Assembly: GCF_022827545.1 (NCBI RefSeq)
Contig: NZ_CP094669.1
Coordinates: 5,573,001 to 5,637,000 of the forward strand
Length of the DNA stretch: 64,000 bases
DNA from: Hymenobacter tibetensis
GTDB lineage: Bacteria; Bacteroidota; Bacteroidia; Cytophagales; Hymenobacteraceae
Reading direction: 5' to 3'
Shown here: one piece after another, positions 1 to 64,000 of the stretch
How the letters are laid out: every line of letters starts with the position of its first letter
Position numbering within the stretch: the first letter of the stretch is position 1
Made by a program: the position numbers and the translations under genes
The notes under the pieces: generated by a model
Databases searched by the model: none
The model's input: only the letters and a program-made list of their open reading frames with translations
What the model was told of the DNA's origin: nothing

Positions 1-1761
1 CGAGGGCTTAAGCACGTCGCCCCAGTTGTTCCAGCGGTAGTTCTTGCCCGCAAAGCTCACTTGCCCGTCGGTGTCGGGCATCATCATATCAAAGAACTGC
101 ACCTGGGCCCCAATCAGCTTGTAGATAGGGGCCGCCCAGGTGGCCTGCCACAGGTGGCTGTCCCGGTCTTTCTGGCCGGTGCGGCAGGTTATGACTAGCT
201 GGCCGCCGTTGTTGGCGTAGGCTTGTAGCTTGGCAATCAGGGCGGCATCAACCAGCTGATAGGCAGGCACTACCAGCATCTTGTAGGCGCTCCAATCCAT
301 CTGCTCGGACACGAAATCGACGGGGGCACCGAGGGCTTTAGCGGCCAGGAAGTACTTCATCTGGTGCCCGAACGGGTCCCACTGCGTGGTTTGCTTCTGG
401 ATGTCTTGGTCCCAGAGGTTGTCCATGCTGGTTAGGATGGCCGTGCGCCGGGTGGTGACTTCGGTGGGTGGGGTGACAGCGGGCTTGTATTGCTTGCGGA
501 GTTCCTTCACTTCCGTGATGTACTTGGCAAACTCCAGGCCGCCGGGCGTAGTCGTCACGCCGTCGGAACCTACGATGCCGTAGTGATACATCTCGGAGCC
601 GTAGAGCGGCTGGCGAAAACGGTACGTGCAGTTAAGGGCCGTGCCGCCGGCAAAGGTGTGCCATAGCCACATGCGCACCGAGCCGGGCTCGGGCTGCGGG
701 TTGATGGCGCCCCAGTTCACTTGGCCCGGCTGCAATTCCATCACCCCAAACACCCCTTTGTTGAGGGCGTGGTGGTAGTCGTTGAGAAAAGCCAAGCCCG
801 ACATCGAGCCCACCCGGAATCCTTTGTCGCCGAGCATCTCGTCGGCGCCGTGCACGGGGTACTTGGTGTAGCAAGTGAAGTCCAGGTTCTTGGTGCGGGT
901 GGGGTCGAAGCCGGGCGCGTTTTCCATCACCATGTAGTTGGTCATAATCCACTGGTCTGGCGACAGATGCTTGCGCAGCGTAGCGGCTTGGAAGTCCAGG
1001 AACCCCGCCATCTGGTCGGCCACAAAGCGCTTGGAATCTAGCACCGCGTGGGGACTCGGACCATAGAGCAGGCGCTGGTTCGGAATGTTGATTTGGTCGA
1101 AGTCGTTGTATAGTACGCTCCAAAAGGCCGCACCCCAGGCTTTGTTCAGCGCCTCAATGGTGCCGTACTTCTGCTTGAGCCACGTCCGAAATTTCTGTTG
1201 AGCGGCCGGACTGAAATCCACGCCGCGGGCGGGTTCGTTGTCGAGTTGCCAGCCCATGATGCGCTTGTCTTTGCCGTAGCGCTTGCCCAACTCGGTCACG
1301 ATTTGCTCGGTGTACTTGCGGTACACGTCGCTGGAGGTGGAGTAGTTGTTGCGCGAGCCGTGCTCGGCGGCCTGGCCTTCGCTGTTGCGCTGGAATATCT
1401 CGGGGTGCTTCTGCGTGAGCCACACCGGGGGCGTGGGCGTGGGGGTGCACATAATCACCCGCATCTTGTTCTTGTCGGCCAGGTCCACCACTTTGTCCAG
1501 CCACTTGAAGTCGTATTTGCCTTCCTTGGGCTCCATGAACGCCCAGGCAAACTCGCCCACGTGGATGTACTCGAACCCTAGGTCGGCTATCTTCTTGATG
1601 TCCCGGTCCCACTGGCTTTCATCCCAGTGCTCGGGGTAGTAGTACACGCCAATCTGGGTGAGCTTTTCCTTGGGGAAGAAGCGTTGCGGCGACTGCGCTG
1701 ATTGGGCGAAGCCACTCGCGGCAATGCACCAGAGCAGCAGCAAAAGAAAAGCTTTTTTCAT
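1..1761 (-). CDS. GH42 beta-galactosidase, 3' end cut by window edge
   Basis: The reading frame stays open to base 1, so the C-terminus is missing (587 codons present; the family is usually about 650-700). The start ATG at 1761 opens a Sec signal peptide (MKKAFLLLLLWCIAASGFAQ), so the enzyme is exported. The mature protein begins QIGVYYYPEHWDESQW, the usual start of GH42 barrels. GWQLDNEP carries the expected acid/base Glu and MELQPGQVNW the nucleophile Glu of GH42. A later stretch resembles the GH42 trimerisation domain. The expected role is hydrolysis of terminal beta-galactosides from plant or bacterial glycans in the periplasm or outside the cell. Nothing in the neighbourhood indicates a polysaccharide utilisation locus, but the downstream side is outside the window. 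Confidence 0.88.
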   Translation of the reverse strand, partial: MKKAFLLLLLWCIAASGFAQSAQSPQRFFPKEKLTQIGVYYYPEHWDESQWDRDIKKIADLGFEYIHVGEFAWAFMEPKEGKYDFKWLDKVVDLADKNKMRVIMCTPTPTPPVWLTQKHPEIFQRNSEGQAAEHGSRNNYSTSSDVYRKYTEQIVTELGKRYGKDKRIMGWQLDNEPARGVDFSPAAQQKFRTWLKQKYGTIEALNKAWGAAFWSVLYNDFDQINIPNQRLLYGPSPHAVLDSKRFVADQMAGFLDFQAATLRKHLSPDQWIMTNYMVMENAPGFDPTRTKNLDFTCYTKYPVHGADEMLGDKGFRVGSMSGLAFLNDYHHALNKGVFGVMELQPGQVNWGAINPQPEPGSVRMWLWHTFAGGTALNCTYRFRQPLYGSEMYHYGIVGSDGVTTTPGGLEFAKYITEVKELRKQYKPAVTPPTEVTTRRTAILTSMDNLWDQDIQKQTTQWDPFGHQMKYFLAAKALGAPVDFVSEQMDWSAYKMLVVPAYQLVDAALIAKLQAYANNGGQLVITCRTGQKDRDSHLWQATWAAPIYKLIGAQVQFFDMMMPDTDGQVSFAGKNYRWNNWGDVLKPS

Positions 1762-1851
1762 AGGTATAGAAAGGAAGTTGATGGCAAAGAAAGCGGGAAT
1801 GTTTGGTCGATAGAAAGACGGTTATCTGTTTCCGATAAAGAATTGTACGGT

Positions 1852-1957
1852 ACCCCACCCCCGGCTCCTCCCCTTCGAGAGAGGGGTGTCAGACGAAAAG
1901 CTACAAACACCACTAGAACACACCCCTCTCCCGGACGAGAGGGGCCGGGGGTGGGGT
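1852..1957. repeat. Long imperfect inverted repeat
   Basis: Two 38-nt arms (1852-1889 and 1920-1957) are reverse complements with a few mismatches in the middle. Both outer ends read ACCCCACCCCCGGC and both inner ends read GAGAGGGGTGT. The 30-nt spacer is not repeated. The right arm also folds alone (CCCCTCTC/GAGAGGGG). Such C-rich elements could be a dispersed REP-type repeat, but only one copy is in this window. A double terminator is unlikely because both neighbours start, rather than end, here. Confidence 0.6.
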
Positions 1958-2009
1958 CCACCGTTGCACCTTCACCCGAAAGATTAGCACTTGAAATAGT
2001 GTTTGTGCC

Positions 2010-2051
2010 GCAACGCCAAGCGTTGCGCGGTGTCCTTGTCGTTAAGACAAG
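2010..2051. repeat. Two adjacent small hairpins upstream of M13 gene
   Basis: GCAACGC-caa-GCGTTGC (2010-2026) and CTTGTC-gttaa-GACAAG (2035-2051) are perfect short stem-loops 8 nt apart. They lie 27 nt before the TATCTTGC box of the following gene. They may be binding sites for a regulator or part of a dispersed palindromic element. No function can be assigned. Confidence 0.4.
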
Positions 2052-2077
2052 ATGAAGCGTAGGTTTCCTGAACGCTT

Positions 2078-2085
2078 TATCTTGC
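2078..2085 (+). promoter_or_regulatory. Probable -7 box (TATCTTGC) of M13 peptidase gene
   Basis: TATCTTGC is close to the Bacteroidota -7 consensus TAnnTTTG and ends 34 nt before the ATG at 2120. The same octamer recurs upstream of three other plus-strand genes here (13297, 27575, 28182). No clear -33 TTTG is visible at this copy. Confidence 0.4.
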
Positions 2086-2119
2086 CGCCTGCTCTGCCCC
2101 TTCCACCGACGTATTACTC

Positions 2120-4237
2120 ATGCAGAAAAACTACTACTCGCTTGGCTTAAAGACCGTTATGGTTTTGTCCTTAGCTGGGTGCACCACCAGTAAACCAACC
2201 ACTTCCACGGGCACCACCACTCCGGCTGACGCTGCCAACGCCACGGCGGCTGCGGCGGCCCCATCTAGCAAAGGAGTGGGCATTAATCCAGCTGATATCA
2301 ACCCGTCGGTGTCCCCTTGCGACGACTTTTTTCAGTTCTCGGGTGGCAACTGGCTGAAGAGCAACCCCATTCCGGCGTACGCTTCCAGCTGGGGGCCGCG
2401 CAACCTGCTCGGCGACCGGACGCAAGCCATGCTCCGCCAGATTCTGGAAGAAGCTGCGGCCAATACTTCGGCTACCAAGGGCTCTAACCTCCAGAAGGTA
2501 GGCGACTTCTACGCGTCGGGCATGGATTCGGCGGCACTAGACAAGGCGGGCCTAACGTACTTGCAGCCAGAGCTAAAGCGCATTGCGGCCATCAAGGACT
2601 TGAAAAGCCTGCACGCCAGCCTGGCCCGCCAGATGGCGCTTAGCACGGGCGCTTTTTTCCGGGCCGGCGTTGGCCCCGACCGCAAGAACAGCACGGTGTA
2701 CGCCGTCAACCTCTACCAAGGGGGCCTCGGTATGCCCAACCGCGACTACTACCTCAAGGACGATGTCCGCTCCACGGCCATCCGCACGGCCTACACCACC
2801 TACATGACCAACACCTTCCGGCTCATGGGCGACTCGGAAGCGGCGGCCAAGCAGAAGGCCGAAGCGGTATTGGCGTTAGAGAAAAAGTTGGCCCAAGCCA
2901 GCAGAACGCCTGTGGAGCTGCGCGACCCCCAAGCCAACTACAACAAAATGACCGTGGCCGACTTTCAGCGCCAGTACCCCCACGTGGGGCTACCGGTGTT
3001 GCTGGCGGCTCACGGGTTGGGCGCGGCCAAAGAAGTAATTGTGGGCCAACCAACTTTCTTCCAAGAGCTTAGTGCTGTGATGAATGCCACGCCGCTCGCC
3101 GACAGCAAAGCCTACTTAACCTGGCAGTTGGTTAGCTCGGTGCCCTCGGCGCTGCCCAAGGCGTACAGCGACGAAGCATTCCGGTTTCAGCAGGTACAGA
3201 GCGGCACCAAGCAGCAACCCGTCCGCTGGAAACGCATGCTGGCTGCCACGGATGCTACGCTCGGCGAGGCGTTCGGGCAACTCTACGTAGACAAGGCATT
3301 TCCGCCAGCAGCCAAGCAGAAAGCCCTGGAAATGGTAGCCAACATCCGGGCGTCCATGGCCGAGCACATCCAAACCAACACCTGGATGAGCGACGCCACC
3401 AAAGCCGAAGCCTTAAAAAAGCTAAACGCCCTGCGCGTGAAAATCGGCTACCCCGACGTGTGGAAAGACTACTCGGCCCTGACTGTTTCGCGAGAGTCGT
3501 ACCTGCAAAACGTGCTGGCAGCCCGGCAGTGGAACTACGCTCAAAACGTGAAGAAATACGGCGGGCCCATTGACCGCAACGAGTGGGGCATGACGCCGCC
3601 CACCATCAACGCCTACTACAGCCCGCCGATGAACGAAATCGTGTTTCCGGCCGGCTACCTGCAACCACCTTTCTTTGACCCCAACGCCGACGACGCCGTC
3701 AACTACGGCGCCATCGGTGGCGTGATGGGCCACGAAATGACCCACGGCTTCGACGACCAAGGCCGCCAATACGACTCGCAAGGCAACCTCCGCGACTGGT
3801 GGACACCCGCCGACGCCGCGGAATTCACGAAGCGCGCCGCCGTGGTTGGCCGCCAGTATGATGCCTTCTCGCCCCTCGACTCAGTGCACGTGAACGGCAA
3901 GCTGACCATGGGCGAAAACCTGGCCGACTTCGCGGGCCTCACCATCGTGTACGGCGCGCTTGAAAAGCAGCTCCAGAAGCAGTACGGCGACAAGCCCCGC
4001 CCCGTCATTGATGGGTTCACGCCCGAGCAGCGCTTCTTCCTGAGCTGGGCTCAGCTGCGTCGCCAGAACATTCGGCCCGAGGCCCTGCGTCAGCAAATCC
4101 TCACTGACCCGCACTCGCCGGGCCAGTACCGCACCATCGGGCCGCTCATGAACATGCCGCAGTTCTACGAAGCCTTCGGCTGCAAAGACGGCCAGAAGAT
4201 GGTCCGCACGGAAAGCGACCGGGCCAAGATTTGGTAG
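2120..4237 (+). CDS. M13 family zinc metallopeptidase lipoprotein (PepO/neprilysin-like), copy 1
   Basis: This 705-aa protein has a lipoprotein signal (lipobox LAGC, Cys21), a Thr/Ala-rich linker and then a full M13 domain. The zinc site HEMTHGFDD has H538, E539 and H542. The third zinc ligand, Glu of GENLADFAG, is at about 599. The region DFFQFSGGNWLKSNPIP is the typical M13 N-terminal entry motif, and the C-terminus ends in the family's Cys plus terminal Trp (about 20 residues from the end, IW). It should cleave oligopeptides at the cell surface or in the periplasm. The next gene is a paralog in the same orientation, separated by 178 nt, which indicates a tandem duplication. All catalytic residues are intact in both copies. 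Confidence 0.95.
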   Translation: MQKNYYSLGLKTVMVLSLAGCTTSKPTTSTGTTTPADAANATAAAAAPSSKGVGINPADINPSVSPCDDFFQFSGGNWLKSNPIPAYASSWGPRNLLGDRTQAMLRQILEEAAANTSATKGSNLQKVGDFYASGMDSAALDKAGLTYLQPELKRIAAIKDLKSLHASLARQMALSTGAFFRAGVGPDRKNSTVYAVNLYQGGLGMPNRDYYLKDDVRSTAIRTAYTTYMTNTFRLMGDSEAAAKQKAEAVLALEKKLAQASRTPVELRDPQANYNKMTVADFQRQYPHVGLPVLLAAHGLGAAKEVIVGQPTFFQELSAVMNATPLADSKAYLTWQLVSSVPSALPKAYSDEAFRFQQVQSGTKQQPVRWKRMLAATDATLGEAFGQLYVDKAFPPAAKQKALEMVANIRASMAEHIQTNTWMSDATKAEALKKLNALRVKIGYPDVWKDYSALTVSRESYLQNVLAARQWNYAQNVKKYGGPIDRNEWGMTPPTINAYYSPPMNEIVFPAGYLQPPFFDPNADDAVNYGAIGGVMGHEMTHGFDDQGRQYDSQGNLRDWWTPADAAEFTKRAAVVGRQYDAFSPLDSVHVNGKLTMGENLADFAGLTIVYGALEKQLQKQYGDKPRPVIDGFTPEQRFFLSWAQLRRQNIRPEALRQQILTDPHSPGQYRTIGPLMNMPQFYEAFGCKDGQKMVRTESDRAKIW

Positions 4238-4415
4238 GCGCTATCGTTCGTAACCACTAGCTTAACAAGCATTTGCGTAGGCCACCTGCTGCCCAGGCAA
4301 GGAACCTAACTCAAGTTTATTTTGATGTAGTGAAACCTTGTACCGGCTAACGCTACCGCAAGACACACGGCCTCATAGTATCAATACCAATTTCCCACAA
4401 CCCTTTTTCCACTGT

Positions 4416-6548
4416 ATGATTTCGAACAGAAACTTACTCCTTACGCTCGGCACGGCCGCTGGCTTTGCCCTAGCTGGCTGCGCCTCGTCTACCCCCACCA
4501 CTGCGCCAGACCGTGCCGACGCTACGCCAGCCTCTACTACCGCTAGCACTACCACTGAAACCGCGGCAGCAGCTTCCGTGCCGGGCGTTGGCCTAGACCT
4601 GGCCGGACGGGACCTGTCGGTTTCACCCTGCGACGACTTTTTCCACTATGCGGGCGGTACGTGGCTGAAAAACACCCCCATTCCCGGCGCTCAAACCTCG
4701 TGGGGCTCATTCAACATCCTCCGCGACCAGAACAATGCCGCGTTGCGTAGCATTCTGCAGGAAGCCGCCGCCAACACGTCGGCGGCCAAAGGCACCAACG
4801 CCCAGAAAGTTGGCGACTTCTATGCTTCCGCCATGGACTCGATGGCCATTGAAAAGGCTGGCTTGAAGTACTTGCAGCCCGAGCTAGCCCGCATTCAGGC
4901 CGTGAAGGATTTGAAAAGCTTGCAGAACGCCTTGGTTCGTCAGCAAAAGCTGCAAACCCGCTCGGTGTTTGGCTTGGGCGTCAACCAAGACCGTAAGAAG
5001 AGCACCGAGTATGCGCTCTACATCTCGCAAGGCGGCATCAGCATGCCCGATCGGGACTACTACCTCAAGGATGATACCCGCTCGAAAACCGTTCGCACAG
5101 CCTACATCACGTACCTAACCAACCTCTTTAAGCTGCTCGGCGACAACGAGGCCACGGCCAAGAAAGGCGCCGAAACGGTAGTACGCCTGGAAACCCGATT
5201 GGCCAAGGCCAGCAAAGAGCGGGTAGCGCTGCGCGACCCGTACGCCAACTACAACAAAATGACCGTGGCGGAAGCCAATGCGCAATTTCCTAACCTCGGC
5301 CTTACCGCTATGCTGCCGCAGTTGGGCTTGTCGTCGGCTAAGGAAGTGATTGTAGGTCAGCCTGATTTCTTCAAGGAAGTTAACGTCGCGCTCAAGCAAG
5401 AGCCCATTGCTGACTGGAAAACCTACCTGCGTGCCCACCTAGTTGGGTCGATGGCGTCGGCGCTGCCCAAGGCGTATGTCGACGAGGAATTCCGCTTCAC
5501 ACAGGTGCTGAGCGGCGCCAAGCAGCAGCAGCCCCGTTGGAAGCGCATGAACCTGGCTACGGATGCGGCGTTGGGCGAAGCGTTCGGCCAGCTGTACGTG
5601 GAAAAAGCCTTCACCCCCGAAACCAAGGCGAAAGCCCAGGAGATGGTGGCCAACATCAAGGAAGCCATGGGCGAGCATATCCAGCAGCTTTCTTGGATGA
5701 GCGAGGTAACCAAGAAGGAAGCCCTCAAAAAGCTGAATTCATTTAGCGTCAAAATCGGCTACCCCGACAAGTGGAAAGACTATTCGGCGCTGAATATCAC
5801 GCGCGAGTCGTACTTGAAAAACGTAATTGCCGCCCGCGAATGGGAGTCCAACGACCGGATCAGCCGCTATGGCAAGCCCATCGACCGGTCGGTGTGGGGC
5901 ATGACGCCGCCCACGGTGAATGCCTACTACAACTCTTCGCTCAATGAAATCGTGTTCCCGGCGGGCATCATGCAGCCCCCGTTCTTCGACCCCAAGGCCG
6001 ACGACGCGGTGAACTATGGTGGTATTGGTGCCGTTATCGGCCACGAAATCACCCACGGCTTCGACGACCAAGGCCGGCAGTCGGACGCCGAGGGTAACCT
6101 GCGCGACTGGTGGACCAAAGAAGATGCGGCAGAATTCACGAAGCGCGCCGACATGGTGGGCAAGCAATATTCAGCCTTCCAGCCCCTGGATTCGGTGTTC
6201 GTGAACGGCAAGCTGACCATGGGCGAAAACCTAGCCGACTTCGGTGGTTTGGCCCTCGCTTACTCGGCCTTGCAAAAGCAGCTAGCCAAGCAGTACGGCA
6301 ACGGCCCACGCCCCAACTACGACGGCCTTAAGCCCGAGCAGCGCTTCTTCCTGGGTTGGGCTCAAGTGTGGCGCACCAACGCCCGCCCCGAGGCCCTGCG
6401 TCAGCAAGTGCTAACCGACCCGCACTCACCCTCGCAGTTCCGCACCAACGGCCCGCTCATGAACATGCCCGAGTTCTACGAAGCCTTCGGCTGCAAGGAA
6501 GACGCTAAAATGGTGCGCGCTAAAAACGAGCGTGCGAATATTTGGTAG
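4416..6548 (+). CDS. M13 family zinc metallopeptidase lipoprotein, copy 2
   Basis: A 710-aa paralog of the preceding gene. I chose the ATG at 4416 because it gives a clean lipoprotein signal (MISNRNLLLTLGTAAGFALA then GC, lipobox Cys22). A longer frame from 4338 would place 26 unrelated residues before it. The zinc motif HEITHGFDD has H543 and H547, and the third ligand Glu is in GENLADFGG (about 604). The two proteins align over their whole length, with most divergence in the Thr/Ala-rich linker after the lipid anchor and in the middle of the chain, which suggests different peptide preferences. A strong double hairpin follows the stop codon. Confidence 0.95.
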   Translation: MISNRNLLLTLGTAAGFALAGCASSTPTTAPDRADATPASTTASTTTETAAAASVPGVGLDLAGRDLSVSPCDDFFHYAGGTWLKNTPIPGAQTSWGSFNILRDQNNAALRSILQEAAANTSAAKGTNAQKVGDFYASAMDSMAIEKAGLKYLQPELARIQAVKDLKSLQNALVRQQKLQTRSVFGLGVNQDRKKSTEYALYISQGGISMPDRDYYLKDDTRSKTVRTAYITYLTNLFKLLGDNEATAKKGAETVVRLETRLAKASKERVALRDPYANYNKMTVAEANAQFPNLGLTAMLPQLGLSSAKEVIVGQPDFFKEVNVALKQEPIADWKTYLRAHLVGSMASALPKAYVDEEFRFTQVLSGAKQQQPRWKRMNLATDAALGEAFGQLYVEKAFTPETKAKAQEMVANIKEAMGEHIQQLSWMSEVTKKEALKKLNSFSVKIGYPDKWKDYSALNITRESYLKNVIAAREWESNDRISRYGKPIDRSVWGMTPPTVNAYYNSSLNEIVFPAGIMQPPFFDPKADDAVNYGGIGAVIGHEITHGFDDQGRQSDAEGNLRDWWTKEDAAEFTKRADMVGKQYSAFQPLDSVFVNGKLTMGENLADFGGLALAYSALQKQLAKQYGNGPRPNYDGLKPEQRFFLGWAQVWRTNARPEALRQQVLTDPHSPSQFRTNGPLMNMPEFYEAFGCKEDAKMVRAKNERANIW

Positions 6549-6556
6549 AAGCTAAT

Positions 6557-6592
6557 ACTAGTTCCCCTCCTCAACTGAAGAGGGGAACTAGT
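6557..6592. terminator. Perfect 13-bp hairpin after M13 copy 2
   Basis: ACTAGTTCCCCTC pairs perfectly with GAGGGGAACTAGT around a 10-nt loop, 9 nt after the stop codon. There is no long T-tract directly after it. With the next hairpin it separates the convergent M13 and ackA genes. Confidence 0.6.
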
Positions 6593-6605
6593 TTACTTGC
6601 TTGCA

Positions 6606-6643
6606 AAAAGGCGACTTGCTCCGTGCAAGTCGCCTTTTATTTT
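6606..6643. terminator. Bidirectional intrinsic terminator between M13 copy 2 and ackA
   Basis: AAAAGGCGACTTG and CAAGTCGCCTTTT form a perfect 13-bp stem with a 7-nt loop. It has A-rich sequence on one side and TTTTATTTT on the other, so it can work for both convergent genes. Confidence 0.85.
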
Positions 6644-6666
6644 AAAGCAGCTGGTATGCATGACTT

Positions 6667-7872
6667 CTACTCCACAGCCTCTAGCAATTCCACGCACTGG
6701 CGGGCAATTTCCAGTTCCTCATTCGTGGGCACTATCAGCACCTTTACCGGGCTATCGGCTTGGCTGATTTCCCGGATACCTTTGGTGCGTTGGGCGTTCT
6801 TTTCCTCGTCGAGCTGCACGCCTAGGTAGTCCATGTTCTGGCAGACTAGCTTACGCACCAGCGCGTCGTTTTCGCCGACCCCGGCCGTAAAGATGATGGC
6901 ATCGAGGCCGTTGAGGGTGGCGGCGTAGGCCCCGATGTATTTCTTGATGCGGTACGCGTAGAGGTCGTAGGCAAGTTTAGCGTTGGCGTCGCCGGCTTCA
7001 ATGGCAGCGGTGATGTCGCGCATGTCGCTGAGGCCGGCAAGGGCCAGCATGCCGCTTTGCTTGTTGAGTAGGGCACTCACTTGCTCAGGCGTGTAGCTTA
7101 GCTGGCTGATGAGGTGGAACACCACCGAGGGGTCAATGTCGCCGGAGCGGGTGCCCATCACTAAGCCTGCCAACGGCCCAAATCCCATGCTCGTATCCAG
7201 TGACTGGCCACCGCGCACGGCCGTGACGCTACAGCCGTTGCCGAGGTGCACACTCACCAGCCGGGCTGCGGGGTTGTGGAGGTACTGGGCTGCCTGCTCG
7301 GTTACGTACTTGTGGCTAGTGCCATGAAACCCGTACACCCGAATGCCTTGCTCGGCATACAGCTCCGTTGGAATGGCGTAGCGGTAAGCCTGCTCGGGCA
7401 TGGTCTGGTGAAACGCCGTGTCGAACACCGCCACTTGTTTGGCTTGGGGAAACGTCTTCTCGGCCACTTCAATGCCCCGGCAGTTGGCCGGGTTGTGCAG
7501 CGGCGCCAACGGAAACAGCTGGCGAATAGCTTCTTTCACGGCCGGAATAATCTGTACTGTAGCCGCAAATTCCTCGCCGCCGTGCACCACCCGGTGCCCC
7601 ACCGCTTCCACTTCGCCGGGGTCCTGAATGACGCCGAGCTGTGGGTCGGCTAGCAGCCGCGCCACTTCGCGCAGTCCCGCTTCGTGGTCGGGTAGTTCCA
7701 CGCTCAGCACAGTAGTCGTTTCCTGCTCTCCCGTCATCAGCTTGTGCGTTACGACGGCGTTGTCGAGCCCAATTCGCTCTACTAGGCCACTGCAAGCCGG
7801 AGCTTCTGAGGGCCACCGAAAGAACTGGTACTTGATGGAGCTGCTACCGGAATTAAGAACGAGTAGGTTCAT
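6667..7872 (-). CDS. ackA: Acetate kinase
   Basis: This enzyme interconverts acetyl phosphate plus ADP and acetate plus ATP. The ATG at 7872 gives 401 aa, the normal length, and begins MNLLVLNSGSSSIKYQFF, which is the family's N-terminal nucleotide-binding signature. HRVVHGGE, YGFHGTSHKYV, VSVHLGNGCS and FTAGVGEN are the other acetokinase motifs. The track of the frame upstream of 7872 is not needed. Its usual partner pta lies 0.7 kb away on the same strand, but a DoxX-like gene on the opposite strand sits between them. So the two are separate transcripts rather than the usual pta-ackA operon. Confidence 0.97.
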   Translation of the reverse strand: MNLLVLNSGSSSIKYQFFRWPSEAPACSGLVERIGLDNAVVTHKLMTGEQETTTVLSVELPDHEAGLREVARLLADPQLGVIQDPGEVEAVGHRVVHGGEEFAATVQIIPAVKEAIRQLFPLAPLHNPANCRGIEVAEKTFPQAKQVAVFDTAFHQTMPEQAYRYAIPTELYAEQGIRVYGFHGTSHKYVTEQAAQYLHNPAARLVSVHLGNGCSVTAVRGGQSLDTSMGFGPLAGLVMGTRSGDIDPSVVFHLISQLSYTPEQVSALLNKQSGMLALAGLSDMRDITAAIEAGDANAKLAYDLYAYRIKKYIGAYAATLNGLDAIIFTAGVGENDALVRKLVCQNMDYLGVQLDEEKNAQRTKGIREISQADSPVKVLIVPTNEELEIARQCVELLEAVE

Positions 7873-8147
7873 GTGAGGTTGGGTTATGCACGTGGGCAAC
7901 ACTGCAAATAGGCCAGGTAGCTACACGACACGCGCCGACGCACATTGCATCGGGCTGCGGAACCTGGTTTATTTGCCGTACAGCTCCTACTTGGTTGGTA
8001 GCCAGAGTGTCGCAGGCTAGAAAGGTGAAAGACAACAGTTGACTTTGTAGATAAATAACAGGTATTTGGAAGCCCCGTGAAGAGTAGGTCCGGCTGCTTT
8101 TCCGGGTAGTGGTAGCTGAGTGTCTAATTACAGAAACCAATAAAGTC

Positions 8148-8525
8148 ATGAAACAGAGAATACTATTTGTGGTGTGCCTGCTATTTGGGCTGATGTTTAT
8201 TAATGCAGGGCTCAACAAGTTTCTCAATTATATGCCCATGCCCGCAGATTTGCCCGAGAAGATGGTGAAAGCCACAGCTGCTTTCACAGAAATCGGGTGG
8301 ATAATGCCGCTGGTAGGAGCTGCTGAGGTGATAGGAGGCGTGCTCTTTATAATTCCGAAATTCAGAGCCTTAGGAGCCATCATCGTTTTCCCTATTGTAA
8401 TAGGCATCCTGCTGACCAACATCGTGGCGGCGCCCTCGGGCCTGCCCATTGCGCTGGTGCTCTTGGCCATCAACCTGTGGGTGCTTTTCGAAAACCGCGA
8501 GAAATACCTAACCATGATAGCCTAG
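8148..8525 (+). CDS. DoxX-like small membrane protein
   Basis: A 125-aa protein with four predicted membrane segments: residues about 4-21, 48-68, 72-92 and 98-116. The order and the motif GLNKF after the first helix (MFINAGLNKF), plus GAAEVIGG in the second, match the DoxX/DoxD superfamily. I start at the ATG 8148 (MKQRILFVVC), which puts the first helix at the N-terminus. The precise biochemical role of these proteins is unknown; some relatives act in quinone-linked redox or stress reactions. It lies between ackA and pta in the opposite direction, and is convergent with pta. Confidence 0.75.
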   Translation: MKQRILFVVCLLFGLMFINAGLNKFLNYMPMPADLPEKMVKATAAFTEIGWIMPLVGAAEVIGGVLFIIPKFRALGAIIVFPIVIGILLTNIVAAPSGLPIALVLLAINLWVLFENREKYLTMIA

Positions 8526-8557
8526 GCAGCAGACAACCGCTCTTGCCTGCTACTACC

Positions 8558-10648
8558 TTACCCCTGCGCCTGAATAGCCGTGATAATCACCGTGTTGTAC
8601 ACGTCCTCCACGGTGCAGCCGCGGCTCAGGTCGTTGACGGGCTTGTTGAGGCCCTGTAGCACCGGCCCAATGGCCAGGGCCCCAGTTTCGCGCTGCACGG
8701 CTTTGTAGGTGTTGTTGCCGGTGTTCAGGTCGGGGAAGATGAGCACGCTGGCTTGGCCGGCCACTTCCGAACCCGGCAGCTTCTGCCGACCCACCATGGG
8801 GTCCACGGCGGCATCGTATTGAATAGGCCCTTCCACTTTCAGCTCGGGATGACGTTGCTTCACAAGCTGCGTGGCCTGCCGAACCTTCTCTACATCTGCC
8901 CCCTCGCCCGAGGTGCCCGACGAATACGAGAGCATAGCCACCCGCGGTTCGATACCAAACCGCCGGCTACTCTCCGCCGACGACACCGCAATTTCAGCTA
9001 GCTGCTCGGCCGTTGGGTTGGGGTTCACGGCACAGTCGCCGAACACCGCCACCCGGTCGGGCAAGCACATAAAGAACACCGACGACACCACCGACACGCC
9101 CGGCTTGGTTTTGATGAACTGCAAGGCCGGCCGGATGGTGTGCTGCGTGGTATGCACCGCTCCTGATACCATACCATCGGCGTGGCCCTTGTACACCATC
9201 ATACTCCCGAAATACGACACGTCGCGCATCATGTCGCGGGCCATATCATAGTTCACGTTCTTGGTTTTGCGCAGCTCGTAGAGCGTCTCCACGTAGTTGT
9301 TGTAGTTCTCGGCGTGGGCTGGGTCGATGAGCTGTACACGGCTTAAGTCCAGGTTCAGGCCGAGGCGCTTTACGGAGGCCGCAATAGCAGCAGGGTCGCC
9401 TAAGATGGTTAGGTCCACTACATCTTCGCTGAGCAGGCGGGCCGCAGCTCGCAGAATTCGGTCGTCGTCGCCTTCGGGCAGCACGATATGCTTGCGCTGG
9501 CTTTTGGCCCATTGCAGCAAACGGTACTGAAACATGTGGGGCGTAATACCCTCCGGCTCAAAAGTTACTATGCGCTCTTGCAGAGCCGTTACGTCAATGT
9601 ACCGATTGAACGTGTCGATGGCCAGCCGAATCTTCTTGGGGTTGTCGGCTGTGATGCGCGACTGAATAGCCCCGATAGTGGTGGTGGTGAGGAAAGTACC
9701 GGTTTGCACCGCCAGGACAGGCACCACCGTTTGCAAGCCCTCGATGAGCCGCAAAATAGGTGCATCGGGTTCCAAGCCACCCGTGAGCACCAGCCCAGCC
9801 ACTCGCGGGTAGTTGGCCGAGGCGTTAGCTTGCAGCGCAATGAGCAGAATATCGGCTCGGTCGCCGGGCGTTACGATCAGTACGTTCTCGGCAATACGGG
9901 TCAGGAAGTTGGGCACTTGCATAGCACCCGTAATAAAGTGGTCGACTTGATTGGTGAGGTGCTGCTCCCCGAACAGCAGCTTGCCCCCAAGCTGCTCTTT
10001 GATTTCCTTCATCGAAGGGTTTTGCAGGTCTTTATCGGCCGGCACCACCGCCAAAATAATTTCTTCTGGCAGCTGGGCCCGTAGCAAGCTGCGGACGTCG
10101 TCCACCTGGTCGGGGCTGATTTTGTTGGCTACCAACGCCAGCATTTGCACTTCCCGGGCTTCCACGTTGCGCCACACCGTCAGGGCCGTGTTCACCAGTT
10201 GGGCAGTGGTTTTGCTGCCCCCCGATATCACCATGATAACCGGTGCACCCAAGTTCTTGGCAATCGACATGTTGGCATCGAACTCGAACGCCGTGCCTTC
10301 GCCTACAAAGTCGCTGCCCTCTACTACCGTGAAGTCGTAGCGGTCTTCCTGGGTTTTAAACTTGTGGATAACGTTGTCGATAATATCGCCTTGCCGGTCG
10401 GCTTCCATCAGGCGCATGGCTTGGGGGCGCGTGTAGGCGTAGGTTTCGTCGTAGGCAATGGGCAGGTTGAAATAGCTCAACACCGTTTCGATGTGCACAT
10501 CCTTCTTCTCGGAAGCTGGCGCATTGATGATGGGCTTGAAGTAACCGATTTTCTGCGCCTTGCCTAGCAACATATCCACTAAGCCTAACGCAATCAACGA
10601 CTTGCCGCTGTGTGGTTCAGCTGATGCAATAAAGACGGTCTTGGTCAT
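8558..10648 (-). CDS. pta: Phosphate acetyltransferase (long form)
   Basis: A 696-aa enzyme that converts acetyl-CoA and phosphate to acetyl phosphate and CoA. The N-terminal third (MTKTVFIASAEPHSGKSLIALGL) is a DethiobiotinS/BioD-like P-loop domain, followed by a DRTGG-type domain. From about residue 375 (AKSQRKHIVLPEGDDDRIL) comes the catalytic PTA_PTB domain, with GMVSGAVHTT, VFGDCAVNPNP and SYSSGTSGEGADVEKV. This three-domain form is the E. coli Pta layout, in which the N-terminal part is regulatory. It ends 32 nt from the convergent DoxX gene with no strong terminator between them. Confidence 0.96.
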   Translation of the reverse strand: MTKTVFIASAEPHSGKSLIALGLVDMLLGKAQKIGYFKPIINAPASEKKDVHIETVLSYFNLPIAYDETYAYTRPQAMRLMEADRQGDIIDNVIHKFKTQEDRYDFTVVEGSDFVGEGTAFEFDANMSIAKNLGAPVIMVISGGSKTTAQLVNTALTVWRNVEAREVQMLALVANKISPDQVDDVRSLLRAQLPEEIILAVVPADKDLQNPSMKEIKEQLGGKLLFGEQHLTNQVDHFITGAMQVPNFLTRIAENVLIVTPGDRADILLIALQANASANYPRVAGLVLTGGLEPDAPILRLIEGLQTVVPVLAVQTGTFLTTTTIGAIQSRITADNPKKIRLAIDTFNRYIDVTALQERIVTFEPEGITPHMFQYRLLQWAKSQRKHIVLPEGDDDRILRAAARLLSEDVVDLTILGDPAAIAASVKRLGLNLDLSRVQLIDPAHAENYNNYVETLYELRKTKNVNYDMARDMMRDVSYFGSMMVYKGHADGMVSGAVHTTQHTIRPALQFIKTKPGVSVVSSVFFMCLPDRVAVFGDCAVNPNPTAEQLAEIAVSSAESSRRFGIEPRVAMLSYSSGTSGEGADVEKVRQATQLVKQRHPELKVEGPIQYDAAVDPMVGRQKLPGSEVAGQASVLIFPDLNTGNNTYKAVQRETGALAIGPVLQGLNKPVNDLSRGCTVEDVYNTVIITAIQAQG

Positions 10649-10828
10649 AAGGAAGTAGGTATAGGCTTTCCTACGGATAACAACCCGAACAGGCTGCCTG
10701 CCACCGGATTCGCACCTCGTTTTGGGAAACGCAGCACCTCGCTGTAGCAGGCTTGGGTTGGCTTGCGGCCACTATGGCAACTGCCCTGAAATTGTACGTG
10801 AAATAAATAAGGAGCTGCATATCCCTTT

Positions 10829-10863
10829 CTACGAAATATTCGTAGTATTACGAAAACATCGTA
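10829..10863 (+). promoter_or_regulatory. Two BlaI-type operators
   Basis: CTACGAA-ata-TTCGTAG (10829-10845) and TACGA-aaaca-TCGTA (10849-10863) are two inverted repeats sharing the half-site TACGA. Their centres are 19 bp apart, about two helical turns, so two repressor dimers could sit side by side. The second ends 7 nt before the ATG of the BlaI gene, so binding would block transcription start or early elongation. Autoregulation by the BlaI-type repressor is inferred from position and from how this family is known to work. Confidence 0.7.
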
Positions 10864-10870
10864 GATCTAT

Positions 10871-11239
10871 ATGGAACGACTGACCCAGCCCGAAGAAGAA
10901 GCCATGCAAGTACTATGGCAACTTAATGGGGGCTTTATCAAGGCTGTGCTGGAGCGATTGTCCGAACCCAAGCCTCCTTACACCACTCTGGCTTCTACCA
11001 TCCGCAACCTAGAGCGCAAAAGCTACCTCCGCAGCGAGAAGTTCGGCAACACTTACCGCTTCACGCCCGCCATTGCCGCCGAAGAGTACCGCAAGCAGTC
11101 TATGCACTCTTTCGTGGGCAGCTATTTCCGAAACTCCTATAAGGACTTGGTTTCGTTTTTCGCGCAGGAGCAGAATATCAGCGCCGACGATTTAAAGGAA
11201 ATCCTCGACATGATTGAAAACCAAAAGCCCAAGCCATGA
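10871..11239 (+). CDS. BlaI/MecI/CopY-family transcriptional repressor
   Basis: A 122-aa winged-helix protein. MERLTQPEEEAMQVLWQL is the standard BlaI N-terminus. The recognition helix region follows (PPYTTLASTIRNLERKSYL), then the wing (FTPAIAAEEYRKQSM) and a C-terminal dimerisation helix. These repressors are released when a partner membrane peptidase senses a signal. The next gene encodes such an M56 protein and starts inside the stop codon region (4-nt overlap ATGA), so the two are translationally coupled. Two palindromes just upstream are likely operators. No beta-lactamase gene is near, so the target may be only this operon or distant genes. Confidence 0.92.
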   Translation: MERLTQPEEEAMQVLWQLNGGFIKAVLERLSEPKPPYTTLASTIRNLERKSYLRSEKFGNTYRFTPAIAAEEYRKQSMHSFVGSYFRNSYKDLVSFFAQEQNISADDLKEILDMIENQKPKP

Positions 11240-12615
11240 TACCGGAACTGCTTGTGTATTTGCTGAAGGTAAACGGAGCATTGTTGCTTTTCGTGGCCGT
11301 GTACTACACACTGCTGCGCCAGCTCACCTTCCATACCCTGAACCGCTGGTACTTGGTAGGCGCCATCCTGTTTTCGGCGTTGTATCCGCTGGTAGATATA
11401 GAGGAGTTGTGGATGCAGCCAGCAGTTTTCGACAATGAGTTACTTGTGTGGCGCTCATCATGGACCACCACGCAGGCAGCAAATTCACCTACAGTTGATT
11501 ATGCCAGCTGGCTTCTGGCGCTGTATTGGGTTGGCGTAGCGCTAGCAAGTGGCCGGCTACTATTGCAAGGCATATCCTTATACCGGCTGCACCACGTGTC
11601 GCATCCCGATACTAGTGGCCTAGCATTCCGGCACGTACCACGTGCTGTTACGCCGTTTTCGTTCTGGCAGAACATCTATGTGAACCCGGAACAACACAGC
11701 GCTACCGAGTTGCAGGCTATTCTGCTGCATGAGCAGGTGCACGTACGGCAGTGGCACACGCTCGATGTGCTGCTCGGCCAAGTACAGCGCGTATTCTGCT
11801 GGTTCAATCCGGCGGCTTGGCTGTTGCAGCGCGCCATGCAGGAAAACCTGGAATTCATTGCCGATCGAGCAGTCCTTCAGACTGGCCACTTAGATAGTAG
11901 AGCGTATCAGTACAGCTTGGTGCGGCTCAGCACCCTGGCGCAGGGCCCGGCGCTTGTCACTCCGTTCACATTTCACCCACTCAAAAGCCGCATCAAGATG
12001 ATGAACAGCCAGAAAACACCCCTACTACAAGTTGCCCGGTATTTCCTTGCGGCCCCATTAGCCGCGGCCTTACTACTAGGCAGCTGCACCCAGGCCGAGA
12101 AAGAGCTAGCCGTGCAGCCCAGCACCACTGCAGCACAGCACACCCTAGACAATGCGCTCTATTTTGTTGATGGTGTACAATCCACGAAAGAAGCTGTTGA
12201 GCAGCTCACGCAAGACCCGAACGCCGTTGCCACTATGAATGTGCTCAAAGGCGAGCAAGCTACTAGTCAATTTGGCAAAGCTGCCGCTGCTGGCGTCATT
12301 GTTATTACCACCAAAGCCAACGAGAATTCAGCGGCCGTAGTGGCGTTCAACAAGCAATTTAGCCCGACCATGAACACCGCCGACGCCTTAATTCTTATCG
12401 ACGGCAAGGAGGCTAATGAGGCGACACTGAAGCAACTCCCTGCATCTAGCATCAAGGAAATGAAGGTCCTGAGAGGAGCGGCAGCAGAGCAGCAATACGG
12501 CGCTCGAGCCCGCAATGGTGTGATACTAGTTACCACCGGCGCGGCAGGGTTGGGCAAACTCAACCAACTGTATGACCACAACGGCGTGATAGGTATCACA
12601 AATAAAAAATGCTAA
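11236..12615 (+). CDS. M56 family (BlaR1-like) membrane peptidase with plug-like C-terminal repeats
   Basis: A 459-aa partner of the BlaI-type repressor. The N-terminal half has membrane segments at about 5-26, 36-52 and 90-112, then the zinc motif HEQVH (H165, E166, H169) of M56 peptidases. A further membrane segment lies at about 258-277 (ARYFLAAPLAAALLLGSC). In this family a signal triggers cytoplasmic cleavage of the repressor. Instead of a penicillin-binding sensor, the part after the last helix carries two copies of a motif known from TonB-receptor plug domains: residues about 334-360 (MNVLKGEQATSQFG) and 409-434 (MKVLRGAAAEQQYG), each ending in GVIxxTT. So the signal is unlikely to be a beta-lactam. 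A terminator follows the stop. Confidence 0.88.
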   Translation: MIPELLVYLLKVNGALLLFVAVYYTLLRQLTFHTLNRWYLVGAILFSALYPLVDIEELWMQPAVFDNELLVWRSSWTTTQAANSPTVDYASWLLALYWVGVALASGRLLLQGISLYRLHHVSHPDTSGLAFRHVPRAVTPFSFWQNIYVNPEQHSATELQAILLHEQVHVRQWHTLDVLLGQVQRVFCWFNPAAWLLQRAMQENLEFIADRAVLQTGHLDSRAYQYSLVRLSTLAQGPALVTPFTFHPLKSRIKMMNSQKTPLLQVARYFLAAPLAAALLLGSCTQAEKELAVQPSTTAAQHTLDNALYFVDGVQSTKEAVEQLTQDPNAVATMNVLKGEQATSQFGKAAAAGVIVITTKANENSAAVVAFNKQFSPTMNTADALILIDGKEANEATLKQLPASSIKEMKVLRGAAAEQQYGARARNGVILVTTGAAGLGKLNQLYDHNGVIGITNKKC

Positions 12616-12628
12616 GCCGTACTATCAT

Positions 12629-12676
12629 AAAGCAAAACGCCGCTCCCTGCTAGATGAGGGGGCGGCGTTTTGCTTT
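12629..12676. terminator. Terminator after the BlaI/M56 operon
   Basis: AAGCAAAACGCCGC pairs with GCGGCGTTTTGCTT, with an inner CCCT/AGGG pairing. It lies between the convergent M56 gene and a small minus-strand gene, and the A/T-rich flanks allow action in both directions. Confidence 0.75.
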
Positions 12677-12696
12677 GGGGCCAGGTGCTATACAGC

Positions 12697-13038
12697 CTAT
12701 TCCTTACGACGGTAGGGCCGGAAAGTAATGGCAGCATCGGCAGCAATCAAGCCACCAATACCACCATGGGCGGCGAAAAAGCTGCTAACAGCCGTTTCGA
12801 AACCCGCTTGGTCTTGTAAGTCCGTATCGAGGAGAACGTCGTGTTGATCGAGGGGAGCAGGCAGGGTGCTCAGGCGGCACCGGTCGATGCCCAACGGATG
12901 CTCGGCGTAGAGCCGCGTACCGTCTTGGGCGGCATGCGAATGGCGGTAGCGCCAGGCAGTGCTATGGGTGGTACGGCTGCTTGCTTCGGTGCGCGAGGTT
13001 GGCTCGAAGCCCAGACCTTGCAAATAATTTTCTGTCAT
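12697..13038 (-). CDS. Hypothetical protein, 113 aa
   Basis: I do not recognise this family. The ATG at 13038 gives MTENYLQGLGFEPTSRTEASS. The frame from 13068 would add ten residues and starts at a weaker codon. The protein is soluble, with no signal peptide or membrane helix. It has a His/Arg/Trp-rich middle (AWRYRHSHAAQDGTRLYAEHPLG) and ends in a Gly/Ala-rich stretch followed by FRPYRRKE. The terminator on its downstream side (12629-12676), shared with the M56 operon, supports a real transcription unit. No functional inference is possible. Confidence 0.6.
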   Translation of the reverse strand: MTENYLQGLGFEPTSRTEASSRTTHSTAWRYRHSHAAQDGTRLYAEHPLGIDRCRLSTLPAPLDQHDVLLDTDLQDQAGFETAVSSFFAAHGGIGGLIAADAAITFRPYRRKE

Positions 13039-13296
13039 TCTGCTAGTTACGCATAATTCAGCTAGCAACTGATGCAGCGTGCTTTGGCCTGCTCGCGTGC
13101 CGCCACTGCCTTCGCCGCATTGCTCTTAGCGCAGCAGCTATGAATTGCTAGGCAACAAGTAGGCTACCCCTGCACGGTAGGAGCTACCCGCTGGACGGTT
13201 GGAGGCTAGGTACAACTACAAAGCACAGTGGGGCTACAGGTGAAGCGGCGCGAAGAATTCAACAAAAATTTGAAAACCCAGCCTCTATTTTCGCCT

Positions 13297-13304
13297 ATCT
13301 TGCC
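13297..13304 (+). promoter_or_regulatory. Probable -7 box (TATCTTGC)
   Basis: TATCTTGC lies 16 nt before the ATG at 13321. A TTG at 13271-13273 is 23 nt upstream, within the loose spacing tolerated by Bacteroidota -33/-7 promoters. The same octamer precedes 2120, 27609 and 28218. Confidence 0.45.
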
Positions 13305-13320
13305 TGCCTAGTTTTGTAGT

Positions 13321-13743
13321 ATGGCTGCCACTGCTCTTCCTGAAGTCCTATTACCTACCGCACACCGCGCCGACCTTGATATCTTGGTTGGACGTTGGAG
13401 CTGCCAGCCGGAACCAGACCAGTTGCCGGGTGCCTACGCCCATCTTACCCGCGAGGCAGTGGCTTCTGGCTGCCGTTTCTGGCTGCAAGATATTCGAAGC
13501 CGCACCCTCAACGACCCACACACCACGCAGTGGCTGCTCACCCAGTACTTTCCGCAGATGGCGAGCCAATTGGGTGGGCGCCTGTCCGTAGCGTACCTGA
13601 CCAGCCCAACCCTGATGGAGCTGCTAGTAAATGCGCCCGGTTTCAGGACGCCCGACGCGTACGCCACCGAGCCCTTTGTTATTGCTTTCTTCGGTACCGA
13701 AGGCGAGGCGCTAACGTGGCTGGAACAACAACGAAGCCACTAA
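13321..13743 (+). CDS. SpoIIAA/STAS-like small protein, paralog 1
   Basis: This 140-aa soluble protein has no signal peptide. It shares a spaced pattern with its neighbour at 13890: an early D...RW, then a Trp-Leu-x-Asp-x-Arg core (FWLQDIRSR), a WL...YFP element, a hydrophobic strand (LSVAYLTSP) and a C-terminal EGEALTWL helix. The alternation of strands and helices fits a SpoIIAA-like (STAS-type) fold. I infer this from pattern only; no catalytic or phospho-site is obvious. Such proteins in other bacteria bind partners or small hydrophobic ligands. The 146-nt gap to the next paralog and identical orientation suggest local duplication. Confidence 0.65.
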   Translation: MAATALPEVLLPTAHRADLDILVGRWSCQPEPDQLPGAYAHLTREAVASGCRFWLQDIRSRTLNDPHTTQWLLTQYFPQMASQLGGRLSVAYLTSPTLMELLVNAPGFRTPDAYATEPFVIAFFGTEGEALTWLEQQRSH

Positions 13744-13889
13744 ACAGGGCCCAGTAGAACCCGTTGAGAATCAGTCATACCCGCTGCAGAAGGGGGGTCC
13801 AAGTACAAGATCATGGTTCTGGTTGAACGCGAACAGGCAAGTCCCCGTAAGCGGAAGGCAACTACCCCGCGTTAGGCGGCTATTTCCTT

Positions 13890-14330
13890 ATGTCTACCAC
13901 TCCTCAACTCGACTATTTGGATCTACATTACCGCTCCGATTTGGGCATAGTGACGGCACGCTGGACGCGGCCAATGTCCTCCTCTGAGCTCCGCAATGGC
14001 TACCAAACCCTTCTGCGCTACGCCGCTACCTGCTCTGATTGCCGGTACTGGCTGATAGACTCGCGCCGCCGGGTGGAAGTGGATGCCCGCGACGTGCATT
14101 GGCTTACCAACGTTTTTTATCCCACGCTACGCACGCACATGCACGGAGTGGTATTTCTGGCCTTCCTGGTGGCGCCGTATCAGCTCCACGATGTGCAAGA
14201 TGATTCGCTACCATCTCTCCCCCACAACCACGGCGACAACTGTTCGCTCAACCAGTTCATCAACGAAGGCGAAGCGGTGCATTGGCTGATGGCTCAGGGG
14301 GCCCACCCAGTAACGCAACGGGTTGCGTAG
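13890..14330 (+). CDS. SpoIIAA/STAS-like small protein, paralog 2
   Basis: A 146-aa soluble protein related to the preceding gene. It shows TARWTRP near the N-terminus, the core RYWLIDSRRR, WLTNVFYPTL, the strand VVFLAFLVAP and the C-terminal helix motif EGEAVHWLMAQ. A His-rich insert (LPHNHGDNCS) is absent from the first paralog. No enzyme motif is visible. It is convergent with a creatininase-family gene, with only 42 nt between the stop codons, and the end of its frame contains a short GGGTTGC-gta-GCAACCC hairpin that may help terminate transcription. Confidence 0.65.
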   Translation: MSTTPQLDYLDLHYRSDLGIVTARWTRPMSSSELRNGYQTLLRYAATCSDCRYWLIDSRRRVEVDARDVHWLTNVFYPTLRTHMHGVVFLAFLVAPYQLHDVQDDSLPSLPHNHGDNCSLNQFINEGEAVHWLMAQGAHPVTQRVA

Positions 14331-14372
14331 CAACCCTTACAGAATCAGCTAAAAGTAAGCCAGCACCTGGCG

Positions 14373-15137
14373 TTACTCGTACAAATCCTGGGTGTCGGTG
14401 GCAGCCAGCTCCGTCAGAAACTGCCCAATATTCGTACATACGGCCGCCAGAAAAGCCTCACCTTTTTCAGCGGTGGCCGCCGCTGGGTTGCCCACGCCGG
14501 TGTCGGCCGTTACTTTGCTCCACTCACGCTGCGCCCACGCCCATTCCCGGAGCGCCTTGATCCGAAACTGTCGGGCAGCCCCGTCCCCAGCTTCCAGTAG
14601 GGGCCGCACCAGTTCTGGCGCTATGTGCAGCATGGCGCTGGTTTCCAGCTCGTCAGCATGGTCGCCGGGAGCTTCAAAAAATCGGGTTCGGTCGGCTGCT
14701 TTAAACCAGTTGAGCGTGCAAAGAAATACCGTTGGAAACTCTGCCTGCAATTCCCGCAGTATTTGCCGGAAGTCGTTGCCACCGTGTCCGTTCAGCACCA
14801 CCAGCTTCGGAATACCTTGGCGCGCCAGCACTTGCACTAAGTCACGCAAAATGGCTAGTTGCGTGCTCGGGTTCAGGTTCATATCGAGCGTGATATCCAG
14901 CTGGCCAGTGTTTACCCCGAAAGGTATGGTAGGCAGCACCACTACTTTGGCTCCTTGCTCCCACGCCACTCGGGCCGCTTCCGCTGCCACATAGTCGCAC
15001 TGGAAGTTGTCGGTGGCATAAGGCAGATGGTAGTTGTGGGCCTCCGTGGCTCCCCAGGGTAGCACCACCACTTCGAAGTTTGTGTTCTTGACCTCCTGCC
15101 AGTTGGTTTCAGCTAATATATAGGGGCGTGGTGCCAT
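14373..15137 (-). CDS. Creatininase-family amidohydrolase
   Basis: A 254-aa protein starting at the ATG 15137 (MAPRPYILAETNW). The family's metal-binding pattern is present: LPWGATEAHNYHLPYATD, followed by VLPTIPFGVN, then VVLNGHGGNDFRQIL and the acidic GDHADELETSAML. These contain the Glu, His and Asp residues used to bind two metal ions in creatininase and relatives. The family covers creatinine amidohydrolases, mycofactocin MftE and archaeal riboflavin-pathway deformylases, so the exact substrate is open. It lies head to tail with the HAD gene at 15167 (29-nt gap), so they may be co-transcribed from upstream of 15805. Confidence 0.85.
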   Translation of the reverse strand: MAPRPYILAETNWQEVKNTNFEVVVLPWGATEAHNYHLPYATDNFQCDYVAAEAARVAWEQGAKVVVLPTIPFGVNTGQLDITLDMNLNPSTQLAILRDLVQVLARQGIPKLVVLNGHGGNDFRQILRELQAEFPTVFLCTLNWFKAADRTRFFEAPGDHADELETSAMLHIAPELVRPLLEAGDGAARQFRIKALREWAWAQREWSKVTADTGVGNPAAATAEKGEAFLAAVCTNIGQFLTELAATDTQDLYE

Positions 15138-15166
15138 ACAAGACAAGCGTAAAGTGGACAGGACAA

Positions 15167-15805
15167 CTACAGCAATTGGCGCAAGTCGGTGAAGGAATCT
15201 ATGCGCATGGCGGCCTCCTCAGCTGGTACCTCACCGAAGCCGTACGTGGCGAAAATAAACGGAATACCACTTTTCTGGCTGGCTTCAAAGTCGCTGCGCG
15301 TGTCTCCAACATATACTGGCGCCTGAAGCTGGTACTGCTCGATAACCTCCAAGATGTTCTGAAACTTAGGTAGGTTCTTGGTTCCGAAGCATTGATGTCC
15401 TTCGAAGTACGACTCCAACTGACTATGCTGAAAAAACGCCTCTATGTAGCCGCGTTGGCAGTTGCTTACAATAAACAGCCGGTACCCTTGCTCCTGCAAG
15501 TAGCGCAGGGTGCTCTCAAGCTCCGGGTATAGCGTTCCGCCGTATTGCTCCACGCCACCTAACTCGTGCTGAGCGCACAACGCTTTGAATTCCTGGCGCT
15601 TTTCCACTGGCAATGACGGAAACAGCTTTTCGTACACCGCTTCGTAAGGTTGTCCGGTTACGGCTTGCACATCAGCCAGCGTGATGTCTTGTTCGATATA
15701 GCTAACGCTATTTTTAGCGGCCTGAAAGCCTTTCGTAACCGACTCTGTTGCATTCCAAAGGGTGCCGTCGAGGTCGAAAATCACACTGTCAAAGCGTGGC
15801 GTCAT
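15167..15805 (-). CDS. HAD-superfamily phosphatase (Gph-like)
   Basis: A 212-aa protein from the ATG at 15805, chosen because motif I (SVIFDLDGTLW) then lies at residues 6-16, as usual. In-frame codons further upstream are possible but would add unstructured residues. Motif II is IVSNCQRG, and the acidic motif IV is YVGDTRSDFEAS. A helical cap lies between motifs I and II, as in phosphoglycolate-phosphatase-like enzymes. It should hydrolyse a small phosphorylated metabolite in the cytoplasm, with the substrate unknown. It precedes the creatininase-family gene by 29 nt on the same strand. Confidence 0.82.
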   Translation of the reverse strand: MTPRFDSVIFDLDGTLWNATESVTKGFQAAKNSVSYIEQDITLADVQAVTGQPYEAVYEKLFPSLPVEKRQEFKALCAQHELGGVEQYGGTLYPELESTLRYLQEQGYRLFIVSNCQRGYIEAFFQHSQLESYFEGHQCFGTKNLPKFQNILEVIEQYQLQAPVYVGDTRSDFEASQKSGIPFIFATYGFGEVPAEEAAMRIDSFTDLRQLL

Positions 15806-16208
15806 AGCTATGTTGTTGATGGTCAAATACGGCACCTGCGCGCCACTTGTGGCCTTACGAACGCCAGTTACCATGCTTTGTTTCACTTGACTGTTGGACG
15901 CATCAGGCAGTCATCCCACTTGTAACTGTTCTTTCCATCCAGCAATATGCTCAGGCTTTGGTGCATACTATAGCCTTGCCTGCGTGCTGTTACCCCGTTC
16001 TAATCAGGACAAGCAGCATAGTGCCAGTGAATTTGATAACGTTGAAAAGTATAACTTGTGCTATTCGGTGTATTTCGCTGCCAAGGAGCCAATCTTATAT
16101 TATTCTATGCTTTAAACCGCTAAATTGCTGACTGTTGCCTATACGCTAGGATGTTGTTGGCCTCTCAGTTGTTCGAGCGAATACTAAAAACCCTCTTACT
16201 TCCCTCTT
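15806..16208. other. 403-bp intergenic region
   Basis: This divergent spacer contains the promoters of the HAD gene and of the small secreted protein at 16209. I see no convincing ORF, RNA gene or long repeat in it. The right half is somewhat richer in A and T than the surrounding genes. Confidence 0.4.
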
Positions 16209-16511
16209 ATGTACAAGATAGTTTTACTGTTTCTTTGCACGCTGTTCATGCTCTTCGAGCCGGATGCAGCCCAAGCAGCAGAAGCAAGCCTTCCCACCAC
16301 CGAGGCTGAGAGTAGCCTCTATCCCAAGGTACCGCGCCCCAACTACAAGAGATACCGAGGCAACAGCCGCACCAAGAAAAAGAAGTTTGGCTACTTCCGC
16401 CGTAGGGCAGCTCGCCGCAAAGCAATGCGCAAACGCAGAGCCACGCCAGCACCACGCAAAGGGGTCATTTCGGTTGACGAGCCGAAAGGCACTATGCCGA
16501 AAAACAACTAG
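16209..16511 (+). CDS. Small secreted, highly basic protein
   Basis: A 100-aa protein with a signal peptide (MYKIVLLFLCTLFMLFEPDAAQA) and a mature part very rich in Lys and Arg: RTKKKKFGYFRRRAARRKAMRKRR. There are no cysteines in the mature part and no recognised domain. It is followed by an intrinsic terminator, so it is a single-gene unit. Strongly basic exported proteins of this size could bind DNA, polysaccharide or lipopolysaccharide outside the membrane, but that is only a guess from charge. Confidence 0.65.
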   Translation: MYKIVLLFLCTLFMLFEPDAAQAAEASLPTTEAESSLYPKVPRPNYKRYRGNSRTKKKKFGYFRRRAARRKAMRKRRATPAPRKGVISVDEPKGTMPKNN

Positions 16512-16552
16512 GCATACACGTCCTCCGTCTCCTTTGTTGGTCACTTGAAACT

Positions 16553-16595
16553 TCAGCCGCACTTGCTCTCAGAGTAGGTGCGGCTGACTTGTTTT
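16553..16595 (+). terminator. Terminator of the small basic protein gene
   Basis: TCAGCCGCAC pairs with GTGCGGCTGA (16578-16587), with an inner CTCT/AGAG pairing, followed by CTTGTTTT. It begins 41 nt after the stop codon. Confidence 0.7.
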
Positions 16596-16830
16596 ACACT
16601 TGTACTGTGTTTTGTCACCTCACTCATTCAGTGATTTTAGCTACAACTAAACGCGCTTCTTGGTTCTCGAATTGATTCCGAACCAACTACTCTTTCCCAT
16701 ATCAAGACCCACAGTTGTACTTGACTGGACCTACACCGTGGAGTGCTGATTAGCAGCGAGTTATACACTAGAGCTACAGCCCCAGTTATCCCTTTACAGC
16801 AGTGGCGAGAATGTGCAATAGTCTTCCTAG

Positions 16831-16876
16831 TATGACATATCAAATAATAGAAACAACTGTTATTTGATATGTCATA
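16831..16876. repeat. Perfect 17-bp AT-rich inverted repeat
   Basis: TATGACATATCAAATAA (16831-16847) and TTATTTGATATGTCATA (16860-16876) are exact reverse complements around a 12-nt loop. It lies about 180 nt before the DUF547 gene and far from any stop codon, so a terminator role is unlikely. It is more like a regulator site, a mobile-element remnant or an RNA structure. Confidence 0.65.
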
Positions 16877-17052
16877 TTATGCATCATTTCTCATTATGAA
16901 ATGACTTTCTTATATATGGAACAATATATTAAATGTAATATATATTTAACATTCTAATTATCAGCATTTTACCATATATTTTTATAATATGTCAATTTTG
17001 GTTGCTAAGTTGTATTGCACCCTATACAATCTGACTACTGTTTCTTTAATCC

Positions 17053-17832
17053 ATGAAACACACCTACAACTTCCAGACGATTTGGGTACGTGCGGCGCTG
17101 ATTTTAGTTCTATTCGTAAGTAACCTCACTGTGCAGGCAGGAGGGCCGCCCACATCGGCTCAGGTGACAGCCAGCACTACTGCTTTCCTGAAACGTTTTG
17201 TGAACAAGGAAGGTGAAGTGAATTACAAGGCGATTCAGAAAGACCCCAAGCAGCTTGATGCTTTGCTTGATGACATTGCCTCTTTCAGCATGAAAGGTGC
17301 TTCGCAGGCAGAACTATATGCATTCTACCTGAATGCGTACAACATCCTAGTTATCGGCGAGATAGTTAGCAACTATCCCGTAACATCGGTGCAGGACATG
17401 CCCGGCTTTTTCGACAAAACGCAGATGTTGATCGGCGGCGAGAAAATGACCCTCGACGAGCTAGAGCACAACAAACTACGTAAGCTTTATGACGATCCTC
17501 GGCTACACTTTGCCTTGGTGTGCGGTACCACTAGCTGCCCACGCCTAAGCCGCGAAGCCTACATGGGCAAGGAACTGTTTGTGCAACTGAATGCGCAAAC
17601 CAAGCGCGTACTCACCGACCCTGCTTTCGTGAAAGTAGACGCCGAAGGCAAAACCGTGAAACTACCCGAAATCTTCAAATGGTATGAGTCTGACTTCGGC
17701 ATGAGTGGCAAAACCGGCGTGGCTTACGTCAACCAGTTCCGCGACGACAAGCGGGTTCCAACGTGGTTCGCAATGGACTACTACACCTACGACTGGAGAC
17801 TGAACGATCAGAAAGACGACTCGAAGAAATAA
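17053..17832 (+). CDS. Exported DUF547 protein
   Basis: A 259-aa protein with a signal peptide ending near VQAGG (residues 1 to about 30). The rest is one DUF547 domain: a segment with VNKEGEVNYKAIQKD, then AFYLNAYNILVI, then LHFALVCGTTSCPRLSREAYMGKEL. The Asn-Ala-Tyr-Asn and Cys-Gly-x-x-x-Cys-Pro blocks define the family. DUF547 has been likened to transglutaminase or papain-like folds, but no activity is established. It is preceded by the AT-rich island and followed by a perfect 25-bp hairpin, so it is a single-gene unit. Confidence 0.9.
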   Translation: MKHTYNFQTIWVRAALILVLFVSNLTVQAGGPPTSAQVTASTTAFLKRFVNKEGEVNYKAIQKDPKQLDALLDDIASFSMKGASQAELYAFYLNAYNILVIGEIVSNYPVTSVQDMPGFFDKTQMLIGGEKMTLDELEHNKLRKLYDDPRLHFALVCGTTSCPRLSREAYMGKELFVQLNAQTKRVLTDPAFVKVDAEGKTVKLPEIFKWYESDFGMSGKTGVAYVNQFRDDKRVPTWFAMDYYTYDWRLNDQKDDSKK

Positions 17833-17843
17833 ATTTGCTTCAG

Positions 17844-17908
17844 AACCCAGCAAAACCAAGAGCGACACTCGTGCATAGCATGGGTGTCGCTCTTGGTTTT
17901 GCTGGGTT
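17844..17908 (+). terminator. Perfect 25-bp hairpin after DUF547 gene
   Basis: The arms 17844-17868 and 17884-17908 are exact reverse complements (outer end AACCCAGC, inner end GCGACAC) around a 15-nt loop, 12 nt after the stop codon. It probably ends DUF547 transcription. The aspA start (18028) lies 120 nt downstream of it. Confidence 0.75.
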
Positions 17909-18027
17909 TGTGCACTAGCACTTCTTGGCTGGATTCCTGGCGAGGCAGTTGGGTTAGCGGCTTGTATGGTGTGTCTTATCCTAGCTCCGCAGTTTACGTA
18001 GAAGACACTCCACCCCTTCCCCCACCA

Positions 18028-19434
18028 ATGCTCACATCCAGACTTGAACACGATTTCCTAGGCGAACGAGCCATTCCGGCTAATGTATACTACGGCATCC
18101 AAACGCTCCGGGCGCTGGAAAACTTCAACATTACGGGCATTCCGCTGAAGTCGGAGCCACTCTTTGTGCAAGCGCTTGGCTACGTAAAGAAAGCAGCAGC
18201 ACTAGCCAACCGCGACATGGGTGTGCTGGACCCAGGTATTGCCGATTGCATCGTCAGGGCTTGTGACCGGGTTATTGCCGGCGAGCTAGACGACCAGTTT
18301 CTGACCGACATGATCCAGGGCGGTGCGGGCACGTCCGTCAACATGAACGCCAACGAGGTTATTGCCAATGTAGCGTTGGAGCTAATGGACAAGCCCAAAG
18401 GCCAGTATGAGTTCTGCCACCCCAACAACCACGTCAACTGCTCCCAGTCCACCAACGACGCGTACCCCACGGCTTTCCGCATTGCCCTCAACAACAAGTT
18501 GGTGAGCTATAGCCAAGCATTAGGGGAGTTGGCCGATGCCTTTGCTGAAAAAGGCGAAGAGTTTCAAAACGTGCTGAAGATGGGCCGCACGCAGCTTCAA
18601 GATGCGGTGCCGATGAGCATGGGCGACGAGTTCAAGGCCTTTGCCACCAACTTGCGCGAAGAGTTGCTGCGCATCCAAGACAGCCGCAACCTGATCAGTG
18701 AAATCAACATGGGAGCCACGGCCATTGGCACCCGCGTAAATGCTCCTGCTGGCTACGGCGAAAAAGTAACCGAATATCTGCGCGACGTAACGGGACTGGA
18801 GTTAGTACTAGCCGGCGACCTTATCGAAGCCACCTACGATACGGGCGCTTACGTGCAGCTATCGGGAGTGTTGAAGCGTACTGCCGTGAAGCTGTCCAAG
18901 ATCTGCAACGACTTGCGGCTGCTGTCATCGGGCCCTCGTGCGGGCTTGTTTGAAATCAACCTGCCACCGCTACAGCCAGGGTCCAGCATCATGCCGGGCA
19001 AGGTCAACCCGGTGGTACCAGAAGTAGTCAACCAGACGGCCTTCTACGTTATCGGCGCCGACTTAACCGTGACGATGGCCGCCGAAGCAGGACAGCTACA
19101 ACTGAACGTCATGGAGCCTGTCATCTCGTTTGCCCTGTTTACCAGCATCTCTTACCTCACCCGGGCCTGCCATACGCTACGCGAGAAGTGCGTGGTTGGC
19201 ATCACGGCCAACACCGAGCACGCTGAGAAGCTGGTTCGCAACAGCATTGGCATTGTTACGCAGCTGAACCCGGTGCTTGGCTACGAGACTTCTGCAGAAA
19301 TAGCGAAAGAGGCCCTGCGCACCGGCAAGAACGTCTACGACATTGCCGTAACGGAGCGCCAATTGCTGACTCAAGCCAAGTGGGATGAAATCTTCACCTT
19401 CGAAAACTTGATTCGCCCCCACTTCATCCAGTAG
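18028..19434 (+). CDS. aspA: Aspartate ammonia-lyase
   Basis: This enzyme interconverts L-aspartate with fumarate and ammonia. The ATG at 18028 (MLTSRLEHDFLGERAIPANVYYGIQTLRA) gives 468 aa, matching the family (about 470-480). The open frame reaches back into the upstream hairpin, so the longer version is not credible. The superfamily signature GSSIMPGKVNPV is intact. MIQGGAGTSVNMNANEVIAN and HVNCSQSTNDAYPTAFRIA are typical of aspartase, and distinguish it from fumarase C only by overall similarity, so some uncertainty remains. It stands alone and is convergent with a GNAT gene. Confidence 0.93.
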   Translation: MLTSRLEHDFLGERAIPANVYYGIQTLRALENFNITGIPLKSEPLFVQALGYVKKAAALANRDMGVLDPGIADCIVRACDRVIAGELDDQFLTDMIQGGAGTSVNMNANEVIANVALELMDKPKGQYEFCHPNNHVNCSQSTNDAYPTAFRIALNNKLVSYSQALGELADAFAEKGEEFQNVLKMGRTQLQDAVPMSMGDEFKAFATNLREELLRIQDSRNLISEINMGATAIGTRVNAPAGYGEKVTEYLRDVTGLELVLAGDLIEATYDTGAYVQLSGVLKRTAVKLSKICNDLRLLSSGPRAGLFEINLPPLQPGSSIMPGKVNPVVPEVVNQTAFYVIGADLTVTMAAEAGQLQLNVMEPVISFALFTSISYLTRACHTLREKCVVGITANTEHAEKLVRNSIGIVTQLNPVLGYETSAEIAKEALRTGKNVYDIAVTERQLLTQAKWDEIFTFENLIRPHFIQ

Positions 19435-19508
19435 TTCGGGCACTACCGAGCAGCTGTATTGTAGGCCGTTCGGTACACCCCCACTCTCCTACACACTTCC
19501 AGTGGCAA

Positions 19509-20054
19509 CTATACCAGAGGAGCCCGCTCCAGCATAATGGTAGGCTGGTCGTGGTAGGTGGTGCGGTGGTACTCTTGGTAGCCGAACTTATGGGCCACGC
19601 GTAACGAAGCCTTGTTTTTAGGATGGATGATACACACAGTACGGACGGAGCCAAAATGCCCGTCGGCCCACGCGAGGGCAGCTTCTACGGCCTCGGTGGC
19701 GTATCCCTGCCCGTGTGCTTGCCCTGCCAGCACCCAACCGATTTCCGGCGCACCGTTGCTGGCCGGCTTGATGTTGCGCTTGGGGTCGGCAAAGCCCACC
19801 ACTCCAATAAAACGGCCCGTAGCCTTTTCTTCTACGGCCCAAAAGCCGTAGCCCATCAATGTCCAGTGCCCGATGCTACGGAGCAAGGTGCCCCACACTT
19901 CTTCTTCGAGCATCGGCCGCGGGCTCAGGTAGCGGTACACTTGGGGGTCGGCCCACATGGTTACGTACTCTGCGAAATCCGTGGGCTTGTAGCCGCGCAG
20001 TAGCAGCCGAGTGGTTTCTAGAACTGGAACTTGTTGAATAGAAGTACTAACCAT
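19509..20054 (-). CDS. GNAT acetyltransferase, RimJ/RimL type
   Basis: A 181-aa protein starting at the ATG 20054 (MVSTSIQQVPVLETTRLLLRGYKPTDF). It has the RimJ/RimL/Acetyltransf_3 layout: LLLRGYKPTDFAEY at the N-terminus, GYGFWAVEEKATGRFIGVVGF as beta strands, and the acetyl-CoA loop region GWVLAGQAHGQGYATEA. It ends with VRTVCIIHPKNKASLRVAHKFGY, the Asn and Tyr positions seen in the family. It acetylates an amine on a protein N-terminus or small molecule; the substrate is not deducible. The frame open to 20207 contains no better start. Confidence 0.9.
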   Translation of the reverse strand: MVSTSIQQVPVLETTRLLLRGYKPTDFAEYVTMWADPQVYRYLSPRPMLEEEVWGTLLRSIGHWTLMGYGFWAVEEKATGRFIGVVGFADPKRNIKPASNGAPEIGWVLAGQAHGQGYATEAVEAALAWADGHFGSVRTVCIIHPKNKASLRVAHKFGYQEYHRTTYHDQPTIMLERAPLV

Positions 20055-20430
20055 AGATGCATAAGGGAATCCAAAGAAGCAATTGTTGGCTCCGGGTGGG
20101 CTAAAGTAAGCACCACGGAGAATAATAATTTGAGTGGGGTACTTCAAACAAAATAAAGAAATTGTTGAGTGGCTTTGGCTCTCTATCCTTAGCCCGAAAT
20201 AAGACAATGCCTTATGTCCTATGGATCAGCTTCAACGCAACCCAACCTGATAATCAATTAGTTGCTGAAAGAGCCACTCAAACGTCCAGACTACGCCGCA
20301 AGCAACGACAATAAAAGAGGCTTAAGCCTGTAATTTTCAATGGTTTATATTTCAATTGATAGTAAAACAACAAGCCTTTCCGCAGTGCGGAAAGGCTTGT
20401 TGTTTGTAAGGGCGGATATAAGCTACTGAT
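20055..20430. other. 376-bp intergenic region
   Basis: It holds the GNAT promoter side and, near 20365-20405, the terminator of the Hsp20 gene. The rest shows no ORF or RNA gene that I can support. Confidence 0.4.
20365..20405 (-). terminator. Terminator of the Hsp20 gene
   Basis: A perfect 19-bp stem (AAACAACAAGCCTTTCCGC with its complement) around a 3-nt loop lies 25 nt past the Hsp20 stop codon. The minus-strand side ends in TTTACTATC. Confidence 0.8.
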
Positions 20431-21072
20431 TTAGGAGCCGGCCCCCGCGCTATGAGGGTGGCCGTTCATTTCAACAACCTGGCCGGCAGAGTTACTTTTC
20501 TTTCGTGTGTCATTGCTGGTGTTGCTCTGCCCGTTGTTGCCAATGCCTGACACCGCTACGTCGGTAGCTTGCTGGCTTACACGCTCCGACAACTGACCAT
20601 TGCTAGCCCCGTTGTTGCCGGTAGTGCTCTGCCCACCGCGCACCTGGATTTGGTGGCGCATCGTTTTCTGCTCGTCTTTCGGTACGCTCACGCGCAGCAT
20701 CCCATCCTCGAACGACGCTTCGATACGGCCCGCATCCACAGTATCGGGTAGCTGGAACGAGCGTTGGAAAGAGCCAAACGAACTTTCCACCATGTGGTAG
20801 CGCCGTTGGTTTTGCTCGTTGCGGAACTGTCGCTCTCCGGCAATGGTCAGGCGGCCTTGGTGGAAATCCACCTTGATGTCTTCCCGCTTCATGCCTGGCA
20901 GAGCGGCTTCTATTTCATAACTCTTCTCTGTTTCGTAGGCGTCGACGTGGGGCGAGAAGCTGTTGACACGTCCCCGTGAGGCCAGCGAATCGTTGAAGAA
21001 CCGGTCGAGCATCGTACTGAAGTTCGACGATGCCAAGTCAGAAAATGAATCTTGATATTTTTGAATAGACAT
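20431..21072 (-). CDS. Hsp20/alpha-crystallin small heat shock protein with long tail
   Basis: A 213-aa chaperone that would bind unfolding proteins without ATP. Residues about 40-145 form the alpha-crystallin domain: VDAYETEKSYEIEAALPGMKREDIKVDF, RLTIAGER, and the end of the domain GMLRVSVPKD. The N-terminal arm includes SNFSTMLDRFFNDS. The region after about 148 is unusual: some 65 residues rich in Asn, Gly, Ser and Gln (STTGNNGASNGQ, GNNGQSNTSND), where most relatives end after a short IxI motif. No CIRCE element is visible upstream. A terminator follows directly. Confidence 0.92.
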   Translation of the reverse strand: MSIQKYQDSFSDLASSNFSTMLDRFFNDSLASRGRVNSFSPHVDAYETEKSYEIEAALPGMKREDIKVDFHQGRLTIAGERQFRNEQNQRRYHMVESSFGSFQRSFQLPDTVDAGRIEASFEDGMLRVSVPKDEQKTMRHQIQVRGGQSTTGNNGASNGQLSERVSQQATDVAVSGIGNNGQSNTSNDTRKKSNSAGQVVEMNGHPHSAGAGS

Positions 21073-21234
21073 GACGTTGAGAGTTTAGGTGAAACAAACA
21101 ACGATGCCGTTTACGATTCGAAAAAAAAGCAGGTTTCACCGTCAAAAGCTTTTTTTGAGCCATTGAGATGCATTTTTAGCGGCTACTTCAAGTCCTGGTT
21201 TTCAATGGTAGGCCCGGGCCACGAGGCCACCGCC

Positions 21235-21942
21235 CTAGCTTGCTTGTTGCTTGATAATCTGCCGGGCTACTTCCACTAGCGTTTTGCCTTGGTAGGTGGG
21301 AGGCGGCGCCAGCGGATACAGCTCCTGTCCGGGCCGTGCAACAAAGCCAGCAGCCAAGCCCGCGTGCATGGCCCCCGCTACATCCCAGCCGTGGGCGGCT
21401 ATCAGCATGGCTTCCTGTGGCTGCACGCCCAACGTTTGAATAGCAGCCGCATAGGTGTCGAGGTGGGGCTTGTAGCGCTGGCTAGCTTCAATGCTTAAGC
21501 CTTGCTCGAAGTACTGCATGATACGGGCATAACGCAACTGCTCGTCTAGCACTGCACGTGGCGAATTGGTGAAGGCAACCAGACGAATCCCAAGATCCAG
21601 CAACATTTCCAGGCCCGGCACTACATCCTTGTGCGGTGGCAACTCGGTGAGCAGCTGCACTATTTCGCGCTTCTTATCCGGCTTGAGGCATTTCTCTTCT
21701 AGTTTCTCGGCGGCCATATCGAGGGCCGCCTCGGCAATGCTGCCAAACGGGTGGTAGGAACCCGTTACGGTATCAACCAGTGAGTATTGCAGCAGCAAGC
21801 CAAACCATTGCTTGAAGGCAAACTTGTTGCCGAAGGCTTTGGTGACTGCGCGCTTCAACTTACTCATATCCAACAAGGTCTCGTTGACATCAACCAAGAT
21901 AACCTTGGGGTGCAACGGCCGAACCGCAAGAAGACTTTCCAT
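21235..21942 (-). CDS. Haloacid dehalogenase, type II (HAD family)
   Basis: A 235-aa protein from the ATG at 21942. Motif I reads LVDVNETLLDM, the form typical of L-2-haloacid dehalogenases and their phosphatase relatives. Motif II is LVAFTNSP, the Lys region is YKPHLDTYAAA, and the acidic end is MLIAAHGWDVAGAMHAG, where AAHGWD is characteristic of the type II dehalogenase branch. It would hydrolyse the halogen from a short 2-haloacid, or act on another small acid; the substrate is unproved. The gene stands alone between Hsp20 and the TPM gene. Confidence 0.87.
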   Translation of the reverse strand: MESLLAVRPLHPKVILVDVNETLLDMSKLKRAVTKAFGNKFAFKQWFGLLLQYSLVDTVTGSYHPFGSIAEAALDMAAEKLEEKCLKPDKKREIVQLLTELPPHKDVVPGLEMLLDLGIRLVAFTNSPRAVLDEQLRYARIMQYFEQGLSIEASQRYKPHLDTYAAAIQTLGVQPQEAMLIAAHGWDVAGAMHAGLAAGFVARPGQELYPLAPPPTYQGKTLVEVARQIIKQQAS

Positions 21943-22061
21943 ACACACGCTTTTAGCAGCCCAGCACTAAGCCGCACTCAACACCGCATACGCACACCCG
22001 GCATCCAAGTAAGGAACTCAGTGAATTTTCAAGCGTAACTACGTGCTTTTCGATTACTCAT

Positions 22062-22093
22062 CAAACAAAGCAGCCGCCCGTATGGGCGGCTGC
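22062..22093 (-). terminator. Terminator of the TPM-domain gene
   Basis: GCAGCCGCCC and GGGCGGCTGC (22070-22093) form a perfect 10-bp stem with a 4-nt loop. On the minus strand it is followed by TTTGTTTG. It lies 26 nt after the stop codon at 22120. Confidence 0.85.
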
Positions 22094-22119
22094 GTGAAGC
22101 ACTGGCAAACGCACGGAAC

Positions 22120-23517
22120 TTACCAAGAACCACTATTGTCGTCGTCGCTGTCGAAACCACCACCTCCGGTGTCGTCCGACGACATGTCATCGTACGACGA
22201 ATTATCGTCGGAAGAGAAATAGTCGGGGGAAGAGTTATCGAGAGAGTCGTCTTGCGAGAAGTAATCGGGGGCAGCTTCGTTGGAGTCGCCGCCTTGCAAG
22301 GCAGGAAAGTCATCTGCCGACCCTCCGGCCCCGCCCGCCAAGCCGGCGCCCCCGGCTAAACCTGCCGCACCGGCTGCGCCTGGGTCGAGGGAAGAGGGCG
22401 CGTTACCGTCGCCTGTCAGCCCGTGGCCAGAGTCGTTGTGCCCTGCTGAAGCCATTCGGTTGCCTAGGTACGCGCCGGCTGCCGCCGCTGCACCGGTTGC
22501 CAAAATGCCGCCCATGCCGCTGCCTATGCCACCGCCCATGGTACTACCCATACCGCCCCCCATGTTGTTGTTGCCCATACCGGGCCCACGGTTGCCATAG
22601 AAGTCGGGGCCTTGTTGTTGGGGAGGCACTCCTCCTCTATTTTGATTTTGGTTGCCCATGGGGCCAGTGGGGCGGTTGCCCAAGAAGTCGGGTGCATTGC
22701 TGGGTGCGGCAGCGGCCGCTGAACGGCGCTTAAACAACCGCACCAATCCCCACAATACGCCCCCGATCAGGAGGGCACCGATGGCGAGTGTCCCGAGGCC
22801 AAGGCCCGACGACTCGGGTGCAGGCACCGAAGACTGGGGCGAGAAAGGCTCCGTTGTGGGAGTATTGTCGGTGGCGGCTAGGTCTTGATTTAGGGTAGCT
22901 CCCCCACTACTAGCAGCAGCCCCTGCCGTTCCCGTTGCAGCAGAACCCGGTTCAACGGCAGCAGCCGGTTGATTTTTCTGCGGGTTGGAATCTGGGTTAG
23001 CGGCCAGCATCAGGGTGTTGAGGCCCGTCCGCAGCCCGGCAAAGTAGTTGCCTTTCTTGAAGCCCGGCGTCATTTGCTCGTTGATAACGCGTGCTGTCAG
23101 CTCGGGGGTGATGACACTCTGCAACCCTGATCCTGGCTGCACGGTAACTTTGCGCTCTTGTCCGGAGAGCAGTACCACTATCCCGTTGTTTTTTTCACGT
23201 TGGCCTACTCCCCAAGCTTCCCCGAGCGCCCGGCCGTAGTCGGCCACTGTGCGGCCACCGAGCGTAGGCACGGTGACTACCACAATTTGGGTTCCGGTGT
23301 TGTCGGCGTAGCGGCGCAGGCCATTTTCCAGGCTCTTGGCATCGGCGGTACTCAGCAGCTTGGCCTCATCGGTCACAAACCGGAAGGGCGAAGGCCGGGC
23401 TGGTAATCCTTCAGCTGCTTGGGCGGTAGCCTGAACAGTTGATTGTGCGCTTGCTGTTGCAGGCAACCGTAGCTCGGTTGAGGCCAACAGCAACAGAAGA
23501 AACAGGAAGCGTTGCAT
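22120..23517 (-). CDS. TPM-domain (YgcG-like) exported membrane protein
   Basis: A 465-aa protein with a signal peptide (MQRFLFLLLLLASTELRLPATASAQ). The TPM domain covers about 45-170: FVTDEAKLLSTADAKSLENGLRRYADNTGTQIVVVTVPTL, AWGVGQREKNNGIVVLLS, and KGNYFAGLRTGLNTL. A Ser/Ala/Pro linker leads to one membrane helix at about 243-262 (LGTLAIGALLIGGVLWGLVRLFKRR). After it the chain is Gly/Asn/Pro-rich and then Asp/Ser-rich, ending DDNSGSW. TPM proteins act in photosystem repair in plants and are of unclear role in bacteria. The low-complexity tail would face the cytoplasm if the N-terminus is periplasmic. It is a single-gene unit with a clear terminator. Confidence 0.88.
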   Translation of the reverse strand: MQRFLFLLLLLASTELRLPATASAQSTVQATAQAAEGLPARPSPFRFVTDEAKLLSTADAKSLENGLRRYADNTGTQIVVVTVPTLGGRTVADYGRALGEAWGVGQREKNNGIVVLLSGQERKVTVQPGSGLQSVITPELTARVINEQMTPGFKKGNYFAGLRTGLNTLMLAANPDSNPQKNQPAAAVEPGSAATGTAGAAASSGGATLNQDLAATDNTPTTEPFSPQSSVPAPESSGLGLGTLAIGALLIGGVLWGLVRLFKRRSAAAAAPSNAPDFLGNRPTGPMGNQNQNRGGVPPQQQGPDFYGNRGPGMGNNNMGGGMGSTMGGGIGSGMGGILATGAAAAAGAYLGNRMASAGHNDSGHGLTGDGNAPSSLDPGAAGAAGLAGGAGLAGGAGGSADDFPALQGGDSNEAAPDYFSQDDSLDNSSPDYFSSDDNSSYDDMSSDDTGGGGFDSDDDNSGSW

Positions 23518-23708
23518 AGCGTACAGGTGTAGAGTGGGGAGAGCACCTTACAAAGCAGGTGTATCGGCCTTCTACGGGCTGCGGCGCTGCAACAGCTATC
23601 CTTACTGCCCCAAATCCACTGGATTTTATCCTGATCAAGTAAGCTGCCACATGGGGGCAGGCACTATATAAACAAGGGCATTACCCGCATTTAGGCAACT
23701 ACACTTAT

Positions 23709-23716
23709 TACTTTTG
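23709..23716 (+). promoter_or_regulatory. Exact TAnnTTTG box just before a start codon
   Basis: TACTTTTG ends 6 nt before the ATG at 23723. If this is the -7 element, the transcript would begin at or within a few bases of the start codon, giving a leaderless mRNA. This is an inference from position. Confidence 0.35.
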
Positions 23717-23722
23717 TGCTTG

Positions 23723-24154
23723 ATGAAGCAAACTTCACCTCGTAACGCTTACTTTAAAAACAATGCTGGAAGCTTGTCAGAAGAACCCGCAGGCTTTCTG
23801 CGAGCTGTCTGGACCAGCAACCCACGTCAGCTATCCGAAACCCAGACCCTGTTTACGCACATGCTGCACGCGTTGCAACGCAACCACTGGAGCCGGATTT
23901 TAATCAATCAGGTAGACATGCTCCCGTTTTCGCTGGAAGAGCAAAAATGGGTGGCGCAGGAATGGCTACCACTAGCCGGGCAAACCGGCTACCGCTACGG
24001 AGCTGTTGTTGTTTCTCACAACGTGATGGTACGCTTGGCTACTGCTTATATCACCACGCACGTTCTGGGCCGCCCCCTAACCTACCGGTCGTTCGAGGTG
24101 GAAGCGGAGGCAACCGCCTGGCTACTACAGCAGCCCAATTCGCCGCCGCAGTAG
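23723..24154 (+). CDS. SpoIIAA/STAS-like small protein, paralog 3
   Basis: A 143-aa soluble protein from the ATG at 23723 (MKQTSPRNAYFKNN). It follows the same pattern as the proteins at 13321 and 13890: an early AVWTSNP, a helix, a short core strand (SRILINQVDML), a QKWVAQEWLPL element, the strand YGAVVVSHNVMVRLAT, and a C-terminal VEAEATAWLLQ helix. The central WLxDxR motif is not conserved here, so this is the most diverged of the three. No enzyme motif is visible. It is convergent with arsM (62 nt between stops). Confidence 0.6.
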   Translation: MKQTSPRNAYFKNNAGSLSEEPAGFLRAVWTSNPRQLSETQTLFTHMLHALQRNHWSRILINQVDMLPFSLEEQKWVAQEWLPLAGQTGYRYGAVVVSHNVMVRLATAYITTHVLGRPLTYRSFEVEAEATAWLLQQPNSPPQ

Positions 24155-24216
24155 CCATTTCCCGGTTCCTATACGTTGTAGCACTAGGTCTTACCTAGCA
24201 AGTAGGCAACGACACG

Positions 24217-25266
24217 CTAGCAGCCGCAACCAGCAGCCACCTCACCAGAGGCAGCAGCGGCCGGGGCTGGGCCACAGTCGAACAGGCCAAAGTGCCGGTT
24301 CTTGTTGCCAACCACCTGAAAATAGGGTGCATAGCGGGTCTCCGCTACCATGGCGGCGGTGTTGCCACACACCAGCATCGGGCGGCCCGTCTCGAAGGTG
24401 TGGTGGTCGTCGAGGACGAATTGGTGGGGCTGGCCTGGCACCGTACCCAAATAAGTAGCTACTTGGCCGTAATCCTCGCAACGGTCTTCCAGGTCAAGCT
24501 TGAAGGCGCGCACCGTGAACGAGTAGAACCCAATATTGCCCACTTTCGCTTCGATGTCGGGGTTGTTGATGGTAAGGCGGCGGCTGGCAAACAGCCGGTA
24601 GTCGGAGACGCCAAGGCGCATGAGCAGCCGCCGGAAGTCCTCGGTGTAGAGGGCGCCGCTCAGGCACTCGCCGTACAGTACGGGGTCTTGGCGCAACGCT
24701 TCTGGTACGCGACGGTCGGCAAACACGTCGGCGATAAACAGCTCACCACCAGGCTTAAGCACCCTGAATATTTCGCGGTACGTTGCTTCTTTATCGGTGC
24801 TGAGGTTGAGTACGCAGTTGCTCACCACCAAATCCACGCTATTGTCAGGCAAGCCGGCAGCCTGCAAGTCCTCGATGTAGCCGTGGCGAAACTCTACGTT
24901 GGGTTGGGCATAGCCGAACTGCACCGTGTGGGTATCCACGTGGCGGCGGGCTACGGCCAGTTGCTCTTCGGTCATGTCCACGCCAATCACGCGGCCCGAC
25001 TCCCCAACCAGCTTCGAGAGCAGAAACGCATCACGACCGGAGCCGCTGCCTAAATCCAGCACCGTGCATCCTTCAATGGCATCAGGTACGCATACCCCGC
25101 AACCGTAGTATTTCTCTAGCACCTCGGGGGCTAACTGAGCCAGGATCCGGCGGTGCGCCAGCGGAATATCGTCGGTACAGCAGGCATTGGTAAGCAGGTC
25201 CTGGTTGGTTTCCAATTGGGCACCGTAGTAGTCCTGTACTTGGGCGTGGGTGGTGGAAGTTTGCAT
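24217..25266 (-). CDS. arsM: Arsenite S-adenosylmethionine methyltransferase
   Basis: A 349-aa enzyme from the ATG at 25266 (MQTSTTHAQVQDYYG). The SAM-binding motif is VLDLGSGSGRDAFLLSKLVG (about 69-88), followed by GVDMTEEQL. The conserved cysteines that hold As(III) are present: NACC (29-30), CGVC (56, 59), SNCVLNL (151) and GECLSGA (201). It would methylate arsenite to volatile or soluble methylarsenicals in the cytoplasm. The C-terminus ends in GCGC, perhaps an additional thiol pair. No arsR, arsB or arsC lies next to it. Confidence 0.93.
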   Translation of the reverse strand: MQTSTTHAQVQDYYGAQLETNQDLLTNACCTDDIPLAHRRILAQLAPEVLEKYYGCGVCVPDAIEGCTVLDLGSGSGRDAFLLSKLVGESGRVIGVDMTEEQLAVARRHVDTHTVQFGYAQPNVEFRHGYIEDLQAAGLPDNSVDLVVSNCVLNLSTDKEATYREIFRVLKPGGELFIADVFADRRVPEALRQDPVLYGECLSGALYTEDFRRLLMRLGVSDYRLFASRRLTINNPDIEAKVGNIGFYSFTVRAFKLDLEDRCEDYGQVATYLGTVPGQPHQFVLDDHHTFETGRPMLVCGNTAAMVAETRYAPYFQVVGNKNRHFGLFDCGPAPAAAASGEVAAGCGC

Positions 25267-25454
25267 AAGGGAATGATAGGGAAAATAACCTACGCGTACA
25301 ACCAGCTCGCTGGATGTTAGTTGCAACATCTTTAACGCAACACCACAGAGGCCCGCAAACGAGCCGCTGCTAAGGTAGCAACAAGCCAACCCCTTCCCGA
25401 AAGCAACACGGCTTTCAAAAAGGGGCATAGCAACAGCAAACTGGGGAGTACAAC

Positions 25455-26543
25455 CTAGAGGTTGACGAAATGATCAAGGCGCTTGAAGAACCCAACCGGC
25501 GACAGATACTCTTCCCACACCTTGCGGGCGTTCTTCTGCATCTCAATGAAGTCCTCGTTGGAGATGTTTCGGTGAAACTCCGCTACCACGTCCCCTATCC
25601 GGTCGATATCCTTCTCTTCAACCCACACGCAATACTTCTTCCAGTCGATTATATCGTCGAAAGGCAGGGTGCTGTCGGTGTTTACAAAAACCGGAATTCG
25701 GCCGCAGCACAAGGTCTCGAAGAACCGAATGGAATTGTTGCCAAGCCCACGGACACACAGAGTGTAGTCGCTCTCCAAGATGTTCTCAACAAAGTTCTTC
25801 CGGAAATCAACGTTGTCTTCGGCAGTGTCGCCGGTGTTCAGGCCTTGCGGCCCGAACGCGAAGTTGCTTTTCAGGATAAAGTTCTGAACGATCTTGCTGG
25901 ACTTTTGGAGCCCAATAATGGCTCTGGCACGGTAGGAGTGCGCTATCCGGTGCGGATAGTTCTGCAGTATGCCAGCGTAGTTGGCAACCAGCTTCACAAT
26001 GCTTATCACCTTCTCTTTGCCCATACTGATATTCAGCGGGGGCGCGTAGCCGCAAAATCCGATTACTGGCTTGTCTCCTTTGTTGCGGATGCGTAGTTCG
26101 TTGTTGTTGTATTTAGCCAGAAAGTCCTCGAAAAAGTGCGGCCAGGGGTGCTGGTTTTCGGGCTGTTTCGACTTATCGATGGCACTGTTGAAGATGATAG
26201 AGTTTTTAACGGGGATGTTAACGTCCGTTTTATCGTGGCCCGCGAAGATGAGTATCCGCTTGTTGTGGCTTTCTACTTTCTCTATGAAGGGCGCGACCTG
26301 TTTTTCAAACCCTTTCTGATCTTGCAATACGTCATAAAAGATGGGCAGCAAGCAGGCATCACATTCTTCGATGCTCGTGAGTTCCAGAAAATCCTTGCCT
26401 GTCCGCGCGTATTCATCAAATCGGCCGTGTCTAACTGATCCTGATTCGTCCTCCTTATTGGAGTACCCCGTGAAGGGCACCATTATCTCAACCGGATAGC
26501 CTTTGTCGAGAAGGCTTAGATCTGTATGGAGCTTAAGTTTCAT
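25455..26543 (-). CDS. Exostosin-family (GT47-like) glycosyltransferase
   Basis: A 362-aa protein from the ATG at 26543 (MKLKLHTDLSLLDKGYPVEIMVPF). The C-terminal half has the exostosin signature: ESDYTLCVRGLGNNSIRFFETLCCGRIPVFVNTDSTLPFDDIIDWKKYCVWVEEKD, with the Glu that contacts the nucleotide sugar. It has no membrane segment and would work in the cytoplasm or at the membrane on a polysaccharide. The longer frame to 26810 crosses a good TATATTTG promoter box (26711-26718), so the short form is preferred. Base composition is lower in GC than its neighbours, which fits acquired surface-glycan genes, but no other glycan gene is adjacent. Confidence 0.8.
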   Translation of the reverse strand: MKLKLHTDLSLLDKGYPVEIMVPFTGYSNKEDESGSVRHGRFDEYARTGKDFLELTSIEECDACLLPIFYDVLQDQKGFEKQVAPFIEKVESHNKRILIFAGHDKTDVNIPVKNSIIFNSAIDKSKQPENQHPWPHFFEDFLAKYNNNELRIRNKGDKPVIGFCGYAPPLNISMGKEKVISIVKLVANYAGILQNYPHRIAHSYRARAIIGLQKSSKIVQNFILKSNFAFGPQGLNTGDTAEDNVDFRKNFVENILESDYTLCVRGLGNNSIRFFETLCCGRIPVFVNTDSTLPFDDIIDWKKYCVWVEEKDIDRIGDVVAEFHRNISNEDFIEMQKNARKVWEEYLSPVGFFKRLDHFVNL

Positions 26544-27081
26544 GCGTATAAGACTGAATTTTAAGGCTTTAGCCTTGTTCGGGTCTTGAGTGTACTGAGC
26601 GTAGGGCAGGAATTGGGAGGCGGGGAGCAGGCAAAAACCACTTGCACTTCGCTTACCGAAACCAACCGGAGCCGGTAGGTTTTTGGTAGGACGCAAGGAG
26701 GATAATGAGACAAATATACGGGCGCTTTTGTATTTACACTTAGAATCAGATAATAACGTATAATTTATGTACAAAGATGAAGACGAATACGGTTCCTTGA
26801 AAAATAGCATTCCCCTATTCTACCACCTGCCTCCTGACCACATACCCCAACTTTTGTTTCACCAACACGTGCTTACGAACCCATTTCCTCGAGGGGTATT
26901 CGTGGGCGCTGCCACCTGAAAATAGCAGCGCTTGCAAGGCCCGCAAGCTAAACATGTGCCGGCATTAATTCGTACGATTAGGCAGGTAACTTCTGCGCTT
27001 GGCGTGCTCACTAGAGCGGTTAGATACTTGCCCATTTCCCTGCCTGATAGCCGAGCTTTTCCTCTCTAGCCTGCCCACCCT
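26544..27081. other. 538-bp intergenic region
   Basis: This lies between the divergent glycosyltransferase and a small secreted protein. It holds a TATATTTG box for the minus strand (26711-26718) in a locally AT-rich stretch from 26700 to 26790. I see no further gene, repeat or RNA. Confidence 0.45.
26711..26718 (-). promoter_or_regulatory. TATATTTG -7 box for glycosyltransferase gene
   Basis: On the minus strand this is an exact TAnnTTTG match, 168 nt before the ATG at 26543. It implies a 5' UTR of about 160 nt. No clear -33 TTTG is seen. Confidence 0.4.
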
Positions 27082-27402
27082 ATGTTCCGCTGCTCCTTCC
27101 TACTACTGCTAAGCTTCATGACGGGCACTGCGGGTGCTCAAAACCGTGCGCCCGTCGAGGCCACTCGCCGCAACCCCACAGAGCGGGTCAGCCCGCTGCC
27201 CGGCGTCACGCTGCCGGCGGGTGTAGGCCAAGACAAAGCGGAGCCAGTGCCGGCTCCCACGCAAGTTCGGCCCAACGGCACGCTGCCGTTGCCAGCATTC
27301 CCGCGGGGCAACGTAACCGTGGGGCCTGTAGACTCCGGCCAGGTGCAGCCAGCAACTCGCCGCGCTGCGCCGTCTGCTCCGCCACGAAGAAAACTTCCTT
27401 AA
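27082..27402 (+). CDS. Small secreted Pro/Arg-rich protein
   Basis: A 106-aa protein. Residues 1 to about 20 (MFRCSFLLLLSFMTGTAGAQ) form a signal peptide with a good Ala-Gln cleavage site. The mature part is low complexity and rich in Pro, Arg, Val and Gly (SPLPGVTLPAGVG, PAPTQVRPNG, and ending in PPRRKLP). It has no cysteine, membrane helix or known domain. It is likely disordered. Its role is unknown. Confidence 0.55.
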   Translation: MFRCSFLLLLSFMTGTAGAQNRAPVEATRRNPTERVSPLPGVTLPAGVGQDKAEPVPAPTQVRPNGTLPLPAFPRGNVTVGPVDSGQVQPATRRAAPSAPPRRKLP

Positions 27403-27574
27403 GCTTTTACGGTTTCTGCCTGACCAGTTTCGGCCGTCGTTAGCCCAACTCTTGCTGCGCCCCTCAGGCCCAGTGGTTTTGGGCTGCTTCTGTATTCGCT
27501 GCCCGGGTGTAGCGCCTTGTTTGGGTAGTAAAACGAATACAGTTGTAGCAAAGCCTTGCTGCTCCGCTTTCCAG

Positions 27575-27582
27575 TATCTTGC
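27575..27582 (+). promoter_or_regulatory. Probable promoter of SnoaL-like gene 1
   Basis: The stretch CTTTCCAGTATCTTGCA includes the -7 box TATCTTGC (27575-27582), with the ATG at 27609. A TTG lies 16 nt upstream of the box. Nearly the same stretch, with one extra C, precedes the tandem copy at 28218, so the promoter was duplicated with the gene. Confidence 0.5.
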
Positions 27583-27608
27583 ATGGCCTCCCACTCACTT
27601 CTGTTTCA

Positions 27609-28010
27609 ATGAACGCGCAGTTTGACGTTATCAACCAGTATTTCCATCTAGTTGAATCTTTGAATATCGATCCAGCTGCCTTTGCTGCCGTATTGCACCC
27701 AGAGGTAGAGCAAATCGAATTTCCGAATGCTATCTACCGAAGCACGCAGTACCGCTCTTTTGACGACGTGATGAGCCAGGTGCGCATGGGCCGCGAACTG
27801 CTGCGCAATACCTCGTTCGAGGTGCACCATACCCACACCAACGCCGACGGCAGCATACTGGTAGAAGGCCTTTGGCAGGCCATAGCAGTGAACGACGTGG
27901 CCGGCCTGACACGGGGACAGCAAATGATTGCGCACGTGTGCATGATCTTCGAGTTCAAAGAAGACCGTATTTATCGGCAGCGGCGCTACACCTGCTACCA
28001 GATGGAGTAG
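27609..28010 (+). CDS. SnoaL-like protein (NTF2 fold), tandem copy 1
   Basis: A 133-aa cytoplasmic protein from the ATG at 27609 (MNAQFDVINQYFHLVE). The pattern N-terminal helix with DVINQYF, then AAVLHPEVEQIEFPN, MSQVRMGRELLRNTSFEVHHTHTNADGSILVEGLW and FEFKEDRIYRQRRYTCY matches SnoaL-like/NTF2-fold proteins (ketosteroid-isomerase superfamily). No catalytic acid pair is obvious, so binding of a small hydrophobic ligand is as likely as catalysis. It is followed by a terminator (28048-28085) and a paralog of identical length at 28218. Confidence 0.78.
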   Translation: MNAQFDVINQYFHLVESLNIDPAAFAAVLHPEVEQIEFPNAIYRSTQYRSFDDVMSQVRMGRELLRNTSFEVHHTHTNADGSILVEGLWQAIAVNDVAGLTRGQQMIAHVCMIFEFKEDRIYRQRRYTCYQME

Positions 28011-28047
28011 CCGACTACACACTACACGTACTTATTGAAAAGCCACG

Positions 28048-28085
28048 AGCAGCCCCGACACCCACTTACGGCTGTCGGGGCTGCT
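28048..28085 (+). terminator. Terminator between the SnoaL-like copies
   Basis: AGCAGCCCCGACA and TGTCGGGGCTGCT form a perfect 13-bp stem with a 12-nt loop, 37 nt after the stop codon. It separates the two tandem copies, which each have their own promoter. Confidence 0.75.
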
Positions 28086-28181
28086 TGTCGCCTGCATGGT
28101 GTGTTACCACTAGCGTATGGGCGGGCAGCCTGTTGCTTTTTTGTTTCGGCAACTAGTGGCTTGGCAGTGGCCCTTTCCCAG

Positions 28182-28189
28182 TATCTTGC
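28182..28189 (+). promoter_or_regulatory. Probable promoter of SnoaL-like gene 2
   Basis: CTTTCCCAGTATCTTGCA contains the box TATCTTGC at 28182-28189, 28 nt before the ATG. A TTG lies 18 nt upstream of the box. It is the near-identical partner of the stretch before copy 1. Confidence 0.5.
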
Positions 28190-28217
28190 ACGCATTCTAG
28201 ACTCTGTTATCTCTCGT

Positions 28218-28619
28218 ATGAAAGAGCCGCTCGACGTTATCAATTTCTACTTTAGCCTCGTTCAATCGTTCAGCACCGACCCGGCGGCATATGCCACCGT
28301 ATTGCACCCGGAAGTAGAGCAAATCGAGTATCCTAGCCTGCTCCACCGAACCATTCAGCGGCGTTCCTTCACCGATATTATCGACAACATCCGGATAGGC
28401 CGGGAACTACTCCGCGACCCTTCCTTCGACGTACAGAAAACGCACATTGGGGCCGATGGCATCATAATGATAGAAGGGCTTTGGCAGGCAACCACCGTTA
28501 GTGATGCCGCCGCGCTGCTCCGGGGGCAACGCCTTGCCTCGCAACTCTGCCTGATCTTTGAATTCAAAGACGGGAAGATTTATCGGCAGCGCCGTTATCC
28601 TTGCTTCAACCAGTTTTAG
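28218..28619 (+). CDS. SnoaL-like protein (NTF2 fold), tandem copy 2
   Basis: A 133-aa paralog of the gene at 27609. The start ATG at 28218 (MKEPLDVINFYFSLVQ) aligns with the start of copy 1, and the two proteins align without gaps: VLHPEVEQIEYPS, IGRELLRDPSFDVQKTHIGADGIIMIEGLW, and LCLIFEFKDGKIYRQRRYPCF. The larger frame from 28035 is not needed because it runs through the hairpin and promoter. A long stem-loop terminator (28642-28704) ends the unit. Both copies keep the same EFKxxxIYRQRRY end, so a shared ligand or partner is likely. Confidence 0.78.
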   Translation: MKEPLDVINFYFSLVQSFSTDPAAYATVLHPEVEQIEYPSLLHRTIQRRSFTDIIDNIRIGRELLRDPSFDVQKTHIGADGIIMIEGLWQATTVSDAAALLRGQRLASQLCLIFEFKDGKIYRQRRYPCFNQF

Positions 28620-28641
28620 CAGGCGTAGGCTTGCTCTGGCT

Positions 28642-28704
28642 AGCAACTACAGCTAGTGCCTGCCTTTCCAGCCCGTGGCAAGGCAGGCGCTAGCTGTAGT
28701 TGCT
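28642..28704. terminator. Terminator between SnoaL copy 2 and the DUF5694 gene
   Basis: Two 25-nt arms (28642-28666 and 28680-28704) pair with a single G-T wobble. The plus side continues CTTTTATT. It lies between convergent genes and can serve both. Confidence 0.8.
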
Positions 28705-28731
28705 TTTATTCTGCTGCCGCTGCCTAGTGTA

Positions 28732-29619
28732 CTATGGCTTCAGGTATTTCGAGGCTTCCACCACCTGATAAGCCGGGTCGGTGCGGAAGATGCCTTGCAG
28801 GGAGCCGATGTGGCGCGCCCCAATGATGGTTAGGATACGGGCGCTGCGCGTAGCCAGTTGCGTGGTAACTATGTTGGAGTAAATCTTCAAGTCGCGGTTG
28901 TAGATGACCGAGATGAACTCTGCCCCCACGTAGTGCGGACTCACAAACGATGAATCCACCATGGGGTCGGGTTTCAGGGTGCCATCGGTTACGCGGGCGG
29001 GGGTGCGGTACACTAGCGTATGTAGCTGGTGCAGCAACACGGGGCTGTTGGTAAAGCATAGCAGGCCACCCATGGTCAGGCTACCGGCTTCCCACTTCTG
29101 CAACACGGGCGCACCGTACGCCCGGTGTTCGGTGGTAGCATCCTGGTAGAGGTTAATGTTGGTGCCTTCGTGCAGGATGCTTTGGGAAGTCCCACCGGGG
29201 GCATTCACGCAGTGGATGCGTTCTACACCCATCCGCTTGCCCACTACAAAGCCAAGCTGATACGTTTCGGAGCGGCCGTTGGGCAGGGTGCGTAAGTCGA
29301 GTTTGCCTTCCCGGTACAGGGCATACAGGCTGTCGATGCGGGCCTGCCGCTCGGGCAGCTCTTCCACCAGTATGGCATCGGGCCGAAACCGTTGCAGCTG
29401 GTCGCAGACGGCCGCCAACTCTGCTTGGCGCTTGGGCGTGAGTACGTCGGTATTGGGGTTGGCGGGCTTGTAGACCTGAACCAGGTGAGGCCCGCCAACC
29501 ATCATGATGGCAACAGGAGCCGCGCTGGCCGCCGTGCCTGCTACCGGCTGGTTTTTGGTGGTAGTGCAGCCGGTCAGACTAGTTAGCGCAACAAGACAAG
29601 GCAACAGGAATCGACGCAT
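28732..29619 (-). CDS. DUF5694 lipoprotein (TraB/GumN-related)
   Basis: A 295-aa protein with a lipoprotein signal (MRRFLLPCLVALTSLTGC, lipobox LTGC). After a short linker, VAIMMVGGPHLVQVYKP replaces the GTxH opening of TraB/TIKI-type proteins, followed by RFRPDAILVEELPERQARIDSLYALYREGKL and YQLGFVVGKRMGVERIHCVN. The C-terminal ARILTIIGARHIGSLQ carries the second His block typical of the superfamily. Relatives are proposed metal-dependent peptidases, but DUF5694 itself has no known function. It should be anchored in a membrane facing the periplasm or outside. It is a monocistronic unit. Confidence 0.85.
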   Translation of the reverse strand: MRRFLLPCLVALTSLTGCTTTKNQPVAGTAASAAPVAIMMVGGPHLVQVYKPANPNTDVLTPKRQAELAAVCDQLQRFRPDAILVEELPERQARIDSLYALYREGKLDLRTLPNGRSETYQLGFVVGKRMGVERIHCVNAPGGTSQSILHEGTNINLYQDATTEHRAYGAPVLQKWEAGSLTMGGLLCFTNSPVLLHQLHTLVYRTPARVTDGTLKPDPMVDSSFVSPHYVGAEFISVIYNRDLKIYSNIVTTQLATRSARILTIIGARHIGSLQGIFRTDPAYQVVEASKYLKP

Positions 29620-29877
29620 AGGGAGCGGGAAAAGCGGCGCAGGAAGTGCGCCTCGTTTAGTACCTACTCATGACGCCGCCAAGCGCCCCAGCCGTTGCCT
29701 TCGCCAGATTGAAAAGTAGCAACTCCTTGGGTTTGCTGTGCACCAAGCCAGCCTACAAGGCAGCTTGTGCGCTACCTACGCTAGCCGTTTTCGGTATCCT
29801 ATGTCGCCCCACAGATGCTCGATTGGGGGCAAGGCCTGCCCAGGCGTTTGCTTGCCCTTCGTGCGGGTAGGTGGCGC

Positions 29878-31341
29878 TTAATCCCCGTTGGACTTCTTGG
29901 CCACGAACTGAAACGCCGGGGATGGCACGTGCTCCTTGGTGAAGATTTGCTCGAAGCGCGCCACCACGTCCGGATGCTGCTTCGCTACGTCGTGCCGCTC
30001 CGAGGGGTCGGCTGTCAAATCGTACAGCTCCATAGGGCCGTTAGGTGCTGTAGCCATGTTCAGGCGCACCGCTTTCCATTGTTGCATGCGGGCCGCCACC
30101 TTGCCGCCCTGCTCGTAAAATTCCCAGTACAGATACGGGTGTTGTTGCTGGGTGCCCTTGCCCGTTAGCGTGGGCACCACGGATACGCCGTCGATGCGGG
30201 TCGGATTTTTCACGCCGGCCAGTTCCGTGAAGGTGGGCAGCATATCCCAGAAGGCTATCATCTGACTGGACACCACCCCTGGTTTCACGTGGCCGGGCCA
30301 GCGGACAACAAACGGCATCCGAATACCGCCTTCGTATAAGTCGCGTTTCAGGCCGCGGAAGCCCCCGCTGCTGTTGAAATAGGCAGAGTTCTTCCCGCCC
30401 TCGTCCGACGGCCCGTTGTCGGAGGTGAACACCACGATGGTGTTGTCGTCGAGGTGCAGCTGCTTGAGTTTGGCCATGATTTGCCCCACCTGGTCGTCGA
30501 GCACCAGTACCATGGCCGCGAAGGCCGCTTGTGGGTAGGGCTGCGAGAGGTACGGCCCCGATTTGGCGAAGCCAGGAGCTGCGGTATCAGGCCCGATGTA
30601 CGGCTTTTCGGGCCCGAACTTGCCGATGGTGCGTTTCATGTGCGCCGGGGGTGCTACCATTTCCGCGTGCGGAATAACCGTCGTGACGAACAAGGCAAAG
30701 GGCTGGTCTTTGTGCTGGTCGATGAAAGCCAGCGTTTTCTGGTGAATCAAATCCGGGGCATAGGTAACCGAGCGGCCACCCCGGTTTTCCGGCAGCATAA
30801 TTTTCTCTCGGTTGTGCCACAAGTGGTAGGGGTAGTAGTTGTGGGCCAGGGTTTGGCTGTTGTAGCCGAAGAACTCGTCTAAGCCCTTGTTCACTGGGTC
30901 GCCGCTCGTGCCGGGGCCACCCAGCCCCCACTTGCCGAAGCACCCGGTGGCATAACCGGCCTGTTTCAGCAGCTGCGGAATAAGTACGCTGGAATCGGGC
31001 AGCGGATATTGTCCTTCCGGCGGTACCGCTATGTTGCCCCGAACGGGCGTACGCCCGGTGTGCTGCCCAGTAAACAGCGACGACCGGGACGGCGAGCAAA
31101 CTGCCGTGCCAGCATAAGCCTGCGTGAACTTCATGCCCTCCGTGGCCAGCCGGTCGATGTGCGGAGTGCGGAACCGCTGCTGGCCGTAGCAGCTGACGTC
31201 ACCGTATCCCAAGTCATCGGCCAGAATAAAAACAATGTTCGGGGGGCGTTTAACTTGGCGCTGTGTTTGGGTGAAAGCCACGCCGCAACATGTGCTTACC
31301 AGCAACAGGATCAAGGTGGTATACTTTCTGTTCATGCGCAT
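29878..31341 (-). CDS. Secreted sulfatase (formylglycine type)
   Basis: A 487-aa S1-family sulfatase with a signal peptide (about residues 1-25). Metal ligands lie in FILADDLGYGDVS (42-43), and the active-site signature is CSPSRSSLFTG with Cys82 converted to formylglycine. The metal site is completed by FTSDNGPS. The C-terminal WEFYEQGGKVAARMQQWKAVRL is the usual small domain. It would remove sulfate from glycans or other esters in the periplasm. Either ATG 31341 or 31335 could start it. The preceding gene, 108 nt upstream on the same strand, encodes a formylglycine-generating enzyme, its probable maturase. Confidence 0.94.
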   Translation of the reverse strand: MRMNRKYTTLILLLVSTCCGVAFTQTQRQVKRPPNIVFILADDLGYGDVSCYGQQRFRTPHIDRLATEGMKFTQAYAGTAVCSPSRSSLFTGQHTGRTPVRGNIAVPPEGQYPLPDSSVLIPQLLKQAGYATGCFGKWGLGGPGTSGDPVNKGLDEFFGYNSQTLAHNYYPYHLWHNREKIMLPENRGGRSVTYAPDLIHQKTLAFIDQHKDQPFALFVTTVIPHAEMVAPPAHMKRTIGKFGPEKPYIGPDTAAPGFAKSGPYLSQPYPQAAFAAMVLVLDDQVGQIMAKLKQLHLDDNTIVVFTSDNGPSDEGGKNSAYFNSSGGFRGLKRDLYEGGIRMPFVVRWPGHVKPGVVSSQMIAFWDMLPTFTELAGVKNPTRIDGVSVVPTLTGKGTQQQHPYLYWEFYEQGGKVAARMQQWKAVRLNMATAPNGPMELYDLTADPSERHDVAKQHPDVVARFEQIFTKEHVPSPAFQFVAKKSNGD

Positions 31342-31449
31342 ATCAAGAAGGAAACAGGCGGTTCCGATGGTCGTTGTCGGTCCTGAAGATCAATTAATTT
31401 CATGAAATTTACCCGTACGCCAGAGGAAGCTTAGTGTACTGCTGAGCTG

Positions 31450-32478
31450 CTACTCCACGTCCTTTGCGCACCGGAACCCCAGGTTGTTCGAGGCACTGCG
31501 GACTTCGCCTTTGCCGCGGCTGCCGGCTTTGTACCGGATGCAATACTGGTCGCTGCACAGGAAGGAGCCGCCGCGTTGCACACGTTTCACTAGGCCCGGC
31601 TCCTCGGGGTCGTAGCTGTCGGGGGGGCCTGGCGGATTTGCGGCCGGGCTGGTCTGGTAGTAATCGGGGCGGTAATAGTCGTTGCACCACTCCCACACGT
31701 TGCCTTCCATGTCGTAGACACCTAGGCTATTGGGTGGAAACGATTTCACGGGCGCCACGCCCACAAAGCCATCGGCGCGGGTGTTGCCGGCAGGGAAGTC
31801 GCCTTGGAAGATGTTGGCTTTCCAGTGGCCGCCGGGAGCTAGGTCTTCGCCCCAGTAATATGCTGCCGTTGTGCTTTTTCCGGCGCGGGCGGCGCACTCC
31901 CATTCGGCCTCGGTGGGCAGGCGTTTGCCAGCCCAGCGGGCGTACGCCAGGGCATCATCATAACACACCTGCACCACGGGGTCGTTGTCGTGCCCGACGA
32001 TGCTGCTGCCGGGGCCCAGCGGATGCCGCCAGTTGGCCCCGGCCACGTAGCGCCACCATTGCCCCGGGTCTGCGAGTGAAGCAGGTTGCTCAGGTTTCGA
32101 GAAAACAGCGGAGCCTGCTACCAGCTGCGCCGCCGGCACCCCCGGAAACTCTTCGGCGCTGGGTTTCTGCTCGGCCACCGTTACGTAGTGCGTAGAAGCT
32201 ACGAAGGCGGCAAATTCGGCATTGGTTACTTCGTGCTCGTCCAGCAAAAAGGACTTTACACGTACCTCATGCACAGGCGACGCATCCGGAAAGGCTGGGT
32301 CGTTGGAGCCCATCGAGAACCGGCCGCCGGGCACCACTACCATGGACGTGGCCGCCGCTGGCAGTTTCGCGGCCGGTGGCTGGCTTGGGGTATCGTCGTC
32401 GGAGGTAGTGCTGGTGCAACTGCTGCCTAGTACTAGCAAGCCCGCACCCATCAACAGCCAGTAGGTAAGAGAAGCCAT
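31450..32478 (-). CDS. Formylglycine-generating enzyme (FGE/SUMF1 family), exported
   Basis: A 342-aa protein from the ATG at 32478 (MASLTYWLLMGAGLLVLGSSC), with a hydrophobic signal and a Cys at 21 that makes a probable lipoprotein. The FGE-sulfatase domain begins MVVVPGGRFSMGSND (46) and continues through FLLDEHEVTNAEFAAF, RLPTEAEWECAARAG, and GNVWEWCNDYY. The end RGGSFLCSDQYCIRY has both active-site cysteines of true FGE (Cys308 and Cys313). Most bacterial FGE-domain proteins lack this pair. It should oxidise the Cys of CSPSR in the downstream sulfatase to formylglycine, using O2 and copper. The longer frame to 32574 has no better signal. Confidence 0.9.
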   Translation of the reverse strand: MASLTYWLLMGAGLLVLGSSCTSTTSDDDTPSQPPAAKLPAAATSMVVVPGGRFSMGSNDPAFPDASPVHEVRVKSFLLDEHEVTNAEFAAFVASTHYVTVAEQKPSAEEFPGVPAAQLVAGSAVFSKPEQPASLADPGQWWRYVAGANWRHPLGPGSSIVGHDNDPVVQVCYDDALAYARWAGKRLPTEAEWECAARAGKSTTAAYYWGEDLAPGGHWKANIFQGDFPAGNTRADGFVGVAPVKSFPPNSLGVYDMEGNVWEWCNDYYRPDYYQTSPAANPPGPPDSYDPEEPGLVKRVQRGGSFLCSDQYCIRYKAGSRGKGEVRSASNNLGFRCAKDVE

Positions 32479-32590
32479 GTGCGCTCGGGGGTGAACGGTG
32501 AGTAGCTGCCGGTGCGGGTAGTAGCAAGGTAGTCGCAGTCGGCGGGTGGTAAAGAACGGCAAAGAAGGACGCAAAAGCTTCCCGATGCCG

Positions 32591-33046
32591 TTAGTTGCGT
32601 GGCGGTTGTTTCAGAGGCCGCGCCGCCGCAGATGCTACCAACCGCAGCCGCAGGTACTGTTGCAGCCAGATGGGGTACAGGTTGTAGCCGATGTTGAGCA
32701 CTGCCAGCACCGCTGCCCACCCCCACTGGCTTTGGACGGCCGCATACCCGCTGGTAAACAGAAAAAACAACAGTGCCGCCACATGAAACCGCTCCATGTG
32801 GTAGCTGTTGCCCACCACCGCGGCCACCGAACGGCGACTGTGCACCCGACGGTAGTGCGGGTAGTGGCGCCGAATCAGCGCATTCACCAGCGCCCCATCC
32901 TGCGCTACTCGGTTAACAACCGGCACCCCCAGTTGCCGATATACTACTGAACTTTCACTCAGCTGCCAATACCGAAACCACGCCCGAGGCACTGCATACG
33001 CCAGCAAACTCAGACCCAATAGCCCCACCAGCCACGGCCGCGCCAT
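32591..33046 (-). CDS. Small membrane protein, function unknown
   Basis: A 151-aa protein from the ATG at 33046. A membrane segment at the N-terminus (VGLLGLSLLAYAVPRAWF, about 7-24) is followed by a soluble block (YRQLGVPVVNRVAQDGALVNALIRRHYPHYRRVH) and two C-terminal helices (VAALLFFLFTSGYAAV and WGWAAVLAVLNIGYNLYPIWL). The layout recalls the carotenoid-glycoside acyltransferases of CrtO type, but I see no decisive motif. It lies 112 nt upstream of the FGE gene on the same strand and 9 nt downstream of a 36-aa membrane ORF, so they may form one transcript. Confidence 0.6.
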   Translation of the reverse strand: MARPWLVGLLGLSLLAYAVPRAWFRYWQLSESSVVYRQLGVPVVNRVAQDGALVNALIRRHYPHYRRVHSRRSVAAVVGNSYHMERFHVAALLFFLFTSGYAAVQSQWGWAAVLAVLNIGYNLYPIWLQQYLRLRLVASAAARPLKQPPRN

Positions 33047-33055
33047 ATACTGGTA

Positions 33056-33166
33056 TCAAAACACCGTCAGCGGCACCAGTGCCAATACCGACCACACCAC
33101 CGACGGCACGGCATTGTAGAACGCTAGCAAGCTAGCCGCCGGGGCATCGTTTCGGGTAGGTGCCAT
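33056..33166 (-). CDS. 36-aa putative membrane peptide, coupled to next gene
   Basis: A short frame from the ATG at 33166 to a TGA at 33058-33056. It reads MAPTRNDAPAASLLAF, then YNAVPSVVWSVLALVPLTVF, giving one clear hydrophobic segment at about 21-36. The stop codon lies 9 nt before the start of the 151-aa membrane protein, which suggests coupling. It could also be a remnant of a longer N-terminus separated by a mutation, because both frames encode membrane segments, but they are in different reading frames. There is no homology I can name. Confidence 0.4.
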   Translation of the reverse strand: MAPTRNDAPAASLLAFYNAVPSVVWSVLALVPLTVF

Positions 33167-33277
33167 AGCAGCAAAATACGCAGTCAAGCACGCTTCTAAA
33201 GAGAATGTTCAGCAATTACTACATAGCGGAAGTTGCCAACGTAACTGCTTCCGTACTACTCTCACTAGGGGACAACG

Positions 33278-33877
33278 CTACTGAAGGCGTAGGTTGATTA
33301 GGAAAGCGTGCAGTTGGTTGACGTTGCCTTTCACCTCGTCTAGGCTCCTAACATTGTTTAGTACGAAAGCTTGCAATGCAGCAGTAGGATAAGCCACATG
33401 ATGACTTTTAGCCATTCTCTTGTTGGAGTTAATAGCCTTCACTGTCCGAATAATACCCCACGGTATTCCCCACCAGCCTACAATGATGGAGTGAGAAGTA
33501 GCACTTTCGGTGAGCTTATCCAAACAGTCCGGACATGCTATAGCAAGCTCTTCCTTCCAGGTGGTAAGGAAGATAAAGCTTGATACCTTACTGGTTACCG
33601 TTGCGTTCAAGAGTTGCACTGAAGAGAAGCAAATTGGGCAGGGCGCTGCGCGCACCAACGCGCAATACTCTTCTATTTCCACATCACTAAGCACTCTGAG
33701 TTGCGCCTCTATTCCTGCCTGAGCAGTTTCTCCTAAGCCGCGTACCCCAAGTTCCTCCTGCAACAACGCCAGTGCTTCCGGCCGGAGCTTTGCCGCGTCC
33801 TCTGCTGCAAGCCGTAGCAACTTTTCGTCGGAGAGCTTGCGGTAGTTTTCCTTTAAAGTGGCCTCTGAATATGCCAT
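33278..33877 (-). CDS. Hypothetical protein with zinc-ribbon cysteines
   Basis: A 199-aa protein from the ATG at 33877 (MAYSEATLKENYRKLSDEKLLRLAAEDAAKL). The first 50 residues are helical and charged. Then comes APCPICFSSV and, 35 residues later, ACPDCLDKL. The two CxxC pairs look like a zinc ribbon. The part after it (IIVGWWGIPWGIIRTVKAI) is amphipathic or membrane-associated and matches the end of other bacterial zinc-ribbon plus membrane proteins. No function is known. A structural or sensor role is possible. Confidence 0.65.
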   Translation of the reverse strand: MAYSEATLKENYRKLSDEKLLRLAAEDAAKLRPEALALLQEELGVRGLGETAQAGIEAQLRVLSDVEIEEYCALVRAAPCPICFSSVQLLNATVTSKVSSFIFLTTWKEELAIACPDCLDKLTESATSHSIIVGWWGIPWGIIRTVKAINSNKRMAKSHHVAYPTAALQAFVLNNVRSLDEVKGNVNQLHAFLINLRLQ

Positions 33878-34285
33878 ATACAATAATCAGTAACTAATTG
33901 ATTGGCCATAACAACTTTTGACTGCAGGCAGATAAAAGCGACTACCATACGATGCCAGCTAATTAAACTTCTCTTCTTCCACACTCCATAGCACTCACAA
34001 AACGCGTGTGCAGTTGGAGTTGGAAATTAATCAGTGAGTCAAAGCAAAAGCCATGTGCCTAATTTGAATAGAATTAAGAAAAAACTTCATATAGACAAGC
34101 CTCTTCAGGCTATGCTCTTACTCGTAGTTGGCCGTAACACAATTGCGTTAAAGCGGTCCTGAGGGGGTTCTATAAATTTACAGGCCTAAAAGCTTGCAAT
34201 GAACCGCTATTTCCGAGTTACTTTAAAACAAAGAAGGAGCCAGAACTCTTCCGTTCTGACTCCTTTAAACTGGCACAATAACTAT
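33878..34285. other. 408-bp intergenic region
   Basis: AT-richer than the surrounding genes. It contains the hairpin 34234-34265 that follows the small gene at 34286 on the minus strand. I see no other ORF, and no tRNA-like structure. Confidence 0.4.
34234..34266 (-). terminator. Hairpin after the 62-aa gene
   Basis: AAGGAGCCAGAAC and GTTCTGACTCCTT pair with one mismatch around a 6-nt loop. On the minus strand it is followed by CTTTGTTTTAAAG. Its position 20 nt past the stop at 34286 supports that small gene. Confidence 0.6.
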
Positions 34286-34474
34286 CTACAGAAACCAACT
34301 GTTTAGTGTGGCAAGCAGCAAATGAGCGTAAGGAGCTAATAAAGGCGCCCACTCTTCAATTGCTTTTCCTAATGCGGTTATGACTCCTAATGCAAGCATT
34401 AGATCAGAGCATAATTCACGAAAGGAAAATTTCTTACCAAACTTAGAACTGTTACCACGCTTTCGAAGGCTCAT
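34286..34474 (-). CDS. 62-aa putative membrane protein
   Basis: A short frame from the ATG at 34474: MSLRKRGNSSKFGKKFSF, then ELCSDLMLALGVITALGKAIEEW, then APLLAPYAHLLLATLNSWFL. It has a basic N-terminus and two hydrophobic segments (about 23-37 and 45-60). No known family. Because it lies between a terminator-like hairpin (34519-34560) upstream and another hairpin downstream, it may be an independent small transcript. The call is uncertain because there is no clear ribosome binding site, which is also normal in Bacteroidota. Confidence 0.4.
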   Translation of the reverse strand: MSLRKRGNSSKFGKKFSFRELCSDLMLALGVITALGKAIEEWAPLLAPYAHLLLATLNSWFL

Positions 34475-34518
34475 GGGATACAGGATTTAGTTTGGAAAAT
34501 CGGGGGCGTCTCGCTCCT

Positions 34519-34561
34519 TGCAAAAAGAAGAGGTTACCGTTGCCGCGGTGCCTCTTTTTTT
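34519..34561. terminator. Hairpin between nrdA and the 62-aa gene
   Basis: AAAAAGAAGAGG and CCTCTTTTTTT flank an inner ACCG/CGGT pairing. The plus strand ends in TTTTTTT, so it works best for plus-strand transcripts, although no plus-strand gene is evident upstream. It may end antisense transcription toward nrdA. Confidence 0.5.
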
Positions 34562-34645
34562 GTTCGGTCGCTTCTTGAAGTCATAGGACGCCACTTTGGC
34601 TATGACTCAGAAAGCTATGTTTTCATTCGATGGAGGTTAGGATAG

Positions 34646-34686
34646 ATAAAATGATGGGCAGAGAAATTCTCTGCCCATCATTTTAT
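34646..34686 (-). terminator. Terminator of nrdA
   Basis: A long perfect stem of ATAAAATGATGGGCAGAGA with its complement lies 2 nt after the nrdA stop codon. On the minus strand the sequence ends in ATTTTAT within the stem and then CTATCC. Confidence 0.75.
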
Positions 34687-34688
34687 GA

Positions 34689-37070
34689 TTACGATCCGCA
34701 GGCCTCGCAGGCGTCTGGGTTATCCAGGGAGCAGGCCATGTCCGAAGCGTTCTGAGCCGATACGTTCAGGGGCTCCAGGGTTTCGGCGGCTTGCTTCTGC
34801 ACCGTGAACTTGATGGCGTCCGCGGCGGCTTTGGTGCGCAGGTAGTACATGCCGGTTTTCAGGCCCTTCTTCCAGCTGTGGAAGTGCATGCTGGTCAGCT
34901 TGCCGAAGTTCACGTTCAGCACGTGTAGGTTCAAGCTCTGGCTCTGGCAGATGTACGCGCCCCGATCGGCCGACATATCAATAATGCGGCGCTGCGAAAT
35001 CTCCCACACCGTCTTGTACAGGTCCTTGATGTGCTGCGGAATCCGGTCGATGTTTTGCACCGAACCGTTGGCGGCAATGATTTCCTGCTTCATCTGCTCG
35101 TTCCAGATGCCGAGCTTGATGAGGTCTTTCAGCAGGTGCTTGTTCACCACCATGAACTCGCCGCTCAGCACGCGGCGCACATAGATGTTGGAGGTGTAAG
35201 GCTCGAACGACTCGTTGTTGCCGAGAATCTGGGCGGTGCTGGCCGTAGGCATAGGCGCCACCAGCAGCGAGTTGCGCACGCCGTGCTCCACCACTTCGGC
35301 GCGCAGGCTTTCCCAATCCCAGCGGCCCGAGTCCGGCGTTACATTCCAGAGGTCGAACTGGAACTTGCCCTCGCTCAGCGGCGAACCTTTGAACGTCTCG
35401 TAGGCGCCATCCTTCTTAGCCAAATCCTTGGAAGCCGTCATGGCCGCGAAGTAGATGGTCTCGAAAATGTCTTTGTTCAGGCCACTGGCTTCGTCGCTCT
35501 CGAACGGCATCCGCAGCGCAATGAACGTGTCGGCGAGGCCCTGCACGCCCAGCCCGATGGGGCGGTGGCGGCGGTTGCTGCGCTCGGCTTCCACTACGGG
35601 GTAGTAGTTGATGTCGATTACCTTGTTCAGGTTCAGCGTGGCGTGGTAGGTTACCTCGTACAGCTTCTGGTGGTCGAAGATTAAGTTGCCTTTCTCGTCG
35701 GGGCGCACGTAGCGGGGCAAGGCCAGCGAGGCGAGGTTGCACACGGCAATTTCGTTCTCGTCGGTGTACTCCATAATCTCGGTGCAGAGGTTGGAGCTCT
35801 TGATGGTGCCCAGGTTTTTCTGGTTGCTCTTGCCGTTGGCGGCGTCCTTGAACAGCAGGTATGGCGTGCCGGTCTCGGTCTGGCTTTCCAGAATGGCAAA
35901 CCACAGCTCCTGCGCCTTGATGGTTTTGCGGCCTTTGCCTTCGCGCTCATACTTCTGGTAGAGGCGCTCGAACTCCTCGCCGTGCGTGGTATCCAAGCCG
36001 GGGCACTCGTGGGGGCACATCAGCGTCCAGTCGCCGTTGGCTTCCACGCGCTTCATGAACAGGTCGGGCGTCCAGAGGGCGAAGAACAGGTCGCGGGCGC
36101 GCATTTCTTCTTTGCCGTGGTTTTTCTTGAGGTCCAGGAAGTCCAGGATGTCGGCGTGCCAGGGCTCCAGGTAGATGGCGAAGGCACCTTTGCGCTTGCC
36201 GCCGCCCTGGTCCACGTAGCGGGCCGTGTCGTTGAACACCTTTAGCATGGGCACGAGGCCATTGGACGTGCCGTTGGTGCCTTTGATGTAAGAGCCGGTG
36301 GCCCGCACGTTGTGCACAGCCAAGCCAATGCCGCCGGCGCTCTGCGAAATCAAAGCGCAGTTCTTCAGCGTGTCATATATGCCCTCAATGGAGTCGTCCT
36401 TCATCGTAAGCAGGAAGCACGAGCTAAGCTGTGGCTTCGGGGTGCCGGCGTTGAAGAGAGTAGGCGTAGCATGCGTGAACCACCGCTCGCTCATCAGCTC
36501 GTAGGTAGCAATAGCCGCGTCGATATCCTCTTTATGAATACCAATAGCCACACGCATAATCATGTGCTGCGGGCGCTCCACCACTTTGCCATCGAGGCGG
36601 AGCAAGTAGCTGCGCTCCAAGGTTTTGAAGCCGAAGTAGTCGTAGTTGTAGTCCCGGTCGTAGATGATGGCCGAGTCCAAGGTGGCGGCGTGCTTATGAA
36701 TGGTTTCCCACACGTCTCTGGCCAGCAAGGAGGCATTTTCGCCGGTCTTGGGGTCCTCGTAGGTGTAGAGCCGCTTCATGGTGCTGCTGAACGACTTCGC
36801 CGTGACCTTGTGCAGGTTGCTCACCGCAATCCGGGCCGCCAGAATGGCATAGTCGGGGTGCTTGGTGGTAAGCGAGGCAGCGGTTTCGGCGGCTAGGTTG
36901 TCGAGCTCCACGGTCGTGACGCCGTCATAAATCCCATCGATAACCTTCTTGGCTACCTCAATAGGAGAGACATACATCATATTAAGCCCGTAGCAGAGCT
37001 TCTCGATGCGCGCCGTGACTTTATCGAACTTTACGGATTCGCGGCGGCCGTCGCGTTTTAATACCAGCAT
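34689..37070 (-). CDS. nrdA: Ribonucleoside-diphosphate reductase, alpha subunit (class Ia)
   Basis: A 793-aa catalytic subunit that reduces ribonucleoside diphosphates to deoxyribonucleotides. The N-terminal ATP-cone ([24 protein letters not shown]) allows allosteric control of overall activity. Catalytic cysteines sit in [17 protein letters not shown] and [12 protein letters not shown] (counterparts of E. coli C225, C439 and C462). The C-terminal CEACGS provides the swinging CxxC that is re-reduced by thioredoxin. [24 protein letters not shown] is the effector or substrate loop. nrdB lies 3.2 kb upstream on the same strand, separated by an oxidoreductase and two small genes. So it is not a simple nrdAB operon. 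Confidence 0.97.
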
Positions 37071-37448
37071 AGACGTAGCAGGTTGATGTGGTTGAGGTAT
37101 GGAACTACCCGCCCCGGAGGGAAGGCAGTTGACGTTTCAAGAAAGGAAACCGGACGCCAGCACGCTGCCTGCATGCGCCAGTTGATAGCGGAAGATATCC
37201 CCTTCCAATGGGTAGGACAAACCTAAAGTTTAGAAGTTTTCCACATAGCCGCAAAACGGTGTTGTTCAGCGGGTTTTAGTGAAGTATGTATTGCTATATA
37301 AATTAGTAACAGAGTGAAAATTCGGGTTGGCAGATTGCCGAGTAATTGGTATTGCCACCGAAGAGTGGCCGGTAATACAGCCGGGTGCGCGCAAGCAGGC
37401 GTTGGAGTTACCAACAGTCACTTGCTTGCACGCACCCGGCTGAATACG
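37071..37448. other. 378-bp intergenic region
   Basis: Upstream of nrdA. It holds the nrdA promoter and, at its right end, the terminator of the Gfo/Idh/MocA gene (37378-37442). I see no convincing NrdR box, although a TATATAAATTAG stretch near 37298 is suggestive. Confidence 0.4.
37378..37442 (-). terminator. Terminator of the Gfo/Idh/MocA gene
   Basis: A 20-bp stem (CAGCCGGGTGCG and CGCACCCGGCTG plus inner GCAAGCA/TGCTTGC, with one mismatch) encloses a second small hairpin. It begins 7 nt after the stop codon. No T-tract follows on the minus strand, so the hairpin may act with Rho or as an mRNA end structure. Confidence 0.6.
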
Positions 37449-38912
37449 TTAAGCGCCTAGCGTCCAGCCAGCGCGGTAATCCCGCTTTACAAAGCGGTTC
37501 ACTTCATCTAGGTTGGTTACTTTCATCTGGCTTGGATCCCAGTTCAGCTTCAGATTGCGGCCCGGATACGTGAAACCCTTACCGTCCGCGTTGGCCTGCC
37601 GGATGTCATGCCCCCGAATAGCCAAGTTGGCAATAAGTAGCGCCTCCGTCAGCGGGCCGGCAAGTTCGAAGGGCGAGCTAACTTCTTTGTTGCCGTAGCC
37701 GGCCAAGCAGGCTTCCACCCACTGCGCGTAGTGGCCGTCGGCGCCGCCCGGTACGCGGGCTAGCTTGGGTTTTACTTTTGCTTCGGCTGTGCGGGACAGA
37801 GGCAGCAGCTGCGGGTTGGCCGAATACGTGCTGGCCATCATCTTGCCCTTCTTGCCCACAAACAGAATCCCGTTACCTCCGTCGCCGAACATTTCGTTGG
37901 CACCCAGCTCGGTGGGGCGCTCGGGCTGAATACCACCATCCATCCAGTGCACCGTCACGTCGTGCTTGGTTTTCGAGGTTTTAGGGAAGGTGAGCACCAC
38001 GTGGCTGGAAGGCGGGCAGCTCTCGGGAAAATAGCCGCGCTTGAACTCGTCTACATACACGCTGCCTACGCTGGCCTGCACGGCCGTCGGGTACTGCAAG
38101 TCCAGTACCCGGAAGGGCGCTTCCAGCAGGTGGCAGCCCATGTCGCCGAGGGCCCCCGTGCCGTACTCCCACCAGCCGCGCCAGTTGAACGGAATCAACT
38201 TGTCGATGTAGGCAGTCTGGGGGGCCGAACCGAGCCATAAGTCCCAATCCACCTCGGGTGGTACGGCCGCTGGCGTAGCAGGCCACGGAATTCCCTGCGG
38301 CCACACGGGGCGGTCGGTCCAGCAATACACGGTATCCACGTCCCCGATTAGCTTCGCGTCGTACCACTCGCGCAGCTGCCGTACGCCGTCGTTGGAGGCA
38401 CCTTGGTTGCCCATCTGCGTTACCACCTTGTATTTCTTGGCCGCCTCAGTTAGCACGCGTGCCTCGTAAATATCGTGGGTTAAAGGTTTTTGCACGTACA
38501 CATGCTTACCGAGCTGCATGGACGCCAGCGCTACGTTGGCGTGGTTGTGGTCGGGGGTGGCCACGGAAACGGCATCGAAGCTTTTGTTTTCCTTGTCGAG
38601 GAGCTGGCGCCAATCCTTGTAATATTTGGCCTGTGGAAACGCCTTAACCGATTTAGCAGCTCGACGGTCGTCTACATCGCACAGGAAACCTATGCGCGCT
38701 TTGCCGCTCTTCACGAAGTTGGCAAGGTCGCTTTCCCCCTTGCCTCCCACGCCCACGCCCGCAATTACGAGCTGGTCGCTGGGTGCCGTGTAGCCTTTGC
38801 CTCCCAACACAAAGCGAGGCACAATCATAATTCCCGCGGCAGCAACAGCGCTTTTTGCTATAAACTCACGACGGGAAACGGTAATAGGAGAACTAGGAGG
38901 GGTATCAGACAT
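37449..38912 (-). CDS. Gfo/Idh/MocA-family oxidoreductase with Tat signal
   Basis: A 487-aa NAD(P)-dependent oxidoreductase. The N-terminus has a twin-arginine signal (SRREFIAKSAVAAAGIMIVPRFVLGGKG), so it is probably exported folded with its cofactor. The Rossmann motif is QLVIAGVGVGGKGESDLANF, and VSVATPDHNHANVALASMQLGKHVYVQKPLTHDIYEA contains the family's EKP-like motif (here QKP). The C-terminal domain carries GWWEYGTGALGDMGCHLLEAPFR. These Tat-exported members are common in Bacteroidota and act on sugars or sugar acids. It stands alone between nrdA and a small gene, and its presence between nrdA and nrdB looks like an insertion of an unrelated gene. Confidence 0.9.
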   Translation of the reverse strand: MSDTPPSSPITVSRREFIAKSAVAAAGIMIVPRFVLGGKGYTAPSDQLVIAGVGVGGKGESDLANFVKSGKARIGFLCDVDDRRAAKSVKAFPQAKYYKDWRQLLDKENKSFDAVSVATPDHNHANVALASMQLGKHVYVQKPLTHDIYEARVLTEAAKKYKVVTQMGNQGASNDGVRQLREWYDAKLIGDVDTVYCWTDRPVWPQGIPWPATPAAVPPEVDWDLWLGSAPQTAYIDKLIPFNWRGWWEYGTGALGDMGCHLLEAPFRVLDLQYPTAVQASVGSVYVDEFKRGYFPESCPPSSHVVLTFPKTSKTKHDVTVHWMDGGIQPERPTELGANEMFGDGGNGILFVGKKGKMMASTYSANPQLLPLSRTAEAKVKPKLARVPGGADGHYAQWVEACLAGYGNKEVSSPFELAGPLTEALLIANLAIRGHDIRQANADGKGFTYPGRNLKLNWDPSQMKVTNLDEVNRFVKRDYRAGWTLGA

Positions 38913-39154
38913 GGTGGGAAAGGTTGGATAGAAAGAACACGTATGTCAGGAAAGGCACCACTGCCTAACCACTTCCACCCCAGACCACCAAAGCAGTCAG
39001 AGGGTTAGCGGCCAAGCATTAGGGGCCAGAAGGTACACATTCCAACGAATTTGCCTAGCGCCCAACCGCTACCTTTTAGAATTAGCAGTGCCTGAAGCCT
39101 ACCAATCATGCATTGAAAAGCACAGTTCAAAGACCAAATTCTCCTACTTGCTTC

Positions 39155-39337
39155 TCAGTTCTTCTGCTCCACATACCACCACAAACCACCCACAATCAGC
39201 AACGCACCCGCCACCAACGCTACCACCGTTGTACCCCGCCCATAGTTGACGCACGAACAAGTAGTGAACAGCGGCTGCCCCTTCACCTGAATACGACGGC
39301 GGCAAGCCAAGCAAGGCGACACAAAAGCAGATTCCAT
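39155..39337 (-). CDS. 60-aa protein with CxxC motif and membrane helix
   Basis: A short frame from the ATG at 39337: MESAFVSPCLACRRRIQVKG, then QPLFTTCSCVNYGRGTTVV, then ALVAGALLIVGGLWWYVEQKN. The CLAC and CSC cysteines resemble a small zinc ribbon, and residues about 39-57 form one membrane helix. This frame is preferred over the overlapping 78-aa frame (39144-39380) because it has this sensible layout. No known function. Confidence 0.55.
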   Translation of the reverse strand: MESAFVSPCLACRRRIQVKGQPLFTTCSCVNYGRGTTVVALVAGALLIVGGLWWYVEQKN

Positions 39338-39456
39338 ACGGCAGGGATATAAAAAAGGAAGGTTGAAGCTTAATGCTCAAACTCCTCTTTTGGTAACCGT
39401 TGAGAGGTAGCCAAATAGCTCAACTGTTTTTGTCGAAAGATCTCAGTGGCATTTAC

Positions 39457-40083
39457 TTACTGATAGCTGATACCAAGACGCTTAGCGTAATCGGCTAAAG
39501 GGCCCAACCCAAATGCTGCACGCCGTTCGTCCACGTGTGCTTTATCTTCAATTGGAGCAAACTCTTGCTTTTTTGTAGTTGAATTAATGCGGGTTTTTGT
39601 GCCAAACATCTGCGGCTTACCCTTTGCGACCAATATATTGTCTTGCATATATACGTATCCCATAGGCGACAAATCGCCTTGTAGAGTGGCCTGTCTGATC
39701 ATCGGCAAGTATTTCTCCTGAACAGCTATATCGGCCTGTTGAATAGTGACGAATGCCGCCAAACCTCCGAAATGCCCCACCTGTTTTTTAGTTGGCCAAC
39801 CTTGCTTGGTTAGTACAGATTCAACCAGAGCCAAGTGGCGAGCATCAGCTTCCTTGATTTGTTGATGGATCTTCTTGATTTGTGGCGAATTAGGATCTGC
39901 TGCCGCTTCAATAGAATCTCGTTGAGCACGCAGGCGTTGGTGGATGGAAAACACTTCTTCCAACTGTTTCTTTAACGACCCATCGGTTTGTGTTACTGAA
40001 CTAATCTCAGCGTTTTGTGCGAAGAGGCTATCCTCGTGGAATAAGGCTAAGCCAAGGCTAAGTACCGCAAGATATATTCTCAT
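39457..40083 (-). CDS. Exported DUF6624 protein
   Basis: A 208-aa protein with a signal peptide (MRIYLAVLSLGLALFHEDSLFAQ). The first half is a helical, charged segment, probably coiled (LKKQLEEVFSIHQRLRAQRDSIEAA). The second half is the DUF6624 domain: GWPTKKQVGHFGGLAAFVTIQQADIAVQEKYLPMIRQATLQGDLSPMGYVYMQDNILVAKGKPQMFGTKTR. No catalytic residue or function is established for the domain. It has its own position between a terminator-flanked nrdB and a small gene. Its base composition is a little richer in A/T than its neighbours. Confidence 0.8.
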   Translation of the reverse strand: MRIYLAVLSLGLALFHEDSLFAQNAEISSVTQTDGSLKKQLEEVFSIHQRLRAQRDSIEAAADPNSPQIKKIHQQIKEADARHLALVESVLTKQGWPTKKQVGHFGGLAAFVTIQQADIAVQEKYLPMIRQATLQGDLSPMGYVYMQDNILVAKGKPQMFGTKTRINSTTKKQEFAPIEDKAHVDERRAAFGLGPLADYAKRLGISYQ

Positions 40084-40184
40084 AAATAGTTAAGGTTCAG
40101 TGTAAACAGTAAAGTAGCCGCTTGAGGAACTGAAATACCTGGTGAAATTTGCTGTACGTGTTTCAAAGATTGGTAATGCCATTA

Positions 40185-40230
40185 AACACGAGGAGCAAAG
40201 AACTCCATTTAGTTCTTTGCTCCTCGTGTT
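40185..40230 (-). terminator. Terminator of nrdB
   Basis: A perfect 20-bp stem (AACACGAGGAGCAAAGAACT with its complement) around a 6-nt loop, 28 nt after the nrdB stop codon. It isolates nrdB from the genes downstream. Confidence 0.8.
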
Positions 40231-40258
40231 GCCCATTAGAGCTTGGTGGTTGCGCAGC

Positions 40259-41218
40259 TTAAAAATCTTCGTCTAGAGAGAAAGCATTTTCAGTCCGCTC
40301 GCTCATCACCCCGGCCTTCTGGTATTCAGCCACCCGCTTCTCGAAGAAGTTGGTTTTGCCTTGCAACGAAATCATTTCCATGAAGTCGAATGGGTTGGTG
40401 GCATTGTAGATCTTGCTGTAACCCAACGATTCCAACAACCGGTCGGCGACAAATTCGATGTACTGCGACATGCTGTTGGCGTTCATGCCAATCAAATTCA
40501 CGGGCAGGGCATCCGTCACAAACTCCTGCTCGATGGTCACGGCGTCGCGGATGATGCTGTGCACCCGCTCCTGGGGCAGTTTGTTTTGGAGGTAGCTGTA
40601 GAGCAGGCAAGCGAAGTCGCAGTGCAGTCCTTCGTCGCGGCTAATTAGTTCGTTGGAGAACGTTAGACCCGGCATCAAGCCGCGCTTCTTCAACCAGAAG
40701 ATAGAGCAAAACGAACCCGAGAAGAAAATACCTTCCACCGCTGCAAACGCAATAATTCGCTCGGCGAAGTCTTCGGAGTTGATCCACGTCAGGGCCCACT
40801 CGCCCTTCTTCTTCACGCACGGCACAGTTTCCAGAGCGTTGAAGAGACGGTCTTTCTCCTGCACGTTTTTGATGTAGGTGTCAATCAGCAGCGAGTACGT
40901 TTCGCTGTGAATGTTTTCCATCATAATCTGGAAGCCATAAAAGCAGCGGGCCTCAGGCATCTGCACTTCCTGCATGAAGTTGACAGCCAAGTTTTCGTTC
41001 ACGATACCGTCAGAGGCCGCGAAGAAAGCCAGCACGTGGCTGATAAAGTGCCGTTCGTTGTCGTTGAGGTTGTCCCAGTCTTTCTGGTCCTGGCTTAGAT
41101 CTATTTCCTCAGCCGTCCAAAACGAGGCTTCGGCTTTCTTGTACATCTGCCACACGTCGTTGTTCTGGATGGGAAACAAGACGAAGCGGTTGGGATTCTC
41201 AATGAGCAGAGGTTCCAT
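40259..41218 (-). CDS. nrdB: Ribonucleoside-diphosphate reductase, beta subunit
   Basis: A 319-aa diiron-tyrosyl radical subunit, starting at the ATG 41218 ([16 protein letters not shown]). The first metal ligands are in the EEIDLSQD and [11 protein letters not shown] regions. The motif [15 protein letters not shown] contains Glu101, His104 and Tyr108, which correspond to E. coli E115, H118 and the radical Tyr122. The radical Tyr is present, so this is class Ia, not the radical-free class Ic. The C-terminal tail [10 protein letters not shown] is the docking peptide for NrdA. Its product works with NrdA (34689-37070). Upstream lies a cluster of DnaA-like boxes. Confidence 0.96.
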
Positions 41219-41348
41219 AGGGAAAGGCAAAAGATGAGGTGAACTTCTGGTGAAATGTGGGCCGCCACGCAGGCGAGTTGTCTGCTAACCGAGCGACAAA
41301 CCGGATTGTTCAGGCGCAGTTGCGCTGGCAGCCGAAAAGTTGATGCAC

Positions 41349-41356
41349 CAAATATA
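41349..41356 (-). promoter_or_regulatory. TATATTTG -7 box of nrdB
   Basis: On the minus strand this is an exact TAnnTTTG match, about 130 nt before the nrdB ATG at 41218. No clear TTTG is found at the correct -33 distance. Confidence 0.4.
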
Positions 41357-41494
41357 AACCCGACTTGTGGGAAGGCTACCCGCCAAAACCATTTTTTCTC
41401 TGTTAATTTTTGTGCATACACCTGTATGGCTGCAAACCAAAGAAATCATAGAAAATAGCCGAAAAAACTATGAATAAGCATGTTTTCGGTGATG

Positions 41495-41577
41495 TTATCC
41501 ACATTTGGCTTGTGGATAATTGTAGTTGTCCACAAAATGTGTATGCGCGCGTCTATCAGTCGGGCACTTTCTCCACA
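41495..41577. promoter_or_regulatory. Cluster of four DnaA-type boxes
   Basis: TTATCCACA (41495-41503) and its inverse TGTGGATAA (41511-41519) face each other across 7 nt. TTGTCCACA (41526-41534) and TTCTCCACA (41569-41577) follow in the same direction as the first. The first two are exact matches to the E. coli box, and the others fit TTnTCCACA. In E. coli similar boxes upstream of nrdAB bring in DnaA control, and such clusters also mark origins. Confidence 0.65.
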
Positions 41578-41625
41578 TTTTCAGCTCACTAAAAGTTAGG
41601 AGCAATGAGGTTTAATGAGTTAGGG

Positions 41626-41657
41626 TTTGGATTTGTAAAATGATACTTCTACTTTTG
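41626..41657 (+). promoter_or_regulatory. rplU-rpmA promoter, TTTG-N20-TACTTTTG
   Basis: TTTG (41626-41629) and TACTTTTG (41650-41657), spaced by 20 nt, match the Bacteroidota -33/-7 consensus exactly. The ATG of rplU lies 32 nt after the box. Highly expressed ribosomal genes commonly have such strong promoters. Confidence 0.7.
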
Positions 41658-41689
41658 CCTTCCATTTTTCAGAAACCGCGAAGACGCCG

Positions 41690-41995
41690 ATGTACGCAAT
41701 TGTCAATATAGCCGGGAAGCAGACGAAAGTCGAAGCCAATAAATTTGTATACGCCCACCGCTTGGCTGGCAATGTTGGCGATACCGTAGAATTGGGCAAA
41801 GCCCTCCTCACCGACGACAACGGAACCCTGAGCATTGGCTCGCCCCTGTTGGACGTAGCCGTGACGGGTACCATCCTCGCCCACGTAAAAGGCGACAAAG
41901 TACTTGTATTCAAGAAGAAGCGCCGCAAGGGCTATAAGAAGCTGAACGGTCACCGTCAGCAGTTCACCAAAGTAATGATCAACAGCATCGGGTAA
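41690..41995 (+). CDS. rplU: 50S ribosomal protein L21
   Basis: A 101-aa protein of the large ribosomal subunit. It begins MYAIVNIAGKQTKVEANKFVY and ends with HVKGDKVLVFKKKRRKGYKKLNGHRQQFTKVMINSIG, both typical of L21. The length agrees with the family (about 100-105 aa). It is the first gene of the rplU-rpmA operon, driven by the promoter at 41626-41657. The gap to rpmA is 98 nt. Confidence 0.97.
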   Translation: MYAIVNIAGKQTKVEANKFVYAHRLAGNVGDTVELGKALLTDDNGTLSIGSPLLDVAVTGTILAHVKGDKVLVFKKKRRKGYKKLNGHRQQFTKVMINSIG

Positions 41996-42093
41996 TTAGC
42001 TGCTTGTTTTGCGTTGCCAGTTGCCAACTTCTGTAAAGTTCGGCAACAAGAAAGTGGCAGCCGGCAACTAATAACTCTCAACTAACCAATACC

Positions 42094-42381
42094 ATGGCAC
42101 ACAAGAAAGGCGTAGGTAGCTCCAACAACGGTCGTGAATCGCATTCCAAGCGTCTCGGCGTGAAAATCTTCGGTGGTCAGTCCATCATCGCTGGCAACAT
42201 TATCGTGCGTCAGCGTGGTACCAAGCATCACCCCGGTCAGAACGTAGGTATCGGCAAAGACCACACCTTGTTCGCTATGATCGATGGCACGGTACAATTC
42301 CGCAAGGGCCGTCAGGATCGTTCGTTCGTAACGATTGTGCCTAACACGGAAGCTGCTCTAGTAGCAGTAGCCGCCGAGTAG
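42094..42381 (+). CDS. rpmA: 50S ribosomal protein L27
   Basis: A 95-aa protein beginning [29 protein letters not shown], the conserved N-terminal region of L27, which contacts the peptidyl transferase centre. [26 protein letters not shown] follows. Unlike Firmicutes L27, there is no N-terminal cleaved prepeptide, because the Ala follows Met directly. It forms an operon with rplU and ends at the terminator 42434-42465. Confidence 0.97.
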
Positions 42382-42433
42382 TACGGTAGTATAGCCGAAC
42401 TGCTTAACAGCATCAGCTAAGCATTCAGCCTAC

Positions 42434-42465
42434 AGGGCCCATCCACACGGATGGGCCCTTTTTGC
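42434..42465 (+). terminator. Terminator of rplU-rpmA
   Basis: AGGGCCCATCC and GGATGGGCCCT form a perfect 11-bp stem with a 4-nt loop, followed by TTTTGCG. It lies 52 nt after the rpmA stop. Confidence 0.85.
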
Positions 42466-42480
42466 GTTGGCTCTACTTGG

Positions 42481-43251
42481 CTATCGGTGCAGCTGATACA
42501 GCACGGGTTTGCTGGGGCTGGCGTCTAGCTCCAAGCTGGTTACCTGCAGGTTGAGCAAGTACAATCCGTCTTCCAGTTCGTCGGGCACGAAAATCAGCTC
42601 GGTGATAGTGGCTCGTTCGCGGGTAGCGTGCGGGTACTGCCAGAACGCATGGTGCGCCAGCAGCTCTCCTCCATCTTCTTCGCGGTCCACACTTGGTAGG
42701 TCGAGGAGTAGGTGTTCTATGTGGGCTGCTGCCACGTACTGTGCCAAAGCCGGCTCCAGGTAGGTTGTGTTGGTACCCGAGTAGTGGCGGGTACGCTTTG
42801 CTTTGTGGTTAGGCAACGTGCGCAGAATCAGCGCCTCTGGTTGAACGCCAGCGTCCGGCCCATTTTCTAGTTCGCGCTGCACGTCTGCTAGCAGTACTAC
42901 CTGGTCGCCGTTGGGCTGGGGACGAGGCTGCACCGACACCAACCGGGCCACAAACAAGAAACGGCGCAAGCACCGGTTAAGGGTAGCAGCAGGGTCCGGG
43001 GAGATATGGCCGTAGCACTCGGTATGAGTACCATTGCCGTGTGGGGTGATGTGTACGCGCTTATAGTTGGTGCTACCACCTTCGGCTACGCTCCCTACAA
43101 AGTTTCCAACCCGAATCACGTCAAACTGAACTGGTTCGGCCCAGAAGCAGTTCACTTGTTGTTCGCCGGGCGCTAGTGGCAGTGAGATGTCAAAAGGCGC
43201 TCCTGGGTTGAAAGAGTAGGTGTGGTGTTGATGCGGGTAGGTAGCAAACAT
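42481..43251 (-). CDS. Cyclase-family protein (kynurenine-formamidase-like)
   Basis: A 256-aa protein, started at the ATG 43251 (MFATYPHQHHTYSFNPGAPFDISLPL). The domain opens FDISLPLAPGEQQVNCFWAEPV, and the metal-site-like motif is HGNGTHTECYGHISPD, comparable to HxGTHxDxPxH in the Cyclase family (PF04199). HLLLDLPSVDREEDGGELLAHHAFW is the end block. The family includes bacterial kynurenine formamidases and uncharacterised metal hydrolases. The substrate is unclear, and no tryptophan-degradation genes lie nearby. The frame extends upstream as an N-terminal hydrophobic stretch, so a signal peptide version from 43299 cannot be ruled out. Confidence 0.75.
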   Translation of the reverse strand: MFATYPHQHHTYSFNPGAPFDISLPLAPGEQQVNCFWAEPVQFDVIRVGNFVGSVAEGGSTNYKRVHITPHGNGTHTECYGHISPDPAATLNRCLRRFLFVARLVSVQPRPQPNGDQVVLLADVQRELENGPDAGVQPEALILRTLPNHKAKRTRHYSGTNTTYLEPALAQYVAAAHIEHLLLDLPSVDREEDGGELLAHHAFWQYPHATRERATITELIFVPDELEDGLYLLNLQVTSLELDASPSKPVLYQLHR

Positions 43252-43438
43252 GAAAGACAGCAGTAGAGGAACAGCAAAAGCAAGCTGCAAGAAAAACAAT
43301 GATTCGTGAAGCTTGTAGCGCTTGTACTGCTAGCATGAGTGTACAACAAGAAGTCACACATCGTACAGCCAATAAAATTAGTAAAAACCCAAACTTCTTG
43401 GCTGTCGTTAAAGGACCTACATCTATAGCTAACGAACC

Positions 43439-43801
43439 ATGAAAATTCAAGTTGAAGAAGGTCAGGATAAAGGCTTCTTACCTGACGGTCGTCATACGGT
43501 TGAGATAACAGACATCCAGGAAGGCACCAGCGAGCATCAGAACGTACCGTTTTTTGCCGCCCGCATGGAGAACGAAGACGGCTTTATCACGCAGCGCTTC
43601 TATACCTCTCCCACTGCGATGCCAATTTTGCTTTCTCTTTATGCCGCGGTTGGCATTCATCCCGAGGCAGGCAAGGACCTTGACACCAAGCAACTGCTAG
43701 GTAAAAAGGTATCCATTGAAGTGGGAGAGCATCATTACGCTGATCCAGCTTCTGGCAACGAACGCAACATCAAGCAGGCAACCGGTTTTCGGACTGCATA
43801 A
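43439..43801 (+). CDS. DUF669-like small protein
   Basis: A 120-aa soluble acidic protein beginning MKIQVEEGQDKGFLPDGRHTVEITDIQEGTSEHQNVPFFAARMENEDGFITQRFYTS. The C-terminus reads LLGKKVSIEVGEHHYADPASGNERNIKQATGF. The arrangement recalls phage DUF669-type and single-stranded-DNA-binding-associated proteins, in which a short beta barrel is followed by a KVxxxxxxYxGK(Y/N)NEVKGF-like end. I see no phage gene nearby, and no DNA-binding motif can be proved. The gene is followed by a perfect hairpin. Confidence 0.55.
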   Translation: MKIQVEEGQDKGFLPDGRHTVEITDIQEGTSEHQNVPFFAARMENEDGFITQRFYTSPTAMPILLSLYAAVGIHPEAGKDLDTKQLLGKKVSIEVGEHHYADPASGNERNIKQATGFRTA

Positions 43802-43862
43802 GACTGCGTTGGTTGTAATCGGCTGCCAAGCTGCTAAGTAGCTGAACTGCCTCTGGCAATGG

Positions 43863-43911
43863 ATAATCAAAGAGCGCCTCCCAATTCTATTAGGAGGCGC
43901 TCTTTGATTAT
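43863..43911. terminator. Bidirectional terminator between DUF669-like and TlpA-like genes
   Basis: A perfect 19-bp stem (ATAATCAAAGAGCGCCTCC with its complement) around an 11-nt loop. The two genes are convergent and both end within 62 nt of it. Confidence 0.8.
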
Positions 43912-43943
43912 ATCGAACTGGTGTTCTTATTGGCTAGCGTTAG

Positions 43944-45416
43944 CTACTTGGCCGTGGCTTCCGAAGGCATTAGACTGGTGTAAGTGCTGGCCTTACCAAA
44001 TGACTCTTTTATTTCGTCAACGGCAGCGCGGCTGCTTAGGCGCTTGGGCTTGGTATTGAGGAAAGTGCCGTCTTCGGCCAATAGAAAGTACGCCGGCACG
44101 TCTTCTAAAGCATAGGCCCGAGCTATGGGTGCACGCGTGCCACCGTTCTGGTGTACCTGTATGCCAGGCATCTTTTTGCCAACTACTAACTGTTTCCAGG
44201 CGCCTTCGTTGTCATCAAGCGCGATGTTGATGAACACGATATTCTTGCCTTCAAACTTGCGGGCTAAGTCGGCGGCATAAGGCACGTCGCGCAAGCAAAG
44301 GCCGCTGGTAGTACGCCAGAAGTTCAGATACACCAATTTGCCCCGCAGGTCACGTAGGCGCACTGTGTCGCCGGTAGCTGAAACCAACTTGAAGTCTGGT
44401 GCTGGCGAGCCGATAGCAAAAGCTTTATGCGTTTCAAAGTCCTGCTGAAGCACAGGGAAATACCGGTTGTTGGTATCAATCGTTTTGAAGTCGGCTAGCA
44501 TGGCCGCTGACTGCTTTACGTGCCCGAACCGGAACGACTCCTGCAACACACGGCCCATGATGACGGGCCGCACCACGCCTTTGAGCTGAGTTTTGGCAAT
44601 GTCGTAGCAAACCTGGTAGAAGTCGGGGTAGGTGCGCAGCTTGCCGCTGGTGGTGGCTACGTGGTGCACATAGTTCAGCAGAAACTCCTGGTATGCCTCG
44701 CTCTTGATGGCATCCTCGCTGTTGATAAGGTTCTTATCGTTGAGGAAATCATAATACGTAGGCGATACTTTCAACCGGCTTTCAGTGGCTACCACTTGCT
44801 CCCGCAAATCCTGGAAAGTCAGTCGGTCGTTGGCGTAGCTGTAATCAATTTCAGCTTGGGCATACCGCTTGAACGCTTCACTGAAGTGGTTGTCTTCAAT
44901 AGCATGCGTCAGAAACTTCTTCTCTTGCTTGCGCCGATAGTCCAGGAAGGAAAGGAAGCCAGGCTCATAGAGCATAATGTTTTCGGGCAGCACCTGAAAA
45001 CCATCGTTTTCTATGAACTGCTCGTCTACGTCAGTTAAGTACGTGTTAGCCTCTGAGCCCTTGCCTTTAAAGCGGACACTGCTGGCCATATCACTGCCCT
45101 TGAAGCGGATATCCATGGCGTCGCCGGGCTCCAAGAAGAGGTCTGTTACGTCTTCACCGTGTACGAGGTCGGCACGAGCTGGGCCATCCAGCTTGAGCGC
45201 CATCTGAAACTCGCCTTTATCGTTGAGACGCGCGTATGTAATCTGCTCTTTGGGGTCTAGCGGGTTTTCGCGCACCGATACTGCTACTGTATCCGAGGTA
45301 CGACCTGTTACCTTACCCGTAAGTGTAACGGTACCTTGTGCCTGAGTACCGAAGGATAAGACGGTGAGGCCGGCTACCAGAAGGCCCCCTTTTATAAAGC
45401 GAATAGCGTTTGGCAT
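43944..45416 (-). CDS. TlpA-like exported protein with degenerate active site
   Basis: A 490-aa exported protein. A signal peptide (about 1-26, ending TQAQG) precedes a beta-rich DUF4369-like N-terminal part (TLTGKVTGRTSDTVAVSV), then a long helical region (about 150-330). The C-terminal thioredoxin domain begins GSPAPDFKLVSATGDTVRLRDLRGKLVYLNFW. Where TlpA or ResA has WCxxC, this has WRTTSGLC: the first Cys is Ser371 and only Cys374 remains. The later VPAYFLLAEDGTFL (cis-Pro) is intact. So it has lost disulfide oxidoreductase activity and is probably a binding or scaffold protein. DUF4369 plus thioredoxin architecture is common in Bacteroidota. Confidence 0.88.
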   Translation of the reverse strand: MPNAIRFIKGGLLVAGLTVLSFGTQAQGTVTLTGKVTGRTSDTVAVSVRENPLDPKEQITYARLNDKGEFQMALKLDGPARADLVHGEDVTDLFLEPGDAMDIRFKGSDMASSVRFKGKGSEANTYLTDVDEQFIENDGFQVLPENIMLYEPGFLSFLDYRRKQEKKFLTHAIEDNHFSEAFKRYAQAEIDYSYANDRLTFQDLREQVVATESRLKVSPTYYDFLNDKNLINSEDAIKSEAYQEFLLNYVHHVATTSGKLRTYPDFYQVCYDIAKTQLKGVVRPVIMGRVLQESFRFGHVKQSAAMLADFKTIDTNNRYFPVLQQDFETHKAFAIGSPAPDFKLVSATGDTVRLRDLRGKLVYLNFWRTTSGLCLRDVPYAADLARKFEGKNIVFINIALDDNEGAWKQLVVGKKMPGIQVHQNGGTRAPIARAYALEDVPAYFLLAEDGTFLNTKPKRLSSRAAVDEIKESFGKASTYTSLMPSEATAK

Positions 45417-45608
45417 CGGAGCAGAAGTTTCAAGCTGATTACTCGGAAATGAATCCTCGAAGATGGTATAGAACGAATCAAATATCTAGGTGCCTTTCGC
45501 GGTAAAAGTCAATTCTTGAACCGAAGATAAGGCATTTAGATTGTGAAAGTCCAATCCAAAATCATCCTTTTTTTCGTTGGTATGGGTGAAGATCTGCTTT
45601 TGCTGGTA

Positions 45609-46994
45609 TTATGCAAACAAACCCTCTAATACTTCATCCAAACGGCTAGCTGGCTGTACTCGAATCCCGTAGCGGGATAAATCGAGGCCTCGGGCATTAA
45701 ATTGGGAAATATACATTTCTGCAAATCCCAGCTTTTCTGCCTCACTTAACCGCTGATCTAGCCTGCTTACAGCCCGGATTTCTCCACTTAGCCCGACTTC
45801 AGCAGCCAAGCACATTTCGCTCCGGATAGGTAAGTCGTTGAGGCTACTTACCACTGCAGCGCACACCGCTAGGTCGAGTGCTGGATCATCAAGCCGCAAA
45901 CCACCGGCAATGTTTAGAAATACATCGTGCTGTCCTAGGCGCAGGCCACTACGCTTTTCCAGCACCGCCAGCAGCATGTTCAAGCGTTTGGCGTCGAAGC
46001 CAGTGGAGCTTCGCTGGGGTGTGCCATAGGTGGCGGGCGTTACGAGGGCCTGCACTTCCACTAACAGCGGCCGGTTGCCTTCCAGAGTGGCACCAATGGC
46101 CATGCCACTTAAGCTCTCGGTGCGTTGGCTGAGCAGGATTTCACTCGGGTTGCTGACTTGCCGCAAACCAGTGCCCTGCATCTCATAGATGCCCAGTTCG
46201 GAGGTGGAACCGAAGCGGTTCTTGATGGTGCGCAGAATACGGTAGCTTAGGTGCCGGTCGCCTTCAAACTGCAGCACTGTATCCACCATGTGCTCCAGAA
46301 TTTTAGGGCCAGCAATAGAGCCATCCTTGGTGATGTGGCCGATGAGCAGCACCGGCACCCCAGTTTCCTTGGCGTACTTAAGTAGCTCCTGCGTGCATTC
46401 GCGCACCTGGCTCACCGAACCCGCTCCGCTTTCCACGAGCCCAGAGTGCAAGGTCTGGATGGAATCGACGATAACCACATTGGGTTGGAGCTGGTCGATT
46501 TGTTTGAAAATGTTCTGGGTGTTGGTTTCAGTGAGGATGTAGCAGCCGGGGTGTTGCTCGCCGAGCCGCTCAGCCCGCATCTTGATTTGCTGCTCGCTTT
46601 CCTCGCCCGACACATACAACACCTTGAGCTGGCGCAGGGTCATGGCAATCTGGAGCATGAGCGTGCTTTTACCGATACCCGGCTCTCCCCCAATCAGCAC
46701 CAAAGAACCCGGTACGAGCCCGCCGCCGAGCACCCGGTCCAGTTCCCCATCCTGGGTGAGCATACGGGGCTCTTCTTCAAACAGAATTTCGGAAATGACG
46801 CGCGGCCGGGCTGCTTTGCTGGTGCCCCCCACACTGGTGTTGGCTTTCCAGGCAGTAGCCGCTGTGGGTTCGTCTTTCTGAATAACTTCCTCGACGTAGG
46901 TGTTCCATTCGCCGCAACTAGGGCAGCGGCCAATCCATTTGGCTGATTGAGCACCGCAGTTTTGACAGAAGTATAAGGTCTTGAGCTTGGCCAT
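45609..46994 (-). CDS. radA: DNA repair protein RadA
   Basis: A 461-aa protein from the ATG at 46994 (MAKLKTLYFCQNCGAQSAKWIGRCPSCGEWNTY). The N-terminus is a zinc finger (CQNCG and CPSCG). The RecA-like core has Walker A GGEPGIGKST, followed by VIVDSIQTL (Walker B) and the RadA-specific KNRFGST. The C-terminal domain resembles Lon protease (AEVGLSGEIRAVSRLDQRLSEAEKLGF). It branches or unwinds recombination intermediates during repair. Nothing in the neighbourhood is linked to repair. The next gene is divergent. Confidence 0.96.
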   Translation of the reverse strand: MAKLKTLYFCQNCGAQSAKWIGRCPSCGEWNTYVEEVIQKDEPTAATAWKANTSVGGTSKAARPRVISEILFEEEPRMLTQDGELDRVLGGGLVPGSLVLIGGEPGIGKSTLMLQIAMTLRQLKVLYVSGEESEQQIKMRAERLGEQHPGCYILTETNTQNIFKQIDQLQPNVVIVDSIQTLHSGLVESGAGSVSQVRECTQELLKYAKETGVPVLLIGHITKDGSIAGPKILEHMVDTVLQFEGDRHLSYRILRTIKNRFGSTSELGIYEMQGTGLRQVSNPSEILLSQRTESLSGMAIGATLEGNRPLLVEVQALVTPATYGTPQRSSTGFDAKRLNMLLAVLEKRSGLRLGQHDVFLNIAGGLRLDDPALDLAVCAAVVSSLNDLPIRSEMCLAAEVGLSGEIRAVSRLDQRLSEAEKLGFAEMYISQFNARGLDLSRYGIRVQPASRLDEVLEGLFA

Positions 46995-47441
46995 AGAGAA
47001 CAAAAAGCTGGCTGTTGTAAGCCAGTAGATAGTAAGGTTGAGGGACCCCAAAAAGTTGCCTGACGGCAGCAAATTATGGCGTTATTTCCCTTCCTGCTTG
47101 CTATTGAATGCGTTACCAAATTGCACCCCGTCTTTGCATTTTTCTCACGTACGACGCCCGTTGACCTAAGCCGCCTCGGTTGGCCGATGGGCTTGCAAGT
47201 GCGGGCAGCAAGCAGATGAAAAGGACAAAGTAATTTACGCTTCTTCACGTCTTCGCACAGGAAAATGCTTTTCACTGGAGAGGCTTTCCTGTTGCGTCAT
47301 CCAATAGAAGGCTATACTTACTCTGCAATGCGCGTTTCACGCCAAGCAAACTGTCTGCCCGACGCGCAAACGCAATGGCCGTGCTCCGGCGGCAACCGTC
47401 GTCTAGTGGCCTTTCATTCAATTAAATGCCTACTTTCTGCC
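46995..47441. other. 447-bp intergenic region
   Basis: A divergent spacer between radA and the histidine kinase. Frames in this stretch look non-coding, including the 5' extension of the kinase frame from 47265. No repeat or RNA gene is apparent. It must contain both promoters, but I cannot assign either. Confidence 0.4.
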
Positions 47442-48842
47442 ATGCCTACTCCGCTAACTACTGCCGATTTCACTTCCGTGCCGCTCCTCGCCGACTTGCC
47501 CACCGAAACGCTGGACTGGTTGATAGCGCATGGGGAACGGCGCGAGTTTGCGGCCGGCCAAACCATTCAGCAACCCGGTGACCCGGCCGAACAAATGGTG
47601 GTGGTGCTGGAAGGCGGGGTTCAGTTCTACACCTTGCACAACGGCAACCGCGAACCAATATTTCGGGTGGAAGCAGGCCAGATCAGTGGCGTACTACCCT
47701 ACTCCCGCCTACGCACCATCAAGGGGCTCAGTGTGGCAACGGGCCCCACCGTGGTATTCACCTTGCACCGCGACCTGTTCCCTGAATTAGAGCGAGAAAG
47801 CCCCGAGTTGGTGCAGCGGTTGGTGGGTTTGATGAGCGACCGGGCCCGCAACGAAGCCCGCGGCCAAGCCCGCGACGAAAAGCTACGGGCGCTGGGCAAG
47901 CTTTCGGCCGGGTTGGCGCACGAGCTTAATAACCCGGCCGCGGCCATTGTGCGTGCCGCCGAAGCCCTGGCCACCCGGTTGCACGAGGCGCCCACGCAGT
48001 TCGGCGACTTGCTTTGCCACTGCCCCGAGCCCGCGGCCCTTGCGGCCCTCACCACCCTGGCCGCCACTGCTCCGCCTGCCGGGCCGCCCTTGTCTGGCCT
48101 GGCCCGCGCCGACCGCGAAGACGAGTTGGTGGACTGGCTGGAAACGCAGGACGTAGCTGATGCCTATTCGCTGGCTACGGGCCTGCTGGATGCCGGCCTG
48201 GCGCCTCCTCAGCTGGAAGCGGCCACGCTGGCCTTGCCCGCGCTAGCTCGGCCAGCAGCTCTCACCTGGCTTTCCACCCAACTCACTATGCTACGGCTGA
48301 TTCAGGACGTACAGGAAGCTGGAGGCCGCATTAGCACGCTGGTTGGCAACGTGAAAACCTACTCCCACATGGACCGCTCCGGCGGCTTTGCCCCGCTTGA
48401 TGTGCACGCCGGCCTGGAAAGCACCATCAACATGATGAGCTTCCAGATGCGCGAGAAAAACATCCGCTTGGTGCGCGACTACGCTCCCACTCTGCCGCTA
48501 GTAAATGGGCTGGTAAGCAACCTCAATCAGGTATGGACCAATTTGCTCGATAACGCCATTGATGCGCTGCCACCGGGCGGCGAAATCACGTTGCGCACCC
48601 GCCTCGAAGGAGAGTTCATCCGGGTGTTCGTAATCGACAATGGGCCCGGCATTGCCCCCGACATCCTACCCCGCATCCTGGATCCTTTCTTTACCACGAA
48701 GGCTGCTGGCGAAGGCACGGGACTCGGCCTCGATATTGCCTTGCGCACCCTCGAGAACCACGGCGGCAAGCTGGAAGTAGAGTCTGCGCCCGGCCATACC
48801 GTGTTCTGCGCGTGGTTGCCTACCGGGAGAACCGTTGAGTGA
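47442..48842 (+). CDS. Histidine kinase with N-terminal cyclic-nucleotide-binding domain
   Basis: A 466-aa cytoplasmic sensor kinase without membrane segments, from the ATG at 47442 (MPTPLTTADFTSVPLLADLPTETLDWLIAHGER). Residues about 15-120 form a cNMP-binding-like beta barrel (FAAGQTIQQPGDPAEQMVVVLEGGVQFYTL), though the phosphate-binding FGE(I/L)xx loop is not well matched. The H-box is KLSAGLAHELNNPAAAIV (His160). The HATPase domain has VWTNLLDNAIDALP (N-box), DNGPGIA (G1) and GEGTGLGLDIA (G2). A large Ala/Pro-rich region lies between the H-box and HATPase. The next gene (49111) encodes a receiver domain and is its probable phosphotransfer partner. Confidence 0.92.
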   Translation: MPTPLTTADFTSVPLLADLPTETLDWLIAHGERREFAAGQTIQQPGDPAEQMVVVLEGGVQFYTLHNGNREPIFRVEAGQISGVLPYSRLRTIKGLSVATGPTVVFTLHRDLFPELERESPELVQRLVGLMSDRARNEARGQARDEKLRALGKLSAGLAHELNNPAAAIVRAAEALATRLHEAPTQFGDLLCHCPEPAALAALTTLAATAPPAGPPLSGLARADREDELVDWLETQDVADAYSLATGLLDAGLAPPQLEAATLALPALARPAALTWLSTQLTMLRLIQDVQEAGGRISTLVGNVKTYSHMDRSGGFAPLDVHAGLESTINMMSFQMREKNIRLVRDYAPTLPLVNGLVSNLNQVWTNLLDNAIDALPPGGEITLRTRLEGEFIRVFVIDNGPGIAPDILPRILDPFFTTKAAGEGTGLGLDIALRTLENHGGKLEVESAPGHTVFCAWLPTGRTVE

Positions 48843-49110
48843 AGGCAGTACGCATAGAAGTAGAGGCAGTGTTATCTTATAGTCAGATGATTCTTGACTT
48901 TCTTTATAAGAAGTAGCTTGCGTCCGCTACTTTGCTGAAAGTTTCAGTTCAACAGTCCTCCTGTCTGTACGGGATACTAGGCGCAGTTCGTGTGAATAAC
49001 GCTCGAACCGGCCCGCTACACAGTACCGCAACGGCTCTTGGTTGAGGCGTAGCAGCCTATTGGGCTCCTCCTTCACCACGGGCTTCTTTATCACGTAGTC
49101 AATCCGCCAC
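48843..49110. other. 268-bp spacer between kinase and receiver fusion
   Basis: It contains a 61-codon minus-strand frame (48927-49112, MWRIDYVIKKPVVKEE) that I do not call a gene because it overlaps the start of the next gene and has no family. Otherwise it is empty. Confidence 0.35.
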
Positions 49111-50766
49111 ATGGCCAAAAAACCTATTATTCTAGCCGTCGATGATGATACCCAGGTGTTGAACGCGGTGGACCGGGATTTGCGCAGCGAATTCCGGCGC
49201 GACTACCGCATTCTGCGGGCCAGTTCGGGCCAGGAAGCCCTGGACACGCTGCGGGAGCTACGAGCCCGGGAAGAGCCCTTGGCCCTGATTCTGGCCGACC
49301 AGCGGATGCCCGGCATGGAAGGCGTAGAGCTACTGTCGGAGTCGCGCGCTATTTTTCCGGATGCTAAGCGTGTACTGCTCACGGCCTATGCCGACACCGA
49401 GGCGGCCATCCGAGCCATCAACAATGCCCGCCTCGACCACTACCTGATGAAGCCCTGGGACCCACCCCAGCAGCTGCTCTATCCTACTCTCCACGATTTG
49501 CTGGCTGCGTGGCAGAGCGAGTATTCACCTAAATTCACTGGCTTGCGGCTGATCGGCTTTCAATGGTCGCCGCTCTCACACGAACTCAAGGACTTCCTGA
49601 GTGGCTACATGGTGGGGTTTCAGTGGTTGGATTTTGAAACCAGCGTGGAGGCGCAAGAACTACTGGCGGCCAAGGGCCTGACGGCGGCTGATTTGCCGGT
49701 GGTGATTTACGAAGACGGAGTTGCCATGACCCGCCCCGCCAAAACCGACCTGGCGCAGCACATGGGTCTCACTATCACGGCCAAGCAAGAGCTCTATGAT
49801 GTGGTAGTGATTGGGGCTGGTCCTTCGGGACTAGCAGCGGCCGTGTACGGCGCTTCGGAAGGCCTCCGAACCCTCATCATCGAGCGCCAAACCTTTGGAG
49901 GCCAAGCCGGAACCAGCTCCCGCATCGAAAACTACCTGGGCTTTCCAACGGGCCTCAGCGGCGCCGAGCTGGCGCACCGCGCCTGGGCCCAGGCCGTGCG
50001 CCTCGGCGCCGAAATTCTAGCGCCTCAAGAAGTGGTAGACCTCTGCGTGCAAGACGGCTACAAAGTTTTGACTCTCACCGACGGCAGCAAAGTGCGCACC
50101 CGGGCAGTGGTGCTAACCACCGGGGTCAGCTACCGCACCCTCGACGTCCCGGGCATGGACCGGCTCAGTGGTGCGGGCGTGTACTACGGGGCCGCCCGTA
50201 CCGAGGCCCGCTCCTGCGACCAGCAGGATGTGTACATCGTGGGGGGCGGCAACTCGGCGGGACAGGCCGCTATGTACTTGGCCACGTATGCCCGTCGGGT
50301 GTTCATCGTTATTCGGGGCAAGTCGTTGGCGGCTTCTATGTCGGCTTACTTGATCGAGCAGATCGGCGACACGCCCAACATCGAGATTCTGCCGTTCACG
50401 GAAATAGCAGAAGTGTGTGGCAAAGACCACTTGGAAGAAGTGGTGTTGAAAACCAACGGCCAGTTCGAGAAGCGGCCGGCCCGGGCGTTGTTTGTATTCA
50501 TCGGGGCCAAACCCAGCACTGAGTGGGTATGCAACACCATCATCTGCGACAACAAAGGCTTCGTGCTCACCGGCCGCGACCTAGTAACGGACCCACGCTA
50601 CGCAGCATCCTGGAAGCACAACCGGGAGCCGTACCTACTTGAAACCTGCGTGCCCGGCGTCTTCTCCGCCGGCGACAGCCGCTCGGGCGCTATGGCGCGG
50701 GTGGCCTCCGCCGTTGGGGAGGGCTCTATGGCTATCAAGTTTGTCCATCAATATCTAGACGAATAA
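49111..50766 (+). CDS. Fused response regulator / thioredoxin-reductase-like FAD protein
   Basis: A 551-aa protein joining three parts. Residues 1-125 are a receiver (DDD at 11-13, phospho-acceptor Asp63 in LADQRMPG, Thr91, and Lys114 in YLMKPWDP). Residues about 140-225 resemble a thioredoxin or glutaredoxin fold without cysteines (HELKDFLSGYMVGFQWLDFE and DLPVVIYEDG). From 228, YDVVVIGAGPSGLAAAVYGAS binds FAD, and DVYIVGGGNSAGQAAMYLA binds NAD(P)H. In TrxB the redox CATC lies near 359-364. Here that stretch is YYGAARTEA, so no active disulfide is present, and GDSRSGAMARVASAVGEG is the C-terminal FAD block. NCBI names this architecture 'fused response regulator/thioredoxin-disulfide reductase'. 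It is adjacent to the cNMP histidine kinase. Confidence 0.93.
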   Translation: MAKKPIILAVDDDTQVLNAVDRDLRSEFRRDYRILRASSGQEALDTLRELRAREEPLALILADQRMPGMEGVELLSESRAIFPDAKRVLLTAYADTEAAIRAINNARLDHYLMKPWDPPQQLLYPTLHDLLAAWQSEYSPKFTGLRLIGFQWSPLSHELKDFLSGYMVGFQWLDFETSVEAQELLAAKGLTAADLPVVIYEDGVAMTRPAKTDLAQHMGLTITAKQELYDVVVIGAGPSGLAAAVYGASEGLRTLIIERQTFGGQAGTSSRIENYLGFPTGLSGAELAHRAWAQAVRLGAEILAPQEVVDLCVQDGYKVLTLTDGSKVRTRAVVLTTGVSYRTLDVPGMDRLSGAGVYYGAARTEARSCDQQDVYIVGGGNSAGQAAMYLATYARRVFIVIRGKSLAASMSAYLIEQIGDTPNIEILPFTEIAEVCGKDHLEEVVLKTNGQFEKRPARALFVFIGAKPSTEWVCNTIICDNKGFVLTGRDLVTDPRYAASWKHNREPYLLETCVPGVFSAGDSRSGAMARVASAVGEGSMAIKFVHQYLDE

Positions 50767-51105
50767 ACCGACCAGATAAGTGGCTGCAACAGACTGCGCC
50801 GCTAGCCAGGTGCAGCCTGTTGAGCCACCTATCCGGCTGCTAGCGGCAGTTGGACTTGCCTTCTAGGTGGCGTTTTCACTGACCTGCTTCACTTGGAAAC
50901 GCAAAAAAAGTACGCTTGCTTTCAGGCTGCATAAGGAGGGCTACACTGCGCGCAAAACCTGTTCCGCCGGAAACGCCGTCTTGGAAACGCAGGCTGTCTT
51001 GGGCTCGGAAGCCGTGACTCGCAAACACTAGGGGTACTGAGCAGGTATGTATCTGTTACCAACGGCGCCAAACGACGGCGCTTGCGGGCTATTGACCTTA
51101 TTGCT
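50767..51105. other. 339-bp intergenic region
   Basis: The first part contains a bulged stem-loop (50775-50833): GATAAGTGGCT pairs with AGCCACCTATC, with further CAACAG/CTGTTG pairing. It is probably the end structure of the preceding operon. A small CTGC-tagcgg-CAG hairpin follows. Nothing else is seen. Confidence 0.45.
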
Positions 51106-51945
51106 ATGTCCTTTTCTACTTTGTTGGGCCGGCGCTGGATAGGCGGCGCGGCCATGCTGGCGCTCCTAAGCAGTTGCGAGCTATTGGAGTTCAACCCAAA
51201 TGCCCACAACGGCTCCGGCGACCAAACCGACCTTACGGCCAAAAACCTCGCCCGCCTGGCTGCCAATCCGCTGCCGCCCGGCGACACGCTCCGGTTTGTG
51301 TTCACCGGCGACTCGCAGCGCTTCTATGAGTACAATGAGCGGCTGGTGGCAAGCGTGAACCAGCAGCCCGGTATTTCGCTACTAGTCGTAGCCGGCGACA
51401 TTTCGGACTTCGGGATGGCTCGCGAAATGCGGCTGGTGGCCGAGCGCCTCAACAAGCTTAAGGTTCCGTACCTCACCGTCATCGGCAACCACGACCAGGT
51501 GGGCAATGGGCGGGAAGCATACCAGCACGTATTCGGGCCGTTGAACTACTCGTTTGTGTATGGCGAAACCAAGTTCACGTTCATCGACACCAATAGCCGC
51601 GAGTACAACTTCAACGGCCGCATACCCGACGTGCCCTGGCTACAACAGCAAGTGAGCAACTTGCAAGGGGCCAAACGGCAGGTGGTGATGTCGCACGTAC
51701 CGCCTCAGGATGATGATTTCGATAAGCAACTGACACCAGCCTACACTCGGGCGCTGGCTACGGCCCCCAAAATGGTCTTCGAGCTGAACGGGCACCGGCA
51801 TTCCTACAGCATCGGCCAGCCCTTCAACGATGGCGTGACGTACATCAATTCGCATGCTTTCGAGCGCGACCAATATGTAATTCTGACTGTCTGGAACGAC
51901 GCCAACGACCAGCCTAAGTTTCGCCTCAAAACCGTGACGTTCTGA
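51106..51945 (+). CDS. Calcineurin-like metallophosphoesterase lipoprotein
   Basis: A 279-aa protein from the ATG at 51106 with a lipoprotein signal (MSFSTLLGRRWIGGAAMLALLSSC). The metallophosphoesterase blocks are present in order: FTGDSQRF (GD), LLVVAGDISDFGM (GDxxD), VIGNHDQVG (GNHD), VMSHVPP (H) and LNGHRHSYS (GHxH). It should hydrolyse a phosphoester at the periplasmic side of the membrane or on the surface. Its stop codon overlaps the next gene's ATG by one base (TGATG), so the two are translationally coupled. Confidence 0.9.
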   Translation: MSFSTLLGRRWIGGAAMLALLSSCELLEFNPNAHNGSGDQTDLTAKNLARLAANPLPPGDTLRFVFTGDSQRFYEYNERLVASVNQQPGISLLVVAGDISDFGMAREMRLVAERLNKLKVPYLTVIGNHDQVGNGREAYQHVFGPLNYSFVYGETKFTFIDTNSREYNFNGRIPDVPWLQQQVSNLQGAKRQVVMSHVPPQDDDFDKQLTPAYTRALATAPKMVFELNGHRHSYSIGQPFNDGVTYINSHAFERDQYVILTVWNDANDQPKFRLKTVTF

Positions 51946-52574
51946 TGCGCCTACTCCTTACACTCGCATGCATAGGCGCCGTGGTACCAGCGCTAGGCCA
52001 AAATCTTCCCACTGCAGCTACTGCACCTAGTGCAGTTCCGGCGGCGCATCCGTGGTACCGACCCACCCACTTGGTGCTGCAAACCGCCGGTGGCATGGGC
52101 ATGGTGGCCGGCGGTGTGGGCTATACCCTGTTGCACGACCGGCTGGAAGCGGATGTGTTGGTGGGCTACGTGCCAGAAAAACACGCCGGCTCGACCCTCG
52201 GCGTAGGCACGTTCAAGGTATTGTACACGCCTTATTCGGTACGCCTGAATGACAAGCTGCAACTGCGGCCTCTCACGTTCGGGGTCTACGTGACGCATAC
52301 GCGGGGCGTCATCAACGATGGGGAGCCCAACCAGTATTACGATGGGTATTATTGGTTTTCGCGAAACACTCGGCTGGGTCCGTTGCTGGGCAGCCGCCTC
52401 ACCTACGGCTACAAATCGGTGGCGCACCCTGAGCGGCAGAAGCGCGTTTCCGCTTACTACGAGCTAGGTTCCAACGACTTGTACCTGGTGACGTACTTCA
52501 GCAACGCTAACCGCAAGGCTTTAAGCCCGATTGATATTCTCACGCTGGGTTTGGGCGTGAAGCTGGATTTCTGA
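51945..52574 (+). CDS. Probable outer-membrane beta-barrel protein
   Basis: A 209-aa protein beginning MRLLLTLACIGAVVPALGQNLP, a signal peptide with cleavage near ALGQ. The rest has alternating hydrophobic and polar strands with many aromatic residues (YVTHTRGVINDGEPNQYYDGYYWF), as in small barrels. The C-terminus GLGVKLDF ends in an aromatic residue, as outer-membrane proteins do. No family is recognised. It is coupled to the metallophosphoesterase (start within the TGATG overlap), so the two probably act in the same envelope process. Confidence 0.75.
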   Translation: MRLLLTLACIGAVVPALGQNLPTAATAPSAVPAAHPWYRPTHLVLQTAGGMGMVAGGVGYTLLHDRLEADVLVGYVPEKHAGSTLGVGTFKVLYTPYSVRLNDKLQLRPLTFGVYVTHTRGVINDGEPNQYYDGYYWFSRNTRLGPLLGSRLTYGYKSVAHPERQKRVSAYYELGSNDLYLVTYFSNANRKALSPIDILTLGLGVKLDF

Positions 52575-52608
52575 AGACAGGCACGGCCTTACTAAATGGG
52601 CTACGTGG

Positions 52609-53982
52609 CTATTCCTGACGGGCTAAATATTTCTCTCGGGCCTCGGCCAGCAGCCGCAGCACGGTGGCCCGTTGCCGAAGCAGGTTTTCCATGAGGGGGC
52701 GTTGTTGGCGAAACAAGCGCAGGGCCCGTACCCGGCGCACCCGGCTCGCTAGCTGATTCCAATACGACAAAGCGTAGAAACCCGTTAGGGGCAAACTCAG
52801 GGCGTAGAGGGTGGTCCAGCGCCAATCTTCAGTGAAGTGGTGGACCAGCGCAATCTGCAAGACATAGCCGATGCTAAAAGTCAGCATGCCCACCACCATC
52901 ATGATGGGCGCCACAAACTCCACCTCTTTGGTCGCGCGCTTGGCTACCACCGACGGCAGCTTGTACGGCAGGTAGTTGTTCACAGCGCCGTACAGATACA
53001 CCGGCAAGCCCAGCGCCAGCTTCACCACGGCCCGCAACGCCCGCTCCCCCCGCGTACGCCCCACCCGCTCCGACTCCAAGGCGTCGTCGGTGAGGCCCAG
53101 GCGCTGAAGTTCTGCTAAGTAGGCGCTTAAGTGTGCCCGTGCCTCGGTCAGGCGGCCAGGGTCGTGCTGGTCGAAATAAGCTACGGCTTGCAGCAAGGTG
53201 CGGCTAAGCTGGAAGTTATCGTAGAGGGTACGGGGGTCATCTTCAATGAGATGACCGGTGAAAGTGCGCTCCAATTGCTGCACCAGCTCGTCTTCGGCCG
53301 CGTCGCGCGTGATAACGAGGCGCTGCTCTAAGTGGCGGCGGAAGTCTTCGGTGAGCTGGTCGGCGGCGGCTAGGGGGTCCCGGTAGTATGCCTCGGCGTA
53401 GTCGGCCACCCGGATGGGCGGCGCTACGTTGATGAGCACGTCGGAGCGGAAATGCTGCGGGTCGAAGTAGTTGATACCCACCGGCAACAAGCGCAAGCCC
53501 AGCTTGAAATCGTGCCGGGCCTCGGCCCCCAGCGCAATGCGGGCCGCCCCGGTTTTAAGGGGCCGCAGGCGCCGCTCACTCACGCTGGTGCCTTCCGGAA
53601 AAATCATGACCGTGCCACCCTTGCCTAGGTAGTCATAGCACTTGCCAAACGTGGCCTCGTTCTGGGCGGCCATCTGCTCGTTCGTGACGGGAGCTCCATC
53701 GGTTTCCACATCCTGGCGGCGGTAGATGGGAATGGAATTGCCGGAAGTGAGAATAGCGCGCGAAATCGGGTTCTTGAAAAACGTGCTCTTTGCCAGAAAC
53801 GCAATGGATTCGCGCCGGTTGGCGGCCACTACTAGCGGGTCCATCAGGGTGTTGGGGTGGTTGCTGACCATGAGCAACGGCCCTGGGGTTTGCAGCCGGT
53901 CGCGGTGCCGGATTTCCAGGCGGCGAAAGAATACGCGCAGCGCCACCTGCACCAACGGCTTCATGACAGTATAGAAGAGCAT
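52609..53982 (-). CDS. Lysophospholipid acyltransferase (glycerol-3-phosphate acyltransferase family)
   Basis: A 457-aa membrane protein starting at the ATG 53982 (MLFYTVMKPLVQVALRVFFRRLEI). The PlsC domain (about 20-200) has the catalytic NHPNTLMDP (His-x4-Asp), the IPIYRRQ motif and FPEGTS. The C-terminal third has two or three membrane helices (LPVYLYGAVNNYLPYK, ivGMLTFSIGYVLQIALVHHF, TTLYALSLPLTGFYAL). It acylates glycerol phosphate or lysophospholipids. The start codon lies within the downstream arm of a long hairpin (53978-54043), which may reduce translation. It is convergent with the outer-membrane protein gene and follows the aromatic operon. Confidence 0.9.
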   Translation of the reverse strand: MLFYTVMKPLVQVALRVFFRRLEIRHRDRLQTPGPLLMVSNHPNTLMDPLVVAANRRESIAFLAKSTFFKNPISRAILTSGNSIPIYRRQDVETDGAPVTNEQMAAQNEATFGKCYDYLGKGGTVMIFPEGTSVSERRLRPLKTGAARIALGAEARHDFKLGLRLLPVGINYFDPQHFRSDVLINVAPPIRVADYAEAYYRDPLAAADQLTEDFRRHLEQRLVITRDAAEDELVQQLERTFTGHLIEDDPRTLYDNFQLSRTLLQAVAYFDQHDPGRLTEARAHLSAYLAELQRLGLTDDALESERVGRTRGERALRAVVKLALGLPVYLYGAVNNYLPYKLPSVVAKRATKEVEFVAPIMMVVGMLTFSIGYVLQIALVHHFTEDWRWTTLYALSLPLTGFYALSYWNQLASRVRRVRALRLFRQQRPLMENLLRQRATVLRLLAEAREKYLARQE

Positions 53983-54043
53983 AGACAGCAAGTACGGCGG
54001 AACTCGGATAACGACCAAGTTTGCCGTGCCTGCTGTCTATGCT
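53978..54043 (-). promoter_or_regulatory. Hairpin covering the acyltransferase start codon
   Basis: AGCATAGACAGCA at 53978-53990 pairs with TGCTGTCTATGCT at 54031-54043; the pairing extends to 21 nt per arm with two mismatches. On the minus strand the second arm contains the ATG at 53982. The folded RNA would hide the start. It lies 32 nt past the aromatic operon's last stop (54076), so it may also end that operon, though no U-tract follows. Confidence 0.55.
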
Positions 54044-54075
54044 TTTCGGGAGGCCTCGCCGAGCTACACCGTATG

Positions 54076-55155
54076 CTACGAGTTCATCACCTTGTTCTGG
54101 CGGTTGATGGACTCTAAATGCACCGCTTCGAGGTAGCTGTGCACGAACTCCGGCGAGATACCCACCTTCTCGGCTTGGCGCAGGCTGCGGTCCAGAATCT
54201 CGCTGTAGCGGTTGGTTTGCAGGATGGTGATGTCGTTGTCTTTCTTGTATTGTCCGATTTGCTGGGCTACGCCCATGCGGCGGCCGAGCAGCTGCATGAT
54301 TTCGGTGTCGAGCTGGTTGATTTGCTCGCGCAGGCCGGCTAGCGCGGTCTGGAATTCGCGCTGGTTGTTGGGCTCATGGCGCCATACCAAGTGCTCCAGC
54401 ATATCCTTGAGGGCGGCGGCGGTTACCTGCTGCTTGGCGTCGCTCCAGGCATTGTCTGGGTCGGGGTGCGACTCCAGCATCAGGCCGTCGAAATCCAGGT
54501 CAATGGACTGCTGAGCTACGGCGGCCAGGGTGTCGCGACGGCCGCAGATATGGCTAGGGTCGCAGATGATGGGCAGTTCCGGCATCCGGCGCTTCATCTC
54601 GATGGGCAAGTGCCACATGGGGGCGTTGCGGAAGTCGGTGTTGCCGTAGCTGGCGAAGCCGCGGTGAATCAAGCCCAGGTCTTTAAGGCCAGCCTTCGCC
54701 AAGCGCTCCACGGCACCCACCCACAGCTCCAGCTCCGGGTGAATCGGGTTTTTCACGAGCACTGGAATATCTACGCCCCGCAGCGCGTTGGCTATTTCCT
54801 GCACCGAGAACGGGTTGCCGGTGGTGCGGGCACCCACCCACAACACATCCACTTCGAACGCCAAACAATCCTCTACGTGCTTGGCCGTAGCTACTTCCAC
54901 GGCTACGGGCAGGCCCGTTACCTCTTTGGCTTTGCGCAGCCACGGCAGCCCTTTCGTACCGATGCCCTCGAACATGCCCGGCTTAGTCCGCGGCTTCCAG
55001 ATGCCGGCCCGCAGCATGTCTACCCGCCCCGTGGCAGCTAGTTCAATGGCGGAGGTTAGCAGTTGGTCTTCTGTTTCGGCGCTGCACGGCCCGGATATCA
55101 GCAGTTGCTTTTTGTCGATGCGCGCCGCTTTCGGCGTAGGAGCAGTTTGGTTCAT
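54076..55155 (-). CDS. Bifunctional DAHP synthase / chorismate mutase
   Basis: A 359-aa enzyme from the ATG at 55155 (MNQTAPTPKAARIDKKQLLISGPCSAETEDQLL). The first 260 residues are a DAHP synthase of the Kdo8P-related type (GPCSAET, AGIWKPRTKPGMFEGIG, RGFASYGN, PIICDPSHICGRRD). The last about 95 residues form a type II chorismate mutase (REQINQLDTEIMQLLGRRMGVAQQIGQYKKDN), which binds to and regulates the synthase in this kind of fusion. It catalyses the first step of aromatic synthesis and the chorismate-to-prephenate step. It is the last gene of the pheA-aminotransferase-tyrA operon, 70 nt after tyrA. Earlier in-frame codons (to 55449) lie inside tyrA. Confidence 0.95.
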   Translation of the reverse strand: MNQTAPTPKAARIDKKQLLISGPCSAETEDQLLTSAIELAATGRVDMLRAGIWKPRTKPGMFEGIGTKGLPWLRKAKEVTGLPVAVEVATAKHVEDCLAFEVDVLWVGARTTGNPFSVQEIANALRGVDIPVLVKNPIHPELELWVGAVERLAKAGLKDLGLIHRGFASYGNTDFRNAPMWHLPIEMKRRMPELPIICDPSHICGRRDTLAAVAQQSIDLDFDGLMLESHPDPDNAWSDAKQQVTAAALKDMLEHLVWRHEPNNQREFQTALAGLREQINQLDTEIMQLLGRRMGVAQQIGQYKKDNDITILQTNRYSEILDRSLRQAEKVGISPEFVHSYLEAVHLESINRQNKVMNS

Positions 55156-55225
55156 GGTATGAGGTACGTTTGTGATGTAGTGGATGTATGCTGCCGAGCC
55201 ACCATTTGGCAGTGCTTCGAATGGC

Positions 55226-56074
55226 TTATGAAATGATTTTGCGGATGTGGTTGGCTTGTTCAATGGAGTGCCGCAGCCCTTCGTAGTCTTCCTCGGCCAG
55301 CAGGCGGCGCAGTTCTTGGAGTTGCCGCAGGTGCTCGTCGAGCACATCCAGCACGTTGGTGCGGTTCTGGCGGAAGATGGGCACCCACATAGCGGGAGAG
55401 CTTTTCGCCAAGCGCACCGTCGATTCAAAACCGCCGCTAGCCAAATCAAAGATACGCTGCTCTTCTTTCTCTTTGTTTAACACCGTGAGAGCCAGCGCAA
55501 ACGAGGTAATGTGCGAGATGTGCGACACGTAGGCCGCGTGCAGGTCGTGGTCGGCGGCGTCGAGGTAGAGCAGGCGCATGGGCAACGCCCGAAACAGAGT
55601 TTCCACGGTTTGCACAGCATCCGGGTCGCTGCGCTGCGCATCACAGACCACCAAGGTTTTGCCGGCAAACAACTGCTGCACCGCGGCTTCGGGCCCCGAG
55701 TATTCGGTACCTGCCATGGGGTGAATGGCTACGAACCGCCCGCGGTGCGGATGGTCGGCTACGGCGGCCAGTAGCTTCTCCTTGGTAGAGCCAACGTCCA
55801 CCACCACCTGGCGGCTGGTAGCGGCATCGAGCACCTGAGGCAACACGCCGAGCATGGCATCCATAGGCACGGCCACTACCACTAAATCGGCGGCGGCCAC
55901 GGCCGTGGCCAGGTCGGTTTCAATTTCGTCGATCAAGCCTAGCTCCAATGCCCGGTGCGCGTGCTCTGTGCTGGCCTCCACCCCAATGAAGCGGGTAGCC
56001 AAGCCTTGCTGTCGGAGGCTCAGCGCCAACGAGCCGCCAATCAACCCGATGCCAATGATGGTTACTGTGGTCAT
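55226..56074 (-). CDS. tyrA: Prephenate dehydrogenase
   Basis: A 282-aa enzyme that oxidises prephenate to 4-hydroxyphenylpyruvate. The Rossmann motif is VTIIGIGLIGGSLALSLRQ at the very N-terminus. VVVDVGSTKEKLL and HPMAGTEYSGPEAA are typical, and the helical C-terminal domain includes DHDLHAAYVSHISHITSFALALT. I start at the ATG 56074, which puts GIGLIGG at residues 8-14. A second ATG at 56107 begins a 33-bp copy of the same start (MTTVTIIG) followed by LQD, giving an extra strand that does not fit the fold. It sits between the aminotransferase and DAHP synthase genes. Confidence 0.92.
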   Translation of the reverse strand: MTTVTIIGIGLIGGSLALSLRQQGLATRFIGVEASTEHAHRALELGLIDEIETDLATAVAAADLVVVAVPMDAMLGVLPQVLDAATSRQVVVDVGSTKEKLLAAVADHPHRGRFVAIHPMAGTEYSGPEAAVQQLFAGKTLVVCDAQRSDPDAVQTVETLFRALPMRLLYLDAADHDLHAAYVSHISHITSFALALTVLNKEKEEQRIFDLASGGFESTVRLAKSSPAMWVPIFRQNRTNVLDVLDEHLRQLQELRRLLAEEDYEGLRHSIEQANHIRKIIS

Positions 56075-56107
56075 GTCTTGTAGTCCGATGATGGTTACTG
56101 TCGTCAT
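56041..56107 (-). repeat. 33-bp tandem duplication at the tyrA start
   Basis: On the minus strand ATGACGACAGTAACCATCAT (from 56107) is repeated as ATGACCACAGTAACCATCAT (from 56074), exactly 33 nt apart. Both copies encode MTTVTII. The in-frame duplication gives two possible start codons, and only the downstream one leads directly into GIGLIGG. Confidence 0.85.
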
Positions 56108-56145
56108 GCCTCTTAGACACTAGATGTGTGGGAGGCCGTGGGGTG

Positions 56146-57318
56146 CTACACGTGTACTTTGCGCGCCGCCACTATGCGCTCCACGGCTTTGCGAAGCACG
56201 GCTTCGCTCTGGCACAAACTCACTCGAATGAACCCGTTGCCGTTGCTGCCAAAGATGCCGCCCGGGGTAATGAATACGCGCGCTTCCTGCAATAGCTCGT
56301 CGCTGAGGGCGTAGCCATCGGTGTAGGCTGGCGGCACGGCGGCCCACACAAACAAGCCGGTTTGGGTAGGGTCGGGCTCACAGCCCAGCAGGTGCAGCAA
56401 CTCGAACACCACCTTACGGCGGGCACCATACACGGCGTTCAGCTCCGCAAACCATTCTGCGCCTAGCCCCAGTGCCGCCACGGCCGCCTGCTGCACCGGC
56501 AGAAACATACCCGAATCCATGTTGCTCTTGAAGCGCAGGACCTCCCGCAGCCAGTCGGCGCGGCCGGCCAGCAAGCCCACGCGCCACCCGGCCATGTTGT
56601 GCGACTTGCTGAGCGAATTCAGTTCCAAGGCCACTTCCCGTGCGCCGGGCACCGCCAGCAAACTCATGGGATTGTCGTTGAGAATGAAGCTGTACGGGTT
56701 GTCGTGGATCAGCATAATGCTATGCTGCTGGGCAAAGGCCACCAGGCGCGCCAGGAAGGCAGCATCGGCGCGGGTGCCGGTGGGCATGTGAGGGTAGTTG
56801 ACCAGCATCATCTTCACCTTGGTCAAGTCCGAAGCGGCCAGGGCGTCGAGGTCGGGGAGCCAGCCGGCCGCTTCGGTCAGGTCGTACTCGCGGATGGTGG
56901 CGCCGCAGATTTCTGCTACGGCCCGGTAGGTGGGGTAACCCGGATTCGGAATCAACACCACGTCACCGGCTTCCAAGAATGTCATCCCGATGTGCATGAG
57001 GCCTTCCTTGGAACCCAGCAGCGGCAACACCTCGGTGGCGGGGTCTAGGGTCACGCCGTAGGCCCGGCTATACCACTCGGCCACGGCTGCTCGCAACGCC
57101 GGAATGCCCTGGTAGCTTTGATAGCCGTGCGTGGTAGGCAGGGCAGCCGAAGCAGTAAGGGCTGCCGTTACGCTCGGGTGCGGCGGCAAATCGGGGCTCC
57201 CAATACCCAGGTTGATGATGTCGGCGCCGGCTTGGTTGAGGGCCGCAATTTCGCGCAGCTTCTGCGAGAAGTAGTATTCACCGGTGTTGGCTAGGCGCTG
57301 AGCGGTTGAAACGTGCAT
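56146..57318 (-). CDS. Class I/II pyridoxal-phosphate aminotransferase
   Basis: A 390-aa aminotransferase, MHVSTAQRLANTGEYYFSQKLREIAALNQAGADIINLGIGSPDLPPH. The PLP lysine lies in LNSLSKSHNMAGWRVG, and NYPHMPTGT corresponds to the family's NPxxPTG. By context it transaminates prephenate, phenylpyruvate or hydroxyphenylpyruvate to the aromatic amino acid. By sequence it resembles the LL-DAP aminotransferase and aspartate aminotransferase branch. It is the second gene of the operon, after pheA (134-nt gap) and before tyrA (71-nt gap). Confidence 0.9.
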   Translation of the reverse strand: MHVSTAQRLANTGEYYFSQKLREIAALNQAGADIINLGIGSPDLPPHPSVTAALTASAALPTTHGYQSYQGIPALRAAVAEWYSRAYGVTLDPATEVLPLLGSKEGLMHIGMTFLEAGDVVLIPNPGYPTYRAVAEICGATIREYDLTEAAGWLPDLDALAASDLTKVKMMLVNYPHMPTGTRADAAFLARLVAFAQQHSIMLIHDNPYSFILNDNPMSLLAVPGAREVALELNSLSKSHNMAGWRVGLLAGRADWLREVLRFKSNMDSGMFLPVQQAAVAALGLGAEWFAELNAVYGARRKVVFELLHLLGCEPDPTQTGLFVWAAVPPAYTDGYALSDELLQEARVFITPGGIFGSNGNGFIRVSLCQSEAVLRKAVERIVAARKVHV

Positions 57319-57452
57319 GGCAGATTGGGACTGATTGGTTGCTGATGGTTGGGTTGTTAGTTGTTGGAAACTGTTGCCCTAGGTTCAAAAATTGACAATC
57401 AACTCAATGACCTAGCAATCAACACTCAGCGACCAACACTCGACATTACACA

Positions 57453-58283
57453 CTAGTAGTATTCGCCTCTCTGATAGGCACCCAGCACTTGCAGGTCGTC
57501 GGTGAGCAGGGTAAGTTCTTGCAGCAGCACCGGCAGCTGGCTGGCTTCCTCGAACTCGATATCGGCGTGGAAGTAGTACTGCCAGGTGCGGCCCGGCCGG
57601 GGGCACGACTGTAGTTTGGAGAGGTTGAAGTCGTGGCCAGCCACACAGGTCAGGACCCGGGCTAGGCTGCCGCGCTGGTGGTCGGTGTGGAAATATAGGG
57701 AGGCTTTGTTGGCCGAACTCGTGGACCGCTCGGGGTCTTGGCGCTCCAGCACCAAAAAGCGGGTGTAGTTTTCGGGGTCGGCGTGAATGTCGGGGGCCAG
57801 CACTTCCAGGCCGTAGAGGCGGGCGGCGGCTTCACCGGCCACGGCGGCAATACCGGTTTGGCTTCTTTCGCGCAAGTGCCGGGCGCTGAGGGCTGTATCG
57901 ACGGTTTCAACCAGCTGCCACGGATGCAGCGCCAGGAAATCGGCGCACTGCAACAAGGCCACGGGGTGTGAATGCACTTCTCTGATATCGGCTAGGGCCT
58001 GGCCAGGCAGGGCCAGCAGGTGCTGCCGGATGCGCAAGTAGACCTCACCCGTCACTTGCACCGCCGAGCGTTGCAGCAAACTGTAATTAGGTAGGATGCT
58101 ACCCGCAATGGAATTTTCGATGGCCATCAGCCCAGCGGCGGCGGCACCACTCGTCACCTGCCGCACCACTTCACTGAAGGTAGCGCACGGGGCAATGGCA
58201 GTTTCTGCACCGAAGTAGTGGCGGGCTGCCAGCTCGTGAAAGCTGCCCGCGTAACCCTGAATAGCAATGGCGGAAGAAGGCAT
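57453..58283 (-). CDS. pheA: Prephenate dehydratase
   Basis: A 276-aa enzyme converting prephenate to phenylpyruvate. The catalytic domain begins IAIQGYAGSFHELAARHYFG and contains GLMAIENSIAGSI and YTRFLVL (the TRF catalytic motif). The ACT domain at about 190-275 has GSLARVLTCVAGHDFNLSKLQSCPRPG. The Phe-binding ESRP motif of typical enzymes reads QSCP here, so feedback by Phe may be weaker. It has no fused chorismate mutase; that domain is on the DAHP synthase. It is the first gene of the operon and lies behind two attenuator modules (58344-58621). Confidence 0.95.
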   Translation of the reverse strand: MPSSAIAIQGYAGSFHELAARHYFGAETAIAPCATFSEVVRQVTSGAAAAGLMAIENSIAGSILPNYSLLQRSAVQVTGEVYLRIRQHLLALPGQALADIREVHSHPVALLQCADFLALHPWQLVETVDTALSARHLRERSQTGIAAVAGEAAARLYGLEVLAPDIHADPENYTRFLVLERQDPERSTSSANKASLYFHTDHQRGSLARVLTCVAGHDFNLSKLQSCPRPGRTWQYYFHADIEFEEASQLPVLLQELTLLTDDLQVLGAYQRGEYY

Positions 58284-58343
58284 TCGTACTGAAAAGAGAA
58301 GAGGATACTGATGTAAAGACTAGGCTACTACTGCTGAGCGGGC

Positions 58344-58373
58344 AAGAAAAAGGGCTCCGGTGTGCGGGGCCCT
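58344..58373 (-). terminator. Attenuator terminator 2 of the pheA operon
   Basis: On the minus strand AGGGC-CCCG pairs with CGG-GCCCT (one C-A mismatch) around a CACAC loop, and the sequence ends TTTTTCTTG. It lies 26 nt after the stop of leader peptide 2 and 60 nt before pheA. Confidence 0.65.
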
Positions 58374-58399
58374 GAGTTTGCGGTGGTGCGGAGCGTTGG

Positions 58400-58483
58400 T
58401 CAGCAGCGGCAAAAACGGGCCTGGTTCTTTGGATAAAAGAACAGGTAATAAAAAAAGCTAAAAAAGGAAGTGAAGGAGCGCAT
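58400..58483 (-). CDS. Leader peptide 2, Phe/Tyr-rich (27 aa)
   Basis: A 27-codon frame from the ATG at 58483 to TGA at 58402-58400. It begins MRSFTSFFSFFYYLFFY (residues 1-17) and ends PKNQARFCRC. It has 8 Phe and 3 Tyr in 27 residues, most within residues 4-17. Its core codes for FFSFFYY, where leader 1 has FFGFYY, and the underlying DNA (TTTTTT-GC-TTTT...TATTAC) is nearly the same. It lies just after terminator 1 and before terminator 2, and so repeats the leader module. Known attenuators use such codon runs to stall ribosomes when charged tRNA is short. The start lies 14 nt after the T-tract of terminator 1. Confidence 0.75.
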   Translation of the reverse strand: MRSFTSFFSFFYYLFFYPKNQARFCRC

Positions 58484-58496
58484 GCGGGAAAGACGT

Positions 58497-58528
58497 AAAA
58501 AAAGCGCCTCTCGAAGTCGAGAGGCGCT
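58497..58528 (-). terminator. Attenuator terminator 1 of the pheA operon
   Basis: AGCGCCTCTC and GAGAGGCGCT form a perfect 10-bp stem (loop GACTTC on the minus strand), followed by a T-tract of seven. It lies 39 nt past the stop of leader peptide 1. It is placed inside the operon leader, upstream of pheA, so it would cut off transcription unless a competing structure forms. Confidence 0.85.
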
Positions 58529-58583
58529 GGAGTTTTCGGTTGAAAAAGCTACACGGCGGCTACTCGACTACGCGGAGGCGTAG
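58515..58583 (-). promoter_or_regulatory. Competing RNA structures of attenuator 1
   Basis: Minus-strand segments: CTACGC (58583-58578) pairs with GCGTAG (58573-58568), forming hairpin 1:2 over the last Tyr codon and the stop of leader 1. The overlapping AGTCGAG (58569-58563) pairs with CTCGACT (58521-58515) in terminator 1, forming 2:3. A ribosome held on the Phe/Tyr run would cover the first segment, free the second, and break the terminator. This is the classic 1:2, 2:3, 3:4 order. Confidence 0.65.
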
Positions 58584-58621
58584 AAGTAATAAAAGCCAAA
58601 AAAGTAACGGTTCTGGTGCAT
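58568..58621 (-). CDS. Leader peptide 1, Phe/Tyr-rich (17 aa)
   Basis: An 18-codon frame from the ATG at 58621 to TAG at 58570-58568. It encodes MHQNRYFFGFYYFYASA, with 8 Phe/Tyr in residues 6-14 (only Gly9 breaks the run). Codons are TAC, TTT, TTT, GGC, TTT, TAT, TAC, TTC, TAC. It is immediately followed by competing hairpins and terminator 1. It opens the transcript of pheA, aminotransferase, tyrA and DAHP synthase-chorismate mutase, which make exactly these amino acids. The gene is too short to call by length alone. Composition, position and structure together make it convincing. Confidence 0.85.
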   Translation of the reverse strand: MHQNRYFFGFYYFYASA

Positions 58622-58641
58622 GTGCTGGTAGCTTAACGCTG

Positions 58642-58672
58642 GCAAGGTGGGGAAAGAATTTCTAATAATCAA
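58642..58672 (-). promoter_or_regulatory. Probable promoter of the aromatic operon
   Basis: On the minus strand TTG (58672-58670) and CACCTTGC (58649-58642) are separated by 20 nt, close to the Bacteroidota -33/-7 pattern. The -7 box is weak at its first position (CA rather than TA). The start site would be near 58635, just before leader ATG 58621. Confidence 0.45.
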
Positions 58673-58733
58673 CTCTTTATTGCGTTCATTATCTGAACTA
58701 CCAAATGCCCCGACCGCCGTATATACACCTACG

Positions 58734-59585
58734 ATGCTCTACCGACTACTCCTCTTGCTTCTGCTGCTGCCCACCACAGCACACCTTTCTGCGGCCCAAA
58801 CCAAAGCAGCCGCTACGCCTTCCAAAGCCTCTACGGAAACCCAAACCCTGGAAAAAGCGTCGCAGCTGATCCTCGACCGGAAGTACGAGTCGGCCTTCAA
58901 GCTGCTCAACCGCTTCGACCCCAAACACCGCCGCCCGGCCATCGTGCTCAAGCAAACCGAGCTGGCGCTCAACTACAACCTGCGTAGCCGCGAATACGAA
59001 GGATTTGGGTTCCGCGACCTAGAGCCCCTCGAACGGCTCGACTCGTTGCGGGCCCGCTACCCCCGGGCAGCTATTCCGTATCCCTTCCCAGTGGAGCGCA
59101 TTCTGCTGAGCTTGAAAAAGCAGTACCCCACCAACTACAAAATCAGCCGAGCCCTAGGCGACTATTACTACCAAGTGCTACAGTGCGAATGTGCCGAGGC
59201 GGAGAAGTCGCCGAACACGCTTATGTCGTTGATTGTCCGCAATTACAGCCTGGCACACGCCCACGGCTACGGCGACGTTAGCTCTTACTACGCCCTCGGG
59301 TACGTGCGTATGAGCCAGGGCCGGTTTGCTGAAAGCGTCCCGCACTTCAAACGCGCTGTTCAACTGCGGCCCAGCTACGCCCTAGCGTACTTCAACCTCG
59401 CCTACAGCTACAACGAGCTGAAGCAGTTGGAGAATGCCAAAGAAGCGGCTCTCACTGCGGCCACCCTCTTCACCGACGATCCGCAGATGAAGGGAGACGC
59501 CACCTATCTGGCTGAAGACATCGAGCGCCGCCTCGCCACTACCACCCCGGCCAACTCGAAAACCAGTTCCAAGAAAAAAATGTAA
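58734..59585 (+). CDS. Exported TPR-repeat protein
   Basis: A 283-aa protein from the ATG at 58734, with signal peptide MLYRLLLLLLLLPTTAHLSAAQ. The mature part is mostly helical, with repeat-like segments ASQLILDRKYESAFKLLNRFDP, LIVRNYSLAHAHGYGDVSSYYALGYVRMSQGRFAESVPHFKRAVQLRPSYALAYFNLAYSYNELKQLENAKEAALTAATLF, where the last two are good TPR motifs. The tail is Lys/Ser-rich (TSSKKKM). It probably binds proteins in the periplasm. It is divergent from the aromatic operon and ends at a 54-bp palindrome. Confidence 0.85.
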   Translation: MLYRLLLLLLLLPTTAHLSAAQTKAAATPSKASTETQTLEKASQLILDRKYESAFKLLNRFDPKHRRPAIVLKQTELALNYNLRSREYEGFGFRDLEPLERLDSLRARYPRAAIPYPFPVERILLSLKKQYPTNYKISRALGDYYYQVLQCECAEAEKSPNTLMSLIVRNYSLAHAHGYGDVSSYYALGYVRMSQGRFAESVPHFKRAVQLRPSYALAYFNLAYSYNELKQLENAKEAALTAATLFTDDPQMKGDATYLAEDIERRLATTTPANSKTSSKKKM

Positions 59586-59644
59586 CCTACGGGTGTAGCA
59601 TCCATGGCGAAAGGCTAGCGAGGCTGCATCCGCTAGCTTCGTAC

Positions 59645-59698
59645 GGTCTACAAACAGCAAGGAGCCGCAACGTTGCGGCTCCTTGCTGTTTGTAGACC
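59645..59698. terminator. Perfect 54-bp palindrome, bidirectional terminator
   Basis: From GGTCTACAAACAGC to GCTGTTTGTAGACC the 54 bp are fully self-complementary with centre AACGTT. It lies between the convergent TPR and phosphodiesterase genes, 60 nt and 41 nt from their stops. Confidence 0.85.
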
Positions 59699-59738
59699 TT
59701 GTGGCTAGCGGTGGGAAGTTGCGCGGTGGTCGGGGTGC

Positions 59739-61076
59739 CTACCGCTTCACCACTTGGGCTGGTACGGGGCTTTGAGAGCCGCCCGTAAACGGCAGCCCGA
59801 GCAGCCGGGCCGTGATGGGAGCTACGTCTTGCAGCGCCATTTGGGGCACCACCTGCCCGGCCGCGAAGCCGGGGCCAAAGCCAATGAAGCCCGTTTGAAT
59901 CTGCCCGAAATCGGGGAAGAAGCCGTGGGTGCCGCCTTTACCGGGCCGTACCACCTCGCCTTCGCGGCTGCCGTTCATCGAAACGCCTGGTACGGGAGCC
60001 AGCGCCAGCGCCACGTTCGGGTCGGCGCCAATCTGGTCTAGCTCGGCGCGCTCCACTACCCGGAACAACTTGCGCTGCTCAGCGGGCGCGGCGGCCAACA
60101 GCCGGCGCACTTGCTCTAGCGTTTTTTTGTCGTTCTTGGTTTTCAGCATCAGGAACGCAGCGGCGCCGGAGGTGTGGAATTGCGCTTTCCAGTCGCCTTT
60201 GTTGGCACCGTAGAGGCCGTTCTGCGCCAGCCACACGTTGGGCGCTAGCGTGGTGGTGATGTCCACGAAGCCATGGTCACCGGTTACTATCACGGCCGTT
60301 TCCTTCTCGATGCCAGCTTTGGTGAGGGCTTCCACGATGTTGCCTACCACCCAATCGGCGGTGGCTAGGGCCCGGCGCACGTGCTCCCCGTCGCGGCCGT
60401 CTTGGTGCTCGGCGTGGTCTACCCCGAATACGTGCAGCGTGAGCAGCGCGGGCTTGTAGGTCGACATTAGGTAGGCGGCAATACGGCTGCCGTTTTCGTC
60501 GCCGCTGACGTAGTCGCTGCTCATGTCGCGGGCCGTCAGCTTGCCGGTGGCATTGGTTTCGATTTCCTCCATCAAACCCTTGGGCACGGTTTGCTCGCGC
60601 ACCGGTGTGAACCGGTCCATATTCTTGTCGAGCGACCAGTATTCGGGCACGTTGTAGTCGATGGGGGCGCCCACCGACACGGGCCACATCACAGAAGCCG
60701 ACTTGAGGCCCGCTTTGTGCACGGCATCCCACAGCGTCTCGGTCTTAATCAGATTTTCCTCCCAATACCAGCGCCCGGTAGCCCCATCTGGTTCAAACGG
60801 CGAATTGTAATAGATACCGTGCTGGGCCGGGGCCACACCCGTAATGAGCGTGGTATGCGACGGATACGTCACGCTCGGGAACACACCCCGCACGCCGTCG
60901 GCGGAGGTGCCTTGCGCGGCCATGCGCTGCAAGTTGGGCGTCGGCCACTTCGCTTCCCGGTAGAAATCAGGCCGGAACCCGTCAATGCTAATAAGAACTA
61001 CGTGCTTGGCAGCTTGGCCGAACGAGGTGAGTGCCAGGCCGAAACTTAGGCCTAGGGTGGCAATAAACGACTTCAT
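59739..61076 (-). CDS. Exported nucleotide pyrophosphatase/phosphodiesterase (ENPP family)
   Basis: A 445-aa protein from the ATG at 61076, with a signal peptide (MKSFIATLGLSFGLALTSFGQ). The metal and catalytic blocks are VVLISIDGFRPDF (Asp), FPSVTYPSHTTLITG (Thr nucleophile), HVFGVDHAEHQDG, VIVTGDHGFVDI, and GGTHGFFPD. These match the type I phosphodiesterase/ENPP alkaline-phosphatase superfamily, which releases nucleotides or phosphate from extracellular esters. It is preceded by the Oar-like receptor gene on the same strand (108-nt gap), and a 9-bp hairpin (61139-61169) sits between them. Confidence 0.93.
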   Translation of the reverse strand: MKSFIATLGLSFGLALTSFGQAAKHVVLISIDGFRPDFYREAKWPTPNLQRMAAQGTSADGVRGVFPSVTYPSHTTLITGVAPAQHGIYYNSPFEPDGATGRWYWEENLIKTETLWDAVHKAGLKSASVMWPVSVGAPIDYNVPEYWSLDKNMDRFTPVREQTVPKGLMEEIETNATGKLTARDMSSDYVSGDENGSRIAAYLMSTYKPALLTLHVFGVDHAEHQDGRDGEHVRRALATADWVVGNIVEALTKAGIEKETAVIVTGDHGFVDITTTLAPNVWLAQNGLYGANKGDWKAQFHTSGAAAFLMLKTKNDKKTLEQVRRLLAAAPAEQRKLFRVVERAELDQIGADPNVALALAPVPGVSMNGSREGEVVRPGKGGTHGFFPDFGQIQTGFIGFGPGFAAGQVVPQMALQDVAPITARLLGLPFTGGSQSPVPAQVVKR

Positions 61077-61138
61077 ATCAAGAGAAGAAAACGGGACAAA
61101 GACTTGACGTGTGCTCGAGATTGGGTTGAAGCTCATCC

Positions 61139-61169
61139 TTGTCATGCTGCGCTTGCCAAAGCATGACAA
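61139..61169 (-). promoter_or_regulatory. Hairpin between the Oar-like receptor and phosphodiesterase genes
   Basis: TTGTCATGC and GCATGACAA pair perfectly over 9 bp with a 13-nt loop. It begins 15 nt past the receptor's stop. There is no T-tract, so it may stabilise or process the shared transcript rather than end it. Confidence 0.5.
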
Positions 61170-61184
61170 CTCCCAAACATGCTC

Positions 61185-64000
61185 TTAGAAAGAATAGCGG
61201 GCCCCGAGCTGCAACTGATAGGGCGTACCGTTTTGGTTGGTAGTGCCCACGTTTTCGTTTACGCGGTAGGTGTAGCGGCGCGTGGTCTGGTTGAACCCGC
61301 TGACCGTCAGCAAGCTCTGGTTGCCGAGGTTGTAGTTCACACCCCAATCTTTATTGAGCAGGTTGGCGAAGTTGAAGGCATCCACGCTGAAGGTGAGGCC
61401 CTGCGTTTTGAACAGCTTGAAGGTTTTTTGCAGGCGCACATCAAACGTGCCCGAGAATGGGTTAATGCCCCCGTTGCGGTCGGCAATGCCGCCGAGGCTG
61501 CGGCGGATGTAGTCTTTGGCGCGGTTGTCGGGGTTGTCGAGCACTTTCTGCATAGAGGCCGCCACGGCCGGGTCAGTTTCCGGGTTGTTGGGGTCAAACA
61601 CGAACGCCAAATCGTTGTCGGTGCCGGGGCCGCCCACAAAGTCACCGTTGATGTCGGCGTCCGTGAGCAACGAGTAGCGGCTGCCGCCCAAGCCCGTGAA
61701 GCGCGCACTCAGCGCAAAGCCCTTCACGGTGGGTGAACTACCGAAGAACACCACCTTGTGCCGGAACTGGTTGTCGGAGTAGTTGATTTCGCTTAGGCTG
61801 CGCGGGTCCGACTTGATAGGCCGAAACGTGGAGGTATTGGCCACGTTGCCGTTGTAGGAGGTGTTGTCGCGCGTGTCGTTGAGGGTGTAGCTGGTGTTGA
61901 AATATCCGTCGCGGAAGTAGCGCACCTCGGCATCCACAATCAGCGCCGCCTGCTGGACTTTGGCGCCGTTGGTGAACTCCAGGGTGCGGCCTACGGCCTG
62001 TGTTTTGCGCCCAAGCACGTTGTTGGTGATGCCCGCGCTGGTGATGGTGTTGGCCGGCACAAACACGCCCCGGTTGGCTTCGTTGTCTAGCGTGAAGTAC
62101 GGCCGGTCCGCCAGGTTGCGGTCCAGGTACACGTAGTTGTCGCGGGTGTAAGAGTACACCAGGTTCAACCCCACCCGCAGCCAACTCTTCACAATGCGGT
62201 TCACACTCAGGTTGGCCTTGTAAATGTTCGGCACCTGCAAATCCTTGTCGTTCAAGTTGATGGTGGACACATATGGCACACCCGGCAGCAAGCCCGGAGC
62301 CGAGGAAGGGTCGGCGCGGTAGGCCGGGAAGTCGGGGCGGGGCACTGGGTTTTCGCCTGTGGCTGGCCGGGTCACATCAATGGAAGCCACCTGGGTGCCG
62401 CTGTTCTGGATGTTGTTGACCTGCGCGTAGTTGACAGGGTTGGCCGAGAAGATGCCCGCACCCAGCCGCACAATACTTTTCCGCTCGCCCTTCACGTCCC
62501 AGGTCAGCTGCACCCGTGGCTGGATGTTGTTCCAGTCGGTGGGGTTGTTGTCGGTCCGCAGGCCAAGGGTTTCGTTCAGCACCGGGTTGTAGGCTCCCGC
62601 CGTGAGGTAGCTGGTCATGTCCCAACGTACCCCCACAATCGCCTCCACGTTGGGCAACGGCGTGTACTGCGCCTGCCCAAACAACGACGTATTGAGCACG
62701 TACTGCTGCACCGATGGCACGCCTTGCAGCGGCACTTCCCGGGCGTACCGAGTTGGATTCAAATTGTCAAACTCCTGCACGCTGTTGAACACAAACCGCC
62801 CGTTTTGCTCGCTGGAAATGTAGGTATCCAGGTACGTCAGGGTGTTGTCGGTGCCGAAGGTGAAGTTGTAGCGGCCCTTGGTCAGGTAGGTGGTGTTCAC
62901 CAGTTGAATCTGGTTTTCCAGGTTGTTTTCCGGGGTGAAGCGCTGGCCGCCGAGCTGCACCGAGGTGCTGCCCTGACGCCCGTTGGGCAGGCGCGAGCGA
63001 ACCGTCACAATGGCCCGCGGAATGTTGGCTGCCGGCAGCTGGTCGTTGGGCGTGTAGTCGCGCCTCACGGTCTGGTACTGCACCTTCAGCTCGTTCAGTA
63101 GGTTAGGGCTGAACTGCGTGCGCAACGAAGCCAAGGTGCTGTTCTCGCGCGACTTAAAGTTGCCGTACACCTCGTACAGGTTGATGGCCGAGTTGTCGTC
63201 GGTGCTGTTGGGGTTGTCGTAGTCGCTGTAGTTGTTGCGCAGCGTCAGGCGGTTCCGCTCGTTGATCTGCCAGTCGAGGCGTGCGAAGAATGTGTTGTTT
63301 ACCGTGCGGCGGCCAAACTCGCCGGTCTGGGCGGCACTGCTCAGGCCGTACTTGGTGCGGGCAATGGTCAGTACCGTGTCCAGCGCCCCGCGGCTAATAC
63401 CGAGGGCGTTAGCATCGGCATCCGACTTGATATCGGCAATGAAAAACGGCGCCGACTGATCTTGCCGGTCCAGGGCCGTGAAGAAGTGCAGCTTGTCTTT
63501 GATGATGGGGCCACCGAGGCTGAAGCCGTACTGGTTGGTGGTGAAATTTTGGGTGCGGCGGTTGCCCCGAATGTCGTAGGGGCTGGCCAGAAAATCGGCG
63601 CGGTAGTAATCGAAGATCGAACCAGTTAAGGTGTTGGTGCCCGATTTCGTGACGGCGCTGATGGTGCCACCACCCTGCCGGCCTTGGGTTACATCATACA
63701 CGTTGGTGGCTACCTCAAACTCACGAATTGCCTCCAGCGACAGTGAGTACGGCCCGTTGCCTACCGCCCCCGACGTGAGGTTGTTGCGGGCGCTTACTCC
63801 ATCAATCAGGTAGTTGGTTGATGATGGTAACTGCCCCCCAACGCTCCCCCCGTTCGAGGTGGGAGCCAACGCGGCCAGGTTGGCAAAGCTGCGGTTTAGC
63901 ACCGGAATCTGCCGGATGGTTTGGTCGGTGATGGCCGTGCTGCTGCCGAGCCGGTCGATGCGGCTGTTGAGGGCATTGCCGCGCACCACCACTTCCTGCA
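61185..64000 (-). CDS. Oar-like TonB-dependent outer-membrane receptor, 5' end cut by window edge
   Basis: The frame stays open to base 64000, so the signal, the carboxypeptidase-like domain and any TonB box lie outside the window (938 residues present). The visible part begins inside the plug: QEVVVRGNALNSRIDRLGSSTAITDQTIRQIPVLNRSFANLAALAPTSNG, typical of Oar-like receptors. NYLIDGVSARNN and REFEVATNVYDVTQGRQGGGTISAVTKSGTN follow, then a long 22-strand-type barrel ending in RYSF, where the terminal Phe is normal. It would import a large or scarce nutrient using TonB energy. The phosphodiesterase that follows suggests a nucleotide or phosphate-ester substrate. Confidence 0.92.
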   Translation of the reverse strand, partial: QEVVVRGNALNSRIDRLGSSTAITDQTIRQIPVLNRSFANLAALAPTSNGGSVGGQLPSSTNYLIDGVSARNNLTSGAVGNGPYSLSLEAIREFEVATNVYDVTQGRQGGGTISAVTKSGTNTLTGSIFDYYRADFLASPYDIRGNRRTQNFTTNQYGFSLGGPIIKDKLHFFTALDRQDQSAPFFIADIKSDADANALGISRGALDTVLTIARTKYGLSSAAQTGEFGRRTVNNTFFARLDWQINERNRLTLRNNYSDYDNPNSTDDNSAINLYEVYGNFKSRENSTLASLRTQFSPNLLNELKVQYQTVRRDYTPNDQLPAANIPRAIVTVRSRLPNGRQGSTSVQLGGQRFTPENNLENQIQLVNTTYLTKGRYNFTFGTDNTLTYLDTYISSEQNGRFVFNSVQEFDNLNPTRYAREVPLQGVPSVQQYVLNTSLFGQAQYTPLPNVEAIVGVRWDMTSYLTAGAYNPVLNETLGLRTDNNPTDWNNIQPRVQLTWDVKGERKSIVRLGAGIFSANPVNYAQVNNIQNSGTQVASIDVTRPATGENPVPRPDFPAYRADPSSAPGLLPGVPYVSTINLNDKDLQVPNIYKANLSVNRIVKSWLRVGLNLVYSYTRDNYVYLDRNLADRPYFTLDNEANRGVFVPANTITSAGITNNVLGRKTQAVGRTLEFTNGAKVQQAALIVDAEVRYFRDGYFNTSYTLNDTRDNTSYNGNVANTSTFRPIKSDPRSLSEINYSDNQFRHKVVFFGSSPTVKGFALSARFTGLGGSRYSLLTDADINGDFVGGPGTDNDLAFVFDPNNPETDPAVAASMQKVLDNPDNRAKDYIRRSLGGIADRNGGINPFSGTFDVRLQKTFKLFKTQGLTFSVDAFNFANLLNKDWGVNYNLGNQSLLTVSGFNQTTRRYTYRVNENVGTTNQNGTPYQLQLGARYSF

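Follow-up and report, generated by a model that had tools for sequence, protein, structure and literature searches.

The pheA operon of Hymenobacter tibetensis, as it lies in the 64,000-nt stretch of DNA analysed here (the window), is preceded by two complete leader modules, each composed of a short Phe/Tyr-rich ORF and an intrinsic terminator. Probably these are two ribosome-mediated attenuators placed in series behind one promoter and reading the same signal, the charging of tRNA-Phe and tRNA-Tyr. Such attenuators had been proposed in a preliminary description of this region, and their anatomy is supported at both modules by sequence comparison and folding models: (i) Phe/Tyr frames, (ii) terminators, (iii) covarying antiterminators and (iv) a computed contrast between a ribosome stalled in the leader and one positioned at its stop codon. 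Textbooks present ribosome-mediated attenuation as control in a single step.

Arrangement and conservation of the leader modules

The elements follow each other on the minus strand in the 5' to 3' order promoter-like element, leader 1, terminator 1, leader 2, terminator 2 and pheA (Table 1). The two Phe/Tyr-rich ORFs in front of pheA had been recognized before, with residue counts that are correct (residues 6-14 of leader 1, YFFGFYYFY, include 8 Phe/Tyr among 9), and the terminator postulated after each leader is present as a hairpin with a T-tract, the stability of terminator 2 in the window being modest. The presence of genes for prephenate dehydratase, an aminotransferase, a prephenate dehydrogenase and a DAHP synthase/chorismate mutase, each with Pfam matches, identifies an operon for Phe and Tyr synthesis, in agreement with the earlier assignment. 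The true start of the DAHP synthase/chorismate mutase fusion probably lies inside the ORF listed.

Table 1. Features of the pheA leader region and operon (positions in the window).
Feature	Position	Strand	Remarks
Promoter-like element TTG-N20-CACCTTG	58643..58672	-	upstream of leader 1
Leader peptide 1 ORF	58568..58621	-	MHQNRYFFGFYYFYASA
P1 hairpin, module 1	58568..58583	-	CUACGC-CUCC-GCGUAG, last Tyr codon to UAG stop
Antiterminator 1, 5' arm	58555..58568	-	GUCGAG and following; partner CUCGAC at 58521-58516
Terminator 1 hairpin	58503..58528	-	-21.4 kcal/mol; 5' arm shared with antiterminator 1
Terminator 1 T-tract	58497..58502	-	six T; ATG 2 is 13 nt downstream
Leader peptide 2 ORF	58400..58483	-	MRSFTSFFSFFYYLFFYPKNQARFCRC; 8 Phe + 3 Tyr
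P1 hairpin, module 2	58424..58442	-	GUUCUUU-UAUCC-AAAGAAC, Phe codons vs. Lys/Asn codons
Antiterminator 2, 5' arm	58416..58422	-	within leader ORF, codons past the Phe/Tyr block; partner GGGCC at 58372-58368
Terminator 2 hairpin	58351..58373	-	-12.0 kcal/mol
Terminator 2 T-tract	58346..58350	-	TTTTC
pheA, prephenate dehydratase	57453..58283	-	PF00800, E 7.2e-55
Class I/II aminotransferase	56146..57318	-	PF00155
tyrA-like prephenate dehydrogenase	55226..56107	-	PF02153, PF20463
DAHP synthase/chorismate mutase fusion	54076..55449	-	PF00793, PF01817

For comparison between genomes, a module was defined as an ORF in which 5 or more of 12 codons are for Phe/Tyr, with a hairpin plus T-run within 130 nt. 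By this fixed criterion two modules were found in 80 of the 103 Hymenobacter-group (g1) genomes examined and in all three fetched genomes of the sister genus (g6), while 23 of the 103 carried one. The frames are thus kept as pairs in most close relatives, and their loss there, which according to the preliminary description would speak against the attenuators, was not observed. One of the 23 (L103 of genome G045) has lost the stop codon of leader 2, so that the ORF reads through the terminator region, and its RNA element keeps a match of 85.6 bits to the covariance model of module 2; this leaves 22 true single-module loci. The g1 set comprises 120 genomes, 107 of them with a prephenate dehydratase match, from which G095, G100, G108 and G115 (contig ends or fragments) were left out. 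It is taken as Hymenobacter because the named Hymenobacter loci bear the same modules (7/7 tandem), these seven being probably the same genomes as in g1 and not independent counts. Among the other family members examined, which were mostly the best-ranked of the matching genomes (3/4 in g6, 7/8 in g2, 6/34 in g5 and 4/15 in g4), a single module is usual outside g6 (g2 7/7, g4 4/4, g5 5/6), and one g5 genome, G188, has two.

Thirteen of the 120 Hymenobacter-group genomes (G001, G003, G006, G021, G022, G043, G057, G060, G067, G088, G097, G098 and G117) gave no match to the prephenate dehydratase of the window, and G115 gave only a short fragment; G021 is also without a PF00800 match. Genomes of this kind may be Phe auxotrophs or may possess a replaced enzyme.

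Short frames made of T-rich codons, such as those for Phe and Tyr, might arise by chance as low-complexity ORFs next to unrelated hairpins. When the 450 nt ahead of pheA in 103 genomes were subjected to dinucleotide shuffling (2060 shuffles), an ORF with at least 6 Phe/Tyr in 12 codons appeared at least once in 74 and twice in 6, terminators not being required. Such a chance origin, contradicted also by the conservation of the frames and by the covariation across relatives described below, has a negligible probability.

The promoter-like element upstream of leader 1 is presumably of the Bacteroidota -33/-7 type; the leader of the window lacks the strict TANNTTTG box. A relaxed pattern, TTG-N18-21-[CT]AN[CT]TTG, was chosen post hoc from these sequences, and its counts are descriptive: it occurs upstream of leader 1 in 56/83 tandem and 21/22 single-module loci (rates in shuffles 0.7 and 1.4%, respectively). 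From leader 1 to leader 2 it is present in 0/83 tandem loci, a pattern that other promoter types could escape; for a stricter version the corresponding counts are 22/83 and 0/83. The distance between T-tract 1 and ATG 2 has a median of 17 nt (range 5-30 nt in the 83 tandem genomes). With so short a gap and no promoter-like site of this relaxed consensus between the modules, RNA polymerase most likely meets both stops in a single pass, and the two complete modules, with their own terminators, form a tandem unit for one signal. Two promoters, with the attenuators acting in parallel, are made very improbable by the spacing and the missing intervening sites (judged by a relaxed consensus).

Alternative RNA structures and predicted response to ribosome position

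The 5' arm of the terminator has a predicted pairing partner upstream in both modules, namely the segment directly past the stop codon in module 1 and the codons past the Phe/Tyr block in module 2. We applied an alignment-free permutation test, in which the energy of the duplex between antiterminator and terminator arm of each genome was compared with that of pairs swapped between genomes. The own duplexes were more stable in module 1 (-14.84 vs. -11.19 kcal/mol; 83 loci, 41 distinct) and in module 2 (-15.27 vs. -13.78 kcal/mol; 81 loci, 64 distinct), the latter after exclusion of L003 and L004, whose leader 2 ends early; 0 of 5000 permutations matched the observed value in either module, and the result stands with one row per distinct arm. 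No effect was seen for the control segments (two per module, four in all). The 22 single-module loci gave a weak signal in the same direction (301 and 66 of 5000 permutations).

Taken one sequence at a time, the antiterminator energies were unexceptional against shuffled segments, with a median z of -1.3 for module 1 and -1.8 for module 2; 22/83 and 43/83 loci, respectively, lay at or below 5/100 shuffles. The single-module loci gave a median z of -0.5, with 0/23 at or below 5/100, and the window alone was equally unexceptional (16/100 shuffles for module 1 and 20/100 for module 2). As the energies are unremarkable within one genome, it is on covariation that the case for the antiterminators rests, and by this evidence a candidate antiterminator, mutually exclusive with the terminator, is present in both modules.

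Each module also includes a small hairpin, P1, whose 5' arm is built from the control codons. When P1 of module 1 and terminator 1 were counted jointly, 97.1% of cells were paired (80 sequences) and 27 had changed on both sides, compared with a mean of 2.5 in shuffles, the number of pair types being less exceptional (51/500 shuffles). Pair 23/28 of this P1 is CG in 65 sequences, GC in 3, AU in 2 and UA in 2, and unpaired in 8. In module 2 the typical P1 is CUUCUUC/GAAGAAG, of which the window carries the variant GUUCUUU/AAAGAAC. Here 92.7% of cells were paired (80 sequences), with 24 double changes (shuffled mean 7.6); neither the double-change pairs (251/500 shuffles) nor the pair types (93/500) were exceptional. 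Kinship among the rows inflates all these covariation counts. The P1 hairpin of module 2 would account for the conserved Lys-Lys in leader 2. RNAalifold, applied to the module 2 alignment, returned the P1 hairpin only, since gaps shift the columns of terminator and antiterminator.

In the proposed mechanism, a ribosome reaching the end of the leader ORF would cover the 5' arm of the antiterminator, so that the terminator could form and RNA polymerase would stop. A ribosome stalled at the Phe/Tyr codons would leave this arm free to pair with the 5' arm of the terminator, and transcription would continue; the second leader would be reached only by transcripts past the first stop. Read-through of the pair would equal Q1 x Q2, so that leak is lowered multiplicatively and logarithmic gains are summed, provided that the two steps are independent. 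From this scheme we infer that stalling is the trigger, that termination actually takes place at both sites, that neither step depends on the other and that the response is steeper. Accordingly, one part of the earlier claim, that there are two stops in series, is upheld by the spacing and the lack of a promoter-like site between the modules, and the other part, that control is steeper, would follow from the arithmetic of a double attenuator.

The influence of ribosome position was modelled by masked-ribosome folding, in which the transcript was cut before the 3' arm of the terminator and the ribosome footprint was masked, with an assumed edge 12 nt past the first base of the A-site codon and equilibrium folding throughout. 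Over 83 genomes, the median probability that the terminator 5' arm is paired upstream was 0.83 (module 1) and 0.74 (module 2) at the best stall; for a ribosome placed at the stop codon it was 0.20 and 0.29, respectively. The best stall exceeded the stop-codon value in 83/83 genomes for each module, but a clear contrast (stall >0.5, stop <0.2) was obtained in only 39/83 for module 1 and 33/83 for module 2. The contrast is smaller in the window, with 0.80 vs. 0.37 in module 1 and at most 0.59 vs. 0.32 in module 2; the same procedure yielded 0.84 vs. 0.00 for pheL and 0.62 vs. 0.00 for trpL of E. coli. By these computed values, ribosome position may select the RNA structure in both modules.

Without a ribosome, the arm was still mostly paired upstream (medians over 83 genomes 0.74 for module 1 and 0.69 for module 2), and an untranslated leader would therefore read through in the folding model. 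The trp leader of the same genome as the window behaves in a similar way (0.73), and the value for E. coli trpL is 0.30; E. coli pheL, unlike the leaders described here, terminates without a ribosome in the model (0.04). A longer fold of module 1 of the window contains an extended 1:2 hairpin, though no protector hairpin is evident at the cut-transcript stage.

Stalls at most Phe or Tyr codons acted alike in the folding model, and both leaders contain both amino acids (means over 83 loci: leader 1, 3.7 Phe and 4.0 Tyr; leader 2, 4.9 Phe and 4.1 Tyr). A lack of either one would consequently relieve both stops, each module answering to Phe as well as to Tyr. The earlier suggestion that codon order decides whether shortage of both tRNAs or of either is needed is thus dispensable, both leaders being mixed. 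A division of labour, by which module 1 would respond mainly to Tyr and module 2 mainly to Phe and the pair would operate as a two-input gate, finds some encouragement in codon bias: the control codons of leader 1 end with Tyr in 76/83 loci, and leader 2 has Phe at -12 in 71/83 and at -13 in 64/83. The biased codons, however, double as arms of the P1 hairpins, so that pairing may explain the bias, and neither the mixed contents nor the equivalence of most stall positions fits such a specialization, which we regard as unlikely.

Origin of the tandem arrangement

The modules had been thought to be duplicates on account of nearly identical leader cores. The common core TTTTTT-GC-TTTT..TATTAC is indeed present, but much of this likeness follows from the Phe/Tyr codons themselves. 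Local alignment of one ORF to the other gave a median score of 22 vs. 15 for codon-shuffled controls (83 genomes), and only 51% of the pairs scored above the 95th percentile of the controls, duplication being a candidate origin.

In a midpoint-rooted tree of prephenate dehydratases (69 of 70 rows) the tandem state is spread through Hymenobacter. Fifteen single-module rows of the ...FTPPA (or FTPSA) type need one change and five rows of the ...SRAAVL type need two; the tree includes 15/16 and 5/6 of these two types, and L027, which has no readable protein, is absent. The single rows thus fall into no fewer than two distinct regions of the tree. The module 1 covariance model matched all 11 single-module Hymenobacter loci tested (of 22) with 67-91 bits, and the module 2 model gave at most 17 bits at the same loci; as the single modules match module 1 and not module 2, they appear to have arisen by loss of module 2.

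That 22 Hymenobacter-group genomes manage with a single module could also mean that only one module works where there are two, the other being a relic, or simply a terminator that reduces leak while its leader decays. The 11 loci that match module 1 would fit this view, as would leader 2 of L103, which is without a stop, and the lower stability of terminator 2 (median -14.4 vs. -17.0 kcal/mol, terminator 1 being more stable in 53/83). A relic, however, would hardly keep Phe/Tyr frames and covarying antiterminators, which are kept in both modules (83 and 81 loci), and we give this alternative little weight, less even than the division of labour. Two working attenuators are accordingly the preferred reading.

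Outside Hymenobacter, two Phe/Tyr ORFs were present in 10/10 Chitinophaga loci found (8/10 by the strict criterion); the other 63 named non-Hymenobacter loci had one module in 62 and none in one, where 162 nt upstream were examined. The upstream modules of Chitinophaga favour the module 1 model in 8/10 loci (exceptions L179 and L181) and the downstream ones the module 2 model in 10/10. The order is reversed in G188 (L117), whose upstream module fits the module 2 model (24.1 bits) and whose downstream module fits the module 1 model (29.8 vs. 15.7 bits). Single modules of other genera are mixed: module 1 is preferred in L162 (41.2 vs. 24.2 bits) and L110 (30.9 vs. 18.8 bits), and those of L161, L168, L172 and L209 are better or solely matched by the module 2 model. 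The reversal in G188 and the mixed single modules argue against a simple positional history. An order-wide scan with the PDT family (30 loci, L127 being wrongly anchored) detected Phe/Tyr ORFs close to pheA in three loci, L130, L133 and L134, and in no others; the ORFs of L138 and L139, far upstream of pheA, were disregarded.

In the ten Chitinophaga loci (L170, L179, L181, L185, L191, L193, L197, L211, L219 and L223) leader 1 carries a single Trp codon next to the Phe/Tyr block (FFW or YFW), and in the loci inspected this UGG lies inside a small palindrome, e.g., CUGGUACCAG. The Trp codon may therefore have a role in pairing and not in the sensing of Trp.

In the enzyme tree (77 rows), Hymenobacter and g6 lie beside Chitinophagaceae (97/94), at a distance from the three single-module Hymenobacteraceae included; G188 falls on the Hymenobacter/g6/Chitinophagaceae side (97/80), with a very long branch. 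The prephenate dehydratase of the window is 49-61% identical to its best Chitinophagaceae-type matches and 39-46% identical to the Hymenobacteraceae rows listed, g6 apart. The pheA operon may therefore have passed between Hymenobacter and Chitinophagaceae, and the tandem arrangement could plausibly reflect shared ancestry or have been transferred with the operon, separate origins being the alternative. A wider proposal is that an old double attenuator for one signal, a ribosome-based counterpart of pseudo-cooperative riboswitches, predates the split of the Hymenobacter and Chitinophaga pheA genes and was repeatedly reduced to its first module; this we hold to be a serious possibility, somewhat short of an even chance.

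Relation to other attenuators

Among the trp, his, ilv and pheA operons scanned, only pheA has a tandem leader. The trp operon is preceded, within about 450 nt, by one Trp leader (WWW or WW) in 13/13 Hymenobacter-group genomes, Trp-bearing ORFs farther upstream in several trp loci being taken as chance, and the his operon by one His leader, also in 13/13. One Ile/Leu/Val leader was recorded for the ilvD-bearing operon in 5/8 matching genomes and none by threshold in 3; no Thr/Ile leader was found upstream of thrA in 16 loci, where the flank scanned may stop short of the leader. Leader examples (L244, L259, L275 and relatives) are of the QAWWWPYGNSGRDSLCVR type for trp, have His-rich runs for his and are of the LLLVIIVIIP type for ilv. 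The tail of the trp leader past the Trp codons is long and conserved, like that of leader 2 of pheA. In G061, hisG is in two pieces (L266/L267) and ilvD in three (L278/L280/L281), due either to sequencing frameshifts or to real gene decay.

The module 1 model R1, run over 395 genomes of the phylum, matched 16, of which four are Hymenobacter-group genomes at pheA; the pheA motif is absent from the 13 weaker R1 loci in the other 12. Five of these weaker loci (L354, L357, L359, L361 and L363) precede genes resembling ilv/thr by eye and are probably other attenuators.

Candidate attenuators in some Bacteroidetes were reportedly described by Vitreschak et al. in 2004. For Flavobacterium psychrophilum, passages of PMC9723704 report strong indications that amino acid operons are attenuated through leader peptides, and name a conserved 5' element ahead of pheA that lacks an Rfam hit. 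Neither these passages nor those on the Bacteroid-trp motif (RF01692; PMC2864571) mention a tandem arrangement.

A close functional relative is pheL-pheA of E. coli (RF01859, Phe_leader), which shares the Phe-rich leader, the terminator, the stall/stop contrast and the pathway step. It differs in having one annotated leader, as opposed to two that both mix Tyr with Phe. Module 1 of the window scored 34.0 bits with RF01859, below the gathering cut-off of 55 bits, and no hit was listed for module 2 (E up to 10).

The leader of Salmonella mgtCBR holds two short ORFs that are both translated, and each of them forms an attenuator (PMC3641672). According to the sections of that paper matched here, the pair senses ATP and proline, acts additively, is termed a 'singular example' and is contrasted with a leader having two intrinsic terminator sites, a single attenuator being the norm in the control of nutrient biosynthesis (PMC3641672). 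Unlike this pair, as described in those sections, the pheA leaders read the same amino acids twice, each has its own terminator, and they belong to a biosynthetic operon. Tandem 'pseudo-cooperative' riboswitches, in the excerpts seen from their review, likewise consist of two complete switches in series for the same signal, for which a steeper, more 'digital' response is argued, but the sensors are aptamers (or T boxes) and not ribosomes on a leader ORF (PMC9481103). The terms 'leader peptide' and 'attenuat' have 0 occurrences in that review (PMC9481103). Further relatives, judged from abstracts or excerpts, are the rimP leader with two terminators (PMC2965389) and ermB, with translational attenuation by two leader peptides (PMC8274638); the sensitivity of ribosome-mediated attenuation has also been modelled (PMC1183508).

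Among the matches listed from open-licence full-text literature, which mostly does not cover subscription papers, tandem leader-ORF transcription attenuators appear only in Salmonella mgtCBR. This agrees with the earlier remark that duplicated modules in series had not been described in Bacteroidota: attenuation itself is known, and what appears to be new here, judged against these matches, is that two attenuators in a row probably read the same amino acids.

The double arrangement suggests that the operon is switched on and off more sharply than with the single attenuator found elsewhere, and, as closely related species offer double and single versions, the benefit of a second attenuator is directly testable. 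The findings further suggest that regulators coupled to translation have also evolved the series logic known from riboswitches, and that the amino acid operons of Bacteroidota may rely on attenuation more than curated RNA families show.
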